DNA of 64,000 nucleotides. Origin: a bacterium (lineage in GTDB: Bacteria; Verrucomicrobiota; Verrucomicrobiia; Limisphaerales; J093). Location: NCBI GenBank assembly GCA_021780105.1, contig JAJXZJ010000021.1:1-64000 (forward strand). The letters are read 5' to 3'. Of the stretch, positions 1-64,000 are shown one piece after another. Within the stretch, counting starts at the first letter, position 1, and every line of letters begins with the position of its first letter. Below the pieces are notes generated by a model. That model was not told the DNA's origin and ran no database searches. It saw nothing but the letters and a program-made list of their open reading frames with translations. The translations under genes were made by a program, and so were the position numbers.

Positions 1-63
1 GCAATTCGCAGATTCAAATCACGCTGACTGGGCAGGTGGCGCCGGCGCCAAGGAAATGTTGGC

Positions 64-573
64 TCAATAGTCGTAAAGCCCGCTGTCGTGGGAATAGCCA
101 CCGCCCATGCCGCCACCTTCTCCGCCATCCCCCTCCGGACCAAAAAAATCGCCAAAAACATCGCCCATGTCCGCTTCGATTTTCTCCGGATCCTCGCCCT
201 GTTCGAGCCGTTTGATGGCGATGTCCATTTCCTTGGGCATGGTGCCGGGCGGCATGAGGTCCTTCATCTTCTTCATCATGTGCGCCATGTGCCGCGGATT
301 GTTCTCGTCGAGGTGGTCCATGTCGCGCTCAAGCTCATTCATGGCCCGCATCATGCGCGTCTCGTCTATTTCCGGCATTGGTTCGCCCTCGTCGTCGGTG
401 GCCGCAGCCGTCGGCTCTTTGACGCCTTTCGGCGCGGCAAAACGACTGACCTGTTTGCGCATCTGGCGGTTGCCGCACTTGGGGCAGGTGGGCGAATGTG
501 TTGGGTTCACCGTCTTGGACAAAAAGTTGAAAATGACCCGGCACTGGGGACAGGCAAATTCGTAAATTGGCAT
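64..573 (-). CDS. FmdB-type zinc-ribbon protein with long C-terminal extension
   Basis: The protein opens with MPIYEFACPQC and has a second CPKCGN knuckle about 30 residues later, the four-cysteine zinc ribbon of the FmdB regulatory family. I start at the ATG of MPIYEF (169 aa) instead of the longer ORF start, because the family begins exactly there. After the ribbon comes a roughly 110-residue extension: a charged Met-rich helical stretch, then a Gly/Asp-rich tail ending in tyrosines. FmdB proteins are usually about 70-110 residues, so this one is long. Its partner and function are not known from the sequence. It lies downstream of korAB on the same strand but behind a terminator-like hairpin, so it is probably transcribed separately. 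Confidence 0.85.
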   Translation of the reverse strand: MPIYEFACPQCRVIFNFLSKTVNPTHSPTCPKCGNRQMRKQVSRFAAPKGVKEPTAAATDDEGEPMPEIDETRMMRAMNELERDMDHLDENNPRHMAHMMKKMKDLMPPGTMPKEMDIAIKRLEQGEDPEKIEADMGDVFGDFFGPEGDGGEGGGMGGGYSHDSGLYDY

Positions 574-663
574 AACGTGCAATGGCTGATTTTGGCTGTT
601 GCTCCCTCTAAAATGCAAACCGGCGAACGCCGCGTCAAGGCTCCGTCCGCCGCCCGCCCGGCA

Positions 664-695
664 ACAAAGAAAAGCCCCGGCGGTTGGACCGGGGC
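664..695 (-). terminator. Rho-independent terminator after korB
   Basis: The 7-bp stem GCCCCGG/CCGGGGC with an 8-nt loop is followed on the minus strand by TTTTCTTTGTT. It lies about 20 nt past the korB stop codon, so it fits termination of the korAB transcript. Confidence 0.7.
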
Positions 696-714
696 GCAAG
701 GGCGAAGGATCGGT

Positions 715-1668
715 TCACTTCATCCGGTCGAAGGTCTGCTGGAGAATCTGCCAGTCGGCCAGGCCTTGAACCTTGGACCGGAAGTTCGTGTTGATTCTGG
801 CTTCCAAGGCGTTTTTCGTAGGTCGCTTGACCTGGTATAAAATGCCAAAGTAGCCGGGGAACGGCTCGCTCGCCAGCTTGTAGGCCGCCGCCTCGTCCGT
901 GCGGTCATGCTCCGGCGGAACTTCGCGGAACTGGCCGCCTTTGCGCGGATTGGCGCCGTCGAACGCGCCAGGATAAAACTCCACGCATTCGCTCAGGCAT
1001 TCGATGAAGCTGAAGCCCTCGTGGTCGAGCGCCGCCTCCATCATCTGCAGGACGTGATTCGGGTTCGTGCTGATGGTGCGGGCAACAAACGTCGCCCCCG
1101 CCATGATGGCCTGCTTCATCGGGTTGATCGGCTGGTCCACCGCGCCCCAGATGTCGGTCTTGCTCTTGAAGCCGACCGGCGACGTCGGCGAAGTTTGCTT
1201 CTTGGTCAGGCCGTAAACCTCGTTGTCCATCACTACGCAGGTAAGGTTGACATTCTTCCGCGCCGCGTGGGTGAAATGGTTGCCACCGATCGAGAATGCG
1301 TCGCCGTCGCCAATGAAGGCGAACACATGCAGGTCCGGTCGCGAGAGGGACACGCCGCTGGCAAACGGCAGGGCGCGTCCGTGAATGAAGTGGGCGCCGT
1401 GCGCCTGAACGAAATACGGGAAACGACTCGAACAGCCGATCCCGGACACCGTGGTAACCCGCTCGTGCCAGAGCTGCCGCTTTTCGATCAACTTGTAGTA
1501 CAGCGCCAGCACGGCAAAATCGCCGCATCCTGGACACCAAGTTGGATGATCGGCAACGATTTCCCTTTTGGACAAAGGCTTGCGCGGTTCGGCGGCGGGA
1601 GTCGTCGAAATGATAATCTGGGCCGGGCTGCCGGCCTTCGGGGCGGTTTCAGTAATTGGAGCGCTCAT
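715..1668 (-). CDS. korB: 2-oxoacid:ferredoxin oxidoreductase beta subunit
   Basis: This 317-aa protein is the thiamine-pyrophosphate-binding subunit of a 2-oxoacid (probably 2-oxoglutarate) ferredoxin oxidoreductase, which decarboxylates the oxoacid to its acyl-CoA and reduces ferredoxin. The HPTWCPGCGDF motif near residue 40 and the GDGDAFSIGGNH TPP/Mg motif near residue 120 are both visible, followed by DNEVYGLTKKQTSPTSP as in the family. It starts 27 nt after the korA stop and is surely in the same operon. Substrate preference (2-oxoglutarate versus another oxoacid) is inferred from overall resemblance to KorB and not proven. Confidence 0.92.
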   Translation of the reverse strand: MSAPITETAPKAGSPAQIIISTTPAAEPRKPLSKREIVADHPTWCPGCGDFAVLALYYKLIEKRQLWHERVTTVSGIGCSSRFPYFVQAHGAHFIHGRALPFASGVSLSRPDLHVFAFIGDGDAFSIGGNHFTHAARKNVNLTCVVMDNEVYGLTKKQTSPTSPVGFKSKTDIWGAVDQPINPMKQAIMAGATFVARTISTNPNHVLQMMEAALDHEGFSFIECLSECVEFYPGAFDGANPRKGGQFREVPPEHDRTDEAAAYKLASEPFPGYFGILYQVKRPTKNALEARINTNFRSKVQGLADWQILQQTFDRMK

Positions 1669-1695
1669 GGTAAGTCAGGCAAAAGTTGGCCGGGA

Positions 1696-3519
1696 TCAGA
1701 ACTTGTTCATTCCATCCTGCACGGTTTCGCACACGCGGTGAATGATCTCCCGGACTTTGAACGTGAGACCATCCGCCTTGTTCACGCTGACAATCTTCGG
1801 ATTGCAATAGCGCGCGCGGAGAATGCCCGCCAGTTGGCCAAAACCATACACGCCTTCGTCGTTCATCTCGACCACCCGGATATGCGTGAATCCGTCGAAG
1901 ATTTCCTCCAGACCGTTGGGCAGCGGGAAGAGGTGCTTGAGGTGCAGCGCGGAGACGCTTTCGCCCGCACACCGGCATTGGTCCACCGCCTCGTGGATCG
2001 GACCCTGGGTCGAACCCCAGCCCACGAGAAGAACCCGTCCTTCCGACGGGCCGTAAACCTTCGGCACGGGTATTTCGTCCGCCAATGCCTGTAGTTTCCG
2101 GCGACGCTTCGCGCTCATCGCCAGGTGAAGCTGGGGCGAGCCGGTGGGATGGCCAAATTCATCGTGCTCCAGGCCGGTGATGACCGGATAGCGGCCGTCG
2201 AGGATACGCGTGCCGGGCGGGCGGTGCTGGGTCACACCGTTCGGGATGGAGAGGTCGTAAGGTTTGTGCGTCGCCACCGGCGTCAGATCCGGCGCGAGAG
2301 ACTGGCAGAGTCCCTGCAATTTTGGTTCCTCAAAGGCCTCGATGCGGGTGGCGATCGCCTGGTCCGTCAGGATGATGACCGGCACACTGAATTTGCGCGC
2401 CAGATTGACCGCCTCAATGGCAGTGTAAAAACAATCCTCCACGTTCGCCGGTGCAATGACGACCCTGGGCGAGTCGCCGTGGCCGCCATAGCAGGCAATA
2501 TTCAAATCGGACTGCTCAACATTCGTCGGCAGACCGGTCGAGGGGCCGCCGCGCTGCACATCCACCACCACCAGCGGCACCTCCGCCATCACGCCCCAAC
2601 CCAGCGCCTCGGTCTTGAGGGAAATGCCCGGCCCGCTTGAACCTGTCACCGCCAGACTGCCGGCATAACTGGCGCCCAGCGCCATCGCGATGGAGGCGAT
2701 TTCGTCCTCGCACTGCACAAATGTGCCGCCGTATTTGGGCAGCTCGCGCCGCAGCAACTCCATGATGTCCGACCATGGCGTGATCGGGTATCCGGCGCCA
2801 AACCGCACGCCTGCCGCGATCAATCCATAGGCAAGCGCCTCGTTGCCGTTCATCACCACCTGGCTGGCAGACCGCTTTTGTCCCTCCACGAACCGGAAGG
2901 TTTCCAGCAGATGTCCGAGGGAGTGACTGTAGCCGGCCGAGAACGCCGTCATCGCGTTGTCGAGCACGGAGGCATCCTTCGCCCCGAATTTCTCCGAGAT
3001 GAGCTGCTGAAGTTTCGGCACCTCCAGGTTGAACATCTTTGCGATCAACCCCAGGGCGAAGAGATTTTTGCCCTTGTCCTTGCCGGTGCCGCCAATGGCC
3101 TCGACGGTCAGGCCCGAGATCGGCACCCCCACGTGCCGGTATTCCTTTTCCCATTCGGGCTTCGGATCAACATGATCGGAGTCGTAAAGCACAATGCCCC
3201 CCTTCTTGAGAAAACCAATGTGCCCCTCGTAGGAGTGCTGGTAAAATGCCAGCAAAACATCCGCTTCGTCGCCGGGACTGAGCACTTCCCCCGAACCGAC
3301 ACGGACCTGGAAAATCGAGGGGCCACCGGAGATCGTCGAGGGAATGGTCATGAACGTCATGACCTCCTGCTCGCTACGGCCGGCCAGCCGGGCCAGAAAA
3401 CCGCCAATGGCCTGAATGCCATCTTGGGAATTGCCCGCGATCCGGATGACCGCTTCCGAAACCTCCGCTCCGTTGTTTGCTCCGCTGCTAGGCGGATTGA
3501 TTGCCGTTGCGTCGCTCAT
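1696..3519 (-). CDS. korA: 2-oxoacid:ferredoxin oxidoreductase alpha subunit (gamma-alpha fusion)
   Basis: This 607-aa protein has the gamma domain at the N-terminus (roughly residues 20-190, including the GGFLARLAGRSEQEV region) fused to the alpha domain, which starts at NGNEALAYGLIAAGVRFGAGYPITPWSD. The fusion is the usual two-subunit Kor layout. It pairs with KorB directly downstream to oxidise a 2-oxoacid with CoA and ferredoxin. A low-potential ferredoxin pool is relevant to the Hdr/Qmo-like genes at 47-53 kb, although that link is only metabolic inference. The ATG of MSDATAIN is taken as start. Confidence 0.92.
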   Translation of the reverse strand: MSDATAINPPSSGANNGAEVSEAVIRIAGNSQDGIQAIGGFLARLAGRSEQEVMTFMTIPSTISGGPSIFQVRVGSGEVLSPGDEADVLLAFYQHSYEGHIGFLKKGGIVLYDSDHVDPKPEWEKEYRHVGVPISGLTVEAIGGTGKDKGKNLFALGLIAKMFNLEVPKLQQLISEKFGAKDASVLDNAMTAFSAGYSHSLGHLLETFRFVEGQKRSASQVVMNGNEALAYGLIAAGVRFGAGYPITPWSDIMELLRRELPKYGGTFVQCEDEIASIAMALGASYAGSLAVTGSSGPGISLKTEALGWGVMAEVPLVVVDVQRGGPSTGLPTNVEQSDLNIACYGGHGDSPRVVIAPANVEDCFYTAIEAVNLARKFSVPVIILTDQAIATRIEAFEEPKLQGLCQSLAPDLTPVATHKPYDLSIPNGVTQHRPPGTRILDGRYPVITGLEHDEFGHPTGSPQLHLAMSAKRRRKLQALADEIPVPKVYGPSEGRVLLVGWGSTQGPIHEAVDQCRCAGESVSALHLKHLFPLPNGLEEIFDGFTHIRVVEMNDEGVYGFGQLAGILRARYCNPKIVSVNKADGLTFKVREIIHRVCETVQDGMNKF

Positions 3520-3706
3520 GGAAACAAAAAATCACCAATTAAAACACAACGGGCCGCGCTTCGCTCTCGTCGTTGAGGGAAACCGGCGCAGCCCGCATTG
3601 CCTGAAAAGCTAACACCCGTCGTTCGGCTGTCAAATGTTAAACGTTAGAACTTACGATTGAGGGAAATTCATTCCAGCGCCCCGGTTGCGTTGAAAGCCG
3701 CGCGAA

Positions 3707-4531
3707 TCAACCCGCCAAACCGCACGCCACCCTGGGTGAATTGCCCTTGCCGCCCGCCAACACCAGCGCCCGCAGCAAACCATCGCTCACCCCATGTCCG
3801 TGCGGTCGACCGCTGATGTAGCCTCCCTGCTCCAGCACCGCAGCCTTCACGGCGGGCACCGCATTGGCAGGTGCCACCAGCCACGCCGCGCGTTGCCGGG
3901 TCAGCATGGATAGATCGTTCAGATGATCGCCCGCCGCAAAAATCCGCGCCGCGGACACGCCCAGCCGGCGGGCTATTTCCGCAAGGGCGCTTCCCTTGCT
4001 GTAGCCAGCATGACTGAAGCGCGCGTAAACATCATTCCGAACAACCGTCAATTGCGGAACTTCGCGACAGTAATCTTCAAGATAAGCAAGAATGGTATCG
4101 GCATCCTCATTGCACCGGGCTGCCAGACAAAATGGCGACCACGGATCTTCGTAAACGCGCGCGTCAAACCGCGCTCGCACCCAGGCGGTTAACCGCGGCA
4201 CGTCACGACGAACATCCGCGAACAGGCAGTTGTGGTCAGCGGTGCAACGCTGGTTCCATTCCTCCAGCCCGACGAAGCCTCCGTCTTTCCGGACGAAGAT
4301 TTCCCGCTCAACCAACACCAAGAAATCCGGCGCAACGGTCATCTGCGCCTGCCTCAAGGCCACATTCAAGCTGACTAGATCACGGCCGGTATTGATCACC
4401 CAATGCGCCCCGTTTGCCTGCAGCTCTCGCAACAAGTCTTGCAGACGCGGCGCCACGGAAGGTGCTTCTGACTCGGACACCATTGTGCCGTCAAAATCGG
4501 TGGAAATCAGTTGGATCGGTGTGGTCACCAT
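3707..4531 (-). CDS. HAD-superfamily (Cof/HAD-IIB type) hydrolase
   Basis: The N-terminal ISTDFDGTMV is the HAD motif I nucleophile region (DFDGT). GYSKGSALAEIARRLG followed by AAGDHLNDLSML supplies the Lys and the motif IV acidic pair, in the layout of the Cof/sucrose-phosphate-phosphatase type with a C2 cap. It is probably a soluble sugar-phosphate phosphatase. I chose the ATG of MVTTPIQ (274 aa) over the upstream in-frame MRSRRPQR, because the nucleophile should lie near the N-terminus. A mannosyl- or glucosyl-3-phosphoglycerate phosphatase role is possible given the GpgS-like enzyme elsewhere in the window, but the gene is 40 kb away from it. Confidence 0.8.
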   Translation of the reverse strand: MVTTPIQLISTDFDGTMVSESEAPSVAPRLQDLLRELQANGAHWVINTGRDLVSLNVALRQAQMTVAPDFLVLVEREIFVRKDGGFVGLEEWNQRCTADHNCLFADVRRDVPRLTAWVRARFDARVYEDPWSPFCLAARCNEDADTILAYLEDYCREVPQLTVVRNDVYARFSHAGYSKGSALAEIARRLGVSAARIFAAGDHLNDLSMLTRQRAAWLVAPANAVPAVKAAVLEQGGYISGRPHGHGVSDGLLRALVLAGGKGNSPRVACGLAG

Positions 4532-4621
4532 GCGTTGAGGGCGGCGCGACCTCACTCAGACACCGCAGGCCGTGCTTGCGTGAAGATCATCGGCCAGACA
4601 AACTTGCCGTGTCAAACGATT

Positions 4622-4900
4622 ATGAAATCCGCCTACGAACTTGCGATGGAACGACTGGAGAAGGCCATGCCGTCGCACAAACTCACCGACAATCAAAGAA
4701 AGCAACTGGCTGAACTGGATTCGATTTATGCGGCCAAGGGGGCTGAGTTGGAATTGTCTTTCAAAGACCAAATCGCCACGACCGAGGCGGCTGGCGATTG
4801 GGAGAAAGCTGAGAAGTTCCGCCAGCAGTGGAGTAAGGAACGCCAGCGGCTCGCCACGGAGCTTGAAGCCAAGAAAGACCAAATTCGACAAGCCGTATAA
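4622..4900 (+). CDS. Small charged helical protein, function unknown
   Basis: This 92-aa protein starts at MKSAYELAMERLEK. It is very rich in Lys, Glu and Gln and is predicted by eye to be almost entirely helical or coiled coil. There is no signal peptide, cysteine motif or membrane segment. I placed the start at the ATG of MKSAYEL; the upstream in-frame part of the ORF is low-complexity and overlaps the divergent HAD gene. I do not recognise a named family. Amphipathic heptad-like spacing suggests a structural or interaction role. Confidence 0.6.
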   Translation: MKSAYELAMERLEKAMPSHKLTDNQRKQLAELDSIYAAKGAELELSFKDQIATTEAAGDWEKAEKFRQQWSKERQRLATELEAKKDQIRQAV

Positions 4901-5008
4901 ACAACTGCGAATCGGCAAACAAGCCATGTAAAGCACCAAGAAGGTGAGTACTTGGCTTTGCTAATTCACCATCGTCAAAGTCAGCCGGCCGCCTTTCCCC
5001 CGTGCTGT

Positions 5009-5039
5009 AAAACAAAAACGCCGCCCTTGCGGGCGGCGT
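5009..5039 (-). terminator. Rho-independent terminator after PEP-CTERM gene
   Basis: The stem ACGCCGCCC/GGGCGGCGT with a 4-nt TTGC/GCAA loop is followed on the minus strand by TTTTTGTTTTAC. It lies about 20 nt beyond the stop of the PEP-CTERM gene. Confidence 0.85.
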
Positions 5040-5058
5040 CATGAGAACAACAATTTAA

Positions 5059-5625
5059 TTAGCTGCGACGGCGGATCAAGAACAGAGACGCACCCAACAC
5101 GCCAAGCGCGACGGTCGAAGGCTCAGGAATCGCACCGCCAACGAGCGAGAAGCTCGTCAAACCAATCAGATTCGAAGCCGGGGCCGGAGCTGTGGCGATG
5201 GTCGCCAAGGTGAACACAGACGAGGCACCATAGGTGTTAGGAGCACCAGCAGCCAACGCAGCGTCATAGCTGGCACCAGCACTGGCAGCCCACGCCTTGA
5301 CTTGGAATTCACCACCACCCACTGGGTTCGCAATGACGGTAAGTGGAACGGTCACGCCACCGGCGGTGAAATATCCCGCGCCAGCACCAGTCAGGAAATG
5401 CCCGGCAGAGCCAACGGGAACAAGACTGTTTTCACCAGCACCAGGAGCACCGGCATACAACTGAACCAAGTAATCCGTGCCTGCAAGACCGGTGGTTCCA
5501 TCGGATTGGAAGACCTGGACCTTGAGACCGGCACCTGGAACATAACTGGAGAAGTTGATCAACCCTTGGGCATACGCCGCAGAGGTTGCCACGACCAGCG
5601 CCGCAACAAGTAGGAGTTTTTTCAT
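5059..5625 (-). CDS. PEP-CTERM sorted exported protein
   Basis: This 188-aa protein has a clear signal peptide (MKKLLLVAALVVATSAAYAQ). It ends with the PEP-CTERM tripartite signal: IPEPSTVAL, then a hydrophobic helix, then the basic RRRS tail. Such proteins are exported, held in the membrane and processed by an exosortase, typically ending up on the cell surface or in exopolysaccharide. The middle is Gly/Ala/Val-rich, low in charge and probably beta-structured. No exosortase is visible in the window. A strong terminator follows the gene. Confidence 0.9.
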   Translation of the reverse strand: MKKLLLVAALVVATSAAYAQGLINFSSYVPGAGLKVQVFQSDGTTGLAGTDYLVQLYAGAPGAGENSLVPVGSAGHFLTGAGAGYFTAGGVTVPLTVIANPVGGGEFQVKAWAASAGASYDAALAAGAPNTYGASSVFTLATIATAPAPASNLIGLTSFSLVGGAIPEPSTVALGVLGASLFLIRRRS

Positions 5626-5667
5626 GTTATTATTACAAGTTATTGGTTATGGTTTTCTTCGAAAATA

Positions 5668-6288
5668 CTATTGGTTCACAGAGAAATTCCGAGTCCAAGA
5701 CTTGGCTGTCTGTGTATTGACCCAGAAGCCTTCACCCACATTCGGGGTGGGAACGGTGTCCCATGCACCAAAGGCGTAAGTGCTGATGGTATAACCACCA
5801 CCCGCATAACGGTAAATGATGTCACCTTCAGCAGCCGGATACCCAAGCACAGTATCCAAAGCCCCACTTTGGGGAACTTGTGAGGATTGTAGTGAGAAGC
5901 CGGCTGGAATCTGCTGAGACAAACTGCCTTGCGGAACATTGCCCACAAACGTCACCGTGATCGCCGCGGTGTTCGGATTGTTAATCCACGCCGCCTGTCC
6001 CGGAGCCAACGTCTGGTCAACATCCCACGAACCGAAAGCGAAAGTGCTGATGTTGTAACCACCGTTCGAGTATTCGTAAATGATCGTACCATCCGGAACA
6101 CTGGTAAACAGCTTGGAAAGGACATTGTTGCCAGTGCCAGCATCAAGCTGGTTTGCGATGATGGAGAACCCAGCAGGGACGCTCAGGTTGATGTAACCCA
6201 CCGCGTTCACCGAGTAAACCTGCGCCATGGCCGTGGCGGCTCCCGCAGCACTCAGCGCAGCCGTAATTAGTAAGGTTTTTGTTCTCAT
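5668..6288 (-). CDS. Exported protein with internal duplication
   Basis: The ATG at MRTKTLLITAALSAAG gives a 206-aa protein with a signal peptide cleaved near AMAQVYS. The mature protein begins VNAVGYINLSVPAGFSIIANQL and contains two copies of a roughly 75-residue unit. Matching pieces are IIYEYSNGGYNISTFAFGSWD and IIYRYAGGGYTISTYAFGAWD; IPAGFSLQSSQV echoes VPAGFSIIANQL. I know this kind of exported repeat protein from Verrucomicrobia, but no function. It lies 42 nt upstream of the PEP-CTERM gene on the same strand, so the two may be co-transcribed. The upstream part of the ORF is excluded because it precedes the signal peptide. Confidence 0.8.
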   Translation of the reverse strand: MRTKTLLITAALSAAGAATAMAQVYSVNAVGYINLSVPAGFSIIANQLDAGTGNNVLSKLFTSVPDGTIIYEYSNGGYNISTFAFGSWDVDQTLAPGQAAWINNPNTAAITVTFVGNVPQGSLSQQIPAGFSLQSSQVPQSGALDTVLGYPAAEGDIIYRYAGGGYTISTYAFGAWDTVPTPNVGEGFWVNTQTAKSWTRNFSVNQ

Positions 6289-6319
6289 TGTTGTCTCTGT
6301 TGTATCCGTGTGTGGGGGC

Positions 6320-6348
6320 AGTGTGCCAAAGGGGTTTTGGAGTGTCAA
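6320..6348 (-). promoter_or_regulatory. Possible sigma-70-like promoter for the exported-repeat gene
   Basis: On the minus strand a perfect TTGACA (6348-6343) is followed after 17 nt by CACACT, a weak -10 match of 3 of 6 bases. It lies about 30 nt upstream of the start at 6288, in a locally AT-rich stretch. Confidence 0.35.
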
Positions 6349-6912
6349 TAGTTTTTTTAAGAATTTTAGGCTGCCCTTTCCGGCCTAAAACATGTTCCTG
6401 GCGGCACCTGCTGGCCGCGTTTTGTTAAACACCCGTTGCACAGAGCTGATTTGCCCGATTTGAACGCATGATGTCAACAACCAAGTGCTTTTGGACGTGC
6501 CCGATTTCGTTGCTCCCTCGGTGAAAAGCCTTGTGAGCTTGAAAGTAACAGCGGCAAGCGCGTTTGCCAGCCGCTTGGCGAGAGCCAATGAGCGAGCAAC
6601 CAGGCAGCACCGCCTGCCGCCGTCAGAACGGCAGAAGACTGAATCTAACCATTTTGTTATCAATTGATTAAAACAAAAACATTCGCTTCTGGCGATTTTG
6701 CCTCGTAACGTTGACGCCCGGCCGTTTAGCAAAGCCAAAAGCCTCCCGGCCATGCTACTCGATGAAATCGGCATTCAGCCAGCGCCGCACAGATGCTGGT
6801 GCCCGTTGAAACTGCTTTACCGTTCCGCAGAGGCCGGGGTGCAATAAGCCGGACGCAGCCCAAGTTCACAGCGTAATACAATAAGACTTTCGGCTTGTCC
6901 GTTTAACCGCGC
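6349..6912. other. Intergenic region without a supported gene
   Basis: This stretch lies between the exported-repeat gene and panB. The ORFs in it (minus 129 aa, plus 60 aa) have no recognisable domain and unconvincing composition. The only structure I see is an inverted repeat, TTTTAGGC-N11-GCCTAAAA at 6364-6390, without a T-tract, next to the TTGACA box. Confidence 0.5.
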
Positions 6913-7701
6913 GTGGCCAAGGTCGCGGTTGTGAACGAAGCCAAGATCACGGCGGACTTGATTCAATCTTGGAAAGGCCGGCGACGTATCGGCGCCCTCA
7001 CCGCTTACGATTACCCGATGGCGCGGCTGTTGGATGAGGCCGGCGTCCCGTTGCTGCTCGTCGGTGATTCACTCGGCATGGTCGTGTTGGGATACTCCGA
7101 CACTACGCTAGTGACTTTAACAGAAATGGAGCACCACGTCCGCGCCACCGCCCGTGCCAAGCCTCGCGCCCTGCTGGCCGCCGACATGCCGATCAACACC
7201 TACCGCACCCCGGACGAAGCCGTCGCGTCCGCGCGCCGGCTCGCCGCCGCCGGTGCCGAAGCGGTGAAGGCCGAAGGCGGGCGGAGTATCGGCGAGCAGG
7301 TCCGCGCGATTCGCGCCGCCGGCATTCCGTTCTGCGGCCATCTGGGCATGTTGCCGCAGCACGTCCGCGAGGAAGGCGGTTATCACATCAAGGGCCGGGC
7401 TGAGGCGGAACGGCAGGCGTTGCTGGCGGACGCCGAGTTCCTTGCCGCGGCCGGCGCGTTTGCCGTCGTGCTGGAGTTGGTCACGCCCGCCGTCGCCCGC
7501 GAAATCACCCAGCGCATTGCCATTCCGACAATCGGCATCGGTTCCGGGCCGGACTGCGACGGGCAAATCCTGGTGACAAACGACCTGGTGGGCACATTCC
7601 CGTGGTTCACGCCGCGGTTCGTCACGCCGCGGCTCAACGCCTTCGAGCAAATGCGCCGCGCCGTGGAAGACTGGCGTCAGGCGCTCGAATCCAACACCTG
7701 A
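6913..7701 (+). CDS. panB: 3-methyl-2-oxobutanoate hydroxymethyltransferase
   Basis: This 262-aa enzyme transfers a hydroxymethyl group from methylene-tetrahydrofolate to 2-oxoisovalerate, giving ketopantoate for pantothenate and CoA synthesis. The ALTAYDYPMARLLDEAG start, LLLVGDSLGMVVLGY (metal-binding DS), KAEGG, GHLGMLPQ and IGIGSG are all family signatures. The length is standard. Translation appears to start at GTG (MAKVAVVNEAK). It stands alone between an intergenic stretch and the converging nadK. Cytoplasmic. Confidence 0.95.
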   Translation: MAKVAVVNEAKITADLIQSWKGRRRIGALTAYDYPMARLLDEAGVPLLLVGDSLGMVVLGYSDTTLVTLTEMEHHVRATARAKPRALLAADMPINTYRTPDEAVASARRLAAAGAEAVKAEGGRSIGEQVRAIRAAGIPFCGHLGMLPQHVREEGGYHIKGRAEAERQALLADAEFLAAAGAFAVVLELVTPAVAREITQRIAIPTIGIGSGPDCDGQILVTNDLVGTFPWFTPRFVTPRLNAFEQMRRAVEDWRQALESNT

Positions 7702-7725
7702 AATCCGGGCGGCCGTGGCAACGGA

Positions 7726-8610
7726 TCAAACCGTCGAGCCGCTCCAGTTAAGCTTCTGCCGCAGCGTGTCGAAGAACGACGCCCCTGGCAGCCGCACCAG
7801 CCGGGCGACGTGCTGGCTGCGCTGGCACCGCATCGTGTCGCCCACCTGTAGCCGCGTCCGCATCTGGCCGTCCGCCGCGAGAAACGTCTCCACCCGCTGG
7901 CTGAGCAGCCGGACTTCGATGACCGAACCGAGACTGACGATCACCGAGCGGTTGGACAGCGTGTGCGGGCAGATCGGCGTCAGCGCGAATACTTCGGCCT
8001 GCGGGTCAACCACGGCGCCGCCGGCTGCCAGCGAATACGCCGTCGAGCCGGTGGGCGAACTGATGATCAGCCCGTCGCCGCGGTAGCTGGTCAGCAACTC
8101 GCCGTCCACTTTCACTTCCAACTCGATCAACCGGGGCACGGCGCCGCGGCTGATGACGAAATCGTTCAGCGCCAGTTCGGCGGCGCCGGTCGCGTCGCCG
8201 AACTGGGCGGCTTCGATCAACGAGCGCGCTTCCACGGTGCATTGGCCGGTCCAAAGCTGCTCCAGCGCGGCCTTCAACCGGCCGACCGCGCAGGTGGTGA
8301 GAAAACCCAGCGTGCCGAGGTTGACGCCGAAAATTGGCGTCCGGCTGCCGGCGGAATCGCGCGCCACGCGGAGCATCGTGCCATCGCCGCCGAGCACGAG
8401 CAGCAGGTCGCATTGCCGGGCGAGCGTGGGGATGTCCGGCGCGGCGGTCAGATTCAAGCCGGCGAATTCGGCCGTGGCCTGTTCGGCCAGCGCTTCACGG
8501 CCGGCGGCATGAATCAGGCGCACCGCGCGCCGGATCACGGCCCGGGTGGCTGGTTTGTCCGGGTTGGCGACGACGCCCACCCGCCGGAGGTTGTCAGGTA
8601 ACTTTTTCAA
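7726..8610 (-). CDS. nadK: NAD kinase
   Basis: This 294-aa protein phosphorylates NAD to NADP. VGVVANPDKP begins the fold, LLLVLGGDGTMLRVAR is the GGDGT catalytic motif near residue 75, and FGVNLGTLGFLT and SPTGSTAYSLAAGG are the NAD-binding motifs. The reading frame starts at a TTG codon (MKKLPDN) and overlaps the 3' end of tlyA by 17 nt. No ATG fits better without cutting into the first strand, so the two genes are likely translationally linked. TlyA next to NAD kinase is a common bacterial arrangement. Confidence 0.93.
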   Translation of the reverse strand: MKKLPDNLRRVGVVANPDKPATRAVIRRAVRLIHAAGREALAEQATAEFAGLNLTAAPDIPTLARQCDLLLVLGGDGTMLRVARDSAGSRTPIFGVNLGTLGFLTTCAVGRLKAALEQLWTGQCTVEARSLIEAAQFGDATGAAELALNDFVISRGAVPRLIELEVKVDGELLTSYRGDGLIISSPTGSTAYSLAAGGAVVDPQAEVFALTPICPHTLSNRSVIVSLGSVIEVRLLSQRVETFLAADGQMRTRLQVGDTMRCQRSQHVARLVRLPGASFFDTLRQKLNWSGSTV

Positions 8611-9346
8611 TCAACGCCAGGAATTCCTTGTTGCCCGCCGGACCAAGAATGGGCGATTCCGTCACGCCGCGCCAGACCAGTCCGGGCAACGTGGCGACAA
8701 ACGCTTGCAGTTCCGCCAGCACCCGCGCGTGAACGGCCGGATCGGTAATGACGCCGGCACCCTTGTCGGCCTCGGCTTTGCCGGCCTCGAACTGCGGTTT
8801 GACCAGCGCGACGAGCTTACCGGAATCCCGCAGCAAGGCAACCGCCGCCGGCAGAATGAGGCGCAGCGAAATGAACGAGCAATCCACCACCACATAATCC
8901 GCCGACGCGAACGTCGGCGGCATCCGTTCCGGCGCGAGGTGCCGCGCGTTGGTGCGTTCCATCACCACGACCCGCGCGTCCTGCCGCAGTTTCCACGCCA
9001 GTTGCCCCTGCCCCACGTCCACGGCAAACACCCGCGCCGCGCCGTGTTGCAGCAGGCAGTCCGTGAACCCGCCGGTGGAGGCGCCCAGGTCCACGGCCGT
9101 GCCGCCGGTCACGTCCAGCACGAAATGCCGCAGCGCGTGTTCGAGCTTGTGGCCGCCGCGGCTGACGTAGCGTTCCGGCGCGCGCAATTCGACCGCGTCC
9201 GCCGGCCGCACGGTCTGGCTGGCTTTGGCGGCGAGCTGGCCGTTCACGCGCACTTCGCCGGCCAGGACAGCGCGCCGGGCCTTTTCGCGGCTCGGGCAGA
9301 GGCCGCGTTCGACGAGCGCCTGGTCGAGCCGGCGGCGGTCATTCAT
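8594..9346 (-). CDS. tlyA: TlyA-family rRNA 2'-O-methyltransferase with S4 domain
   Basis: This 250-aa protein has an N-terminal S4 RNA-binding domain (RLDQALVERGLCPSREKARRAV, about residues 5-65). The linker VSRGGHKLEHAL and an FtsJ-like SAM methyltransferase domain follow, with AVDLGASTGGFTDCLLQ as the SAM motif and VDCSFISLR downstream. By family knowledge it methylates ribose 2'-OH groups of cytidines in ribosomal RNA; some members are also described as hemolysin-like. It leads the tlyA-nadK pair and is divergent from uvrA. Confidence 0.92.
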   Translation of the reverse strand: MNDRRRLDQALVERGLCPSREKARRAVLAGEVRVNGQLAAKASQTVRPADAVELRAPERYVSRGGHKLEHALRHFVLDVTGGTAVDLGASTGGFTDCLLQHGAARVFAVDVGQGQLAWKLRQDARVVVMERTNARHLAPERMPPTFASADYVVVDCSFISLRLILPAAVALLRDSGKLVALVKPQFEAGKAEADKGAGVITDPAVHARVLAELQAFVATLPGLVWRGVTESPILGPAGNKEFLALIEKVT

Positions 9347-9481
9347 GGCGGTTCGGCACGCCGGGCATCAAGCCAACCGGACGCGGATGGGTCAAGCCGA
9401 TTGCGGTGGCGACTCCGCGCTTTGCAACGCGGCGGCCACGCGTTAGGCTGGCCGGATTGTCGCAAGCGACGATTCGACGGC

Positions 9482-12397
<2,916 letters not shown>

Positions 12398-12405
12398 AAC
12401 CGGCC

Positions 12406-15183
12406 ATGAACCCGTCCAAACACCGCATGGTTCAGGTTTCTGCGCAACGTGTCTGGTGGCTGGTCCTCGTCGCGCTCAGCGCGCTCGCCGGCGGTTTGCG
12501 CGCCGCCGACGGCGTGGAGACCCGCGCCGCGGACGCCGTGGTTAAAATGTTTCAGGACGGCCTCTATGACACCGTTGAACGCAACAGCGCCGACTTCCTG
12601 GGCAAATACCCAAACTCCGAGCGCGCCGCCGAGGTCGTGCTCGTCCAGGCCCAGGCGCGCATCAAATTGAAGCACTACTACGACGCCATCAGCCTGCTCA
12701 CCGAAAAGGCCGGCCTGGCGGGCAAGCTCGCCGCCGAGTTCGCGTTCTGGCAGGCCACGGCGCGACTGGAGAAAGGCGACCTTGCCGGCGCCGCGGATGG
12801 TTTTGCCACGGTGGCCACGCGGTTTCCGGATTCCGCGCGCCGGCTGGAGGCGATTTACGACGACGCCTACGCACGGTCGCAAGCCGGCGAGACGGCGCGC
12901 GCCGTGGCGCTGCTGCGCGACCCGGCCGGCGTCTTCCAGCCGGCCGCCCGCGCCAAACCGGACGACCCGTGGGCGATCCGCGGCTGGCTGTTGCTGGGCG
13001 AACTGCTGCTCACGGCCCACGATCCCGCCGGCGCGGCAGAGGCGTTGAAGGCGCTGGAGGGCCGGCCGCTGCCGCCGGAGCTGACGTGGCGACGGGAATT
13101 TCTGCTGGCCCGCGCGCGGCTCGCCGCGGGGCAGTTGCCGGCGGCGTTGAGCAACGCCACCAACCTCTGGACCAGCGCCACCAACGCGGTGCCGCGGGAT
13201 TTGCAGGCCGAGGCCGTGAGGTTGAACGCCGAGATTCTCCAGCGCCTTGGCCAGACCGAAGCCGCCCTGAACTTCTACGAACGGAACCTGGCCGCCGACG
13301 TGCCGCCGGCCCAGCGCCGGCTGGCGCTGCAAAACATCGTTGAACTTTGTCTGCGCGACAACCATCCGGACGAGGCCGCCAGGCGCCTCGAAACCTTCGT
13401 GGCCGCGCACCCGCAGGACGACCTGCTGGACCAGGCGCACCTGGCGCTGGGCGAGTTGCGGCTTCGCCGGTATTTCGCCGGCAAGGCCGCCACCCGCACG
13501 CCGGAGGAACTGGCCGCGAGCAGCAATTTGCTGGCGCAAGCCCGCGCGGATTTCGACCTGGTGACGACGAATTACCCGCAAAGCCGGCTTGTCGGCAACG
13601 CCCAGCTCGACCGCGGCTGGTGTCTCGTGGAGGAGGGTGCCAGCCACCTGGCCGCGGGCACGGCCGCGTTCAAGGCGGCGGCGGACCACCTGCCGCGCGG
13701 CGCCGACCAGGCCGTCGCACGATTCAAGCTGGCCGATTGCCAGTATCTGGCGCGGGACTTTCCGGCCGCGATCTCCAACTACTGGGTCGTGGCCACGAAC
13801 TATGTCGGCACGCCGGGGCTGACGAATGCGTTGTTTACCCAGGCACTTTACCAGATCGTGCGAGCCGGCAACGACGGGCAGGACTTCGTCGCCTCCGCTG
13901 CGGCGATGGCCGAGTTGCTGAAGGTGGATCCGGGCGGCGAACTGGCCGACCGTTCCGCCCTGCTCTACGGCCAGGCGTTGAGCCGCCAGGGCCGGCCGGA
14001 CGTGGCGCGGGCGGTGTATGAGGATTTTGTCAAACGCGCGACGAACTCGGTGCTGCTGCCGGAGGTGAAGCTGGCAATCGCCCACACCTACCAAAAAGAA
14101 CAGGCCTGGACGGCGGCGCGCGGAGCCTACGAGGGCTGGCTCCATGAATACGGCGCGCAGACGAATTTGCCCCCGGCCTTGCAGGCACAGGCGGTCTTTG
14201 AACTGGCCCAGCTCACCTATCAAATCACGCCGGACACGAAAGCCCTGCAGATGCTCACCAACTTCGTGGCGCGGTTCCCCGACGACGCCAATGCCCCGCT
14301 CGCGCAATACCTCGCCGCCATGTATTTCTACAACCAGGGCGACTACGCGAACGCCGAGCTGCTGTTTCAGAACAAGATTTTCACCCAGCCCGCCGCGCAG
14401 GCCGACGCCCTGGCCTTCCAGGCGCGGCGCATGGCCGGCATCGCCGCCTTTGCGCGGCAGAGCTACGACAGCGCCCGCAACCATTTCGACTGGCTCATCA
14501 CCAACGGCCCGCTCTACGTCGCCACCTCGCCGATCCCGGTGCCGATCGTCGCCGAGGCGTATTTGTTCCGCGGCGACATTTTCCTGCTGGAAGACCCCGG
14601 CGGCGCCACGAACAAGCTGGACCGCTACGGCGACGCGATCACCGCGTTTCTGAAGGTCGTCACGCCGCCGTTCCCGACCAACGAGTTCGCCGCCCGCGCC
14701 TGGGGCCGCATCGGCGACTGCCGGCTCACGCTCGCCACCGCCACGCAGGACACCAACCGCTTCGCCGCCGCCGCCGAGGCGTATCAAAACGCCATGAACG
14801 CCGCCCGCGACGTGGCCGTGCGCAGCATGGCGGAGGTCGGCCTGGGCGTGGTGCTCGAAAAGGAGGCGCCGCTGCTGCCCGCGGCGCAACAGGCGGCGCT
14901 CTTCGCCAGCGCGCTCGATCACTACCTGAACGTCGTCTATGGCAAAAACCTCCACGACGGCGAGCAGCCCGATCCCTGGTGGGTCAAGCGCGCCGGCCTG
15001 GCCGCGGCGGATCTGGCCGCGGCGCAGAAGAAATGGGACGTCGCCATCGGCTTGTGCCGGCGATTGTTGACCGAGCTGCCCCCGCTCCGGATGCGGCTGG
15101 AGAAGCGCATTACGGACCTGGAAACGCTTGCCGCCGCCGGCACGAACGCGCTGCCACCGGCACCCGCCCCGCCGGCCAAGTGA
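12406..15183 (+). CDS. Exported tetratricopeptide-repeat protein
   Basis: From the ATG of MNPSKHRM this is 925 aa, beginning nine bases after the uvrA stop. MVQVSAQ, seven codons in, is an alternative start. A hydrophobic segment (WWLVLVALSALAGGLRAAD) looks like a signal peptide. The rest is a long series of TPR-like helical hairpins, for example AAEVVLVQAQARIKLKHYYDAI, LGELRLRRYFAGKA and AIAHTYQKEQAWTAARGAYE. It resembles BamD/YbgF-type or gliding-related periplasmic TPR scaffolds, but the partner cannot be named. The VTC-domain gene follows after 74 nt on the same strand. Confidence 0.78.
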   Translation: MNPSKHRMVQVSAQRVWWLVLVALSALAGGLRAADGVETRAADAVVKMFQDGLYDTVERNSADFLGKYPNSERAAEVVLVQAQARIKLKHYYDAISLLTEKAGLAGKLAAEFAFWQATARLEKGDLAGAADGFATVATRFPDSARRLEAIYDDAYARSQAGETARAVALLRDPAGVFQPAARAKPDDPWAIRGWLLLGELLLTAHDPAGAAEALKALEGRPLPPELTWRREFLLARARLAAGQLPAALSNATNLWTSATNAVPRDLQAEAVRLNAEILQRLGQTEAALNFYERNLAADVPPAQRRLALQNIVELCLRDNHPDEAARRLETFVAAHPQDDLLDQAHLALGELRLRRYFAGKAATRTPEELAASSNLLAQARADFDLVTTNYPQSRLVGNAQLDRGWCLVEEGASHLAAGTAAFKAAADHLPRGADQAVARFKLADCQYLARDFPAAISNYWVVATNYVGTPGLTNALFTQALYQIVRAGNDGQDFVASAAAMAELLKVDPGGELADRSALLYGQALSRQGRPDVARAVYEDFVKRATNSVLLPEVKLAIAHTYQKEQAWTAARGAYEGWLHEYGAQTNLPPALQAQAVFELAQLTYQITPDTKALQMLTNFVARFPDDANAPLAQYLAAMYFYNQGDYANAELLFQNKIFTQPAAQADALAFQARRMAGIAAFARQSYDSARNHFDWLITNGPLYVATSPIPVPIVAEAYLFRGDIFLLEDPGGATNKLDRYGDAITAFLKVVTPPFPTNEFAARAWGRIGDCRLTLATATQDTNRFAAAAEAYQNAMNAARDVAVRSMAEVGLGVVLEKEAPLLPAAQQAALFASALDHYLNVVYGKNLHDGEQPDPWWVKRAGLAAADLAAAQKKWDVAIGLCRRLLTELPPLRMRLEKRITDLETLAAAGTNALPPAPAPPAK

Positions 15184-15257
15184 AGGAGGCTTTCCCCGGC
15201 GGCGGCCTGGCGGAACGCGGCGTTCCCCGGCGACAAGAAGTTCACATCACCAAGTTT

Positions 15258-16055
15258 ATGGCACAGGACCACACGTTGATGGCATCGCGGTTTGAGTTGA
15301 AATACCTCATCCCGAATTCGCTCGCCCTCCGCATCCGCGATTTTGTCCGCCAGTATCTCGATCTGGACGAATACGGCGTGGGCCTGCCGAACGATTCCTA
15401 CCCCGTCCACAGCCTCTATCTGGATTCGGACGACTGGCAGCTTTTCTGGCGGACGTTCAACGGCGACAAGAACCGCTACAAACTCCGCATCCGCTACTAC
15501 AACGAAAACGAGAAGACGCCGGTTTTCTGGGAAATCAAACGCCGCATGAAGGACGTGATCATCAAGCAACGCTGCGGCATCCGCCGGTCCAGCGCCGCCC
15601 AGGTGCTGAACGGCCAGTTGCCCCGCCGGGCGGAAATGGCCGTGCCGGACGATCCCACCGAACTGAAGGCCATTCAGGACTTCCTCCAGCTCCAGTTCGC
15701 CGTCGGCGCCGTCGGCAAGCTGCACGTGGCCTACGAGCGCGAGGCGTATGTGAACGACTTCAACAACGAGGTGCGCGTCACGTTTGACCGCCACGTCCGC
15801 GCCGTGACGCGGTTCGACCAGGCGCTCATCACGCGCATGGAGAAACCCTTTGTCTGCACGCCGCCGGGCAACGCGTCGAACGACCTGGTGATCCTCGAAT
15901 TGAAGTTCTCGGACCGGTTCCCCGACTGGTATCGGGACCTGGTGCAAACCTTCAACCTGCGGCAAAGCGGCGCCGCCAAATACCAGGAAGGCTCGCTGCT
16001 CTACGCCGGCCGCGACCTCGCGGCGGCGGATGTGATCCGCTATCTCACGTTCTGA
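15258..16055 (+). CDS. VTC-domain protein (polyphosphate polymerase-like)
   Basis: From the ATG of MAQDHTLMASRFELKYLIP the protein is 265 aa; MASRFELKY seven codons later is an alternative start. It has the beta-tunnel features of the VTC domain: RFELKYLIP, HSLYLDS, KLRIRYY, FWEIKRR, YEREAYV and the late ILELKFSDRFPDWY. In yeast Vtc4 this tunnel makes polyphosphate from ATP. Bacterial members are typically annotated as polyphosphate polymerase-domain proteins, often tied to surface or spore-coat-like systems. There are no membrane segments. It sits downstream of the TPR gene and upstream of an unrecognised gene on the same strand. Confidence 0.85.
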   Translation: MAQDHTLMASRFELKYLIPNSLALRIRDFVRQYLDLDEYGVGLPNDSYPVHSLYLDSDDWQLFWRTFNGDKNRYKLRIRYYNENEKTPVFWEIKRRMKDVIIKQRCGIRRSSAAQVLNGQLPRRAEMAVPDDPTELKAIQDFLQLQFAVGAVGKLHVAYEREAYVNDFNNEVRVTFDRHVRAVTRFDQALITRMEKPFVCTPPGNASNDLVILELKFSDRFPDWYRDLVQTFNLRQSGAAKYQEGSLLYAGRDLAAADVIRYLTF

Positions 16056-16213
16056 AACGCCGTTGCTTCGCGGCGGGATTCGCGTAAGCTGCGCCTGTCA
16101 GCCAACTGAAAACGCGCGGATAGCGCGGCGTCCGGCAACCAGCATGGCTCATCGGCGCCGGGCGGACCGGCGGGAGCGCGACGGTTGGCTGCGGTCAGCC
16201 AACGCCGTTGCCT

Positions 16214-17161
16214 ATGAAATCCAAAGCTGCCAACCACCAGAGGAGCGACGCCCCCGCCAAGCCGTCCAAGACCGCGCCGCCGGGCAAAATTCATCCGGTC
16301 GTGATCTACCCCTTCCGCCAGCCGGCCGACTACTCCGACCTGGAGGCGCTTTACAAACTCGTCGCCCGGCTCGACGAGGAGCCGTCCAAGTATGCCCGGC
16401 CGATCACGGTGATGGATCGCAAGACGCACCTGGCGATGGAGGCGAGCGCGCCGTTTCTGGACTTTCGCAAGCGCACCGTGGCGCGGTGCTCGGACGTGCT
16501 CGACGCCTGGTGCGTGGACACCTGCCAGATGTGGTATTCCGGCCTCGGCGCCGCCGTGGAACGCGGCCAGCCGGAGGACGTTTACTGGCTCATTCCCGGC
16601 GATTTCAACTACGGCGCCGGCGTCGGACAGGAAGTGCTCGGCCGGCTGCACGATCTGCCGGAGGTTGCGCTTGAGCTGCAGCAGGACGTCTGCATCGGCG
16701 AAATTGCCACCGACCACAGCCACTCGAAGCAGCTCATTGACACCTACGGCACCTTCGCCCTGCTCTACAACTGGTTTCCCGCGGAAGCCCGCGAGTTGCG
16801 ACGGCTGACCGAGCGTCCCCGCTCCGAATTCTTCGCCGTCCGGCACGGTTTTTTGACCGAACTGCTGCGGCAACGCTGGTTCGCCTACGAGCAGACCGTG
16901 GTGATGCTCTTGAACGCCGTGTTCAGCGGCCGGCGGATCAGCCGGTTTTTCGTCGGCAGCATTTCCGATCTGCCCGAAGGCCGCGATTCGCTGGCCTCGG
17001 CCGTCCAGCAGGTCGAGCGCACCGAGCGCGTCGTGAAAACGCTCTGGCTGGAGCGCAACCAGTCGAAGCCCGGCTGGGCCGATCAATTCGCCAGACTGGC
17101 CGGCCGCTCCGATGAAATCCGCCGGACGGCCATGAGCGTTCTCGCCAGCGCGCTGGGCTGA
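16214..17161 (+). CDS. Conserved-looking protein of unknown function
   Basis: I take the ATG of MKSKAANHQ (315 aa) over the TTG two codons upstream. After a basic, disordered first 30 residues comes HPVVIYPFRQPADYSDLEALYKLV, later VYWLIPGDFNYGAG and the aromatic-rich LLRQRWFAYEQTVVMLLNAVF. The alternation of buried strands and helices with an acidic GDF turn vaguely recalls a GT-A glycosyltransferase fold, but there is no clear DXD motif and I cannot assign a family. No signal peptide and no obvious membrane helix. It follows the VTC-domain gene by about 160 nt. Confidence 0.65.
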   Translation: MKSKAANHQRSDAPAKPSKTAPPGKIHPVVIYPFRQPADYSDLEALYKLVARLDEEPSKYARPITVMDRKTHLAMEASAPFLDFRKRTVARCSDVLDAWCVDTCQMWYSGLGAAVERGQPEDVYWLIPGDFNYGAGVGQEVLGRLHDLPEVALELQQDVCIGEIATDHSHSKQLIDTYGTFALLYNWFPAEARELRRLTERPRSEFFAVRHGFLTELLRQRWFAYEQTVVMLLNAVFSGRRISRFFVGSISDLPEGRDSLASAVQQVERTERVVKTLWLERNQSKPGWADQFARLAGRSDEIRRTAMSVLASALG

Positions 17162-17179
17162 GCCGCGCCGCGCCGGGTC

Positions 17180-18406
17180 TCACTTCGGCCCGCGGTTCAA
17201 CCACACGTCCACCCGCGGCGTGTCCCAGTTGTAGGGCTTCTCCAGGATGTCGAGCGTGCCGTTGCCGTCGAGGTCCGCCACCTGCCCTTCGTGCCAGCCC
17301 TGACCAACGACGAGTTCAGTCTTCGTGAAATGCCCCTGGCCGTCGCCGTAAAAAATCCACGCCACGGCCTTCGGGTTGTCCGGCTCCTTTTTGCTTTCGG
17401 TCCATTTCCCCATCTCGGCGCAGAAAATGTCCAGGCGGCCGTCGCCGTTGATGTCGGCGACCTGCAGCGTGTGGCCGTGGATCACGTCGCGGGCGAGCAG
17501 ATTGTGCCCGACCCAGTCGGCGGACTTCGACGGATCGCCCACGCATTCATACCAGCGCAACGGACCAACGCCGTCGCCGGGCGCGATGACCACCTGCGGG
17601 TATTTGCCCGGCTTGAACTTCCCGGCAAAAATCAGGCCGCCGACCTCGGCAATCTTCGTGGGCCGAAATTTCTTGCCGCCGACGTGTTTGAACCAGCAGT
17701 TGCCCGCCAGCAAATCCGGCCGGCCGTCGCCGTCAATGTCCGCCACCGACATGCCCTCGGGATACTTGAACGCGGCGCGGCCTTCCTCGCCCGCGCTGCC
17801 GGAGAAAATCTCGGTCAGCGGCCAGGATTCCGCGTGCCGCGGGTCCGGCGGAATTTCCGCGAGAAAAATCTTCTTCGCGCCCTGGTTCCAGAACGCAAGC
17901 TGCGGCTTGCCCGTGCCGAGAAAATCGCCACACGCCTGGTCGTGGTGCTGCGTCGCGCCGCCTTTCTTGATGACGTGCCGCTTCCACGGCACCTTGGGAT
18001 CGAAATTCGGATACGGATTCTCCCACCACCAGACTTCGTCGCTCTGCCAGTCGCCGCCGAACACGACATCGAGGTCGCCGTCGCCGTCAATGTCGCACAC
18101 CGCGCCGCCGGCCTCGACGGTCAGGAACGCCGGCTCGATCACGTAGCGGTCCCAGCCGTGCGCCGTGCGCCGATACCACACCAGCGCCGGCGCGACGTGC
18201 CGGAAGCTCAGGATGAAATCGTTCACGCCGTCCTTGTCGAAATCAGCCACCACGGCGCCGGTTTGCTCGGTGGACGGGCCGGGCACGGGTAGGTCGCCGT
18301 TCTTGCTGGACAGATGCTGCCAGCGGGGAAGCACCAGGTCGGCGGCGGAAACGACCCCGGCCAAGGCCACCGCCAGGGCCGCGAGGAGGAAAAATCGTAT
18401 TTTCAT
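17180..18406 (-). CDS. Exported FG-GAP/VCBS repeat protein
   Basis: This 408-aa protein has a signal peptide (MKIRFFLLAALAVALAGVVSAAD). It carries at least five calcium-binding-loop repeats of the VCBS/FG-GAP type: ADFDKDGVNDFILS, CDIDGDGDLDVVFG, ADIDGDGRPDLLAG, ADINGDGRLDIFCA and ADLDGNGTLDILE. These fold as blades of an integrin-like beta-propeller. Such proteins are abundant in Verrucomicrobia and Planctomycetes and are exported; no enzymatic role is visible. It converges with the upstream unknown gene and precedes nothing obvious on its own strand. Confidence 0.88.
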   Translation of the reverse strand: MKIRFFLLAALAVALAGVVSAADLVLPRWQHLSSKNGDLPVPGPSTEQTGAVVADFDKDGVNDFILSFRHVAPALVWYRRTAHGWDRYVIEPAFLTVEAGGAVCDIDGDGDLDVVFGGDWQSDEVWWWENPYPNFDPKVPWKRHVIKKGGATQHHDQACGDFLGTGKPQLAFWNQGAKKIFLAEIPPDPRHAESWPLTEIFSGSAGEEGRAAFKYPEGMSVADIDGDGRPDLLAGNCWFKHVGGKKFRPTKIAEVGGLIFAGKFKPGKYPQVVIAPGDGVGPLRWYECVGDPSKSADWVGHNLLARDVIHGHTLQVADINGDGRLDIFCAEMGKWTESKKEPDNPKAVAWIFYGDGQGHFTKTELVVGQGWHEGQVADLDGNGTLDILEKPYNWDTPRVDVWLNRGPK

Positions 18407-18517
18407 GGCGAACGAGGCTCAATGGTGTGGCCTCGCGCCGGCGGCGTCAAATCCACTTTGGACGCGCAGCGGGTCTTGATCACGCGTCCGCCGACGGCCA
18501 CGCGGCAGGGGGGCGCG

Positions 18518-18817
18518 TCAGGCGAAGTCGTAAACCCGCACCTGGCGGCAGACGCGCTTCAACACGCGGTCCACAAACTCCAAATGCAGCGGATGCGCCT
18601 GGTAGGCGTCGTGCGCGGCCTTGTCATCAAACGCGACGTTCAACGCGACCTGGTAAGACCGGTCCACCACGTCCCGGTGGCTGGGCACCATGAGGCCGAC
18701 GTGGAAATGCCGGATGCCGGGAATCGGCTTCAGGTAACGCTCGGCGCCGGCGATCAGTTCGTCGGCCGCCGGCGGCTGCCCCGGCTCGGTCCAGAAAATG
18801 ACGATGTGCGAGAACAT
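18518..18817 (-). CDS. Dabb-family (stress-responsive A/B barrel) protein
   Basis: This 99-aa protein shows the short alpha/beta-barrel pattern of the Dabb family. MFSHIVIFWTEPG is the first strand, followed by the central IRHFHVGLM strand, then YQVALNVAFDDKAAHDAYQAHPLHLEFV near the C-terminus. Dabb proteins are small dimeric ferredoxin-fold proteins, sometimes enzymes and often of unknown role. The start ATG and the length match the family. It is a single small gene between the FG-GAP gene and the lipid kinase, all on the minus strand. Confidence 0.85.
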   Translation of the reverse strand: MFSHIVIFWTEPGQPPAADELIAGAERYLKPIPGIRHFHVGLMVPSHRDVVDRSYQVALNVAFDDKAAHDAYQAHPLHLEFVDRVLKRVCRQVRVYDFA

Positions 18818-18899
18818 GTGTCTTTAGTAAGGCGTCGCCGGCGGAAGCCGCAATGCTTTTCCACCGGCTCGACGGGCGCGGCTGCCGCTGGCCGACATC

Positions 18900-19823
18900 T
18901 CAAAGCGTTTTCGACGACAGCCGGATGGCAGCGGCGGTCCCGCCCTGGCGGACTGGCCGAAGAATGCGGATTTTGGCATCACCGATGATGCAGGCCGCGG
19001 GCGTCGTGCCCATGAATTCGCCGTCGCCAAAGATGGGCTGCGGCAGGATCGTTGCGATTTCAACCCGCCGGCCCGGCCACAACATCACGCTCGGATGCTG
19101 AAGGTGCCGGCCGCGCATGACGCGCCGGAGGTTGCGCAGCAATTCCAGCCGGCTGACTTCCTTGACGACGCACACGTCCAGCCGGCCATCGGCCATGTCC
19201 GCGCCGGGCGCGATCTTCAGTCCGCCGCCGTAGCCCGGTCCGTTCGCCACGGCGATGAGCGTGATCCGGCCCTGCCATGCGCGGTCGTCCACGCGCAGTT
19301 GCACCTCCAGGGGGGCGAAGTTTCGGAGCGCCTTGACGATGCAAACGAGGTAGCCCAGCCGGCCGTGGAACCAGCCCTGGCGGTCGCGGGCCAACTGGTT
19401 CACCTCGGCGTCAAAACCCACGCCGGCGATGGACAGAAATGGCTCGCCGTTGACCCGTGGCAGATCAATCTCGTCCACGCCAAACGTCAGCGGCCCGCGC
19501 AACGCGGCATCGAGCCGCGCCGGCAGGCCGAGATTGCGGGCAAAATCGTTGCCGCGTCCGCACGGCAAGACGCCGAACGGCACGTTCGCTTCCGCCAGCG
19601 CGGGCAGCGCCTGGTGCAGCGTGCCATCGCCGCCGGCCAGCAGAATGCCGTCCACGCCGGTGCGGGCGCTTTCGCGAATTCGCCGGCGCATTTCCTCGAC
19701 GGTGGCCGTGGTGACGAAGTCGGCTGCGTGACCGGCCGCCGCCAGGCGGGCGCGGATTTGCGGCAGCGCGCGCAGGGACCGGCCGCCGGCCGCGTGCGGA
19801 TTGATCAGGACGAGCAGGCGCAT
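18900..19823 (-). CDS. Diacylglycerol kinase-family lipid kinase
   Basis: The ATG of MRLLVLINPHAAGG gives 307 aa; the longer ORF start overlaps murJ and precedes the conserved first strand. ILLAGGDGTLHQAL near residue 60 is the GGDGT nucleotide-binding motif of the DAGK catalytic domain, and LPCGRGNDFARNLGLP and the later NGPGYGGGLKIAPGADMADG are also typical (YegS/DgkB-like). It probably phosphorylates a lipid such as diacylglycerol at the cytoplasmic face of the membrane. It begins 25 nt after the murJ stop on the same strand, suggesting a shared envelope-related operon. Confidence 0.88.
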   Translation of the reverse strand: MRLLVLINPHAAGGRSLRALPQIRARLAAAGHAADFVTTATVEEMRRRIRESARTGVDGILLAGGDGTLHQALPALAEANVPFGVLPCGRGNDFARNLGLPARLDAALRGPLTFGVDEIDLPRVNGEPFLSIAGVGFDAEVNQLARDRQGWFHGRLGYLVCIVKALRNFAPLEVQLRVDDRAWQGRITLIAVANGPGYGGGLKIAPGADMADGRLDVCVVKEVSRLELLRNLRRVMRGRHLQHPSVMLWPGRRVEIATILPQPIFGDGEFMGTTPAACIIGDAKIRILRPVRQGGTAAAIRLSSKTL

Positions 19824-19848
19824 GGAGCCGGGCCGGTGAAGGCACGTT

Positions 19849-21483
19849 TTAATTCCGGCCCGTGCGCCGGCGAAACCGGCCCAGAACCAGTTCGCCGACA
19901 TTGTGGGCCTGGGGCACCTTGGCCCAGAGCGCCAACCCCCAATACACCGCCGAGGCCAGGGCCATCGGCACGAAGACTTCGCCGGCCTTGCGCAACAGCG
20001 TGGCGTGGCCCCAGTGCCGGTCCCAGAAAAGCCGCGCGCCCCAGCAGGCCAGACCGGCCAGGATGGCGACGGCCAGCAGCGTGCCCACGAGGCGCGCGAG
20101 CGGGCGGAGGTCCAGCCGCGGCATTGTTTTGCGCATCGCGCGGAAGAGCAGCCAGACGTTGAAGCCGGCGCTGAGCGTGTTGGCCGCGCCGAGTCCGGCC
20201 TGGTGAAACGGCCCGACGAGCCAGGCGGCGAAAACCAGGTTCAGCACGAGGCAGGCGAGGCTGACCTTCATCGGGGTCGTGGTGTCGCCGAGAGCGTAAA
20301 AAGCGCGGGCTAGAATGTTCACGGTCGAAAACGCCACCAGTCCCGGCGCCAGGCACGCGACCGCCAGCGCGGCGCGGTGGGTCGAGGCCGCGGTGAACAG
20401 GCCGCGCTCGAACAGCAGCCGCACGATTGGTTCCGCCAGCGTGAACAGCAGCAACGCCGCCAGCAGGTTCACGAAGATCAGGTAGCTCAGGCCCTCGATC
20501 AGCGTCTGCCGGTATTCGGGATATTTCTTTTGCGCGGCCAGGCCGGCGAGCGTGGGCAGCAGGTAGGTGGCGAGCGAGATGCCGACGACGCCCTGCGGAA
20601 ACTCCATCAGCCGCACGGCGTAGTTGAAGGAGGCGACAATCGTCTTGTCCACCCACCACGAGAGGCACTGGATCAGCAGCACGTTGATCTGGAACGCCGC
20701 GACGCCGATCGTGCCGGGGATCATCTTGCGGACGACCTCACGCACGGTGGGGTTGCCCCACGGCGTCACCCATTGATAGCGGAAGCCTTCGCGCCGGAGC
20801 GTCGGGAGTTGAAACAGCGCCTGGGCCACGCCGGCCGCCAGCACGCCGTAGGCGAGCGCGAAGATCTGCACCGGCAGCCGTTCCTCCTTGGGCAATCCGA
20901 CGCCAAATCTCGGCGCCAGCCACAAGACCGACGCAATCATCACCACGTTCAGCATCGTGGCGCCCATCGCTGGGATGAAAAAATGCCCCCGCGCGTTGAG
21001 CATTCCCATCATCACCGCCGTCAGGCAGACCAGCAGCAGATAGGGGAACATCATCCGGAGCAACTGGAGCATCAGCCGCGTGTTGTCGGACAAAATGACG
21101 GGTGGAAACACCGCCGCGCCGTCGCGCGTGAGATGCATTTGCGCCAGCATGAGAAATCCCGTGATGCCCAGCATGACCAGCGCGATGACGACGGTGGCCG
21201 CCACGATCAGCCCGGACATGACGGCGTTGGCCGCGCGCCACATCTCCACTTCGCCGGCGGTTTTCTCCTTTTCCTTGAAAATGGGAATGAACGCCGCCGT
21301 GAGCGCGCCCTCGCCGAGCAGCCGGCGGAAGAGATTCGGCACCTGGAACGCCAGGATGAACGCGCTGGCCACCGGCGTGTCGCCCATGAACCGGGCATAC
21401 ACCTGTTCGCGCACCAGGCCGAGCACGCGGCTGCTGAGCGTGGCCGCACCCATCGCGCCGGAGGATTTCAACATTTGCGACAT
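19849..21483 (-). CDS. murJ: Lipid II flippase MurJ
   Basis: This 544-aa integral membrane protein of the MOP superfamily opens with the MurJ signature MLKSSGAMGAATLSSRVLGLVRE, continues with FQVPNLFRRLLGEGALTAAFIPIF, and has about 14 hydrophobic helices. MurJ moves the undecaprenyl-linked peptidoglycan precursor across the cytoplasmic membrane. Position-specific features such as NVLLIQCLSWWVDKTIVASF and VRLMEFPQGVVGISLATYLLP fit the family. It is divergent from the alpha-2-macroglobulin gene across 138 nt, and the lipid kinase follows it. Confidence 0.95.
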   Translation of the reverse strand: MSQMLKSSGAMGAATLSSRVLGLVREQVYARFMGDTPVASAFILAFQVPNLFRRLLGEGALTAAFIPIFKEKEKTAGEVEMWRAANAVMSGLIVAATVVIALVMLGITGFLMLAQMHLTRDGAAVFPPVILSDNTRLMLQLLRMMFPYLLLVCLTAVMMGMLNARGHFFIPAMGATMLNVVMIASVLWLAPRFGVGLPKEERLPVQIFALAYGVLAAGVAQALFQLPTLRREGFRYQWVTPWGNPTVREVVRKMIPGTIGVAAFQINVLLIQCLSWWVDKTIVASFNYAVRLMEFPQGVVGISLATYLLPTLAGLAAQKKYPEYRQTLIEGLSYLIFVNLLAALLLFTLAEPIVRLLFERGLFTAASTHRAALAVACLAPGLVAFSTVNILARAFYALGDTTTPMKVSLACLVLNLVFAAWLVGPFHQAGLGAANTLSAGFNVWLLFRAMRKTMPRLDLRPLARLVGTLLAVAILAGLACWGARLFWDRHWGHATLLRKAGEVFVPMALASAVYWGLALWAKVPQAHNVGELVLGRFRRRTGRN

Positions 21484-21621
21484 GCGGGCGCACTGTAAGG
21501 TGCCGCCCGCGCCGGGCCAAAGCCAAAGTGGCGCGCCGCGGGAGCATTCGACGGACGCCTGCCGTCTAAAGAGAGTTGCCGGCCGGCCGGGCCGGAGGCA
21601 CTGTCAACTCGTTACGCTGTT

Positions 21622-24600
21622 ATGACGCGAATCATTGTCGCCCTGACGCTTGTCCTGCTCATGAACGCCCCTCTTCACGCCGGTCCGCGCGACGCGCAGT
21701 GGAAACGCGTCGAAGCCGCCGTCGCCAAGGGCCTGCCGAAGACCGCCATCGAGGCGCTGGCGCCGATCATCCAGGGCGCGCTGGCCGATCACGCGTGGGC
21801 TGAGGCGACCAAGGCCATCGCCCGGAAAATCGCGCTCGAAGGCACGATTCAAGGCAACAAGCCGGAGGAGAAGATCATCCGGTTGGAGGCGGAAATTGCG
21901 AAGGCACCAACGGAAATGGCGCCGATGCTCGATACCGTGCTGGCCGACTGGTATTGGCAATACTTCCAGCAAAACCGCTGGCGGTTCATGCAGCGCACCG
22001 CCACCGCAAAAGCACCGGGCAAGGACTTCACGACGTGGGACCTGCCGCGGCTGTTCGCCGAGATTGACGCGCAGTTCCAAAAGGCGCTCGCGGCGGAGGC
22101 GACGCTGAAGGCCACGCCAGTCGCCGCGTGGGACGACCTTTTGCAGAGAGGCGCGTTGCCCGATGCCTACCGGCCGACGCTCTACGATTTCGTCGTTCAC
22201 GAGGCGCTGGAGTTTTACACCTCCGGCGAGCAGGCCGCCGCCAAACCCGAAGACGCCTTCGAGATCGCCGCCGACAGCCCGGCGCTGGGTTCGCTGAAGG
22301 AGTTTCTCGCCTGGCAACCGGCGCCGCCCGACACGAACGCGCCGGCGCTGAAGGCCATCCGGCTTTACCAGGCGCTGCTCCGGTTTCACGAGCGGGACCG
22401 TGATCCCTCGGCGTTGTTCGACGCGGACCTCGCGCGGCTGGTCTGGGCGAAGAACGTCGCCTTCGGCGAGGACAAGAACGCGCGGTTCAAGACGGCGATG
22501 AAGGCGCTGGCGGATCAGTTTGGCGACCACGACCTCGCCGCGATGGCGCTCTACCGCTGGGCGGAGACACTGCGTGAGGAAAACCAGCTCGTCGAGGCGC
22601 GCGCCGTGGCGCAACGCGGCCGGACCACACATCCGCAAAGCGCCGGCGGCAAGCTGTGCGCCAACCTGATTGCGGAGATCGAAGGCAAATCGGCTGGCAT
22701 CGTCGCCGAGCGGATTTGGAACGCGCCGTGGCCGAACATCCAGGTCAGTTACCGCAACGTCACGAACGTCTGGTTCCGCGCGGTCGCCTGGAATTGGGAC
22801 GAGTTCCTCGACCGCAATCATCGCCGGCCGGAGAACCTGACCGACGCCGAGCGCAAGGCGGTGCTGGCCCAAACCCCGGCGCTCGCGTGGTCCGCCGCGC
22901 TGCCGCCGACCACAGATTTCCAAACGCACACCGTTGCGCTGCCAGCGCCGGCGACGCTGAAGCCGGGCTACTACTTCATCATCGCCAGCTACGACCCGGC
23001 GTTCGACGAGGCGAACAACCAGCTCTCGCTCGCGGACATCTGGGTGAGCGACCTCACGTTCGTCGCGCGGTCACGCGACGGGCAGCTTGAGGGTCTCGTG
23101 CTGCGCGCCGACTCGGGTGAGCCGGTTGCCGGCGCCCGCGTGCAGGCGTGGTTCCTGGACCAGACCGGCAACCGCGTGGCGGTGCCGGAACGGACCAGCG
23201 ACACCAACGGTTTCTTTGCGTTCGCGGCGGAACCGCGGCGCGGTTACCTCCTCAAGATCACCGCCAACGGCCAGTCCGTCGCCAGCAGCAGCGACTACTA
23301 TTTCTGGAATCAGCGTCAGCCGGTCAAACCGTCGGAGCAGACCGTTTTCTTCACCGACCGCGCGATCTACCGGCCGGGTCAGACGGTCAGTTACAAGGGC
23401 ATTTGCCTGGCGGTGGACCAGGCGAAGGACAACTACGAAACACTCGCCGGCCGTGCGGTGACGGTCGTTTTCTACGATGCGAACAACAAGGAAATCGCCC
23501 GGCAATCGCAGCGCGCGAACGACTATGGCTCGTTCAGCGGCAGCTTCACGGCGCCGCGCGACCGCGTTCTCGGCAACATGCGGCTCACGGTGGTTGAAGG
23601 TCCGCCCGGCTCGACCTGGTTGCGCGTCGAGGAATACAAACGGCCGAAGTTCCAGGTCACGCTCGACGCGCCGAAAGTCGCGGCCAGACTGAATGAAAAG
23701 GCCGCGCTCACCGGCCACGCGATGAACTACACCGGCGCGGCGGTGGACGGCGCGTTGGTGCGCTACCGCGTCGTGCGTGAAGTGCGGATGCCGTGGTGGT
23801 GGGGCTGGTGGCGCGGCGGACTCCAGCCCGGCGGCAGCCAGGAGATCGCCCACGGCACCGCCCGCACGGGCGCCGACGGCGGCTTCCCGATCGAGTTCGT
23901 CGCGAAGGCCGATCCGCAGGTGCCGGCCAAGGACGAACCGACGTTCGTGTTTCAAGTTCACGCGGACGTGACTGATTCCGCCGGTGAAACGCGCTCCGCC
24001 GACCACGCCATCCGGCTTGGTTACACCGCACTCGAAGCGCAACTCAGCGCCGACGACTGGCAGACGGACGACCGGCCGGTTGAGTTGCGCATCCGGACGA
24101 CGACGCTCGACGACGAACCGCAGATAGCCGAGGGCGTGGTGAAAATTTACGCGTTGGAAGCACCGGCAAAAGTCCATCGCACGTCGTTGTTCGGGGAAAC
24201 ACCCGATGGACCGGAGGAAAACACCGCCGCGAACAATCTCGCCGACGCGAATCAATGGCCGCTGGGCAAGGTCGTCTTCGAGCACGGTTTCACCACGGAC
24301 AAGGACGGCAAGGCGAAACTCTCGGCGCCGTTGCCGGTCGGCGCGTATCGGGCCGTGATCGAAACGCAGGATCGCTTCGGCAAAAAGGTCACCGGCCGCC
24401 TGCCGCTGGAAGTCGTGCGTCCGGTGGACAACCACTTCGCGATCCGTGTGCCGCACTGGCTGGGCGCGCCGGGTTGGTCGGTCGAACCGGGCGGGGAATT
24501 TCTGGCGGTCTGGGGCACCGGTTACGCGACCGGTCGCGCGTTTGTCGAAATCGAGCATGGCGGCAAAATGATCCAGCGATTCTGGACTGCGCCGGACGCG

Positions 24601-27600
24601 ACGCAGGCGCCGATCAAACTGCCCGTCACCGAGGCGATGCGCGGCGGCTTCACGCTGCACGTCACTTTCGTGCATGAAAATCGCGCTTACCTCGAATCGC
24701 GGCGCGTGGATGTGCCGTGGTCAAACAAGGAACTCGCGCTGAAGTGGGAGCATTTCACCTCGAAACTCCAGCCGGGACAAAAGGAAACCTGGACGCTCAA
24801 AGTCCGAAGTCCGAAATCCGAAATCCGCAGTGCGGAAAAGGCCGCCGCCGAGATGGTCGCCACGCTTTACGACGCCTCGCTTGACGCCTTTGCGCCGCTG
24901 AACTGGCCCAACGGTTTCGGCGTCTTCCGGCAGGATTTCAGCACCGCGCAGTCGTTCTTCGCCAACGACGCGCGTCACCTGCAGGTCTTCCGTCAGGACT
25001 GGCCGGTGAACACCGTGCCGGTGGACCTGAGCTACCGCGGCTTCCCGCCGGATTTGACCGCGAACGTTTGGGGCTTTCAAAGGCGCTTCGGAATGATACG
25101 GCTGGGTCGGGGCGTCGCGGTTGAGGAGGAGAAGCTCGCGACGGCCGCGCCGGCACCAGCCGCCGCCAACCTCGCCTTGCTCGACGCAGATGCCAACCGA
25201 ATGGTGGCCACGCGCATGCCCGCCAAGCATGAAGCTCCGACGACGCCCGGTTTTGCAACCGGGCTGGTTGGCGGTGTGGGTGGCGCCGTGGCGAAGGTCG
25301 GCACCGCGCCTGATTTGAACCAGGTCTCGGCCCGCAAGAACTTGAACGAAACCGCGTTTTTCTTCCCGCATTTGATGTCCGACACCAACGGCGAGGTGCG
25401 GATCACGTTCACCATGCCGGAGGCGCTGACCGAGTGGCGTTTCCTCGGCTTCGCCCACGACACCGCGTGCCGCGCCGGCCTGCTGGAGGGCAAAACCGTC
25501 ACCGCGAAGGACCTGATGGTGCAGCCGAATCCGCCGCGGTTCCTGCGCGAAGGTGACGTGATCGAGTTTGCCGTGAAGGTCTCGAACCAGAGCGACACGC
25601 GGCAGGTTGGCCGCGTGCGGCTGACGTTCACCGACGCGCTGACCGAGCAATCCGCCGACGCGCTGCTGGGCAACCGCGTGACCGAGCAGACGTTCGACAT
25701 TCCGGCAAAAACCTCGCGCAGTTACACGTGGCGGATCGCCGTGCCGGACGGATTGGCGGCGTTGACCTACAAAGCGGTCGCGGCTTCGGACAAAGTCTCT
25801 GACGGCGAGGAAGGCGTTTTCCCGGTGCTGTCGCGACGCGTGTTGGTGACCGAATCGCTGCCGCTGCCGATCCGCGGGCCGGGCACGAAGCATTTTGACT
25901 TCACGCGGCTCGAAGAATCCGGGAAGTCGTCCACCCTGCACAACCAGAGCCTCACGGTGCAGATGGTGTCGAATCCCGCGTGGTATGCGGTGATGGCGCT
26001 GCCTTATTTGATGGAGTTTCCTTACGAATGCGCCGAGCAGACGTTCAACCGCTATTACGCGAACGCGCTGGCCCGCACGATCGCGAACAGCGATCCGAAG
26101 ATTCGCCGCGTGTTCGACCTCTGGAAAAACACGCCCGCGCTCGACAGTCCGCTGGAAAAGAACCAGGATCTCAAGAGCGTGATGCTGGAGGAAACGCCGT
26201 GGTTGCGGCAGGCGCAGAGCGAAAGCCAGGCGCGCAAAAATGTTGGCCTGCTCTTCGACGACAACCGGCTGAACTCGGAACTGGAGCGCGCCTCGCGCAA
26301 GCTCACCGACGCGCAGCTTCCCGACGGCGCCTGGCCGTGGTTCCCCGGCGGCGCGGCGAACGACTACATCACGCTTTACATCACCACCGGCTTCGGCCGC
26401 TTGCGCCAGCTTGGGGCCGACGTGGACGTCGCGCCCGCCCAGCGCGCGCTCAACCGGCTCGACAACTGGATGCGCGAAGAATACGAGCGCATTTTGAAGG
26501 ATTGGAAGAAACCGGAGGATTACGTGCCCGGCGCAACCGACGCGCTTTACCTTTACGGCCGGAGTTTCTTCCTGAAAGACCAGCCGATCGCCGCCGACAA
26601 CAAGCCTGCCGTGGATTTCTTCCTCCGACAGGCCCGCCAGCACTGGCTCGAAACCAATTGCCGCCAGACGCAGGGACAACTGGCCATCGCCTTGCAGCGC
26701 TTCAACGCCGTGAACGATGCCACACCGCTAGACATCGTGAAATCGCTGAAGGAACGCTCGGTCAACGACCCGGAAATGGGCCGGTTCTGGCGGGACACGG
26801 AATTGAGCTGGTGGTGGTTCCGCGCGCCGATCGAGACGCAGGCGCTGATGATCGAGGCGTTTGGCGAGGTCGCGCACGACGATGCGGCGGTCGAGGAATG
26901 CAAAGTCTGGCTGCTCAAGCAAAAGCAGACGCAGGATTGGAAGACGACGAAGGCCACTGCGGACGCCGTTTATGCGCTGCTCCTGCGCGGCCAGAATCTC
27001 CTGGCCAGCGACAAACTGGTGGAGGTCAAACTCGGCAACCTGGATCTTACTCCTAAACCAGCCGGCACTCCCAACTCTCAACTCTCAACTCTCAATCGTG
27101 CCGAACCCGAACCGGGCACCGGCTTCTACGAGCGGCGTTTCACCGGACCGGAAATCAAGCCCGCGATGGGCCGGATCACCGTGACGAAGCGCGACGACGG
27201 TGTCGCCTGGGGCAGCGTTCACTGGCAATACCTCGAAGACATGACCAAGGTGACGCCCTATGCCGGCACGCCGTTGAAGTTGAAGAAGACCTTGTTCAAC
27301 CGGAAGAACACCAGCCGCGGCGCCGTGCTCGAAGCGGTGAACGGCCCGCTCGCCGTCGGCGACGAACTGGTGGTGCGGATCGAACTGCGCGTGGACCGCG
27401 ACATGGAATACGTCCACCTGAAGGACGAACGCGGGAGCGGCACCGAGCCGGTGGACGTGCTCTCCGGCTACCGCTATCAGGACGGCCTGGCTTACTATGA
27501 AACCACCCGCGACACCGCCACGCACTTCTTCATAGACTACCTGCCGAAGGGCACCTACGTCTTCGAGTATGCCACACGCATCCAGCTTCGCGGCCAATAC

Positions 27601-27684
27601 CAGACCGGCGTGGCGAGCATCCAGTGCATGTATGCTCCGGAGTTCAACAGCCACTCGCAGAGTTTCAATCTGGTGGTGAAGTAG
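21622..27684 (+). CDS. Bacterial alpha-2-macroglobulin family protein with thioester motif
   Basis: This 2020-aa exported protein has a signal peptide (MTRIIVALTLVLLMNAPLHAG, no lipobox). Helical repeats fill the first ~330 residues. MG-type domains follow, with FFTDRAIYRPGQTVSYKG near residue 575 and a typical FFPHLMSDTNGEVRITFTMPE stretch near 1245. A thioester domain contains PYECAEQTFNRYYAN: CAEQ fits the CxEQ thioester motif that traps attacking proteases. Unlike many proteobacterial members it has no neighbouring pbpC. Two perfect or near-perfect 28-bp heptamer repeats lie inside the reading frame and are described separately. Confidence 0.92.
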   Translation: MTRIIVALTLVLLMNAPLHAGPRDAQWKRVEAAVAKGLPKTAIEALAPIIQGALADHAWAEATKAIARKIALEGTIQGNKPEEKIIRLEAEIAKAPTEMAPMLDTVLADWYWQYFQQNRWRFMQRTATAKAPGKDFTTWDLPRLFAEIDAQFQKALAAEATLKATPVAAWDDLLQRGALPDAYRPTLYDFVVHEALEFYTSGEQAAAKPEDAFEIAADSPALGSLKEFLAWQPAPPDTNAPALKAIRLYQALLRFHERDRDPSALFDADLARLVWAKNVAFGEDKNARFKTAMKALADQFGDHDLAAMALYRWAETLREENQLVEARAVAQRGRTTHPQSAGGKLCANLIAEIEGKSAGIVAERIWNAPWPNIQVSYRNVTNVWFRAVAWNWDEFLDRNHRRPENLTDAERKAVLAQTPALAWSAALPPTTDFQTHTVALPAPATLKPGYYFIIASYDPAFDEANNQLSLADIWVSDLTFVARSRDGQLEGLVLRADSGEPVAGARVQAWFLDQTGNRVAVPERTSDTNGFFAFAAEPRRGYLLKITANGQSVASSSDYYFWNQRQPVKPSEQTVFFTDRAIYRPGQTVSYKGICLAVDQAKDNYETLAGRAVTVVFYDANNKEIARQSQRANDYGSFSGSFTAPRDRVLGNMRLTVVEGPPGSTWLRVEEYKRPKFQVTLDAPKVAARLNEKAALTGHAMNYTGAAVDGALVRYRVVREVRMPWWWGWWRGGLQPGGSQEIAHGTARTGADGGFPIEFVAKADPQVPAKDEPTFVFQVHADVTDSAGETRSADHAIRLGYTALEAQLSADDWQTDDRPVELRIRTTTLDDEPQIAEGVVKIYALEAPAKVHRTSLFGETPDGPEENTAANNLADANQWPLGKVVFEHGFTTDKDGKAKLSAPLPVGAYRAVIETQDRFGKKVTGRLPLEVVRPVDNHFAIRVPHWLGAPGWSVEPGGEFLAVWGTGYATGRAFVEIEHGGKMIQRFWTAPDATQAPIKLPVTEAMRGGFTLHVTFVHENRAYLESRRVDVPWSNKELALKWEHFTSKLQPGQKETWTLKVRSPKSEIRSAEKAAAEMVATLYDASLDAFAPLNWPNGFGVFRQDFSTAQSFFANDARHLQVFRQDWPVNTVPVDLSYRGFPPDLTANVWGFQRRFGMIRLGRGVAVEEEKLATAAPAPAAANLALLDADANRMVATRMPAKHEAPTTPGFATGLVGGVGGAVAKVGTAPDLNQVSARKNLNETAFFFPHLMSDTNGEVRITFTMPEALTEWRFLGFAHDTACRAGLLEGKTVTAKDLMVQPNPPRFLREGDVIEFAVKVSNQSDTRQVGRVRLTFTDALTEQSADALLGNRVTEQTFDIPAKTSRSYTWRIAVPDGLAALTYKAVAASDKVSDGEEGVFPVLSRRVLVTESLPLPIRGPGTKHFDFTRLEESGKSSTLHNQSLTVQMVSNPAWYAVMALPYLMEFPYECAEQTFNRYYANALARTIANSDPKIRRVFDLWKNTPALDSPLEKNQDLKSVMLEETPWLRQAQSESQARKNVGLLFDDNRLNSELERASRKLTDAQLPDGAWPWFPGGAANDYITLYITTGFGRLRQLGADVDVAPAQRALNRLDNWMREEYERILKDWKKPEDYVPGATDALYLYGRSFFLKDQPIAADNKPAVDFFLRQARQHWLETNCRQTQGQLAIALQRFNAVNDATPLDIVKSLKERSVNDPEMGRFWRDTELSWWWFRAPIETQALMIEAFGEVAHDDAAVEECKVWLLKQKQTQDWKTTKATADAVYALLLRGQNLLASDKLVEVKLGNLDLTPKPAGTPNSQLSTLNRAEPEPGTGFYERRFTGPEIKPAMGRITVTKRDDGVAWGSVHWQYLEDMTKVTPYAGTPLKLKKTLFNRKNTSRGAVLEAVNGPLAVGDELVVRIELRVDRDMEYVHLKDERGSGTEPVDVLSGYRYQDGLAYYETTRDTATHFFIDYLPKGTYVFEYATRIQLRGQYQTGVASIQCMYAPEFNSHSQSFNLVVK
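24800..24827 (+). repeat. Heptamer tandem repeat, 4 units (AARTCCG)
   Basis: Reading AAGTCCG, AAGTCCG, AAATCCG, AAATCCG, this is four contiguous 7-bp units inside the alpha-2-macroglobulin gene. It encodes part of KVRSPKSEIRSAE. It stands out from its GC-rich surroundings and resembles bacterial short tandemly repeated sequences more than coding drift. Confidence 0.85.
27068..27095 (+). repeat. Heptamer tandem repeat, 4 units (CTCYCAA)
   Basis: Reading CTCCCAA, CTCTCAA, CTCTCAA, CTCTCAA, this is a second four-unit 7-bp repeat in the same gene, of unrelated sequence but the same period and copy number. It encodes TPNSQLSTLN, a Ser/Thr/Asn linker. Confidence 0.85.
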
Positions 27685-27787
27685 GCGGCTGCGGGCCGGG
27701 AAACCGCGCCGCCCAGCGGTGAAGCGAACCAACGCCTGCCGCCGCCAACGGTCCAGCAATTCCCGGGGCGGGCGCCCTGGCGTTCCG

Positions 27788-28612
27788 TTAATTGCCGGGG
27801 ATCTGCTCGACGCGGAAGAACTTGCGCGCCGCGTTCGCGGGCAGGTTGATCGAGGTGGTGCCCCCACCTGCGGCAGGGAAGCTGCCGTAGTTCTGAAACG
27901 GGCCTTCGATGCTGTCGCTGAGCAGGACCTGATACGTGGCGCCGGCGACACTTGACCACGTCAGGGTGACAATCGGAGCGCCCTCTGCAAAGGTCAGTTG
28001 CGCCCCGAAGTCCGCGATGTAGGCCGCGCCATTGGCGGGGTCGAAAGGAATCTGGCTGGCTTGATTTCCAGTGTCCGTCGTCGCATCCCAGGAAAAGTCA
28101 AAACCCGGCTGCGGAAGCCCATAAAGGCTTGGGTAGTAAAGCACTTTCACGTTCGAAACGTTGAAAGTGACCGTTTCGATCAAGCGATCTTCTCCTTCGG
28201 AACCGCTCTGAGACACGCTGGACACCTGCAAGTTCTTCAGTTCGAACTGGTAGAAGTCAAACGTGCTTCCGCCCAGGCTCCTGACGGTCACCGTGGCCGT
28301 GGGCAGAATTGCTCCCTTCGCGCAGGCAGCCATGAGCGGCGCGGTCGCGGTATCCGTGTATTTCGTCAGACTCAGACTCTGAAGGCTCACCGTTCCGGAA
28401 GCGGTGCCGCCACCGGAACCCGCAACGGACTGCGTCATGCCCCAGGACCAGGACAAGACCTCGATTTCCCCCTGATGGCCGATCTCCGTCGCCTCGCCTT
28501 GGATGGGGTCGAGCTTTAGAAAAATCTCGATGCTTGCGTGAAGCGGGGTCACGAGGCTCACGAGTGCGCCCACAACGAGAACACTCAACCAGCGCAACCC
28601 TGTAGTGGCCAT
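27788..28612 (-). CDS. Exported Hcp-like protein with C-terminal extension
   Basis: This 274-aa protein has an Hcp (type VI secretion tube) fold: FLKLDPIQGEATEIGHQGEIEVLSWSWGM, then LSLTKYTDTATAPLMAACAKG and the strand VTVRSLGG. Unlike true Hcp it carries a signal peptide (LSVLVVGALVSLVTPLHA). It also adds a roughly 60-residue C-terminal beta domain (PIVTLTWSSVAGATYQVLLSDS) like those that end verrucomicrobial exported proteins. An AAGGAG Shine-Dalgarno at 28624-28619 lies 6 nt before the second ATG (MATTGL) and abuts the first (MIMATT), so I choose MATTGL. It follows a second Hcp-like gene. Confidence 0.82.
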   Translation of the reverse strand: MATTGLRWLSVLVVGALVSLVTPLHASIEIFLKLDPIQGEATEIGHQGEIEVLSWSWGMTQSVAGSGGGTASGTVSLQSLSLTKYTDTATAPLMAACAKGAILPTATVTVRSLGGSTFDFYQFELKNLQVSSVSQSGSEGEDRLIETVTFNVSNVKVLYYPSLYGLPQPGFDFSWDATTDTGNQASQIPFDPANGAAYIADFGAQLTFAEGAPIVTLTWSSVAGATYQVLLSDSIEGPFQNYGSFPAAGGGTTSINLPANAARKFFRVEQIPGN

Positions 28613-28635
28613 AATCATCTCCTTGCCGGCGACGC

Positions 28636-28663
28636 GGCCGCCGCAGTTGCACCAGCGGCGGCC
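28636..28663. other. Intercistronic perfect hairpin between the Hcp-like genes
   Basis: GGCCGCCGC-N10-GCGGCGGCC forms a 9-bp perfect stem. It sits between the upstream Hcp-like stop and the Shine-Dalgarno of the next gene. There is no T-tract, so it looks more like an mRNA-stabilising or attenuating element than a terminator. Confidence 0.6.
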
Positions 28664-28681
28664 GAAGTCCGGCGCCGGACG

Positions 28682-29233
28682 CTAGTTCGGCAAGTTGTTC
28701 GCGACATTCCAGGTGAAGGAAACCGTGCTTCCAGGGGACCCATCCGGGTTCTGCGTCTGGTAGTCATATTTGACCTTGGCAAAATTCAACGTGACGTTTT
28801 CGGTCAAACGGTCCTGTCCCCCGGATCCTCCCGTGGAAACACTCGTGACCTGGACTTCCGTCAGGGTAATTTTGACATATTCGTAAGGTTTGCCGGCCCC
28901 GATGCTTTTCAGGCAGTAGAGCGTCGCCGTTGGCAAATGGGCGCCGCTGGCACAGTCCAGCATGAGTTTGGGACTCGATTTGTCCACGTATTTGGTCAGG
29001 CTCAAATCTTGAAAGTTCGCCTTCCCCACCGCACCGGCAACCGAACCGGAATTGGACAACCCCCAAGACCAGGAAAGAACATCAATTTGGTTGGCGTGGC
29101 CATCCACCTGCGACTCGCCAGGGGTGTCACTCCCCAGATCGAGGACCATGGTGATGGCGGCCTGCGCGGAAAAGGGCGCGAGCGCCACCGCCAGATATAA
29201 GGCGCCCGCCAGGATCAGGGTTTGCGGTTTCAT
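28682..29233 (-). CDS. Exported Hcp-like protein (short form)
   Basis: This 183-aa protein has a signal peptide (MKPQTLILAGALYLAVALAPFSAQA) followed directly by an Hcp-type domain: MVLDLGSDTPGESQ, HANQIDVLSWSWGLSNSG, LSLTKYVDKSSPKLMLDCASG and the final strand YDYQTQNPDGSPGSTVSFTWNV. It lacks the C-terminal extension of its neighbour and is about the length of Hcp plus a leader. The two genes form a minus-strand pair and are clearly paralogous. No TssB, TssC, ClpV or VgrG gene is in the window, so a classical type VI role is not supported. Confidence 0.82.
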   Translation of the reverse strand: MKPQTLILAGALYLAVALAPFSAQAAITMVLDLGSDTPGESQVDGHANQIDVLSWSWGLSNSGSVAGAVGKANFQDLSLTKYVDKSSPKLMLDCASGAHLPTATLYCLKSIGAGKPYEYVKITLTEVQVTSVSTGGSGGQDRLTENVTLNFAKVKYDYQTQNPDGSPGSTVSFTWNVANNLPN

Positions 29234-29465
29234 TCGAGTCCAGTGGTGGATGGGTTGTTATTTTACAAGTGACGCCGCTGGTTCATTCAGACGGCTTCTG
29301 CGAATCACAGTTCGTGCTAATCGCACAAAGAACCGCGTTGTCAAGGTGCCGGGTCCGATTCTTGCGGCGTTGTTCCGACCGCAGATCGCCGGACGATGAC
29401 GGCGGACGCGGTCGCAGGAGACGGGCGAAGGAGGAAAACGGGGGATTCGTCAGTCCGTCAAGCCT

Positions 29466-30869
29466 TCACGCCAGCGCCTTGCGCCAGCGGGCCAGTTGCC
29501 GTTGCACTTCCCTGGTCCCCGGCGCGCCGGGGAGCGTGCGCCGTGCCATCGCCTTTTCCAGATCAAACACCTCCAGCGCGTCGGCCTCGAACGCCGGGTC
29601 CGCGCCGCGCAACTCCTCAAGCGAAAGCTGGTCAAGCGGTTTGCCGAGTTTCTCCGCCAGCCCCACGACCGCGCCGACGACGTGGTGCGCCTGCCGGAAG
29701 GCCATGCCGCGCCGCACGAGGTAGTCCGCCAGGTCCGTGGCCAGCAGCAAGGGATCGCGCGCCGCGGCGGCGCAGGCCGCGGCGTTGACGCTGGTGTGCG
29801 CGAGCATCGCCGCCATGAGCCGGACACAGGCGCGTGCGGTGTCGGCCGTGTCGAAGAGCCGTTCCTTGTCCTCCTGCAAATCGCGGTTGTAGGTCATCGG
29901 CAGGCCTTTCAATAGCGTGAGCAAGGCGACGAGGTTGCCGATGACGCGGGCCGATTTGCCCCGCGTCAGCTCGGCCACGTCGGGATTTTTCTTCTGCGGC
30001 ATGAGCGACGAGCCGGTGGTGTAGGCGTCGGCGATGCGGATGAAGTTGAATTCGCTGCCGGCCCAGAGGATCACGTCCTCAGCCAGCCGGCTCAGGTGGA
30101 CAGCGATCAACGCGGCGGCGGCACAAAATTCGACGGCGAAATCCCGGTCGCTCACCGCATCCATGGAATTTTGCGAGACGAGCGGTCTGCCCCTGGCGTC
30201 CACGAACCCGAGTTGCCGGGCGACGAATTCGCGGTCCAGCGGCAGCGTGCTGCCGGCGAGCGCGCCGGCGCCGAGCGGACAGACGTTGGCGCGGCGGGCG
30301 GCGTCCGCCAGCCGGCCGTGGTCGCGATCGAGCATTTCGACGTAGGCCAGCAGGTGGTGCGCGAAATAAACCGGCTGGGCGCGTTGGAGATGCGTGTAGC
30401 CGGGGAGGATGACACCGGTGTGGGCCGCGCCGAGTTCGACCAAGGCGCGCTGAAGGACACGGAGTTCCGCGGATAGGGCCGCGCTTTCGTCGCGAAGCCA
30501 GAGGCGGACATCGAGAGCCACCTGGTCGTTGCGCGAGCGGCCGGTGTGGAGCTTCGCGCCGGCCGGGACACGGCGGGTCAGCTCGGCCTCAATGTTCATG
30601 TGGACGTCCTCCAGCTCCGGTTTCCACGCGAACTTGCCGGCCTCGATCTCGGCGCTGATCTCTTCCAACCCGCGCACGATGGCGTTGGCCTCGGTTTTCG
30701 TGAGCAATCCGACCTGCTGAAGCATCCGGGCGTGGGCGATGGAACCGGTGAGGTCGTATCTCCAGAGGCGCCAGTCGAAGGAAATGGATTCGGAAAACGC
30801 CGCGACGTCGGCGGCCGGGCCGCTGGCGAACCGGCCGGAGCGCGAGACGGGAGAGAATTTCTGGCTCAT
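29466..30869 (-). CDS. argH: Argininosuccinate lyase
   Basis: From the ATG of MSQKFSPVSRSGRF the protein is 467 aa, the usual length. It splits argininosuccinate into arginine and fumarate, the last step of arginine synthesis. Hallmarks are EDVHMNIEAELTRRVPAGAKLHTGRSRNDQ, the substrate-loop signature GSSLMPQKKNPDVAELTRGK near residue 280 and the HTGVILPGYTHLQRAQP stretch. It is a cytoplasmic tetramer by family. Its 5' region contains a terminator-like hairpin about 70 nt before the start codon, described separately. Confidence 0.96.
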   Translation of the reverse strand: MSQKFSPVSRSGRFASGPAADVAAFSESISFDWRLWRYDLTGSIAHARMLQQVGLLTKTEANAIVRGLEEISAEIEAGKFAWKPELEDVHMNIEAELTRRVPAGAKLHTGRSRNDQVALDVRLWLRDESAALSAELRVLQRALVELGAAHTGVILPGYTHLQRAQPVYFAHHLLAYVEMLDRDHGRLADAARRANVCPLGAGALAGSTLPLDREFVARQLGFVDARGRPLVSQNSMDAVSDRDFAVEFCAAAALIAVHLSRLAEDVILWAGSEFNFIRIADAYTTGSSLMPQKKNPDVAELTRGKSARVIGNLVALLTLLKGLPMTYNRDLQEDKERLFDTADTARACVRLMAAMLAHTSVNAAACAAAARDPLLLATDLADYLVRRGMAFRQAHHVVGAVVGLAEKLGKPLDQLSLEELRGADPAFEADALEVFDLEKAMARRTLPGAPGTREVQRQLARWRKALA

Positions 30870-31268
30870 CTTGACCGACCGAATGTGCCGGGCAAGCGCC
30901 GAAAAGTCACGTCGGAAAGGTCGCCCCGTCAGGGCAAAAAAAGTGGCGGGCCGGACAACCAACAAACCGGCCCGCCTTCCGCTGGTCCCAACCACCGGAG
31001 TTTATCCGCGTCTCCCTGACCTCACACACATGGCGCAGAAATCATCGGGTTCCCCATCGCGGCTCAAACACGGTAAAAAGAACATGCGAACACCCTGAAA
31101 AACAGCAGGCGCAGTGCCAGCTTTTGCCGCACTTCGGAAAAACCACTGGCAGAATCAAGTTTTTTGGCAGGACTGGCGGCGGCGTTCCATCCGGCCCGCC
31201 GGCTAACAAATGGTTCGACGTGCGGGTTTTGGCTGCAAACGCAAACGTCACGGGGTATTTTGCCGCCG
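30870..31268. other. Divergent argH / copA intergenic region
   Basis: This 399-nt region separates the divergent argH and copper-ATPase genes. It holds the argH-side hairpin at 30936-30976 and, on the minus strand just before it, a 9-codon ORF with three arginine codons. The longer ORFs here (minus 69 and 86 aa, plus 91 aa) are not credible genes. No tandem repeat or known riboswitch was recognised. Confidence 0.55.
30936..30976 (-). terminator. Rho-independent terminator upstream of argH
   Basis: GGCGGGCCGG-N12-CCGGCCCGCC is a perfect 10-bp stem. On the minus strand it is followed by ACTTTTTTTG. It reads toward argH and ends about 65 nt before the argH start, so it either ends a short leader or small RNA or acts as an attenuator. 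On the plus strand no T-run follows. Confidence 0.75.
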
Positions 31269-33569
31269 ATGTCTGTGCCGACCGCCAACTCCGCCGGCCT
31301 GATGGCGTTGTCCATCAAAGGCATGACCTGTCAGGGCTGCGTGCGCCGCGCCACCGACGCCATTCAAGGTGTCGCCGGTGTCGCGAGCGCCACGGTTGAA
31401 CTGTCGCCCGGTCGCGCCGCCGTGCGCTGGCAACCGGGCGCGATGCCGGACGCCGCCGCCGTCACCACCGCCGTCCAGCAGGCCGGTTTCAAAGCGAAAC
31501 TCGTCGCCGCCGCGGCCGACGACGCCTGTTCCTGCCATTCGTCCCAGACCGGGGCCGGCTGGTCGCTGCTGGAAGGCTGGCGGTTCAACGTGGTTTTCGG
31601 CGGCACGGTCACGGTTGCCTTGATGCTCGGCGAATGGGGCTTCGGCCTGGGCATGACGCGATGGTATCACTGGCTTGCGTTCGCGCTGACGCTGCCGGTG
31701 CAAGTAGTTTGCGGCGCGCGCTTTTACCGTGGCGCGTGGAACCAGCTCCGCGTGGGCGCCTCGAACATGGACACCCTCGTGTCGCTCGGCTCCACCACGG
31801 CGTTTGCCTACAGCGCGTGGGGGCTGTTCGCCGGCTGGACCACGCACCTCTACTTCATGGAAGCGGCCGCGATCATCACGCTGATCAGCACCGGCCACTG
31901 GGTGGAGGCCAAGGCTACCGAGCGCGCTGCCAGCTCGCTGCGTGCCTTGTTGGATCTGGCGCCACCCACCGCCCGTCGGCTCGACGCCGCCAGCGTGGAA
32001 ATGGAAGTTCCTGTCGCGCAACTCATCGTGAACGACCGCATCGCGCTCCGACCGGGCGACCGTGTGCCGACCGACGGTGAAGTCCTCGAAGGCCAGTCGG
32101 CGTTGGACGAAGCCATGCTCACCGGCGAATCGCTGCCGGTGGAGAAAACGCCCGGCGCGAAACTCTATGCCGGCACCGTGAATCAAAACGGCCGGCTGGT
32201 GGCGCGCGTCACCGCCACCGGCGAAGCCACGGCGCTGGCGCACATCATCGCCGTCGTCCAGCGCGCCCAGAACAGCCGCGCCGCCATCCAGAAACTGGGC
32301 GACCGCATCAGCAGCGTCTTCGTGCCCGTCGTGGTGCTGGTGGCACTGGCGACCGCTTTCTGGTGGGGTCTGGCGCCGGCTTCGGCGCGGGCTGTCAGCG
32401 CGGCGTTGCAGCCGTGGCTGTGGCCGGCGGTGGTACCCGCCACGCCGCTGGCGGCGGCGTTCATCCAGGCGGCGGCGATCTTGATCGTCGCCTGCCCGTG
32501 CGCGATGGGGCTGGCCACGCCGGCCGCGATCATGGCCGGCACGAACGCCGCCGCGCGCCGGGGAATCCTGATCCGCGACGCCGGCGCGTTGGAAAAAAGC
32601 GGCCGCATTACCGCCGTTGTCTTCGACAAAACCGGCACGCTGACGCAGGGAACGATCTCCGTAGCTGCCCAGCGCGACCTGCGTTCTGCCGCGAATTCGC
32701 AACCCACGATTGAAGCCCTCGCCGCCGCGCTCGCCGCGCCGTCGAATCACCCGTTGAGCCGCGCCATCGCACAAAATCAGCCCGCCACCGGCAAAACTGA
32801 GAAGACAACCGCCGCGCCGGCGGTGACGGAATGGCAGGAAATTCGCGGTCGCGGTGTGGAGGCAGGGTTCAATGGCACCACGCTGCGACTGGGTTCGTTG
32901 AGCTGGCTCGGCGAAGGCGGCGTGGCACTGGAAGCCGCCGGGCCGTTCCTCGCCGAATGGGTGACGCAGGGCGCCACGGTGCTGGGACTGGCGGCCGACC
33001 GGCAGTTGCTTGGCCTGTTCGCCTTGCGCGACACGCTGAAACCGAATTCGGCGGCGGTCGTGGCCCGGCTGACGCGCGCCGGCAAGGCGGTTTACCTCGT
33101 CACCGGCGACCAAACCGCCGTGGCGACGGCAATTGCCGGGTCCGTCGGCATTCCAGCCGCAAACGTTCTGGCGGAAATCCGGCCGGAGCAAAAGGCGGAC
33201 ATTGTGCGGCAGCTCCAGGAACGCGGCCAGCGGATTGCCTTCGTCGGCGACGGCATCAACGACGCGCCGGCGTTGGCGCAGGCGGATTTGGGCATTGCCG
33301 TCAGCCGCGCGAGTGACGTGGCGCGCGAGGCGGCGGACATCATTTTGCTGCGGTCGGACATCGAGGCGATTCCGGAGGCGCTGGGCCTGGCGCAGGCGAC
33401 GTTGCGGACGATCCGGCAGAATTTGTTCTGGGCGTTTTTCTACAACGCAGCGGCGGTGCCACTGGCTGCGCTGGGTTTTCTCAGTCCGGTGTTGAGCGCC
33501 GCGGCGATGGGATTTTCCGACCTCCTCGTCATCGGCAACGCCCTGCGGCTGCGCCGGTGGCGGTCATGA
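31269..33569 (+). CDS. copA: Copper-type P1B-ATPase (heavy metal translocating)
   Basis: From the ATG of MSVPTANSAGLMALSIKG this is 766 aa. One N-terminal HMA domain carries the metal-binding SIKGMTCQGCVRR, then a CSCH cluster. The core contains VACPCAMGLATP (transport CPC motif), VFDKTGTLTQG (phosphorylated Asp), GDGINDAPALAQAD and an HP pair in SNHPLSRAI. About eight membrane helices are expected, and the family exports Cu(I) from the cytoplasm. The symbol follows family convention; the actual metal is inferred from the CPC and CxxC motifs. It converges with the DUF2892 gene. Confidence 0.92.
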   Translation: MSVPTANSAGLMALSIKGMTCQGCVRRATDAIQGVAGVASATVELSPGRAAVRWQPGAMPDAAAVTTAVQQAGFKAKLVAAAADDACSCHSSQTGAGWSLLEGWRFNVVFGGTVTVALMLGEWGFGLGMTRWYHWLAFALTLPVQVVCGARFYRGAWNQLRVGASNMDTLVSLGSTTAFAYSAWGLFAGWTTHLYFMEAAAIITLISTGHWVEAKATERAASSLRALLDLAPPTARRLDAASVEMEVPVAQLIVNDRIALRPGDRVPTDGEVLEGQSALDEAMLTGESLPVEKTPGAKLYAGTVNQNGRLVARVTATGEATALAHIIAVVQRAQNSRAAIQKLGDRISSVFVPVVVLVALATAFWWGLAPASARAVSAALQPWLWPAVVPATPLAAAFIQAAAILIVACPCAMGLATPAAIMAGTNAAARRGILIRDAGALEKSGRITAVVFDKTGTLTQGTISVAAQRDLRSAANSQPTIEALAAALAAPSNHPLSRAIAQNQPATGKTEKTTAAPAVTEWQEIRGRGVEAGFNGTTLRLGSLSWLGEGGVALEAAGPFLAEWVTQGATVLGLAADRQLLGLFALRDTLKPNSAAVVARLTRAGKAVYLVTGDQTAVATAIAGSVGIPAANVLAEIRPEQKADIVRQLQERGQRIAFVGDGINDAPALAQADLGIAVSRASDVAREAADIILLRSDIEAIPEALGLAQATLRTIRQNLFWAFFYNAAAVPLAALGFLSPVLSAAAMGFSDLLVIGNALRLRRWRS

Positions 33570-33584
33570 TGGCGGACGGCAGGT

Positions 33585-33812
33585 TCAGGACACGGACGAA
33601 GAACTGCAGCAGCACGCGCCGCCGGCTTTGCCGACGCCGAGTTTGCGGAGGATGTTTTCCGCCGGGCAAAAGCCGGTGAAGGCCGACTGGATGAGGTTGA
33701 GTCCGACGAAGACGCCCAACAGCAACCACCACTCGCTGACAAAGTGCCCCAAGGCGACGCTGATGAGCATCATGCAACCGGCGAGAATGCGGATGACGTT
33801 TTCCATTTTCAT
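33585..33812 (-). CDS. DUF2892-type small membrane protein
   Basis: This 75-aa protein, started at the ATG of MKMENVIRILAG, matches the YgaP C-terminal/DUF2892 pattern of two membrane helices: MENVIRILAGCMMLISVALG, then WWLLLGVFVGLNLIQSAFTGFCPAENILRKLG. The FCPAENILRKLGV motif is characteristic. An unusual CCCSSSSVS tail with three adjacent cysteines follows, possibly binding metal or thiol. It is last in the minus-strand redox block and has a TGTAACCTTT-like promoter just upstream. In YgaP the same helices are fused to a rhodanese, which fits the rhodanese-bearing neighbour. Confidence 0.78.
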   Translation of the reverse strand: MKMENVIRILAGCMMLISVALGHFVSEWWLLLGVFVGLNLIQSAFTGFCPAENILRKLGVGKAGGACCCSSSSVS

Positions 33813-33839
33813 ACGTTCACAATACTTCAATGCCGACAG

Positions 33840-33865
33840 AGAGACAGCAGCGGGAGAAAGGTTAC
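33840..33865 (-). promoter_or_regulatory. Putative ECF-type promoter, site C (DUF2892 gene)
   Basis: On the minus strand GTAACC (33865-33860) is followed by TTT, then after 16 nt in total by CTCT (33843-33840). The start codon at 33812 is about 28 nt further. The same pattern occurs upstream of the zf-HC2 gene and of tusA. Confidence 0.45.
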
Positions 33866-33897
33866 AATTTGCAGTCGGACAAATGCCGGAAATCAGT

Positions 33898-34443
33898 TCA
33901 CCTGGAGGTCAGGTTCGCCGGCGGCGGGTTCGTGCCGGCGAGTGCTTCCAACCGGCGTTGCAGCATGTCCGCGTCCTGAAAGCCGACGAGGTGGTCCACC
34001 AGCTTGCCGTCCTGGAAGAGAAGCAGCGTTGGAATCGCCTGAATGTCGAAGCGCCGGGCCAGCGCGGCCGCCTCGTCCAGGTTGATTTTGACAAACTTGA
34101 CCCGGCCGACGAACTGGCCGCCCAGCCTGTCCACCACGGGTGACAAAGCCCGGCACGGCCCGCACCAAGTGGCGTAAAAATCCACCAACACGGGCGTTTT
34201 GGATTGCGTGACCTGGGCGTCGAACTGGTCGGGGCTGATGCGCTGGACGTTGGCCGAGGAGGCGTTCATGGCCGCGGAACTGGTTCCGCCGGACATAAGG
34301 TAAAGCATGAGGCCCATCGCCGCGCCAAAGAATGCGCCGCGCCGCCACGAGGCCGTGAGCGGGCACGTGCCGGAGGAGCATCTGCCGAAGTAACCGATCA
34401 GCGCCCCCGCGCCGCCGCCGATGAGCAAGTGGAGAAGAAGCAT
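33898..34443 (-). CDS. DUF6132-like membrane segment fused to thioredoxin
   Basis: This 181-aa protein joins two modules. Residues about 1-55 look like a DUF6132-type membrane segment: LLIGGGAGALIGYFGRCSSGTCPLTASWRRGAFFGAAMG, with its two conserved cysteines, CSSGTC, between glycine-rich helices. Residues about 70-175 are a thioredoxin domain with the active site YATWCGPCRAL and the cis-proline loop IQAIPTLLLF. The thioredoxin would sit on one face of the membrane next to a membrane-embedded CxxxxC pair. It lies between the CoA-disulfide-reductase gene and the DUF2892 gene on the same strand. Confidence 0.85.
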   Translation of the reverse strand: MLLLHLLIGGGAGALIGYFGRCSSGTCPLTASWRRGAFFGAAMGLMLYLMSGGTSSAAMNASSANVQRISPDQFDAQVTQSKTPVLVDFYATWCGPCRALSPVVDRLGGQFVGRVKFVKINLDEAAALARRFDIQAIPTLLLFQDGKLVDHLVGFQDADMLQRRLEALAGTNPPPANLTSR

Positions 34444-34491
34444 GGTCGTGTCGCGATGACCCGCGCTGGCAGGCGGCCTTGGACCGGCGCG

Positions 34492-36156
34492 TCAGGGCGT
34501 CGGCAGCCTGGCCGGCGAGCGCGGGTCCACGCTGGCCCGGATGCCGCCGGTCAGGGATTGCACGCGCCAGCCGCGCTGGGCGAGCACGCGAGCCGCAAAA
34601 TAGGCGGTTTTGCCCAGCGCGCACACGGTGACCACCGGGCGCTGCGGATCAAGTTCGCTGGCGCGGGCGCGCAGTTCCGCCAGTGGAATGTTGATGACCC
34701 CGTCGCGCGGCAGCGGATGCTGCTTGACCAGCGCCGGCGGACGCACGTCGAGCACTTGCACGGCATGGTCATCGGGGAGTTGGTCCACCGGATCCACCAG
34801 GCCGTCGCGCGTGTTGGTGGCGGCGAAGCCGGCGAGGTTGACGATGTCCTTGGCCGCGCCGAACGGCGGGGCGTAGGCCAGTTCAAGCTGGGCAAGATCG
34901 TCAATCGTCAGTTCACCGGCGATGGCCGTGGCGAGCACGTCAAGGCGTTTGTCCACGCCGACAAAGCCGGTGGCCTGGGCACCGAGCACGCGGCCGGAAT
35001 CCGGTTCCCACAGCAGCTTGAGCATGATTGGCTTCGCGCCGGGGTAGTAGCCCGCGTGGTGGTTGTCGTTGACAGTGACGGTGCGGTAAGGACGGCCGGC
35101 GGCGCGCAGCCGTTTTTCCGACCATCCGGTGAGACCGGCGGCAACATCGAAGACGCGGACAATGGAGGTGCCGATGACGCCGGGGAACGGTTTGGTGCGC
35201 TCCGGATGGAAAATGTGATCGGCGACCAGGCGACCCTGGCGATTCGCGGGTCCGCCAAGCGGCACGGCGCACGGTTCGCCGGTGAGACGATCCGCCACCT
35301 CCACCGCGTCGCCTGCCGCGTAGATGTCCGGGTCGGAGGTCTGCATGAAGGCGTTGACGCGGATGTGCCCGCGGGCACCGAGCGCCAGTCCTGCGGCGCG
35401 CGCCAGAGCCGTGTCCGGCTGCACGCCCAGCGCCAGCACCACCAGTTCAGACGGAACGGTCCGGCCAGACTGAAGGCGGCACGTCAATTCCGCCCCGCCG
35501 GTAAAGCCCGCGATGCCGTCGCCGAGGATCAATTTGACGCCGTGCCGGCGCAGTTCGTCCTCCACGAGCAGGGACATCGGGCGGTCCAACGGGGGCAGAA
35601 CCTGGGCTTGCAGTTCAACCAGCGTGACGGTCTTGCCCAGCCGCACAAATTGCTCGGCCATTTCCAGGCCGATGTAGCCGGCACCGATGACCGCCACGCG
35701 TTGCGCGGAGCCGGCCGCGGCCTTGATGCGGTCCATGTCCGGCAACGACCGCAGGGTGAAGATGCGCTCGTCATCCACGCCGGGCAGGGCCGGCCGGATG
35801 GGTTTGGCGCCGGGGGCGAGCACCAGCTTGTCGTAGGGGAGCCACGTTTCCGTGCCGCTGTCGAGCGCGCGGACCTGGACGCGGTGGCCGGCGCGGTCAA
35901 CCGCGACCGCCTCGGTGTTGGGATGCACGTCCAACGCGAGCATGGACTTGAGCGTTTGCGGCGTTTGCACCGCGAGCGCGGCACGCTGGGTGATTTCGCC
36001 GCCAATGAAGTATGGCAGGCCGCAGTTGGCGAAGGAAACGTCGGGACCGCGTTCGACGAGGGTGATGTGGGCGGACTCGGACAGGCGGCGGGCGCGCGCG
36101 GCGGCGGAAGCGCCGGCGGCGACACCGCCCACGACAACGATACGGAGCGGGTTCAT
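34492..36156 (-). CDS. CoA-disulfide reductase / rhodanese fusion
   Basis: From the ATG of MNPLRIVVVGGVAAGASAAA this is 554 aa. The first ~440 residues are an FAD/NAD(P)-dependent disulfide oxidoreductase of the CoA-disulfide-reductase type, with one catalytic Cys in SFANCGLPYFIGG instead of a CxxxxC pair. A C-terminal rhodanese domain has an active-site Cys in VVTVCALGKTAY. Such fusions reduce CoA-disulfide, polysulfide or persulfide and shuttle sulfane sulfur. Its start codon overlaps the stop of the zf-HC2 gene as ATGA, so translation is coupled. This is the enzymatic core of the 33.6-36.5 kb operon. Confidence 0.9.
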   Translation of the reverse strand: MNPLRIVVVGGVAAGASAAARARRLSESAHITLVERGPDVSFANCGLPYFIGGEITQRAALAVQTPQTLKSMLALDVHPNTEAVAVDRAGHRVQVRALDSGTETWLPYDKLVLAPGAKPIRPALPGVDDERIFTLRSLPDMDRIKAAAGSAQRVAVIGAGYIGLEMAEQFVRLGKTVTLVELQAQVLPPLDRPMSLLVEDELRRHGVKLILGDGIAGFTGGAELTCRLQSGRTVPSELVVLALGVQPDTALARAAGLALGARGHIRVNAFMQTSDPDIYAAGDAVEVADRLTGEPCAVPLGGPANRQGRLVADHIFHPERTKPFPGVIGTSIVRVFDVAAGLTGWSEKRLRAAGRPYRTVTVNDNHHAGYYPGAKPIMLKLLWEPDSGRVLGAQATGFVGVDKRLDVLATAIAGELTIDDLAQLELAYAPPFGAAKDIVNLAGFAATNTRDGLVDPVDQLPDDHAVQVLDVRPPALVKQHPLPRDGVINIPLAELRARASELDPQRPVVTVCALGKTAYFAARVLAQRGWRVQSLTGGIRASVDPRSPARLPTP

Positions 36157-36410
36157 TTCTCGGCGGGGACGCAGGGGTGGGTTTCGTTCCAACGCTGGCG
36201 CAGCGCCTGGTGAAGCCGCTGGCGAAAATTCACCGGCAAGTCATAGGGTTGGCCCGCCTTGTAGAGCGTGATGGTCTTGCGGATGTTATCCACGACCACC
36301 TGGCAGGGATTGCACCCGGCAAGATGCTTTTCGAACTCCTCGCAGATGCCGGGATCCACCGTGCCATCCACGTATTCGTTCATCGCTGCCAGCAGTTCTT
36401 CGCACTTCAT
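36153..36410 (-). CDS. zf-HC2 anti-sigma-like protein
   Basis: Started at the ATG of MKCEELLAAMNEYVDGT, this is 85 aa. It has the zinc-binding H-x3-C-x2-C motif (HLAGCNPC) of ZAS-type anti-sigma factors, with the usual preceding helix. Unlike membrane anti-sigmas it has no transmembrane segment, so it would act in the cytoplasm, as for redox-sensing ZAS proteins. The 4-nt ATGA overlap couples it to the CoA-disulfide-reductase gene. The only sigma factor in the window, an ECF protein, lies 10 kb away, so the pairing is inference. Confidence 0.8.
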   Translation of the reverse strand: MKCEELLAAMNEYVDGTVDPGICEEFEKHLAGCNPCQVVVDNIRKTITLYKAGQPYDLPVNFRQRLHQALRQRWNETHPCVPAEK

Positions 36411-36430
36411 ATTGTTTTCACCGTGTAAAA

Positions 36431-36457
36431 AGAGCCGGCACCGGCCCAAAAGGTTAC
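36431..36457 (-). promoter_or_regulatory. Putative ECF-type promoter, site B (zf-HC2 operon)
   Basis: On the minus strand TGTAACC followed by TTTT is followed 17 nt after the hexamer (36457-36452) by CTCT (36434-36431). The start codon is at 36410, so the leader would be short. Confidence 0.5.
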
Positions 36458-36484
36458 AAACCAAATGCGGCCGGCGACCGGGGG

Positions 36485-37774
36485 TCAGACCCCTTCGCCG
36501 AACAGATTCGCCAGCCGCGCGGCCAGTTTACGGCGGGCCACGGCGTAGGAAAAGTATTTCAGCCCAAGGTCGTAGTTGGTCCCGGCCCAATCCTCCCGCA
36601 AGTCCCGGTTCATCAGCAGCTCGCGGGTTTGCTCCACGGCGGCGCGCGTCACCAGTTGCTCGATTTCCACCGTCTTGAACCCCAGCGGGTCAATGTCGCG
36701 GGCATAGACGGCGTAGGTGTTGACGACCACCGGCTTGCGGAAATAGATCGCTTCGAGGAAGGCGTTGCCGAAGCCCTCGTAATGGCTGGGATACGTGACC
36801 AGATCCGCGTGCGGATACACGTCGAACAAGGTGTAGAGCTTGCGGCCGGCCGCGTCCACGCCGCGGGTTTCGGCCACGCGGTCGGCGATGAACCGCACGT
36901 CAATCTTCGCGTCCTCGATGCGGTCGCGGAGCATTTGCAGGTAGGCGCTGCCCTCGTCGCCGGCGGGGTGCGAGATCACGAGTTTGGCGCGCGGGTCGTT
37001 CAGGCGGCGGACCAACTCGATGGCGTGTTCGATACCCTTCCGCGCCACGACGCGGGTGGGTTGCAGGATGAACCAGTCGTCGTCGCGCAGGCCGATCTCG
37101 CGGCGCAGGTCTGCGTTGTATTGGTCCAGCGCCGGCGGGGGCGTTTCAAAATCCAGCACGTTGGGAATGATCTGCGAAGGAATACCGAGGCGGCGGGCGA
37201 GTTCCTTTTGGGCCATCGAGTTGATGACCACGTGTTCCATTCCGTAGAGCAGCGGCGGAAAGGCGGCTTGCAGGTAGTCGTTGACGGCGTTGAGCGTGAA
37301 CCGCTCGCGTTCCCACGCAAAGTCGTGGTGATGGGCGATGACCGGCAGCGTGGTTTCGGCGATCACCTCCGTCATGGCCAACCCCAGCGGGACATGCATG
37401 GGAATGGCCAGGATGTTTTCCGGAACGAGCACCTCGATGCCAAACATTTCGATGAAGCGATACAGCTCGTCCTTGAGCCGCTCCTTGAGGGATTGAACCT
37501 GGTTGGTCACCGACCGCGACCGCACCGGCACGCCGAAAATCCGGCGTTGCACGTCGAGCACCTCGGGGTGATTGAACGAGGCGAGCGGCGCGCTGTGGCT
37601 CGTCTCCGGCGGCGTGTCCAGCAGGCCGCCCATCCAATAACAAGAATGCCCCAGGCTCGCGAACACATGCGCCCATTTCCGGGCCTCCAGCGTCACGCCG
37701 TCCGTGCCGTGAAAGCGGGTGGAAATAAAACCGATGCGTTTGGGGGAGCCGGTGGAAAGAAAGCATACATTCAC
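36485..37774 (-). CDS. Family-4-type glycosyltransferase
   Basis: This 429-aa protein has the GT-B layout. The N-terminal domain opens with RIGFISTRFHGTDGVTLEARKWAHVF, and its HHHDFAWERERF echoes the HHHDWWF of the other GT4 gene. The C-terminal domain reads LQPTRVVARKGIEHAIELV, then YPSHYEGFGNAFLEAIYFRKPVVV, the classic donor-binding EGFGNAFLEA. Translation appears to start at a GTG. It is divergent from the GH13_18 phosphorylase across only 93 nt. It could also lead the downstream redox operon, but the promoter-like site before the zf-HC2 gene argues for separate units. Confidence 0.82.
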   Translation of the reverse strand: MNVCFLSTGSPKRIGFISTRFHGTDGVTLEARKWAHVFASLGHSCYWMGGLLDTPPETSHSAPLASFNHPEVLDVQRRIFGVPVRSRSVTNQVQSLKERLKDELYRFIEMFGIEVLVPENILAIPMHVPLGLAMTEVIAETTLPVIAHHHDFAWERERFTLNAVNDYLQAAFPPLLYGMEHVVINSMAQKELARRLGIPSQIIPNVLDFETPPPALDQYNADLRREIGLRDDDWFILQPTRVVARKGIEHAIELVRRLNDPRAKLVISHPAGDEGSAYLQMLRDRIEDAKIDVRFIADRVAETRGVDAAGRKLYTLFDVYPHADLVTYPSHYEGFGNAFLEAIYFRKPVVVNTYAVYARDIDPLGFKTVEIEQLVTRAAVEQTRELLMNRDLREDWAGTNYDLGLKYFSYAVARRKLAARLANLFGEGV

Positions 37775-37867
37775 GTCGCCAGTTTATTGAGAATCGCCCT
37801 CTGCACAACCGGCGCGTCGCCAAAACTTCCAGGTGGCAAAGGCCCGGCCGTGGCGGAGAATGACCTC

Positions 37868-39583
37868 ATGCCGCTGGGAACAAGCGAATTACTGGCTTCG
37901 ATTTACGGGACCGCCCCGGCCGCGGCGGTGTGGCCGCGCCTCCAGCAATTGCTGGCGAATTCGCCGCGGCCGGCCACCGGCGCGGCCGGCCCGCTCACGC
38001 AACGCGACGTGCTGTTGATCACCTACGGCGACCAGGTGCGCGCGCCCGGCGTGGCGCCGCTGCAAACGCTGGCGGACTTCTGCGAAGCCCATTTCCGCGG
38101 CGTGCTCAGCGGCGTTCACCTCCTGCCCTTCTACCCGTGGTCTTCAGACGATGGCTTCGCCGTGAAGGACTACTTCGCCGTGGACCCGGCGCTGGGCACC
38201 TGGGATAACATCCGCCGGCTGGGGCGGTCGTTCGATCTGATGTTCGACGGCGTGTTCAACCACCTTTCCACGCAAAGCGACTGGTTCCGGCGGTTCCTTG
38301 CCGATGAGCCGGCGTTCCGCAATTTCTTCGTGACAGTGGACGGCCATCCCGATCTCTCGCAGGTGGTGCGTCCGCGGGCCTTGCCGCTGTTGACGGGATT
38401 TTCCTCCGCCACCGGTCCGCGCCGCGTGTGGACCACGTTCAGCGCCGACCAGGCGGACTTGAATTTCAAAAATCCCGAGGTGCTGCTGCGCGTGGTCGAG
38501 GCGTTGCTGTTCTACGTGGCAAACGGGGCGCGTTTCATCCGCCTGGACGCCATCGCGTTTTTGTGGAAGGAACCCGGCACCTCCTGCCTGCACCTGCCGC
38601 CGACCCACCGCGTCGTCCAGCTCCTGCGCGCCGTGCTGGACGCGGCCGCGCCGGCGGTGCGGCTCGTCACGGAGACGAACGTCCCGCACGCCGACAACGT
38701 TTCGTATTTCGGCGACGGCACGAACGAGGCGCAACTGGTCTATAACTTCGCCCTGCCGCCGCTGGTGCTGCACGCGATCGCCACCGGCAACGCGGAAAAA
38801 CTCACCGGCTGGGCGCAGTCGCTCGCGCTGCCTTCGGATCGCGTCGCGTTGTTCAACTTCCTCGCCTCACACGACGGCATCGGCCTCAACCCGGCGCGCG
38901 GCATCCTGAGCGGCGCGAAGATTGACGCGCTGGTGCAGCGGGCGCTGGCGCACGGCGGCTTCGTTTCCTCCAAGGCCAATCCCGACGGCTCGCAAAGCCC
39001 GTATGAACTCAACGTCAGTTATTTCGACGCGCTCTCAGACCCCGCCGCCGCGGAGCCGCGGGAAATCCAGATCAATCGCTTCCTCGCCGCGCACGCCATC
39101 ATGCTCTCGCTCGCGGGCGTGCCGGGGGTTTACTTCCATTCGCTCGTCGGATCGCGTGGCGACCGCGCCGGCGCGGAAGCCAGCGGCCTCCCGCGCCGGA
39201 TCAACCGCCAGAAGCTCGACCGCGCCACGCTGGAGACCGAACTCGCCGACGCGGGTTCCCTGCGGGCAGGCGTCTTCAACGCCCTCCGGCAGCGGTTGCA
39301 ACTCCGCCAACACCACGCGGCGTTTCACCCGGCCGGCGGCCAGCGCGTGCTGGCGCCGGACCCGCGCGTGTTTGCCGTGTTGCGCTCCGCGCCCGACGGC
39401 AGCGAACGCGTGCTCTGCCTCCACAACGTAAGCGCGGAATCCGTTTACCTACCACTGCCGCTGGCGGACGCCACGGCCGCTGAGTGGAGCGAGTTGGGCG
39501 ACGAAGAGCGGCCGTCGCGGAAACTCATGGCACCGGCAATTTCCTTGTCGCCATATCAAGTCATTTGGGCGCGGGCGACGTGA
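37868..39583 (+). CDS. GH13_18 sugar phosphorylase, possibly glucosylglycerate phosphorylase
   Basis: I start at the ATG of MPLGTSELLASIYG (571 aa); a GTG six codons upstream is an alternative. The catalytic set of GH13 is visible: FIRLDAIAF (nucleophile Asp), VTETNVPH (acid/base Glu) and LASHDGIG (third Asp, with His). LLPFYPWSSDDGFAVKDY matches the sucrose-phosphorylase subfamily GH13_18. The FLWKEPGTSCLHLPPTH stretch is closer, from memory, to the glucosylglycerate or other sugar phosphorylases than to true sucrose phosphorylase. It would release glucose 1-phosphate by phosphorolysis. The ORF-track extension upstream is spurious. Confidence 0.88.
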   Translation: MPLGTSELLASIYGTAPAAAVWPRLQQLLANSPRPATGAAGPLTQRDVLLITYGDQVRAPGVAPLQTLADFCEAHFRGVLSGVHLLPFYPWSSDDGFAVKDYFAVDPALGTWDNIRRLGRSFDLMFDGVFNHLSTQSDWFRRFLADEPAFRNFFVTVDGHPDLSQVVRPRALPLLTGFSSATGPRRVWTTFSADQADLNFKNPEVLLRVVEALLFYVANGARFIRLDAIAFLWKEPGTSCLHLPPTHRVVQLLRAVLDAAAPAVRLVTETNVPHADNVSYFGDGTNEAQLVYNFALPPLVLHAIATGNAEKLTGWAQSLALPSDRVALFNFLASHDGIGLNPARGILSGAKIDALVQRALAHGGFVSSKANPDGSQSPYELNVSYFDALSDPAAAEPREIQINRFLAAHAIMLSLAGVPGVYFHSLVGSRGDRAGAEASGLPRRINRQKLDRATLETELADAGSLRAGVFNALRQRLQLRQHHAAFHPAGGQRVLAPDPRVFAVLRSAPDGSERVLCLHNVSAESVYLPLPLADATAAEWSELGDEERPSRKLMAPAISLSPYQVIWARAT

Positions 39584-39613
39584 AACTGCCGGCCACGGCG
39601 CCGCCACGCCCCA

Positions 39614-40075
39614 TCATTTCTTCTCCGGCGGCAACGGCTGGTCGCGGCGCACGACGATGAACCACGATTCGTCGCCGTCTTTTTCGCCGCCGACGACACT
39701 GCACTGCGCGCCGGCGGTTTGTTTCTCGATGAGCGTGAGCCGGCCATGGCGGTAGATGCGGATGACGGTTTGCTCGGCGGTGACGCGCTCGACCTCGACC
39801 TCGCGTTCGGAGGACATGCGCCGGCGGGTTTTCTCGCCGGCCTTGAGGCACACGCTGTCGCGCTTCAGTTCCCAAAAATACTGCCACTTGAACACCGCAC
39901 GGAGTTTTTTGCTGAGTTTGGCTCCAATGGGTTTGGCTTCCGGCACGGGCGCCTTGTCCTCGTTGTTGCCCCGCACCAGTTGAAGGTAAAACGTGATGGG
40001 CTGCGTTTCCGCCGCGCGGGCGGCGGGCGGAGCGAACAGCAGGAAAGTCAGCAGCAGGAGGAACACTCGTTTCAT
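39614..40075 (-). CDS. Hypothetical exported protein
   Basis: Started at the ATG of MKRVFLLLLTFLLFAPPAARA, this is 153 aa with an obvious signal peptide. The mature part is basic and hydrophilic: QPITFYLQLVRGNNEDKAPVP, then a charged helix, then VIRIYRHGRLTLIEKQ and a C-terminal strand SWFIVVRRDQPL. I do not recognise the family. It lies convergently 30 nt from the GH13_18 gene and divergently from the ClC gene. Confidence 0.7.
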   Translation of the reverse strand: MKRVFLLLLTFLLFAPPAARAAETQPITFYLQLVRGNNEDKAPVPEAKPIGAKLSKKLRAVFKWQYFWELKRDSVCLKAGEKTRRRMSSEREVEVERVTAEQTVIRIYRHGRLTLIEKQTAGAQCSVVGGEKDGDESWFIVVRRDQPLPPEKK

Positions 40076-40257
40076 GTCGGCACCACGATCAACCCGGCTC
40101 CTAAGACGCACGGTTCGCCCCGTGGCATTCAATCGAAACGGTGAATTCGCCGTTGCGCGGCACGGATGCGACCGGACTGGCCGGCGCGCGTATCCCGCCG
40201 ACGAACAATCCACTTGCGCCGGACGGGCGTGGCCGGAAGACTGGCGCGGTTGCGATC

Positions 40258-41979
40258 ATGCAGTTTCTTGTTCGTCACCTCCAAAAGTTGCCGCGGCGGA
40301 CGCGCGCCGTCCTGCAAACCTGCCTTTACGGGTTGGCCGCCGGCGCGGCGACGGTGGTGTTCCAGTTGCTGATGAACTGGCTTTACCGGGCGGGCCTGGT
40401 CCGGCTGTCGCACTCCGGGCTGCCGACGTTTCTCCTCGGCAGCCTCGGCCTCATCGTGAGTTCGTCCTTGCTGGTGGGCTGGCTGTTGAACGCGTTTTGT
40501 CCGGAGGCGGCGGGCAGCGGCATCCCGCAGCTCAAGCTCGCGTTCTGGAAGGATTTTGGCGCCGTGCCGCTGCGCGTGGCGTGGGTGAAGTTCATCGCCG
40601 GCATCGTCAGCATTGGCGGAGGGTGCAGCATGGGCCGGGAGGGACCCAGTGTGCAACTGTCCGGCGCGCTCGCCTCGAACCTCGCCGGCCTGGCGGGCGA
40701 ACCCAAACAAAACCGGCGCGCCGGCGCGGCCGCGGGTGCGGCGGCGGGCCTGGCCGCGGCCTTCAACACCCCGCTGGCGGCAACGACCTTTGTGTTGGAG
40801 GAAATCATCGGCGACCTGAACAGCCACTTTCTGGGCGGTGTGTTGCTGGCCTCGGTGCTGGGCGCGTTGGTGGTGCATGGCGTCATTGGCAAGCAACCGT
40901 CCTTCACGCTGGTCGGCGCGGACACGCCGTCGTGGATGGGTTACGCGCTGACGCCGCTGGTCGCGCTGCTGGCAGCCTTGGTGGGCGTGGCTTTTCAACG
41001 CGCCTCGCTCGGCCTGCGGTCGCGGGTGAAGCGGAGCCGGCGCGTGCCGGCGTGGCTGGCGCCGACCGCCGGCGGCCTCATTACCTGGGCGTTGGGCGTG
41101 ACGGTGTTCTGGTTCACCGGGCGGCTGGGCGTATTCAGCCTCGGCTACGACGATCTGTCCGACGCGCTGGCGGGCAACGTCGGCTGGCATCTGGCGGCCG
41201 CGTTGCTGCTGACCAAGTTCATCGCCACGTTCACCTGCTACGGTTTCGGCGGGTGCGGCGGCATTTTTTCGCCCGCGCTGTTCTTCGGCGGCATGACGGG
41301 CGTGATGGTGGCGCGGTTGCTCGGCCTGGAGCTTCCCCTGGCGTCATCGGACGTGCTGACGCTGGCCGTCGTGGGCATGAGCGCCTGTCTGGGCGCGGTT
41401 GTGGGCGCGCCGGTCACGGGCATTCTGATCGTGTTCGAGATGACGCAGGAATTTTCGCTGGTGCCGGCGTTGATGCTCGGCGCGCTGGTGAGCCAGACGG
41501 TCAGCCACAGGCTGAACCGGGAGAATTTTTACGAGGCGCTGCTCACGCAGGACGGGCACCTTATCGAGCACGTCCGCCCGCCGCGGGATTTGCACAGTTG
41601 GCAGCAACTGCCGGTGTCGGCCATCGCCAACTTCAAGCCGGTAATCGTCCAGGATTTGAGCCGCGCCAAGCTCCAGGAGCTGCTGAAGACGAATCCCTAC
41701 CAGCGGTTCCCGGTTGTGCAAAACGACAAACTCGTGGGCGTGCTCACGCGCAAGGAGGCCGAAACCGCCGCGCAGGCGGACCGTGCGCCGCAACTGGAAA
41801 CCGCGTCCACGTGCGTGCGCGACGAAACCATCCGCGATTTGCAGGGCCGCCTGATCGAATCCACCTCCCAATTCGTCGTCCTGCTCGACGAGGTCGGCGG
41901 GCGCGTGCTGGGCGTCGTCACACTCCACGATCTCCTGCGCGCGGAAGTGGCGAAGGCCAGCACCAGCGAAGACGCGTGA
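40258..41979 (+). CDS. ClC-family chloride channel/antiporter with CBS domains
   Basis: From the ATG of MQFLVRHLQKLPRR the protein is 573 aa. The membrane part has the three selectivity-filter segments GSGIPQLKLAF, GREGPSVQLSG (gating Glu present) and GGIFSPALFFGGMTG. Two CBS-like motifs follow after residue ~440, FPVVQNDKLVGVLTRKEAE and FVVLLDEVGGRVLGVVTLHDLL. ClC proteins move chloride either passively or in exchange for protons; which mode applies here cannot be decided by eye. The extra upstream residues in the ORF track are excluded. Confidence 0.92.
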   Translation: MQFLVRHLQKLPRRTRAVLQTCLYGLAAGAATVVFQLLMNWLYRAGLVRLSHSGLPTFLLGSLGLIVSSSLLVGWLLNAFCPEAAGSGIPQLKLAFWKDFGAVPLRVAWVKFIAGIVSIGGGCSMGREGPSVQLSGALASNLAGLAGEPKQNRRAGAAAGAAAGLAAAFNTPLAATTFVLEEIIGDLNSHFLGGVLLASVLGALVVHGVIGKQPSFTLVGADTPSWMGYALTPLVALLAALVGVAFQRASLGLRSRVKRSRRVPAWLAPTAGGLITWALGVTVFWFTGRLGVFSLGYDDLSDALAGNVGWHLAAALLLTKFIATFTCYGFGGCGGIFSPALFFGGMTGVMVARLLGLELPLASSDVLTLAVVGMSACLGAVVGAPVTGILIVFEMTQEFSLVPALMLGALVSQTVSHRLNRENFYEALLTQDGHLIEHVRPPRDLHSWQQLPVSAIANFKPVIVQDLSRAKLQELLKTNPYQRFPVVQNDKLVGVLTRKEAETAAQADRAPQLETASTCVRDETIRDLQGRLIESTSQFVVLLDEVGGRVLGVVTLHDLLRAEVAKASTSEDA

Positions 41980-42020
41980 CCCACGGCGCGATTTCCACCG
42001 ACGACGATTACCGTTGCGAT

Positions 42021-42746
42021 TCACGGCGACGCCAGCCGGCGCGCGAGCTGAAACCAGTTGCCTTCCGCGCGTCCGTCGCCAGCCACAGTGGTCAATCGCC
42101 AGGTGGCGAAACCCTGTCGCCGCGCCGGTTCAATGTCGTTGTCCGGCCGGTCGCCCACGACGAGCGTTTCCTCCACGCCCAGGCCGGCCGTGCGCAGCCG
42201 CGCCGCGAGCCAGCGGAAGACGTGCGGGTCGGGCTTGCTGAAGCCGGCTTGAAAGGAAAAAAAGCACGGCCCGGCCGCGAACAGGGCGCGGGCCAACCCG
42301 GCGGCGGCGAGCACGGTGTCGAGTTCCCGCAACGTGTACGGCTGGCAATTCGACACCAGTCCCAACCGCAAGCCGGCCGCGTGCGCCTGCTTCAGCAGCG
42401 TTGCCGCCGCGTCCGGCAGGCTGACGCTGCGGATGAGCTGCGCGTGGGCGGAGAGAAAGTCATCCACTTGCGCCGCCGGCAGCGCCGCGAGTTCGGGCAG
42501 CGCTTCGGCGGCCAAGGCGGGCCAGAAAATTTCCGGGAAAGCGATGCCGGCCGCGCGGGCCGAAGCGTGTTCGCGGGCGATGAGGTGTTCGCAGGTGCGG
42601 CTGCATTCCTCCAGACTCACGCGGGCGGCGGCGACGTTGTAGGTCTGCTGCCACAGCCTGTCCCAGCGCGCCGGCGCGTCGGTCGGCGGCGGGCCGACCA
42701 CCAGCAGTGTGTTGTAAATGTCGAACAGGACGGCGCGCGTTCTCAT
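42021..42746 (-). CDS. HAD-IA family hydrolase
   Basis: Started at the ATG of MRTRAVLFDIYNTLLVV, this is 241 aa. Motif I is FDIYNTL, in which the second Asp is replaced by Asn's neighbour Tyr-Asn (DxYNT instead of DxDGT), a known variation in some HAD-IA members. Motif II is LGLVSNCQPYT and motif IV is VVGDRPDNDIEPARRQG. The start codon overlaps the stop of the upstream glycosyltransferase as ATGA, so translation is coupled. This suggests a phosphatase acting after the glycosyltransferase. The altered motif I makes enzymatic activity less certain. Confidence 0.8.
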   Translation of the reverse strand: MRTRAVLFDIYNTLLVVGPPPTDAPARWDRLWQQTYNVAAARVSLEECSRTCEHLIAREHASARAAGIAFPEIFWPALAAEALPELAALPAAQVDDFLSAHAQLIRSVSLPDAAATLLKQAHAAGLRLGLVSNCQPYTLRELDTVLAAAGLARALFAAGPCFFSFQAGFSKPDPHVFRWLAARLRTAGLGVEETLVVGDRPDNDIEPARRQGFATWRLTTVAGDGRAEGNWFQLARRLASP

Positions 42747-44320
42747 GTCCACAGCAACGGGAACTGGTGTTCGGTGGCCAGCCATTCGCGGGTGAAGCTT
42801 TCCAGCGCCGCGAGGCCGACCGGTTTGGCCGGCGCGGCGGCGGAGCCGGCCCGCACCAGGCGATGGAACCGGCGGGCGAAGGCCGGCCCGCTCAACCAAC
42901 GATCCGCGGAACGCGGCCAGGGCGTGGTCCGCAGGCGGCCGGCCGCCGCGCGTTTTTTCCAGACCGCGAGAAACGGATTCAGCGGCGCGCAGCGTTCCCA
43001 GGACTCATCGGCGGGATGCGCCAGCACTTCGAGTTGCGCATCCAGCGTCAGCCGGCTGAACGGCACGGGCCGGGGCTGGCGGCCGCCGGCAAGCAGGACC
43101 GGTTCGCCCGCCCACCGACGGCAGCCGGCCGGCAACCGGCGCCGCCACCGTTGGAATTGCTGCGTCTGCCGCTGGCGCTCGGCCTCCCAGCCGAACAGGC
43201 ACGGGTCCACGATCACGTCGGCGTAGGCCTGGGGAAGGCGAAAGCCGAAGTGGGCGAGGTCAGGCGCGATGTTCGGCAGCGCGCGGGCGATGAGCGGGCG
43301 GCGGGCGGCGGCGGCTTCGAGATACGGCAGACCGAAGCCCTCGCGGATGGACGTGAGCAGCACGACCTCGCTCGCCGCCAGCAATTCTGTCACGGCCGGC
43401 TGCCCTGGCTCACGGGAACTCAACACGCCCAGGCGAACCTGCCAGCGTTGGCTCGCGGCCGCCGCCTGGAGCCGGGCGAAATAGCCTTGTTCGTCGGCGG
43501 AACTGGGACCGCCGGTGGTAACCAGCCACGCCGCCGGCCGCAGCCAGCGCGTCAACAAAATCGCTTCGGCCACGTTTTTCCGCCGCAGGAAGCGGCAGGG
43601 CAGAAGCCAGACCGGCGCGTCGGCGCCGTCCAACGTCCGCCGCAGCCAGGCTTGCGTTAGCGGCCGCGGGCCGGTGACCGGCGCGGCGCGGCGCTCGATC
43701 AGGTTGGGCAGCCAATGCGCGCGGCCGGGCAGGAGCCGTTGCAGGGCCAGGGTGTCGGCGCGGTTGATGGCCACATGGCAGACGTTGTTCGCGGCGGGAA
43801 AGATGAGCCGCGCGGCGGCGTGAAACTGGCGGAAACCCAGCCGCCGTATTTCCGCCCAGCGGGCCCAGCGGTTGTCGAACCACCAGTCGTGATGGTGCGC
43901 GACGAGCCGCAGCCCGCGCGCCGCGCTGACCCGGACCAGTTCGCGCGTGAGCAGGAGGTTGCGGCCGAGGCCGAGGTTGTGCGCCCAGATCAGGCAGCGA
44001 TCCGATTCGGCGTCTGCCAGGAGCGCATTCAACGCCGCCCGCACGCGGCGCGCCAGGCGGGTCGCATTGAGCCGTTGTTCCGACGCGTAACCGAAGGCGG
44101 ATTCCAGGAACAGCGTGACGGGCACCGGCGCCAGTTGTGCGCGGAAGTGCGCCAGCCAGCCGGCATCCGGCGCCTCGCCACCGGCGAGCACCACGGCGTT
44201 GACGCCCCGGCCGGCAGCGCGCGCCAGCCAGGGCGTGGCCAGTTCGATGACGCGGCGAATGCCGCCGGGACGGAAGTGATAATGGAGGACGATCAGTCGC
44301 AAACCGATGGACTTTGGCAC
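42743..44320 (-). CDS. Family-4-type glycosyltransferase
   Basis: This 525-aa GT-B protein begins LRLIVLHYHFRPGGIRRVIELATPWL and has LVAHHHDWWFDNR in the N-terminal domain. LPCRFLRRKNVAEAILLTRWL and LTSIREGFGLPYLEAAAARRPL follow in the donor-binding domain. It has an extra C-terminal ~130 residues beyond a usual GT4, with no recognisable motif. Translation seems to start at a GTG. It is coupled by a 4-nt overlap to the HAD gene, and divergent from the GpgS-like gene across 192 nt. Confidence 0.82.
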   Translation of the reverse strand: MPKSIGLRLIVLHYHFRPGGIRRVIELATPWLARAAGRGVNAVVLAGGEAPDAGWLAHFRAQLAPVPVTLFLESAFGYASEQRLNATRLARRVRAALNALLADAESDRCLIWAHNLGLGRNLLLTRELVRVSAARGLRLVAHHHDWWFDNRWARWAEIRRLGFRQFHAAARLIFPAANNVCHVAINRADTLALQRLLPGRAHWLPNLIERRAAPVTGPRPLTQAWLRRTLDGADAPVWLLPCRFLRRKNVAEAILLTRWLRPAAWLVTTGGPSSADEQGYFARLQAAAASQRWQVRLGVLSSREPGQPAVTELLAASEVVLLTSIREGFGLPYLEAAAARRPLIARALPNIAPDLAHFGFRLPQAYADVIVDPCLFGWEAERQRQTQQFQRWRRRLPAGCRRWAGEPVLLAGGRQPRPVPFSRLTLDAQLEVLAHPADESWERCAPLNPFLAVWKKRAAAGRLRTTPWPRSADRWLSGPAFARRFHRLVRAGSAAAPAKPVGLAALESFTREWLATEHQFPLLWT

Positions 44321-44512
44321 GCGCGGCCCGCGGCGGCCAATTTTTTCACCAGCCGGGGCATTCGCGGCTTGTCACCGGTCGTGGCGATGTGGTAAGCGTG
44401 GCCAGCATTGGAGCGTCAGGCCCGGTTGCGGGCCAAGGGTCCGGGGACGTCCGGAGTCCCGGAGGTCAAGCGGATGGTCGGGCCGCCATCCGGCGAACGA
44501 AGCTGCGTGTTT

Positions 44513-45727
44513 ATGTCTGACTTTTCTCAAACCGGCGCCATCGCCACCCTGCATCGGCTGGGCCAGCCCAACCTCGCCCGGCTGGAGTCGGACCTGGAGA
44601 ATTTCTCGCTGGAAACCCCGATCACGCTGGTGCTGCCCTGCCACGTGCGCGAACTGGGCACGCGGGCGCTCAAGCTGATCCTGCGCGAGCTGAAGTCCGT
44701 CACCTACATCAAACAGATCGTGGTGGGCATTGACGGCGCCACGCAGCAGCGGAGCTGGAAGAAGGCCCGCACGCTGTTCCGCCAGTTGCCCCAGCGGCCC
44801 ACGCTGCTCTGGAACGACGGCCCGCGCATGCAGCAGCTTTTCCAGAAGCTCGAGGACGCGGACCTGAGCGCCGGCCAGGGCGGCAAGGGCCGCAACGTGT
44901 GGATTTGTTTCGGCTACGTGCTGGCCAGCGAGCAGACGCGCATGGTGGCGGTGCATGATTGCGACATCCTCACCTACAACCGCGAACTGCTCGCGCGCCT
45001 GTGCTACCCCGTGGCGCATCCGAGCCTGGGCTTCGACTTCTGCAAGGGATACTACGCCCGGACCAGCGACCGGTTGAACGGCCGGGTCATGCGCCTGATG
45101 TTGACGCCCATGGTCCACGCGCTGCGCAGCATCCTGGGACCGCATCCGTTTCTCGTTTACATGGACGCGTTCCGTTATCCGCTGGCGGGCGAGTTCTCCA
45201 TGGACGTGGACCTCGTGCGGCGCGCACGCATTCCGCACGACTGGGCGCTGGAGGTGGGGTTGCTGGCCGAGATTTTCCGGAACTGCGCGCCGCGCGCCAT
45301 CTGCCAGTCCGACCTGTGCGACAACTATGATCACAAACACCAGGAACTGTCGCCGCGCGACGCCGACCGGGGCCTGAACAAAATGGCCGTGGACATCGCC
45401 AAATCCTTCTTCCGGCGCATGGCCGGCGAGGGCATCAAGCTCGATGCCGGGCTGTTCGACACCCTGCTGAGCGCCTACATGCGGCAGGCCGAGGACACGC
45501 TGCGCTTCTACGGCGCGGACGCCGCCATCAACGGCCTCCATTTCCCCCGGCATGAGGAGGAGACCGCCGTGACGACGTTCGTCCGCAGCATCCGGGTGGC
45601 GGCGAAGTCGTTTCTGGACGATCCGCTCTGGTCGCCGCTGATTCCGAACTGGAACCGGATTCAATCCGCGCTGCCGGGCTTCTTCGACGAGTTGAACGAC
45701 GCGGTGAAACGGGACAACGAACTGTAG
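44513..45727 (+). CDS. GpgS-like glycosyltransferase (glucosyl-3-phosphoglycerate synthase type)
   Basis: From the ATG of MSDFSQTGAIATLHRLG this is 404 aa. ITLVLPCHVRELGTRALKLILRELKSV and VVGIDGA are an N-terminal nucleotide-sugar domain of the GT-A type. AVHDCDIL carries an acidic metal-binding motif (D-C-D), and EVGLLAEIFR and SDLCDNYDHKHQEL lie later. This fits glucosyl-3-phosphoglycerate synthase-like (GT81-like) enzymes, which join glucose to 3-phosphoglycerate. Substrate is inferred from resemblance. The nearby GH13_18 phosphorylase makes a glucosylglycerate role attractive. Confidence 0.75.
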   Translation: MSDFSQTGAIATLHRLGQPNLARLESDLENFSLETPITLVLPCHVRELGTRALKLILRELKSVTYIKQIVVGIDGATQQRSWKKARTLFRQLPQRPTLLWNDGPRMQQLFQKLEDADLSAGQGGKGRNVWICFGYVLASEQTRMVAVHDCDILTYNRELLARLCYPVAHPSLGFDFCKGYYARTSDRLNGRVMRLMLTPMVHALRSILGPHPFLVYMDAFRYPLAGEFSMDVDLVRRARIPHDWALEVGLLAEIFRNCAPRAICQSDLCDNYDHKHQELSPRDADRGLNKMAVDIAKSFFRRMAGEGIKLDAGLFDTLLSAYMRQAEDTLRFYGADAAINGLHFPRHEEETAVTTFVRSIRVAAKSFLDDPLWSPLIPNWNRIQSALPGFFDELNDAVKRDNEL

Positions 45728-45771
45728 CCTCTCTGCCCCGCGGCGCGGCACGCGTGCTCTGGTAGCGCGCC

Positions 45772-46236
45772 TCAGTAAATCCCCGGCACGAACCGCCGGA
45801 CACGGGCGGCGTAGGCGGCGTAATCGGGGAATCGCTCGCGCAACCAGCGTTCCTCCCGGCGGGCCTTGGCGTCGAGCCACAACGCCAGCAGCAGCGCGGC
45901 CAACCCGGCGGGCCAGCTTGTGCGGACCAGCGCCCAGCCGAGCGCGGCGCTCACCACCGCCGTGTAGAGCGGATGGCGTATCCGGCGGTAAACACCGTGC
46001 CGCACCAGGCGGGTTTGTGACGAGGGGCGGGGAAAGGGCGTGAGATTACGGCCCAACGCCACGGCGCCGGCCACGCCGCAAACCGCGGAAACAACGAGCA
46101 GCAACACGCCCGCGCCCGTGACCACCGGCCGCGCCGTCGCACCGCAAAACCACCAGCCCAGCGCGCCGACCGCCAGCAGCAGCACGCATTGACCGAGCAC
46201 CCACCCGCCGCCGCGCTGGACAAACCGGCCAGACAT
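45772..46236 (-). CDS. ICMT/PEMT-type membrane methyltransferase-like protein
   Basis: This 154-aa protein has about four hydrophobic helices and the isoprenylcysteine carboxyl methyltransferase signature LVRHGVYRRIRHPLYTAVV followed by EERWLRERFPDYAAYAARVRRFVPGIY. Bacterial members methylate lipid or unknown acceptors and are often found without a prenylation system. It begins 7 nt from the end of the ECF sigma gene on the same strand, so it may be part of the same operon, but its substrate cannot be read from the sequence. Confidence 0.85.
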   Translation of the reverse strand: MSGRFVQRGGGWVLGQCVLLLAVGALGWWFCGATARPVVTGAGVLLLVVSAVCGVAGAVALGRNLTPFPRPSSQTRLVRHGVYRRIRHPLYTAVVSAALGWALVRTSWPAGLAALLLALWLDAKARREERWLRERFPDYAAYAARVRRFVPGIY

Positions 46237-46242
46237 GCTCGT

Positions 46243-46899
46243 TCAGTGCCGGTGCGGGGCCAGGCGCCGGCCCGCATCGCCGAAATAGCGGGTCAGCCGT
46301 TCGCGCAGTTGCAGCCGGGCGCGCAACAGGCGCACCTTCACGTTGGCCTCGCTCAGACCCAGCGCGTCCGCCGTCTCCTTGACCGACAGCCCTTCCACGT
46401 CGCGGAGCAGAAACACCAGCCGGTGCTTCTCGTCCAGGTCGGCAAGGGCGGCCTCGACCAGTTGCCGGGTTTCGTTTTGCTGGACGAGTTGCTCGGGCGA
46501 CTGCCGCCAGTCCGCGATGTATTCCGGGTGCGGCGTGGCGGCGCCTTCTTCCGCCGGGTGGGTCGTTTCCTCGAGGGACACGGTGTCGAGGCCGCGGCGT
46601 TTGCGGATCACCTTGAGGGCAGCGTGCGTGGCAATGCGCAGCAGCCAGGTGGCAAAACTGGATTCGCCGCGGAAGCCGGACAAATTTTCCAGCGCACTGA
46701 GGAAGGTTTGCTGCGTGACGTCCTCGGCATCCTGTTCCTGGCGCAGAATGCGCAGGGCGAGCGAATAGACCTGCCGCTCGTGGCGGCTGGCGAGTGTTTC
46801 AAACGCCTCCAATTCACCCGCCTGGGCACGGCGCACGAGGTCCGCATCATCCGGCCGATGATCCGCGTCTGGCGTGATGTCCGGTGTCCCGCTTGTCAC
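46243..46899 (-). CDS. ECF-type RNA polymerase sigma factor
   Basis: I start at a GTG (VTSGTPDITPD, 218 aa); the ORF track begins 12 codons upstream with a TTG. Region 2 is LVRRAQAGELEAFETLASRHERQVYSLALRIL followed by QDAEDVTQQTFLSAL. Region 4 is LDEKHRLVFLLRDVEGLSVKETADALGLSEANVKVRLLRARLQL. It lacks a C-terminal extension. It lies downstream of the dsrE gene on the same strand, and the window encodes a zf-HC2 protein elsewhere. Three identical promoter-like sites upstream of sulfur/redox genes make it the candidate regulator. Confidence 0.9.
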   Translation of the reverse strand: MTSGTPDITPDADHRPDDADLVRRAQAGELEAFETLASRHERQVYSLALRILRQEQDAEDVTQQTFLSALENLSGFRGESSFATWLLRIATHAALKVIRKRRGLDTVSLEETTHPAEEGAATPHPEYIADWRQSPEQLVQQNETRQLVEAALADLDEKHRLVFLLRDVEGLSVKETADALGLSEANVKVRLLRARLQLRERLTRYFGDAGRRLAPHRH

Positions 46900-46962
46900 C
46901 GCGCCACGCTGGCAGCGGGCGTGCCGGCTTGTCAACCAGTTCCCGCGGCGCGGCGCGGCATC

Positions 46963-47493
46963 TCAGATGAACAGCGTGGACTTGGACTGGCTGGCGTCGC
47001 CGATGAACGTGGCCACGCCGCCCAGTTCCACGCCGTCGAGCAGTTCTTCCTTTGTGATGCCCATCACGTCCATGGACATGGTGCAGGCCACGAACCGCAC
47101 GCCGCTGGCCTGGGCGGTTTCGATAAGTTGGGGCAGGCTGTAAACCTTCTTGCGGCGCATGACGAATTTCATCATGCGCGTGCCCATGCCGCCCATGTTC
47201 ATCTTGGAGAGCTTCAGGCGGTTCGCGCCCTTGGGCATCATCCAGCCAAACATGGTGGACAGAAAATCCTTGGCCGGGGCGGCGGCGTTTTCCTTGCGGA
47301 GGACGTTCAGCCCCCAGAAGGCGAAAAACATGGTCACCTTGGTGTCCATGGCCAGCGCGCCGTTGGCGATGACGAACGCGGCGAGCGCCTTGTCCAGGTC
47401 GCCGGAAAACACAATGATCGTCATCTGGTCATTGGTTTCGGGAGCTGAAACTTGGACGTCGGGAGCGGGATTGGATGAGTTCATGGTGGACAT
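46963..47493 (-). CDS. DsrE/DsrF-like sulfur-transfer protein (DsrE2 type)
   Basis: This 176-aa protein has the DsrE family core MTIIVFSGDLDKALAAFVIANGALAMDTKVTMFFAFWGLNVL. A Met-rich stretch (MNMGGMGTRMMKFVMRRKK) and the active-site-like VRFVACTMSMDVMG (Cys in a CTMSMD motif) follow, as in the longer DsrE2-type proteins. DsrE2 proteins accept or donate sulfane sulfur together with TusA and rhodanese. It is the last gene of the tusA-mvhD-hdrA/qmo block, 32 nt after the QmoC-like gene, and TusA is at the other end. The alternative start is the second Met (MNSSNP). Confidence 0.87.
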   Translation of the reverse strand: MSTMNSSNPAPDVQVSAPETNDQMTIIVFSGDLDKALAAFVIANGALAMDTKVTMFFAFWGLNVLRKENAAAPAKDFLSTMFGWMMPKGANRLKLSKMNMGGMGTRMMKFVMRRKKVYSLPQLIETAQASGVRFVACTMSMDVMGITKEELLDGVELGGVATFIGDASQSKSTLFI

Positions 47494-47525
47494 GAGAGTT
47501 TAAGGAGGATTGCGGTGGTCAAAGT

Positions 47526-48698
47526 TTATGCGTCGGCCGGCTGGGCCTGCGCGACGTTGAGGCCGCTGGCGGTCGCCGCCTGGCGGAAGAAATGCAGCCA
47601 CAGCGCCAGCGGGCGATACAGCGCGTGGGCCAGCTTGGTCAGCGTGACGAGCAGCACCAGCTCCATCGCCATCACGGTGTGGATCAGCAGCACCGCGTCG
47701 TTCACCGTGCCCTGCCAGCGGAACGTCACGGCCAGTTCCAGCCAGAAGCCGGTGTCCGCGAGCACGAACAAAAAGCCCAGCAGCCACCAGTCGGCCAGCA
47801 CGGACTGTTTCAGGTGATTGGCCTTGCCCTGCCCGCGCTGGTAGAGCGACACGCTCACGCCGTAAAGCATCACCAGGCCGGACACCGTGCCGAGCACGCG
47901 CGCCGGCGGGAAGGCCGTCCAGCTCAAAAAGTAGATGAAGAGGAAATCCAGCAGCGTGGCGCCGAACAAACCCAGGAAGCCCCACATGATGCTCGCGTGA
48001 ACCCAGCGCGGCGCCAGATACCACGGCCGCGCGGCTTCCGCCTCGGTGTCGCCGCAATGGGCGTGCCGCCGCATCGTGGCCATTTCGCCGAGCGTTTTTT
48101 GCGCGGCCACCAGCATCGCGCCGGGCGAACGCAACAGCCCGCCGAGGCCGCCCGATCCTGCCGTGTAACGCCGCAGCACGTTTGCCACGCCCGCCAGCAG
48201 GAAGAGGCCGAGCACGCCGGAAATGACCATGCCCACGGTGTGAATCACCTCGTAGGGAATCCACCGGAACAGCCAGTCGCTGAACTCGTGCCGCGGATGC
48301 ACCGTCGTCAGAAACAGGCCCAACACCACCGCCACAAGCAGCGTCAAAAACACCGCCGCCAACGGCCGACGATACATCAGTCCGGCCAGCCCGGAGGGAT
48401 CCGCCGACGCGATGGCGTAGCGCCGCAGCGCAGCCATCGTTTCGCCCGGCCCGGCCTCGCGCGGACAGGTGGCGGAGCACTCGCCACAGTAGTAACAGAG
48501 CCACGGCTCGGACATTTGCACCAGCCGCTCCTTGAGGCCCAACTGGACATAGCGAACCAGCTTGCGCGGAAACACCGAATCGCCTTCCGACAGCGGACAA
48601 ACTGCCGTGCAGTTGCCGCAGTTGAAGCAGGTCAGGACGCCGCTGGCGCCGAACCGGGCCAGGTCTTTTGCCAGATCAGGATTTGCTCTTGAAGCCAT
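47526..48698 (-). CDS. QmoC/HdrE-like membrane Fe-S/heme subunit
   Basis: This 390-aa protein begins with two cytoplasmic [4Fe-4S] motifs, CFNCGNCTAVCPLSE and CYYCGECSATCPREA, each in HdrC style. About six membrane helices with histidines follow in the NarI-like cytochrome-b position (for example VIHTVGMVISGVLG and HASIMWGFLGLFG). Such QmoC subunits link the soluble HdrA-like flavoproteins to the membrane quinone pool. It has no CCG domain (no HdrB), so it is not a disulfide reductase itself. It lies downstream of the small winged-helix-like gene. Confidence 0.88.
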   Translation of the reverse strand: MASRANPDLAKDLARFGASGVLTCFNCGNCTAVCPLSEGDSVFPRKLVRYVQLGLKERLVQMSEPWLCYYCGECSATCPREAGPGETMAALRRYAIASADPSGLAGLMYRRPLAAVFLTLLVAVVLGLFLTTVHPRHEFSDWLFRWIPYEVIHTVGMVISGVLGLFLLAGVANVLRRYTAGSGGLGGLLRSPGAMLVAAQKTLGEMATMRRHAHCGDTEAEAARPWYLAPRWVHASIMWGFLGLFGATLLDFLFIYFLSWTAFPPARVLGTVSGLVMLYGVSVSLYQRGQGKANHLKQSVLADWWLLGFLFVLADTGFWLELAVTFRWQGTVNDAVLLIHTVMAMELVLLVTLTKLAHALYRPLALWLHFFRQAATASGLNVAQAQPADA

Positions 48699-48752
48699 CG
48701 GATTGGGGGGCCGGCCAACGCGCGCTCGCCACGCGGCGGCGCGGCGGCGCGG

Positions 48753-49049
48753 TCATTGGGGGTTCTTCACCAGTTCGTATTTCACGTAGTCGCCCGCCTG
48801 TGCGACTTCACGGGCCAGACCGTATTTTCTCATGCCGGCGATGTGCCAGAGCACCTGGTCCGCGGGGAGGCCGCTTTTCAACGCCAGCTCCGGGACGGTG
48901 GCGGCGGCGGCCTTCAGCGCGTCGGTCAGTTGCTTGCGTTGCTGGCGGAAAGCCGTGGCGTGCTGTTTGAGCGGCTCGGAAACACCGCCGCGCCGTTCGC
49001 GAAAAAGTTTGAGCGCCGCCTTGTGGGCGTCAGTGAGTTTGCCGGGCAT
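48753..49049 (-). CDS. Small winged-helix-like protein inside the Hdr/Qmo operon
   Basis: This 98-aa protein has a basic N-terminal coiled region (LKLFRERRGGVSEPLKQHA). A C-terminal half follows that reads like a winged helix-turn-helix: ATVPELALKSGLPADQVLWHIAGMRKYGLAREVAQAGDYVKYEL. The helix-turn-helix spacing and the YVKYEL wing are convincing by eye but not diagnostic. Its start overlaps the end of the QmoB-like gene by 20 nt and has an AAGGAAGG-type Shine-Dalgarno. A DNA- or RNA-binding or structural role in the complex are alternatives. Confidence 0.7.
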   Translation of the reverse strand: MPGKLTDAHKAALKLFRERRGGVSEPLKQHATAFRQQRKQLTDALKAAAATVPELALKSGLPADQVLWHIAGMRKYGLAREVAQAGDYVKYELVKNPQ

Positions 49050-50925
49050 GTTCCCTTCCTTTCAATTCTACGCCGGGCACGCCGGCCACGAGGCCGTCCA
49101 CCATCGCGTCGAACTGCGACAGCGTCCAGCCCTTCAAATCAATCGCGCGGGTCGGGCAGACCGCCACGCAGGCGCCACAGCCCACGCACAGGCCGGGGTT
49201 GACGCGGGCCTTCTTGACCGCCTGGCCGTTCACCGTGGCCGCCTCGGCCACCAGCGCGCCGGTGTAGGCGCATTCAGGGAAACAGCGTTCGCAGCCGATG
49301 CACTGGTCGGCGTCCACCTCGGCCACGAAGGGGTCCAGTTCCACGGACTCGCGACCGAGCAAGATGGACGCCTTCGACGCGGCGGCGGACGCGGCGGCGA
49401 GCGTTTCCTCGATGTTCATCGGCCCCTGCGCGGTGCCAGCCAGCAACACGCCGTTCACCGAAACCTCCACCGGCCGCAGCTTGGGATGCACTTCCTGGAG
49501 GAAGCGGTCCGCGCCAACCGGCAGCTTCATCAGTTCGATCAGGTCCCGGATGTTGCGCGGCATCATGCCGACGCCGAGCACCAGCAGGTCGAGCGGCACG
49601 TCCACTTCCTCGCCGAACGTGAGCCAGTCCTTCACGCGCACCGTGAGCGACGCGCCATTGGTGCCCGGCCCGACCGCCGGCGGTTCGTCGCCGTGATAGC
49701 GGAGAAACACCACGCCGGCGGTGGAGGCGTTGCGGTAATAATCCTCATGCCCGCGACCGTAAGTGCGGATGTCCTGGTGAAAATCATACACGTTCACCTG
49801 CGGGAACCGGCGCTTCACGTCCAGCGCCTGCTGGAGAATCGCCGTGCAGCAGGTGCGCGAGCAATAATCGTTGACCTTGCCGTCGGCCTGCGGCGCGTGG
49901 ACGCCCTCGATCTGCCGGCTGCCCACGCAGTGCAGGAACCCGACGCTGCGCACCGGGCGGCCGTTCCACTGCAACTCACCATTGCGCCGACCGCGCAGTT
50001 CGCGGATGAACTCCGGCAGCGTGGTCACCTGCGGCCCGCCGTGGCCAAACTCGCCGTCGCGCGGCGCGTAAGGATCGAATCCCGTGGCGATGATGACCGC
50101 GCCGACCGCGGCGCGAACTTCCTCCGCCTTGGCCGGCTTGGGCAGCGGCACGCCGGGGGCCGGACCGGCTTCGGCCTTCGGTTCGACGGCAATGGTGATG
50201 TCAAAATTGCCCAGAAAACCCGACAACGCCGCCAGCCGCGCCTGGGAATAGACGCGCACCAGCGGATGGTTCATGACCTGCGCCGCCAGTTTTTTCACCA
50301 GGTCGCTGGCGTCGGTTTCCGTGGGATAGACTTCGTTCAGCGACGCCACGCGTCCGCCGAGACTGGAGGACGATTCCACGAGAATGACGGGAATACCTTT
50401 GCCGGCCAGTTCGGCCGCAGCCTTCAGCCCGGCAATGCCGCCGCCGAGAACGAGCGCCTGGCGGTTGTTTGAGAGACGGATGCGGTCCAGCGGCTCGGCG
50501 TGACGCAACTTGCCCACCGCCGCCGAAATCATGCGGAGCGCCTTGCTGGTGGCGCCGGCGGGATCGGAATGGTGCGCCCAACTGCCCTGCTCGCGGATGT
50601 TGACGTGCTCGTAAAGATATGGGTTCAACCCGCCGCGGTTGACGGCGGTGCGGAAGGTCAGCTCGTGCAGAAACGGCGAGCACGAAGCCACGACAACGCG
50701 GTTCAGCCGCTCGTTGCGGATGTCCTCGGCGATGAGCGCCTGGCCGGGATCGGAACACATGAACGTGTTGACCTTGGCGGCAACCACGCCGGCGACTCCC
50801 TGCATGGCAGTGGCGACGGCTTCCACGTCCACCACGTCGCTGATGTTGCCGCCGCAGCGGCAGATGTAAACGCCGATGCGCGGTTCCTCGGACGCGGCCT
50901 GCGGTTGGGCGGTTTCCTTGATCAT
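49030..50925 (-). CDS. HdrA/QmoB-like FAD and Fe-S protein
   Basis: From the ATG of MIKETAQPQAASEEPRIGVYICRCGGNISD this is 631 aa. The N-terminal part has the HdrA signatures CRCGGNIS and CSPFLHELTFR. A Rossmann FAD motif (VLGGGIAGLKAAAELAGKG) is in the middle, then CSRTCCTAILQQAL. Two C-terminal [4Fe-4S] motifs end it, CIGCERCFPECAY and CVGCGACVAVCP. The HdrA cysteine cluster TLDCxSC that follows the FAD in canonical HdrA is missing here (YPTETDASD). It pairs with the HdrA/QmoA-like protein that has that cluster, as in QmoA/QmoB. Confidence 0.88.
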   Translation of the reverse strand: MIKETAQPQAASEEPRIGVYICRCGGNISDVVDVEAVATAMQGVAGVVAAKVNTFMCSDPGQALIAEDIRNERLNRVVVASCSPFLHELTFRTAVNRGGLNPYLYEHVNIREQGSWAHHSDPAGATSKALRMISAAVGKLRHAEPLDRIRLSNNRQALVLGGGIAGLKAAAELAGKGIPVILVESSSSLGGRVASLNEVYPTETDASDLVKKLAAQVMNHPLVRVYSQARLAALSGFLGNFDITIAVEPKAEAGPAPGVPLPKPAKAEEVRAAVGAVIIATGFDPYAPRDGEFGHGGPQVTTLPEFIRELRGRRNGELQWNGRPVRSVGFLHCVGSRQIEGVHAPQADGKVNDYCSRTCCTAILQQALDVKRRFPQVNVYDFHQDIRTYGRGHEDYYRNASTAGVVFLRYHGDEPPAVGPGTNGASLTVRVKDWLTFGEEVDVPLDLLVLGVGMMPRNIRDLIELMKLPVGADRFLQEVHPKLRPVEVSVNGVLLAGTAQGPMNIEETLAAASAAASKASILLGRESVELDPFVAEVDADQCIGCERCFPECAYTGALVAEAATVNGQAVKKARVNPGLCVGCGACVAVCPTRAIDLKGWTLSQFDAMVDGLVAGVPGVELKGREHARQTH

Positions 50926-50938
50926 GGCGGGAAAAAGT

Positions 50939-52291
50939 TCAGGCGTTGACGGCCAGCGCGGGTTCGACGCGTCGGGTCGCCGGTTGATGCAACGACAGGT
51001 AGCGCGAGGCTTCCATCGCGGCCGCGCCAGCCTCGACAATGGTGTCCACGATGTCCTTCGGGCCGGCAGCCACCCCCGCCACGAACACGCCTTCGCGGCC
51101 GGTCCAGGCGGGCCGCGTCGCATCCGGGCGTTTGACGAAGCCGTCGGTTTCCGCCTCCGCGCCGAGGCGGTCGGGGGTTTCCATTTGGGGCATGATGCCG
51201 TTGGCGAGCACGACCAGGTCGTGGCGGTTTTCCGCCACGCGGCCGCCGTCTTCGAGCGTCTCCACGCGCAGGGTCAGGTCGCCGTCCTCCGCGGGCGAAA
51301 TGCGGGCGACCTTGCCCTTGACGAAGTTGATCCCCATTGCCTTGGCGTTCTGGTAAAACTGCTCGTAGCCTTTGCCGAAGCTGCGAATGTCCATGTAATA
51401 AATCGTCAGGTCGGCCGTCGGCAGCGAGCCGGAGAGCAGCATGGCCTGCTTGATGGAATACATGCAGCAGACGCGCGAGCAGTAAGGCACGCCGATGCTC
51501 TGGTCGCGCGAACCGGCACACAGCACGAACGCGATGCTGCCGGGCACCTTGCCATCCGAAGGCCGGACCACGCGGCCAAACGGGCCGTGCGGTGCCAGCA
51601 GGCGCTCCAGTTGCAGCGGGGACAGCACGTTCTTCGACTGCGCGGCGCCGTATTGCGGCTTGAGCGTGGTCGGTGAATTCAACTTGAAGCCGGTGGCCAG
51701 CACCACCGCGCCGGCTTCGACGGTGAACGTCTCCGCCTGCTGGTCGTATTGGATCGCATCCGTAGGGCAGACCTTGGCACAGGCGCCGCACGCGATGCAG
51801 TAGTCGGGGTTCAGCACGGCGTATTGCGGAATGGCGTTGGTAAACGGCACGGCAATGGCGCGGACGGCGCCCAGGCCCTCCTCGAAGGCGTCGGGATATT
51901 CCACCGTGCATTCGTATTCGCACTGGCGGCAGCCGATGCACAACGTCGTGTCCACGTAAAGCGGCTGGCGCGTGAGCGTGAGCCGGTGGCCGTGGCCCGC
52001 CGGCGCCACGGCGTCCACCGTGGTGTGCGTCAGCAAGGTGATGTTCGGGTGGTGCGCCGCCGCCGACATCTTGGGCGTGGTGATGCAACTGGCGCAGTCG
52101 AGCGTGGGGAACACCTTGCTCAGCGCAATCATCCGACCGCCGATGCTGGCGTTTTTCTCCACGACGAGCACCTGGTAGTTTTGATCGGCCAGATCCAGCG
52201 CCGCCTGCAGGCCGGCGATGCCGCCCCCTACCACCACGGCGTCGTAGCGGGTTTTGCCGGTGGCCAACGATGGAGAAGAGGAAGCGCTCAT
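50939..52291 (-). CDS. HdrA/QmoA-like FAD and Fe-S protein
   Basis: From the ATG of MSASSSPSLATGKTRYD this is 450 aa. It starts at once with the FAD motif VVVGGGIAGLQAALDLADQNYQVLVVEK and retains TLDCASCITTPKM, the HdrA cysteine cluster. It also has an inserted ferredoxin-like pair, CIGCRQCEYEC and CIACGACAKVCPTDAI, then CSRVCCMYSIKQAM. It lacks the N-terminal HdrA domain that the QmoB-like partner has, so the two are complementary halves. Its start overlaps the mvhD-like stop as ATGA. Confidence 0.88.
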   Translation of the reverse strand: MSASSSPSLATGKTRYDAVVVGGGIAGLQAALDLADQNYQVLVVEKNASIGGRMIALSKVFPTLDCASCITTPKMSAAAHHPNITLLTHTTVDAVAPAGHGHRLTLTRQPLYVDTTLCIGCRQCEYECTVEYPDAFEEGLGAVRAIAVPFTNAIPQYAVLNPDYCIACGACAKVCPTDAIQYDQQAETFTVEAGAVVLATGFKLNSPTTLKPQYGAAQSKNVLSPLQLERLLAPHGPFGRVVRPSDGKVPGSIAFVLCAGSRDQSIGVPYCSRVCCMYSIKQAMLLSGSLPTADLTIYYMDIRSFGKGYEQFYQNAKAMGINFVKGKVARISPAEDGDLTLRVETLEDGGRVAENRHDLVVLANGIMPQMETPDRLGAEAETDGFVKRPDATRPAWTGREGVFVAGVAAGPKDIVDTIVEAGAAAMEASRYLSLHQPATRRVEPALAVNA

Positions 52292-52791
52292 GCGAAAACA
52301 GGAACAGGTTCGGGCCGGCGGATCGCAGGCAGATTCAGCCCCGCGCACATGCCGCGCCGGGAGTCCTCCCACAGTTTGGCGGCGGTGTCGCGGTTGACCG
52401 GGCCGATCTTGCGCAGGCGTTGGTCCATCTCGTTGACCTCTTTCAAAAACGCCTTGATGCAGACCGTGCAAATCGCCGTGATCCGCATCCGCTCGATCTC
52501 CAAACCGCCGGTCTTCATCTTCTTCACCAACGCGTCAATCCGCGCGGCCAGCTTCGGATAGGCGTTGTGATAGGGACAATCCGAGCCGCAGGCGGCAATG
52601 ATGATGCCGTCCACGCCACGGGCGTAGCTGCGCAGGTAAAAATCCTCCGGAAACAACACCGGCGAGGGCACACGGAAGACGCTGATATTGGCCGGGTATT
52701 CCAGGTGCGCCTTGCCGACGGCGTCCGCGCCGGGGTAAGCGCAGGCAACCGTGGCCAGCACGAGAATCTTCGGTTCGAAGGACGAAGCCAT
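52288..52791 (-). CDS. MvhD/FlpD-like iron-sulfur electron-transfer protein
   Basis: Started at the ATG of MASSFEPKILVLATVACAYPGADAVGK, this is 167 aa. It matches the methyl-viologen-reducing hydrogenase delta-subunit family: ILVLATVACAYPGADAVGKAHLEYPANISVFRVPSP, then GVDGIIIAACGSDCPYHN, and IRITAICTVCIKAFLKEVNEM (visible cysteines at CAYP, CGSDC and CTVC). In methanogens MvhD ties a hydrogenase to HdrA; in bacteria it links other donors to Hdr/Qmo-type complexes. It follows tusA and overlaps the QmoA-like gene by 4 nt. No hydrogenase large subunit is seen here. Confidence 0.87.
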   Translation of the reverse strand: MASSFEPKILVLATVACAYPGADAVGKAHLEYPANISVFRVPSPVLFPEDFYLRSYARGVDGIIIAACGSDCPYHNAYPKLAARIDALVKKMKTGGLEIERMRITAICTVCIKAFLKEVNEMDQRLRKIGPVNRDTAAKLWEDSRRGMCAGLNLPAIRRPEPVPVFA

Positions 52792-52816
52792 AGCCGGGGC
52801 GGACGCGGGTTGCGGG

Positions 52817-53068
52817 TTACTTCTTGCGGCGGACGAAGTGACGGTCGAAACCGTCCGCTTCCACCACTCCAAGATATTCGTGTCCAACTTTTTTTGCCCA
52901 GGCGGGAATGTCGTTGCGGGAACCGGCGTCGTTCGACTGCACTTCCACCACCTGGCCGACCGGCACGACACCAATGGCTTTCTTGGCCTCCAGCAGCGGG
53001 CCGGGGCAGGCCACGCCGCGCGCGTCCACCGTTTTCGCCGCCGTCACACCATTCAATTCGTTGCTCAT
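52817..53068 (-). CDS. tusA: TusA-like sulfur-carrier protein
   Basis: Started at the ATG of MSNELNGVTAAKTVDARGVACPGPLLEAKKAIG, this is about 83 aa. The CPGP motif after VDARGVA is the sulfur-accepting Cys of the TusA/SirA family; PVGQVVEVQSNDAGSRNDIPAWAKKVGHEYLGV completes the two-layer fold. TusA carries persulfide between sulfurtransferases and pathway enzymes. It is the first gene of the operon that continues with the MvhD-like gene, and it lies below the putative promoter and inverted repeat at 53131-53196. The gene symbol is a family name only. Confidence 0.9.
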   Translation of the reverse strand: MSNELNGVTAAKTVDARGVACPGPLLEAKKAIGVVPVGQVVEVQSNDAGSRNDIPAWAKKVGHEYLGVVEADGFDRHFVRRKK

Positions 53069-53130
53069 GTTATTCCAATGTTCGCTGTTGCTGACTGTCA
53101 TACGACCCTGTTTCGGGCCGCTGTGGAGAT

Positions 53131-53156
53131 GGAGCCGTCAGCAGTCGAAACGTTAC
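53131..53156 (-). promoter_or_regulatory. Putative ECF-type promoter, site A (tusA-hdr/qmo operon)
   Basis: On the minus strand TGTAACG followed by TTT is followed 16 nt after the hexamer (53156-53151) by CTCC (53134-53131). The tusA start at 53068 is about 60 nt further. The hexamer differs from the other two sites only in its last base. Confidence 0.45.
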
Positions 53157-53168
53157 AAACATCGGAAG

Positions 53169-53196
53169 AAACAAGTATCACTAATTAGTCTTGTTT
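53169..53196. promoter_or_regulatory. Candidate operator upstream of the tusA-hdr/qmo operon
   Basis: AAACAAG-N14-CTTGTTT forms an inverted repeat whose middle contains the palindrome ACTAATTAGT (53180-53189). It is an AT-rich island in GC-rich DNA, starting 13 nt upstream of the putative promoter hexamer on the minus strand. Confidence 0.5.
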
Positions 53197-53392
53197 AGCC
53201 GGCTTACAATCGGAGCTTTGCCGGACGGCCGGCGATGATTAGTGCAGCCCGCCAAGGAGGTGCTTCTCTTCCAGGAACGCGGCCGTCTTCGAGATCCTGC
53301 CGGAGACTCCGCGTTCCGTGCGGCGCCGACACCCGCCTTCCCCAATCCAATCCGCCTGCGCGTTCTCCGTGTCTCGGGGATGATGCTCTCAC

Positions 53393-53416
53393 CGCCGAGG
53401 CGCCGGGGCGCCGAGG
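53393..53416. repeat. Three-unit 8-bp tandem repeat
   Basis: CGCCGAGG, CGCCGGGG, CGCCGAGG run contiguously in a non-coding region. One base differs in the middle unit. It also forms a GC-rich hairpin-prone element. Confidence 0.6.
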
Positions 53417-53748
53417 TGTTTTATTTGATACAGGCACCCGGCGGGAAACCCGTTTGCACAGATTTTATGCGTTCGTGGTGGCGGAATGGTGCCGTCCGCC
53501 AAACCCGCGAAACCGGGCGCGGAGAAGGCCCGCGAAGACTGTCGCGCTCCCGGCTCCGCCGAGGCCCGGGGCTGCCGGAGCGCCCCATCAACGGCCGGGG
53601 CGCGCGTGGAAAAACTGCTTCCCCAAGAAACTCATCACTCATATTCTCCACCCCGATTCAGTTCCGGCGCGATCGCGCTGACGTCAGGGCGCCAGTTACA
53701 CCGGGAAATGAACAAACTCACGGTCAAGCACACAAACTGGATACGACG

Positions 53749-55851
53749 ATGAACCCGCGAACTTCAGGTTTCGGTCATGCATGGCAAGACGCCAAAGACA
53801 ACGCGAAGGCACGGCGTGCCGGAGTCACACGCCGTTTCGCCCGCCGCAAACTTTTCGCGGCCGGCGCCGGCGCGCTGCTGTGCGTGTTCGCAGCATTGCT
53901 GGCCGGCTGCGCGTCGCCAGGGGCGGGCCAGGCAAGCAGCGAAATCTCCGCCGGCCAGGTTTCTGTTCAATCGCCCGACGGCACCGTTGTGATGACCATT
54001 CACGGCAACGGCCCGTTGACCTACTCCGTGTCGGTGGACGGCCGGCCGTTGCTGGCGGAGTCCCGGCTCGGCCTGAAATTCAAGGATGGCGTGGAACTGG
54101 GTGCCAACACCAGACTGGTGAACGTGGAACGCAGCCGAGTCAACCAAACCTGGCAGGACAAGTTCGGGAAGCGGCGTGTCGTGCGCGACCACCACAATGA
54201 GTTGCGCGTCTTTCTACAGGAACAATCGGGCCGGCCGTTTGAGATCATCGTGCGGGCCTTCGACAACGGGATCGGTTTCCGTTACGTGCTGCCGGCGGTG
54301 GCTGCGGCGCCGACGCAGGACTTTGTGATCGCGGAGGAACAAACCCAGTTCGCCTTCCCCGAAAACGACCTGTGCTACGCCGGAGTAAATGAGAACACGG
54401 GCAAACCGCAGAATCCAGTCGGTTACGCCGGTTCGCAGGAATCGGAATTCCTGCCGGTGCGTTTGTCCGCTCTGCCGACCGACCAGGTCCGGATGCTTCC
54501 GCTATTGGTCAAGACTCCTGCCGCCTGGGTGGTCATTACCGAAAGCGATCTCTACGACTGGGCGGGCATGTGGCTGAGTCGCGCCGCCAACGCTGGCAAC
54601 GGCGCCGGCGTCACCTTGGCGGCCCGACTCGCGCCGCGGCGGGATGGCCAGGGCCTGGTCAAATCCACGTTCCCGCACAGCTCGCCGTGGCGCACCCTCA
54701 TGATTGCGCGCCAGCCGGGGCAGTTGATCGAGAGCGAGCTGGTGATGAACCTGGCGACACCCTGCGTGCTGCGTGACATCTCGTGGGTCAAGCCCGGCAT
54801 CGCCTCATGGGATTGGTGGTCGCAAATGACGCAGCCCAGCACGGCCACCTACAAGGAGTTGATTCAGTTTTCGTCGGACGTGGGCTGGGCCTACACGCTG
54901 TTGGACGCCGGTTGGAGCAGCCACGGCAGCATCTTGAAGACCAGCCCGGCTGTGGACATGGACGAAGTGCTGGCGTTCGCGAAGGCGAAACACGTCGGCC
55001 TCTGGATCTGGCTGAACTGGGTAGACGTGGACCACGATGACACCTACCTGAAGGCGTTTCCGCTTTATGAGAAATGGGGAATCGTCGGCGTGAAGATTGA
55101 TTACATGAACCGCGACGACCAGGACATGGTCAACTGGTATGAGAAGATCGCCAAGGCCGCCGCCGAACATCACTTGATGGTCAACTTCCACGGCGCCTTC
55201 AAGCCCACGGGCATGAACCGGACCTATCCCAATCAGATCACCCGCGAAGGCATCCTGGGCAACGAATACAACCGCTGGAGCGCGCGGGTGACACCGGAAC
55301 ATAAAACCACCCTGCCATTCACGCGCCTGCTGCTCGGTCCGGCCGACTTCACCCCCGGCGGCTTCATCAACCGGCAGCTTGATCAATTCCGGTTCAACGT
55401 CCGTCCGACAGAGGTGCAGGGCACGCGCTGCGCCGAACTCGCGCTGTTCGTCTGCTTCGCCAGCCCGCTCGTCACCGCGGCGGATCACCCCAGCCACTAT
55501 CGCGGCCAGCCCGGTCTCGATTTCCTGAAGATCGTGCCCACGGTTTGGGATGACACCCGCGTCCTCGACGGGGCCGTGGGCGAACACATGGTCATCGCCC
55601 GCCGCCACGGAAAACGCTGGTTCCTCGGCGCCCTCACGGACCGGAACGCCCGTGACATCGCTCTAAACCTCGACTTCCTCGGCCACGGCACCTGGACGCT
55701 CAAGCTGTGGAAAGACGCGCCGGACAGCGACACCCACGGCGAGCATTTGCTCACCGAAGAGCGAATCGTCAGACCGACGGACGTCCTGATGCTGAACCTG
55801 GCCCACGCGGGCGGCGCCGTGGCGTGTTTTGAACCCGCTTCGGGCCAGTAA
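53749..55851 (+). CDS. GH97 glycoside hydrolase, probable lipoprotein
   Basis: I start at the ATG of MNPRTSGFGHAW (700 aa), since the upstream ORF extension is junk. A basic stretch, hydrophobic helix and lipobox LLAGC (Cys near residue 54) predict a lipoprotein. The GH97 pattern follows: an N-terminal beta-sandwich (VQSPDGTVVMTIHGNGPLTYSVSVDG), then the TIM barrel with WVKPGIASWDWWSQM, WAYTLLDAGWS, LWIWLNWVDV, VKIDYMNRDDQDMVNWYEKIA and NFHGAFKPTGMNRTYPNQITREGILGNE. GH97 enzymes cleave alpha-glucosides or alpha-galactosides. No susC/susD pair is present beside it. Confidence 0.92.
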   Translation: MNPRTSGFGHAWQDAKDNAKARRAGVTRRFARRKLFAAGAGALLCVFAALLAGCASPGAGQASSEISAGQVSVQSPDGTVVMTIHGNGPLTYSVSVDGRPLLAESRLGLKFKDGVELGANTRLVNVERSRVNQTWQDKFGKRRVVRDHHNELRVFLQEQSGRPFEIIVRAFDNGIGFRYVLPAVAAAPTQDFVIAEEQTQFAFPENDLCYAGVNENTGKPQNPVGYAGSQESEFLPVRLSALPTDQVRMLPLLVKTPAAWVVITESDLYDWAGMWLSRAANAGNGAGVTLAARLAPRRDGQGLVKSTFPHSSPWRTLMIARQPGQLIESELVMNLATPCVLRDISWVKPGIASWDWWSQMTQPSTATYKELIQFSSDVGWAYTLLDAGWSSHGSILKTSPAVDMDEVLAFAKAKHVGLWIWLNWVDVDHDDTYLKAFPLYEKWGIVGVKIDYMNRDDQDMVNWYEKIAKAAAEHHLMVNFHGAFKPTGMNRTYPNQITREGILGNEYNRWSARVTPEHKTTLPFTRLLLGPADFTPGGFINRQLDQFRFNVRPTEVQGTRCAELALFVCFASPLVTAADHPSHYRGQPGLDFLKIVPTVWDDTRVLDGAVGEHMVIARRHGKRWFLGALTDRNARDIALNLDFLGHGTWTLKLWKDAPDSDTHGEHLLTEERIVRPTDVLMLNLAHAGGAVACFEPASGQ

Positions 55852-56244
55852 AAACCGCACGGTCGCCCGACAAAACTCAACGCCGATGGCGGCGGCGCGG
55901 CCGGTGGAAGCCTGGCGCGGCCAATGAGCGCAGCCGCGGGGTCCGTCCATTGCCGACCGAACATCCACCGAGCTTTGGCCAGCGCAACAAATCCGGCTAA
56001 TGGGACGACGCTGAAATGCAAGCTTGATGGCTGGCAACCCAGTGTGTAAATCCAGCCGCATCGCAATGAAGCTGGCGCTCCATCTTGGGCTTGCGGCGCG
56101 GACGACCTGTTCGTTTCTCCGTCCAACCCCGGAGCCGCTTGCCGCGGATCTGTCCCGCATGGGAGCCGACAACGTCAATCGCCGGCCCACAACCCGCGCG
56201 TCATCGCCACCCGCACCGCTTCCGCCGGCGCCCGAGAGGACCGA
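55852..56244. other. Intergenic region, nothing recognised
   Basis: Between the GH97 gene and the solute-binding-protein gene I see no terminator, repeat or gene. The ORFs there (74 aa plus, long minus ones overlapping GH97) look spurious. The end holds GAGAGGA, the Shine-Dalgarno of the next gene. Confidence 0.5.
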
Positions 56245-57186
56245 GTGAACGATCGCACCGGGCGCGACGGCGGCTTTGAAGCTTCGTGGCAAGCAGCGGG
56301 GTCATGTGGCCGGGCAGCCGGGAGCGGCTTCGGGGTGACAGTCGGGCTGGGATTGGTGGCCGTCGCCATCGTGTTGCTGTTCTGGTGGCGGTCTGGCGAC
56401 GACGCCCCGGCAAGCGTGCGGCGGGACGGAGTGATTCGCATCGGCTACGCGGTGGAGGCGCCTTACGCGTTCCTTACCCCCGACGGAAAAGTCACTGGCG
56501 AATCGCCGGAGATTGCGCGCGTCATCGCCGCCAGACTGGGAATTCCGCGGGTGGAATGGCGCCTGGCCGAGTTTGATTCCTTGATCGAGGGGTTGGAAGC
56601 CCGGCGATTCGACGTCATCGCCGCAGGCATGTTTATCACGCCGGCGCGGGCCGGGGAGGTCGCATTCTCGTCGCCCACTTTCCAGGTCCGTCCCGGACTG
56701 CTGGTTCGAAAAGGAAATCCGCGCCGGTTGCATTCCTATGCCGACATCGTGAAGGACGCCGGCGCGCGGATTGCCGTGTTGACCGGGTCAGTCGCGGAAC
56801 GGTGGCTGCGGCACTGCGGATTTCCCGCGGCACAACTGGTCCAGGTGCCCGACGCGCAGGCCGGTTGCGCGCTGGTCAGGGACGCGCAGGCCGACGGCCT
56901 GGTGCTGTCCGCGCCGACCATCCGCTGGATGGCGATCCAAAACGATCACGGTCAGACCGAGATGGCGGAGCCTTTCGGTGACACCAACTCTGCCTTTGCC
57001 CCCGCCCCTGGACTCGGCGCGTTTGCGTTCCGGAAGGGCAACCGATCGCTGCGCAAGGCGTGGAACGCGGAACTCAAGAAACTCATCGGCAGCGATGAAC
57101 ATCGTCGCCTGATCAGCGGCTTCGGTTTCTCGCCCGCGGAAATGCCGGGCCGCGCTCCCGACAATCCGTCCGTGCCGACGCCCTGA
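56245..57186 (+). CDS. Membrane-tethered solute-binding protein (SBP family 3 type)
   Basis: This 313-aa protein starts at a GTG with GAGAGGA placed 4 nt before it. One hydrophobic helix (residues ~31-48, VTVGLGLVAVAIVLLFWW) is followed by the bacterial extracellular solute-binding fold type 3. Visible are VIRIGYAVEAPYAFLTPDGKVTGESPEIARVIAARLG, FDSLIEGLEARRFDVIAAGMFITPARAGEVAFSSPTFQV and GARIAVLTGSVAERWLR, as in amino-acid or ectoine binding proteins. The helix is not a cleavable signal, so it may stay anchored. It ends 5 nt before the hybrid histidine kinase, suggesting it feeds a ligand signal to that kinase. No ABC permease follows. Confidence 0.85.
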   Translation: MNDRTGRDGGFEASWQAAGSCGRAAGSGFGVTVGLGLVAVAIVLLFWWRSGDDAPASVRRDGVIRIGYAVEAPYAFLTPDGKVTGESPEIARVIAARLGIPRVEWRLAEFDSLIEGLEARRFDVIAAGMFITPARAGEVAFSSPTFQVRPGLLVRKGNPRRLHSYADIVKDAGARIAVLTGSVAERWLRHCGFPAAQLVQVPDAQAGCALVRDAQADGLVLSAPTIRWMAIQNDHGQTEMAEPFGDTNSAFAPAPGLGAFAFRKGNRSLRKAWNAELKKLIGSDEHRRLISGFGFSPAEMPGRAPDNPSVPTP

Positions 57187-57191
57187 CGCTT

Positions 57192-60100
57192 ATGCCGCTT
57201 CAACCCGTTTACCCGCGCGGCTCGCCGTGGCTGGCGTCCGTCCGCCTCTGGACCTGGGCTGCCGTGCTGGCCTCCGTGGCAGTTTGTCTGGCCATCACCT
57301 GGCTGCATTTTGAGCAAGACCGCACGATCAACCGCACGCGACAAATGCTGGAGAACGTCCGTGAGGCGCGGATTGATCTCGCCAAAGGCTTCCTGAACGT
57401 GACGTTGTCGGACGAAGAACAATCGCCGGTCCGCCGCGCTGAAGGGCTGGCCCTGTTGGACCAGGCGATCGCCGTCCTGCAACAAGCGGCACGCCTGGAA
57501 CCCGGAGAGACCGTGGAACGGGGCGGCGATTTTGAAAGGAACGTGGCCGCGTTCGGCTCCCTTCTGAACGATTGGAGCCATGCGGAAAGCAACTCCCGGC
57601 ACACGTTGGATCTGCGTTTGCGCATCGCCTTCCACGAACTGGAGCGTCAAGCCGGTGGCATTGACGTGGCCACGCAGCATGGCCTGCAAATGCTTGACGC
57701 CCGGCTCGATCGTGAGTTCGCGTTCACGCTGGTCACCGCGATGGGGCTGTTGTCCGGCATCTGTTCTGGCGTGTATCTGACCGGCCGGAATCAGCAGGCC
57801 ACGCTCCTGGTGTTACAGGAAAGCGAATCACGATTCCGCGGGCTTTACGAAAACGCGGTGGTGGGCTTCTACCGCACGACGCCGGACGGCCGGATTGTCA
57901 TGGCCAACCCTGCGCTGCTGCAAATGCTCGGTTATGATTCGCTGGAGGAGTTGGCGGAGCGAAACCTGGGAGAGGAAGGCTTCGAGCCAGAGTATCCACG
58001 CACGGCCTTCAAGGAGTGCATGGAACGCGAAGGTGAAGTCCGCGGGCTGGAGGCGGCGTGGAAGCGCCGTAACGGTTGCACGCTCTTTGTGCTTGAGAAC
58101 TGCCGCGCGGTGCGGAACGCCGGAGGCGGAATCCTGTTCTACGACGGGTCAGTGGAGGACATCACTGAACGCAAGCTCGCCGAGGCAGCCATACGGGAAA
58201 GCGACGAGCGCTACCGGCGGCTGTTCGAGGCGGAGTCCGATGCCATTTTCCTGGTGGATTGCGAAACCGCGCGGTTCGTGGACGCGAACGAGGCGGCCAT
58301 GAAGTTGTATGGCTACCGCCGTGAGGAGATTCTTCAACTGCAGGCCACGGATGTGTCGGCCGAGCCCGAAAAGACCCTCAGCGTGCTTGCCACCGGCCAA
58401 ACGCGAGTCTCGCTCCGCTGGCACCGCAAGAAAGACGGAACCGTATTTCCCATTGAACTCACTGGCAGTTTTTTTGAGTCCGGCGGACGCCGCATCCATG
58501 TGGCCGCCATTCGGGACATCACCGAACGTCAGCGCGCCGAGATGGCCTTGCAGGAGCGCGAACTGCAGCTTCGCCTCTTCGTCATGCACACTCCGGCCGC
58601 CATCGCCATGCTGGACCACAACATGCGCTACCTGGTCACCAGCCGGCGCTGGATCGCCGATTACCGGCTCGACGGACAGGACCTCACCGGCCGCAGCCAT
58701 TACGAGGTGTTCCCGGACATTCCGGAACGCTGGAAGGAAATCCACCGGCGTTGTCTGCGCGGGGCGATTGAGAAAAACGACGCCGACATGTTCCCGCGTG
58801 TGGACGGCACGACGGACTGGGTTCGTTGGGAAATCCGCCCCTGGCGCACGGCACAAGGTGAAATCGGCGGGCTGATCATCTTTTCGGAAGTCATCACCGA
58901 CCGCAAACAAGCGGAGGAAGCGCTGCGGCAGAGCGAGGAGAATTTCCGCGCCATGTTCGAGCTGGCCTCCATCGGCATGGGCCAGGCCGATCCGTTCACC
59001 GGCCGGTTGCTCCGGGTGAACAAGCGATTGTGCGAAATCACCGGCTACCCCGCCGCTGAACTGCTGGAACTGCGCGTGGCCGATCTCACCTACGAGGAAG
59101 ACCGGGAGCGCGATGCGGAGCTGTTCCAAGGGGTCGTTCGGGGCAAATTGCAGGATTATCGAACGGAAAAGCGCTACGTGCGCAAGGACGGCACGCTGAC
59201 CTGGGTGAACATCAACATGGCGGTTGTCCGCGATGCCGGCGGGCGCCCCACGCGAACGATGGCCACCATCGAGGACATTTCCAAGCGCAAGCGCATGGAG
59301 GACGAACTGCGGCAGTTCAACCAGCGCCTGGAGCAGCGGGTGATCGAGCGCACCGCGGAACTCACGCGCGAAATGACCGAGCGCCAGCGGGCCGAGGCAC
59401 AGTTGCATACGCTCTGGAGCGCCGTGCAGCAAAGCCCCACGGTGGTGATGATCACCGATCCGAACGGCGCCATTGAATACGTCAACCCGCGTTTCGAAGT
59501 CCTCACGGGCTACGCGGCAGCCGAGGCGGTCGGGCAAAACCCGCGGTTGCTCAAATCCGGTGTGCATCCGCGCGAATTCTACGCAGACCTCTGGCGCACG
59601 CTGCTGGCCGGCCAAACCTGGCGGGGAGAAATCTGCGACCGGAAAAAGAACGGTGAGTCGTTTTGGAAACTGGCGACCATTGCTCCGGTCCGCAATCCTG
59701 CGGGCGAGATCGTTCACTTTGTCTCCCTCGAAGAGGACATCACGGAACGGCGGCGCATCATGGAGGAATTGCGCCAGGCCAGGGACGCCGCGGAAGCCGC
59801 CAGCCGCGCCAAGAGCGCGTTTCTGGCCAACATGTCCCATGAAATCCGCACGCCGATGAACGCCGTCCTCGGCTACGCGCAGTTGCTGCAACAGCGGCCG
59901 ACACTGCCACCGGATGTCCAGGAAAAGCTGGCGATCATCAACCGCAGCGGCGAGCACCTGATGAGCCTGATCAACGCGGTGCTGGAGATGTCCAAGATTG
60001 AGGCCGGCCGCATGGTGGTCGAGCCGGTCCGCTTCGACCTGCCGGCCCTGCTCGGCGAGCTGGCCGGTGTCTTCCGTCTGCGGGCGGAAACCAACGGCCT

Positions 60101-61193
60101 GGACTTCGTCGTGGCCGGGGCAGACGCGTTGCCGCGCCACGTCGAGGGCGATCAGGCCAAGATTCGGCAGGTGTTGATGAACCTGCTGGGCAACGCCTTC
60201 AAATTCACCACCCGCGGCCGGGTGGAACTGCGCGTCACCACCCGACACGGACTCGACGGCGCGGTGTGGCTGCAAGCCGAGGTGCAGGACACCGGCATGG
60301 GAATTCCGCCGGAGGAACAGGACCTGCTCTTCCAGCCCTTCCAGCAAACCAGCAGCGGCCAGAACCTGCAATCGGGTACCGGCCTCGGACTTGCGATCAG
60401 CCGGCAATACGCCCGGCTGATGGGCGGCGACCTCACCGTCGCCAGTCGGCCGGGACACGGAAGCACCTTCTGGTTCGAGGTCCCCGTCCGCGTGGTCGCA
60501 AACGCCAGCGCGTCCGTGTCCGCGGCACGCCGCCGCGTGGTCGGCCTTGCTCCGGGACAACCGGTGATCCGCGTCCTCGTGGTGGATGACAACAGCGAGA
60601 GCCGCAACTGGCTCGGCGAATTGCTGGGGCTGGTCGGCTTTGCGGTCGTGGAGGCGGCCGATGGCCGGGAGGCGATCCGCGCCTGGGAAAGCTGGAAGCC
60701 CCAGTTGGTCCTGACGGATCTGCGAATGCCGGGCACGGATGGCTACGAAGTTGCGCGTCGCATCAAGGCCAGCGCCGGCGGAAGCGACACGGTGATTCTG
60801 GCCCTGACGGCGGCGGTTTTTGAAAAGGACCGCGAGGCGGTGATCGCCGCGGGCGCCAGCGACGTGCTGACCAAGCCGGTGGACAAGGACCTGCTTTTCA
60901 ATCGCATCCGCGCGCACCTCCCGGTCCAGTTCCGCTATGCCGACGAACCCAAGCCGGCCGGGGGAGGCGAACGCGCCGCCAGGAACCTGACCATCCAGTC
61001 GCTGGCCGGCCTACCGGCAGAATTGCGATCCGCCTTGCGCAGCGCGGTGCGCACCGGCGAATCCCGTCTTTTGATCAAGCTCCTGCAGGAGGTCGCGGCG
61101 CTGGATGCGCCGCTGGCGGAACAGTTGGAGGCGCTGGCCCGAAATTACGATTATGACAGTCTCTCCCGCCTGCTGGCCGCAGAATCCGCCTGA
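57192..61193 (+). CDS. Hybrid sensor histidine kinase with five PAS domains
   Basis: This is a 1333-aa membrane kinase. Two helices bound a ~140-residue periplasmic part. About five PAS domains follow, starting near FRGLYENAVVGFYR, YRRLFEAESDAIFLV, LRLFVMHTPAAIAML, FRAMFELASIGMGQ and LWSAVQQSPTVVMI. HisKA has FLANMSHEIRTPMNAVLGY (phospho-His), and the HATPase has LLGNAFKF, DTGMGIPPEE and GTGLGLAISRQYARLMGG. A receiver domain follows with VLVVDDN, LVLTDLRMPGTDGYE and the conserved Lys in LTKPVD. A ~100-residue C-terminus follows. It begins 5 nt after the solute-binding gene. Confidence 0.93.
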   Translation: MPLQPVYPRGSPWLASVRLWTWAAVLASVAVCLAITWLHFEQDRTINRTRQMLENVREARIDLAKGFLNVTLSDEEQSPVRRAEGLALLDQAIAVLQQAARLEPGETVERGGDFERNVAAFGSLLNDWSHAESNSRHTLDLRLRIAFHELERQAGGIDVATQHGLQMLDARLDREFAFTLVTAMGLLSGICSGVYLTGRNQQATLLVLQESESRFRGLYENAVVGFYRTTPDGRIVMANPALLQMLGYDSLEELAERNLGEEGFEPEYPRTAFKECMEREGEVRGLEAAWKRRNGCTLFVLENCRAVRNAGGGILFYDGSVEDITERKLAEAAIRESDERYRRLFEAESDAIFLVDCETARFVDANEAAMKLYGYRREEILQLQATDVSAEPEKTLSVLATGQTRVSLRWHRKKDGTVFPIELTGSFFESGGRRIHVAAIRDITERQRAEMALQERELQLRLFVMHTPAAIAMLDHNMRYLVTSRRWIADYRLDGQDLTGRSHYEVFPDIPERWKEIHRRCLRGAIEKNDADMFPRVDGTTDWVRWEIRPWRTAQGEIGGLIIFSEVITDRKQAEEALRQSEENFRAMFELASIGMGQADPFTGRLLRVNKRLCEITGYPAAELLELRVADLTYEEDRERDAELFQGVVRGKLQDYRTEKRYVRKDGTLTWVNINMAVVRDAGGRPTRTMATIEDISKRKRMEDELRQFNQRLEQRVIERTAELTREMTERQRAEAQLHTLWSAVQQSPTVVMITDPNGAIEYVNPRFEVLTGYAAAEAVGQNPRLLKSGVHPREFYADLWRTLLAGQTWRGEICDRKKNGESFWKLATIAPVRNPAGEIVHFVSLEEDITERRRIMEELRQARDAAEAASRAKSAFLANMSHEIRTPMNAVLGYAQLLQQRPTLPPDVQEKLAIINRSGEHLMSLINAVLEMSKIEAGRMVVEPVRFDLPALLGELAGVFRLRAETNGLDFVVAGADALPRHVEGDQAKIRQVLMNLLGNAFKFTTRGRVELRVTTRHGLDGAVWLQAEVQDTGMGIPPEEQDLLFQPFQQTSSGQNLQSGTGLGLAISRQYARLMGGDLTVASRPGHGSTFWFEVPVRVVANASASVSAARRRVVGLAPGQPVIRVLVVDDNSESRNWLGELLGLVGFAVVEAADGREAIRAWESWKPQLVLTDLRMPGTDGYEVARRIKASAGGSDTVILALTAAVFEKDREAVIAAGASDVLTKPVDKDLLFNRIRAHLPVQFRYADEPKPAGGGERAARNLTIQSLAGLPAELRSALRSAVRTGESRLLIKLLQEVAALDAPLAEQLEALARNYDYDSLSRLLAAESA

Positions 61194-61319
61194 GCGCCTT
61201 CCCGGCAAAGCGCCCGCCGGCACCCTGGACGGGCGGCGATGGAATTCGGCCGGCGCCAAAACGCGGGTTGGCGTTTTGCCGGCGGTTGCAGTAGCCTGAG
61301 CGCACGATTCCGTTGACGA

Positions 61320-62144
61320 ATGAAAACCATGTTTGCGCAAACGCTCACGCTGTTGGCCGCCTCGCTGGCGCTGACGCTGTTCACCGAACCATCCTCGCTC
61401 GCCGCCGACGCCAAGCCGCTGAAGGTTTTGCTGGTCGCCGGCGGCTGTTGTCATGATTACGCGAAGCAGAAGGACATCCTGAAAAACGGCATTGAGGCGC
61501 GCATCAACGCGACCGTGGACATTGCCTACGCCGACGATGACACCACGCACCCGAAGCTGCCGATCTATGGTCATCCTGATTACGCCACCGGTTACGACGT
61601 GGTGATCCATGACGAATGCGCCGCCGACGTGAACGATCCCGCCATTGTCGAAGCGGTCCTCAAGCCGCATCGCGACGGCATTCCCGGCGTGAACCTGCAC
61701 TGCGCCATGCACTGCTACCGCATTGGCAATCCGAACGATCCCGTCACCCCCGGCACGCCGCACGGATTATGGTTTGAATACCTGGGCCTCCAGTCCAGCG
61801 GGCACGGCGCGCAGGCCCCGATCGCAATTCACTTCCTCGACGCAGAAAATCCGATCACGAAGGGAATGTCCGACTGGACCACCGTCAACGAGGAACTTTA
61901 CAACAACGTGAAAATCTTCGACGGCGCCCGCCCGCTGGCCCGCGGCAAGCAGGGCCAGGGCGACTTCGTCGTGGTTTGGACCAACCTCTACCAAGGCAAA
62001 ACGCGCGTGTTCAGCACCACCATCGGGCACAACAACCAGACAGTAGAAGATCCACGCTACCTCGATCTCGTCACGCGGGGCCTCCTGTGGGCCTGCAACA
62101 AACTCGGCGATGACGGCAAACCGCTGCCCGGCTACGGAAAATAG
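61320..62144 (+). CDS. Exported ThuA-domain protein
   Basis: This 274-aa protein has a signal peptide (MKTMFAQTLTLLAASLALTLFTEPSSLAA) followed by a ThuA (trehalose utilisation-like, class I glutamine amidotransferase-fold) domain. Markers are KVLLVAGGCCHDYAKQKDILKNGIEARINATVDIAYADDDT, VVIHDECAADVND, GVNLHCAMHCYR and TRVFSTTIGHNNQTVEDPRYLDLVTRGLLWAC. ThuA-domain proteins are common and exported in Verrucomicrobia and Planctomycetes, with unknown chemistry. It lies 16 nt before the GH42-like gene on the same strand, suggesting one carbohydrate-related unit. Confidence 0.88.
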   Translation: MKTMFAQTLTLLAASLALTLFTEPSSLAADAKPLKVLLVAGGCCHDYAKQKDILKNGIEARINATVDIAYADDDTTHPKLPIYGHPDYATGYDVVIHDECAADVNDPAIVEAVLKPHRDGIPGVNLHCAMHCYRIGNPNDPVTPGTPHGLWFEYLGLQSSGHGAQAPIAIHFLDAENPITKGMSDWTTVNEELYNNVKIFDGARPLARGKQGQGDFVVVWTNLYQGKTRVFSTTIGHNNQTVEDPRYLDLVTRGLLWACNKLGDDGKPLPGYGK

Positions 62145-62160
62145 GACCGAACGGGCCGCC

Positions 62161-64000
62161 GTGAAAACGGTGAAACCCGGCTGGCGCGAGCGGAGCTTGT
62201 TCGCGACGCCGCGAGGTTTCATCGCGTCGCTGGTCCTTTTCGCCACGTCGTTGGTGGCGGCAGTTTCCCCACTCACCGTCCACGTTGAATCCACCAACGG
62301 CGCGCCGCGGTTGGTGGTCAACGGCACCCCCGTACGTGCCCGGATGTTCTTCGGAATGCCCGGCCCGGCGCCGATGCCGGTTTCGCCGGCGTGGAAGGAA
62401 GTGAGTTTCGACTTTGTCGCCACCGGCGGCGCCACCAATGGCACGATGCACTTCCGCTTTGGCCACGCGCCGGGCGATGTCTATCTCGACGACATTCACG
62501 TGGCCGATCTCGACGGCGCGATCGACCTCATTCCGCGCTGCGATTTCGAGGGCGGGCTGGAGAGCTTCAAGCGTGACTGGACCTTCTGGCCGGTGGGCGC
62601 CGCGAATACCGTCGGCACCGTGGACGTGTTGGCTGGCGCCGGCCACGGCGGCACCGCCGCGCTCCATGTGAAGCTGAGCGCGCCGGCGAATGGCATGTGG
62701 CCGGACTTCCACATCTACCACGATCCTCGGCTGAGGATTTCCGAAGGCCATCGGTATCGCGTCAGCTTGTGGGTGCGCGCGGAGCCGGCGCGGGATCTCA
62801 CCGTGGCGTTCTATCAACCCGGTGAAACCTTCAAGCAACTCGGCGGCCCACCGGGTGTTTTCGAGACGCAAATCAAACTCGCCGCCGCGGCCGGCGTGAA
62901 CTTCGTCAGCTTCCCCGTCGGTTTGCCATGGCCTCACCCCGGAACGCCGGAAGATTGGTCCAACGAGGATCAGGCGTGCGAAACCGTCCTGCGCGCCAAC
63001 CCGCAGGCACTGCTCGTACCGCGCATCGGCATGGACCCGCCGGCATGGTGGCGGAAGGCACATCCCGACGACGTGATGCAGTGGGAGGACGGCCGCCGCG
63101 GCAAGGCGGTCGTGGCCTCGCCGCGCTACCGACGTGACGCGGCAGAACGGCTGGCAGCGCTCGTGCGGCACTTGGAGGAACAATTCGGCGACCACGTCGC
63201 TGGCTATCATGTATGCGGACAAAACACCGGCGAGTGGTTTTACGAAGCCACGTGGGACCGCCCGCTGAACGGCTACGCGCCCGCCGATCTGGCCGCGTGG
63301 CGGCGCTGGTTGAAAACACATTACGGCGACGACGCGGCCCTGCGCCGCGCGTGGAACGATCCCGCGGTAACCGGCGAGACCGCCGTTGTGCCTTCGCCCG
63401 CCGCGCGTCACGCCGCGCCGGACGGGGTTTTCATTGATCCCGCTGGGGGACAGAGTTTGCTGGATTGGGCCGAGTTCCAACAGGAGGCGATGGCGGATTG
63501 TGTTTGCGAACTGGCGCACGCCGTCCGCACGGCTTCGCAAGGCCGCAAGCTGGTGCTCTTTTTCTACGGCTATGTGTTCGAATTCGCCGCGATCCAGAAC
63601 GCCCCGGCCACCTGCGGCCATTACGCGCTGCGGCGGGTGCTGAACTGCCCGGATATTGACGTGCTCTGTTCGCCGATCTCCTACTTCGACCGCGGCCTGG
63701 GCCAGAGCGCGCCGTCCATGACCGCGGCCGAAAGCGTGGCGCTGGCCGGCAAAATGTGGCTCAACGAGGACGACACACACACCTGTCTGGCGCACGAGGA
63801 TTTTCCCGGGGCCATGCAGCATGTCGCCACGCTGGCGGAGACCAACGAGGAACTGACGCGCAACGTCGCGCAAGAGGCGCTGCGGAATTTCGGAACGTGG
63901 TGGATGGACCTCGGGGCGAGCGGTTGGTTCAACGATCCGGCAATGTGGGCGGAAATGAAACGGCTGCGCGCCCTCGATGAACCACTGCTGCAACACCCCA
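62161..64000 (+). CDS. GH42-like exported glycosidase (partial, runs off the window)
   Basis: The frame is open from the GTG at 62161 to the window end (613 codons and one base), which is why it is missing from the ORF track. The GTG may not be exact; another in-frame GTG is at 62170. A hydrophobic segment (FIASLVLFATSLVAAVSP) suggests a signal peptide. A jelly-roll carbohydrate-binding-like region follows with YLDDIHVADLDGAIDLIP and YRVSLWVRAEP. Then comes a barrel with PAWWRKAHPDDVMQW, VAGYHVCGQNTGEWFYE, ADLAAWRRWLKTHYGD and LRRAWND, resembling GH42-type beta-galactosidases. The acid/base and nucleophile cannot be fixed by eye, so the family call is tentative. Confidence 0.75.
   Translation, partial: MKTVKPGWRERSLFATPRGFIASLVLFATSLVAAVSPLTVHVESTNGAPRLVVNGTPVRARMFFGMPGPAPMPVSPAWKEVSFDFVATGGATNGTMHFRFGHAPGDVYLDDIHVADLDGAIDLIPRCDFEGGLESFKRDWTFWPVGAANTVGTVDVLAGAGHGGTAALHVKLSAPANGMWPDFHIYHDPRLRISEGHRYRVSLWVRAEPARDLTVAFYQPGETFKQLGGPPGVFETQIKLAAAAGVNFVSFPVGLPWPHPGTPEDWSNEDQACETVLRANPQALLVPRIGMDPPAWWRKAHPDDVMQWEDGRRGKAVVASPRYRRDAAERLAALVRHLEEQFGDHVAGYHVCGQNTGEWFYEATWDRPLNGYAPADLAAWRRWLKTHYGDDAALRRAWNDPAVTGETAVVPSPAARHAAPDGVFIDPAGGQSLLDWAEFQQEAMADCVCELAHAVRTASQGRKLVLFFYGYVFEFAAIQNAPATCGHYALRRVLNCPDIDVLCSPISYFDRGLGQSAPSMTAAESVALAGKMWLNEDDTHTCLAHEDFPGAMQHVATLAETNEELTRNVAQEALRNFGTWWMDLGASGWFNDPAMWAEMKRLRALDEPLLQHP

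Follow-up and report, generated by a model that had tools for sequence, protein, structure and literature searches.

The closest described relatives of the proteins examined here are the tube proteins of type VI secretion systems (T6SS), Hcp or TssD (PF05638), exemplified by P. aeruginosa Hcp1 (PDB 1Y12). Purified Hcps are stable hexamers that stack weakly (KD 7 µM); no tubes formed without VgrG, and tubes in vivo likewise needed VgrG (PMC3925092). Loop L2,3 is needed for stacking in two T6SS Hcps, and T6SS Hcps also act as effector receptors and chaperones in the cytoplasm (PMC5874247). Hcps are stated to be without signal peptides (PMC2492809; PMC2944823). Hcp domains also occur with a C-terminal extension, in the evolved Hcps of T6SS, and as two adjacent genes in Betaproteobacteria (Zoogloea, Thauera, Aquabacterium; L118, L128, L149). 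In these genera and in Ramlibacter (L124), as at further loci, a second, divergent, leaderless Hcp gene lies directly after the canonical one.

We analyzed a 64,000-nt stretch of DNA from a member of the Limisphaerales (Verrucomicrobiota), hereafter the window, in which two adjacent minus-strand genes, a short one followed by a long one, encode Hcp-like proteins with predicted export leaders. Their features are as follows:

28682-29233, minus strand: short gene of the predicted exported Hcp pair; ORF of 183 aa, comprising a leader and an Hcp domain only
29159-29233, minus strand: predicted Sec leader of the short protein, MKPQTLILAGALYLAVALAPFSAQA, with cleavage after residue 25 (rule-based test and alignment)
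28760-29125, minus strand: Hcp domain of the short protein (PF05638, 120.5 bits)
28636-28663, minus strand: intercistronic inverted repeat with perfect 9-bp arms (28636-28644 and 28655-28663) and a 10-nt loop
28619-28624, minus strand: ribosome-binding-like AAGGAG before the long gene, read from the sequence and best spaced for the ATG at 28612
27788-28618, minus strand: long gene of the predicted exported Hcp pair; ORF of 276 aa, comprising a leader, an Hcp domain and a C-terminal beta domain
28535-28618, minus strand: predicted Sec leader of the long protein, ending TPLHA/SIEIF (sequence, leader test and alignment with other long proteins)
28136-28522, minus strand: Hcp domain of the long protein (PF05638, 104.7 bits)
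27791-28021, minus strand: C-terminal beta domain of the long protein, about 70 aa (profile matches and strands of the AF2 model)

The two ORFs are 63 nt apart. Because the AAGGAG runs right up to the first ATG of the long gene but precedes the second (28612) by 6 nt, the second ATG is probably the true start, which would give a protein of 274 aa. An intercistronic hairpin had been claimed in an earlier note on this DNA, along with differential dosage of the two products. The hairpin is present as a perfect 9-bp inverted repeat, but it folds only modestly better than shuffled sequences (z = -1.86; 9 of 200 shuffles equally good) and its position is not conserved among other short-long pairs, by which a regulatory role was ruled out. 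Hairpin-driven dosage is likewise unsupported, since in many homologous pairs the genes overlap or are separated by a few bases. Matches to sigma-70 promoters and terminators near the pair were at chance level. Downstream, a bacterial alpha-2-macroglobulin gene (21622-27684, plus strand) runs convergent to the pair and encodes a 2020-aa protein with a leader; upstream lie genes for argininosuccinate lyase (29466-30995, minus strand) and then a copper-type P-ATPase. No type VI genes were found among the neighbors in the window.

Both proteins proved to be Hcp-like, as had been claimed, by profile score over the whole domain and by tertiary fold. The short protein matched PF05638 (T6SS_HCP) at 1.1e-34 (~120 bits) and the long protein at 2.5e-29 (~102.6-104.7 bits), against a gathering cut-off of 23.5, while both fell under the cut-off of 58.9 of the TssD model (TIGR03344; 56.1 bits for the short and 36.4 for the long). 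Hcp1 (1Y12) was the nearest solved structure by sequence for both (phmmer 9e-49 for the short protein), with an identity over the aligned domain of 57% for the short and 42% for the long. It was also the top PDB match in Foldseek searches with AF2 models of the short protein (pLDDT 89; E = 3.8e-20; TM 0.80/0.91) and the long protein (pLDDT 86; E = 1.7e-14). The short protein retains most Hcp-conserved positions. The products of 28682-29233 and 27788-28618 are thus real members of the Hcp-fold family; they are not a T6SS tube protein, for while the fold is the same and the canonical positions are largely kept in the short protein, each carries a Sec leader in place of the start methionine, TssC, TssF and VgrG are lacking, and the pair includes an obligate partner with a C-terminal tail.

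The leaders, also asserted previously, are by sequence real on both proteins, and this is a rule-based prediction: they were called on all collected Hcp ORFs by a start codon, positive charge, a hydrophobic stretch and a small-x-small site at the domain edge, rather than by SignalP or proteomics. The predicted junctions are MKPQTLILAGALYLAVALAPFSAQA/AITM in the short protein and M(IM)ATTGLRWLSVLVVGALVSLVTPLHA/SIEI in the long one. In each, the AxA site sits where cytosolic Hcp has its start methionine: the alignment places FSAQA/AITMVLDLG of the short protein against M/AVDMFIKI of a cytosolic Hcp, and A26 of the short protein against A2 of leaderless Hcps, so that the leader takes the place of the initiator methionine. 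A wrongly assigned start codon was ruled out as the source of the leaders, since neither window gene has an in-frame ATG at the domain boundary; among leaderless Hcps such an ATG was present in 18 of 19 from tss loci and 92 of 98 from other phyla.

When the same rule was applied across Verrucomicrobiota, leader-like N-termini were found in 45 of 53 Hcps encoded outside tss loci (51 of 53 by eye) and in none of 19 encoded within them. Six of the eight that failed the rule have a visible leader that misses the threshold or the annotated start, and the other two, both from genome G274, are the sole proteins of the 53 without any leader. Elsewhere, one of 98 Hcps from other phyla scored as leader-like, with an implausible, spurious GTG start, as did 4 of 72 ORFs in Planctomycetota (a few ORFs are counted in duplicate in these two sets). 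The four planctomycetal proteins (L242, L246, L247, L252) resemble the window pair in having an Hcp domain behind a Sec-type leader, but they are single genes, rare in their phylum, and deep and separate in the Hcp tree. One of them (L252, genome G720) ends in a C-terminal extension that by eye resembles a dockerin (GDGIVDIIDLAILASDWL), which suggests attachment to a larger extracellular complex.

A tube protein of a T6SS would be expected beside TssC (sheath), TssF (baseplate) and VgrG (spike) in the same genome. None of the three was found in the whole assembly (4.55 Mb, 93.8% complete), which bears out, beyond the window, the assertion that type VI genes are absent and rules out a T6SS concealed elsewhere in it. 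We then sampled 388 genomes of Verrucomicrobiota, of which 33 had Hcp and 15 had TssC. Hcp occurred without TssC in 20 of the 33, and 19 of these 20 carried a leader-bearing Hcp, G274 being the exception; the 12 genomes examined of the 13 with both genes had leaderless Hcps. TssC was absent where Hcp bears a leader, except in two genomes with a separate T6SS locus and leaderless Hcp: in G013, a leader pair and a leaderless Hcp with TssC occupy separate loci, and in G039 a leader-bearing Hcp lies apart from a leaderless one beside TssC. Within Limisphaerales, five genomes (G004, G010, G018, G019, G031) have the leader pair without TssC or TssF, and two (G021, G024) have a leaderless Hcp adjoining TssC. 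Further leader carriers without TssC were Pontiellaceae B12219, a MAG labelled Akkermansia muciniphila and Verrucomicrobiales RYN_622. TssC, TssF and VgrG were also absent from the other genomes that have only the pair (several of them single-contig or ≥97% complete), in which one weak phage-like GPD match was obtained (G158). Conversely, TssC was present in the genomes with leaderless Hcp that were tested in Planctomycetota, Acidobacteria, Ramlibacter and Zoogloea. A contig search with the trio query yielded T6SS Hcps for the most part, along with three leader pairs from Verrucomicrobiota. The mutual exclusion of leaders and tss genes is nearly perfect across some 70 verrucomicrobial proteins. 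The co-occurrence of leaders and tss absence across 22 genomes supports, on sequence grounds, the independence of the exported Hcps from T6SS; of the earlier proposal of a repurposed, exported Hcp fold without T6SS, this part stands, while the ring or tube structures that went with it are taken up below at lesser strength.

The exceptional genome, G274, is 99% complete and without TssC or VgrG, and its Hcp-like genes form a leaderless tandem pair (L097, 1065-2042) that adjoins a gene for a Kelch-repeat protein with a Tat-like leader; this pair belongs to neither the T6SS nor the exported class. The betaproteobacterial tandems differ from the window pair in that both proteins are leaderless and short, and TssC was present in both genomes tested (Ramlibacter, Zoogloea).

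At 25 loci in 22 genomes, a short leader-Hcp gene lay upstream of a long leader-Hcp gene with a C-terminal extension every time, on one strand and with spacing from overlap to about 60 nt. The extension spans about 70-600 aa in complete genes, and in most long proteins a beta domain of one kind forms its end. In many, this domain is preceded by acidic DxDxDG repeats matching bacterial TSP3 (above the cut-off in L029 and L091), and Ig or cadherin repeats occur in a few (L080); the window protein has the terminal beta domain without the TSP3 stretch. Since no neighbor gene was found conserved across lineages, the pair looks self-contained, and a conserved larger gene cluster was ruled out. Two neighbor types recur: a gene for a large spermidine-synthase-like membrane protein adjoins the pair in three distantly related genomes (L030, L080, L083), and immediately downstream of the pair, in four genomes that belong to one family, is a gene for a DUF7782/DUF7059 methyltransferase (L081, L084, L087, L091). 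At four other loci (L085, L093, L031, L099) the order is reversed, a divergent leader-bearing Hcp-like gene coming right after the gene of a longer leader-bearing protein, which contains TSP3 in L085 and is EF-hand-like in L099.

The additional C-terminal beta domain noted on one of the two proteins is recovered in the AF2 model as strands at residues 205-271 (block pLDDT 78-93). A profile of it (A7), with the motif L-x-W-x(5-8)-Y-x-[VIL]...F[FY]RV, had about 22 matches in the source genome itself (G000; L267-L288), including the window copy. The carriers are proteins of 270-4100 aa, and in 21 of the 22 cases the end of the match is 0-14 residues from the stop codon, in long ORFs that otherwise differ from one another. 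The domain is thus a generic one found at the extreme C-terminus of many proteins of this genome. It resembles in this respect the T9SS CTD and PEP-CTERM, which are likewise short domains at the extreme C-terminus of many unrelated proteins; the comparison is one of analogy, not of membership, and the window copy, unlike those domains, matches no Pfam or NCBIfam model, whether of a known sorting family or any other. By this analogy, it is likely a candidate surface-sorting or attachment domain of Verrucomicrobiota. An evolved Hcp with a toxin tail was ruled out, since the tail is common to about 21 other proteins and matched no toxin family; while evolved Hcps share the architecture of an Hcp domain with a C-terminal extension, the verrucomicrobial extensions are generic beta, TSP3, cadherin or Ig domains rather than toxins, behind a leader and without a T6SS.

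Short and long proteins have diverged to different degrees. In none of the 25 pairs was the long protein closer to Hcp1 than the short one. Of the positions that are conserved among proteobacterial T6SS Hcps, shorts retained 55% and longs 39%, against 43% for verrucomicrobial T6SS Hcps. Loop L2,3, normally about 17 residues by the count used, has 16-19 in most shorts, and about half of the longs have a shortened version. Of the two window proteins, the long one has a loop that is not shortened, and that of the short one is about 4 residues below the usual length. Mean Hcp-domain identity was 35% within pairs versus 26% across genomes, although a protein's own partner was its best match in only 9 of 25. 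This within-pair similarity is a hint, from sequence comparison, of co-assembly; it could instead reflect recent tandem duplication. In a quick, weakly supported tree with many open forks, exported Hcps are scattered among T6SS Hcps rather than forming one clade, and the window short protein falls into a group with verrucomicrobial and proteobacterial T6SS Hcps. From this scatter, leaders were probably gained more than once, albeit with weak support from the tree, and function may differ among lineages.

The reading we favor, to which we give about an even chance, is that the pair encodes exported Hcp rings, with an attachment tail on the long subunit, in a bacterium without a T6SS. The short and long genes would form an operon for two Sec-exported Hcp-fold proteins, whose leaders would be cut by signal peptidase, so that the mature N-termini correspond to those of cytosolic Hcp. 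Once exported, the short protein would probably assemble, as expected from its family, into hexameric rings and perhaps short stacks, and the long protein would probably join or cap them. Its C-terminal beta domain would probably, by analogy, tether the rings to the cell surface or extracellular matrix, in many relatives behind a TSP3 stretch of the calcium-binding type, and the assembly may have a structural or adhesive role; adhesion, a surface layer and a carrier ring are candidate functions. Ring assembly of the window proteins is plausible given the fold and positions kept in the short protein and the hexamers of the family. Tubes are less probable than rings or short stacks, given the weak stacking of Hcp hexamers without VgrG, the absence of VgrG from the genome and the shorter L2,3 loop of the window's short protein.

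Several other readings bear on the same observations. The Hcp fold could serve as a secreted beta-barrel binding module, a monomeric or small-oligomer adhesin or ligand-binding domain that builds neither rings nor tubes, with the long protein being an ordinary multi-domain surface protein. The TSP3, cadherin, Ig-type and generic C-terminal domains of the longs are typical of surface proteins, and the low retention of canonical positions (39%) and loss of loop L2,3 in many longs fit this; yet the shorts are bare Hcp domains with canonical positions and loop length, the gene of the long protein always has that of such a bare ring subunit next to it, and all purified Hcps reported are hexamers (PMC3925092), which leads us to regard a module of this kind as unlikely. 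The exported ring could also act in the periplasm as a chaperone, carrier or conduit that takes small secreted proteins into its 4-nm lumen, with the long protein docking it to the outer membrane. The shared fold, the likely ring and the role of T6SS Hcps as effector receptors and chaperones (PMC5874247) speak for this, whereas conserved cargo-like neighbor genes are absent, and we consider it improbable.

The placement of the short protein among T6SS Hcps in the tree, and its 57% identity to Hcp1, could also mean that these are orphan T6SS Hcps, serving a missed T6SS or persisting as relics, with leaders that are chance hydrophobic N-termini or products of wrong starts; the assembly, at 94% complete, leaves some room for missed genes. 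Against this, TssC, TssF and VgrG are absent both here and in other pair-only genomes of high completeness, there is no alternative start at the domain edge, and leaders and tss genes exclude one another almost perfectly, making the explanation very improbable. The same closeness to proteobacterial T6SS Hcps might allow the short protein to co-assemble with them and so act as a defensive decoy, an exported periplasmic or surface Hcp that disrupts the incoming T6SS tubes of competitors, and most carriers are indeed without a T6SS of their own. However, a defense context or immunity neighbors are absent, the attachment tail of the long partner is left unexplained, and the Hcp domains of many pairs are too distant (20-30% identity) from those of attackers, so that we hold a decoy to be the least probable of these readings.

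Returning to exported rings with an attachment tail, we propose more tentatively, and as a possibility we would not yet favor, that Verrucomicrobiota have more than once made the T6SS tube protein into a leader-bearing, two-subunit surface ring or fibre, composed of a plain Hcp and a second Hcp with a C-terminal sorting domain specific to the phylum. While the Hcp fold family itself is already known, no paper on leader-bearing Hcps was found in the open literature searched, and as far as that search extended, tandem short-long Hcps that bear leaders, are independent of T6SS and include a sorting-like tail are undescribed. Hcp is routinely annotated as 'type VI secretion tube protein' and often treated as a T6SS marker; with 20 of 33 Hcp-positive Verrucomicrobiota genomes lacking TssC, the T6SS annotation is very likely wrong for a widespread set of Hcps. 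The unmodelled beta domain may mark a surface-sorting route in these little-studied bacteria. That the short-long plan recurs among the Verrucomicrobiota genomes sampled suggests that a component of a weapon has been put to new use outside the cytoplasm. If rings do form outside the cell, the Hcp fold would have gained another role, that of a structural module for export, and the pair would represent a new class of extracytoplasmic Hcp assembly without any contractile apparatus.
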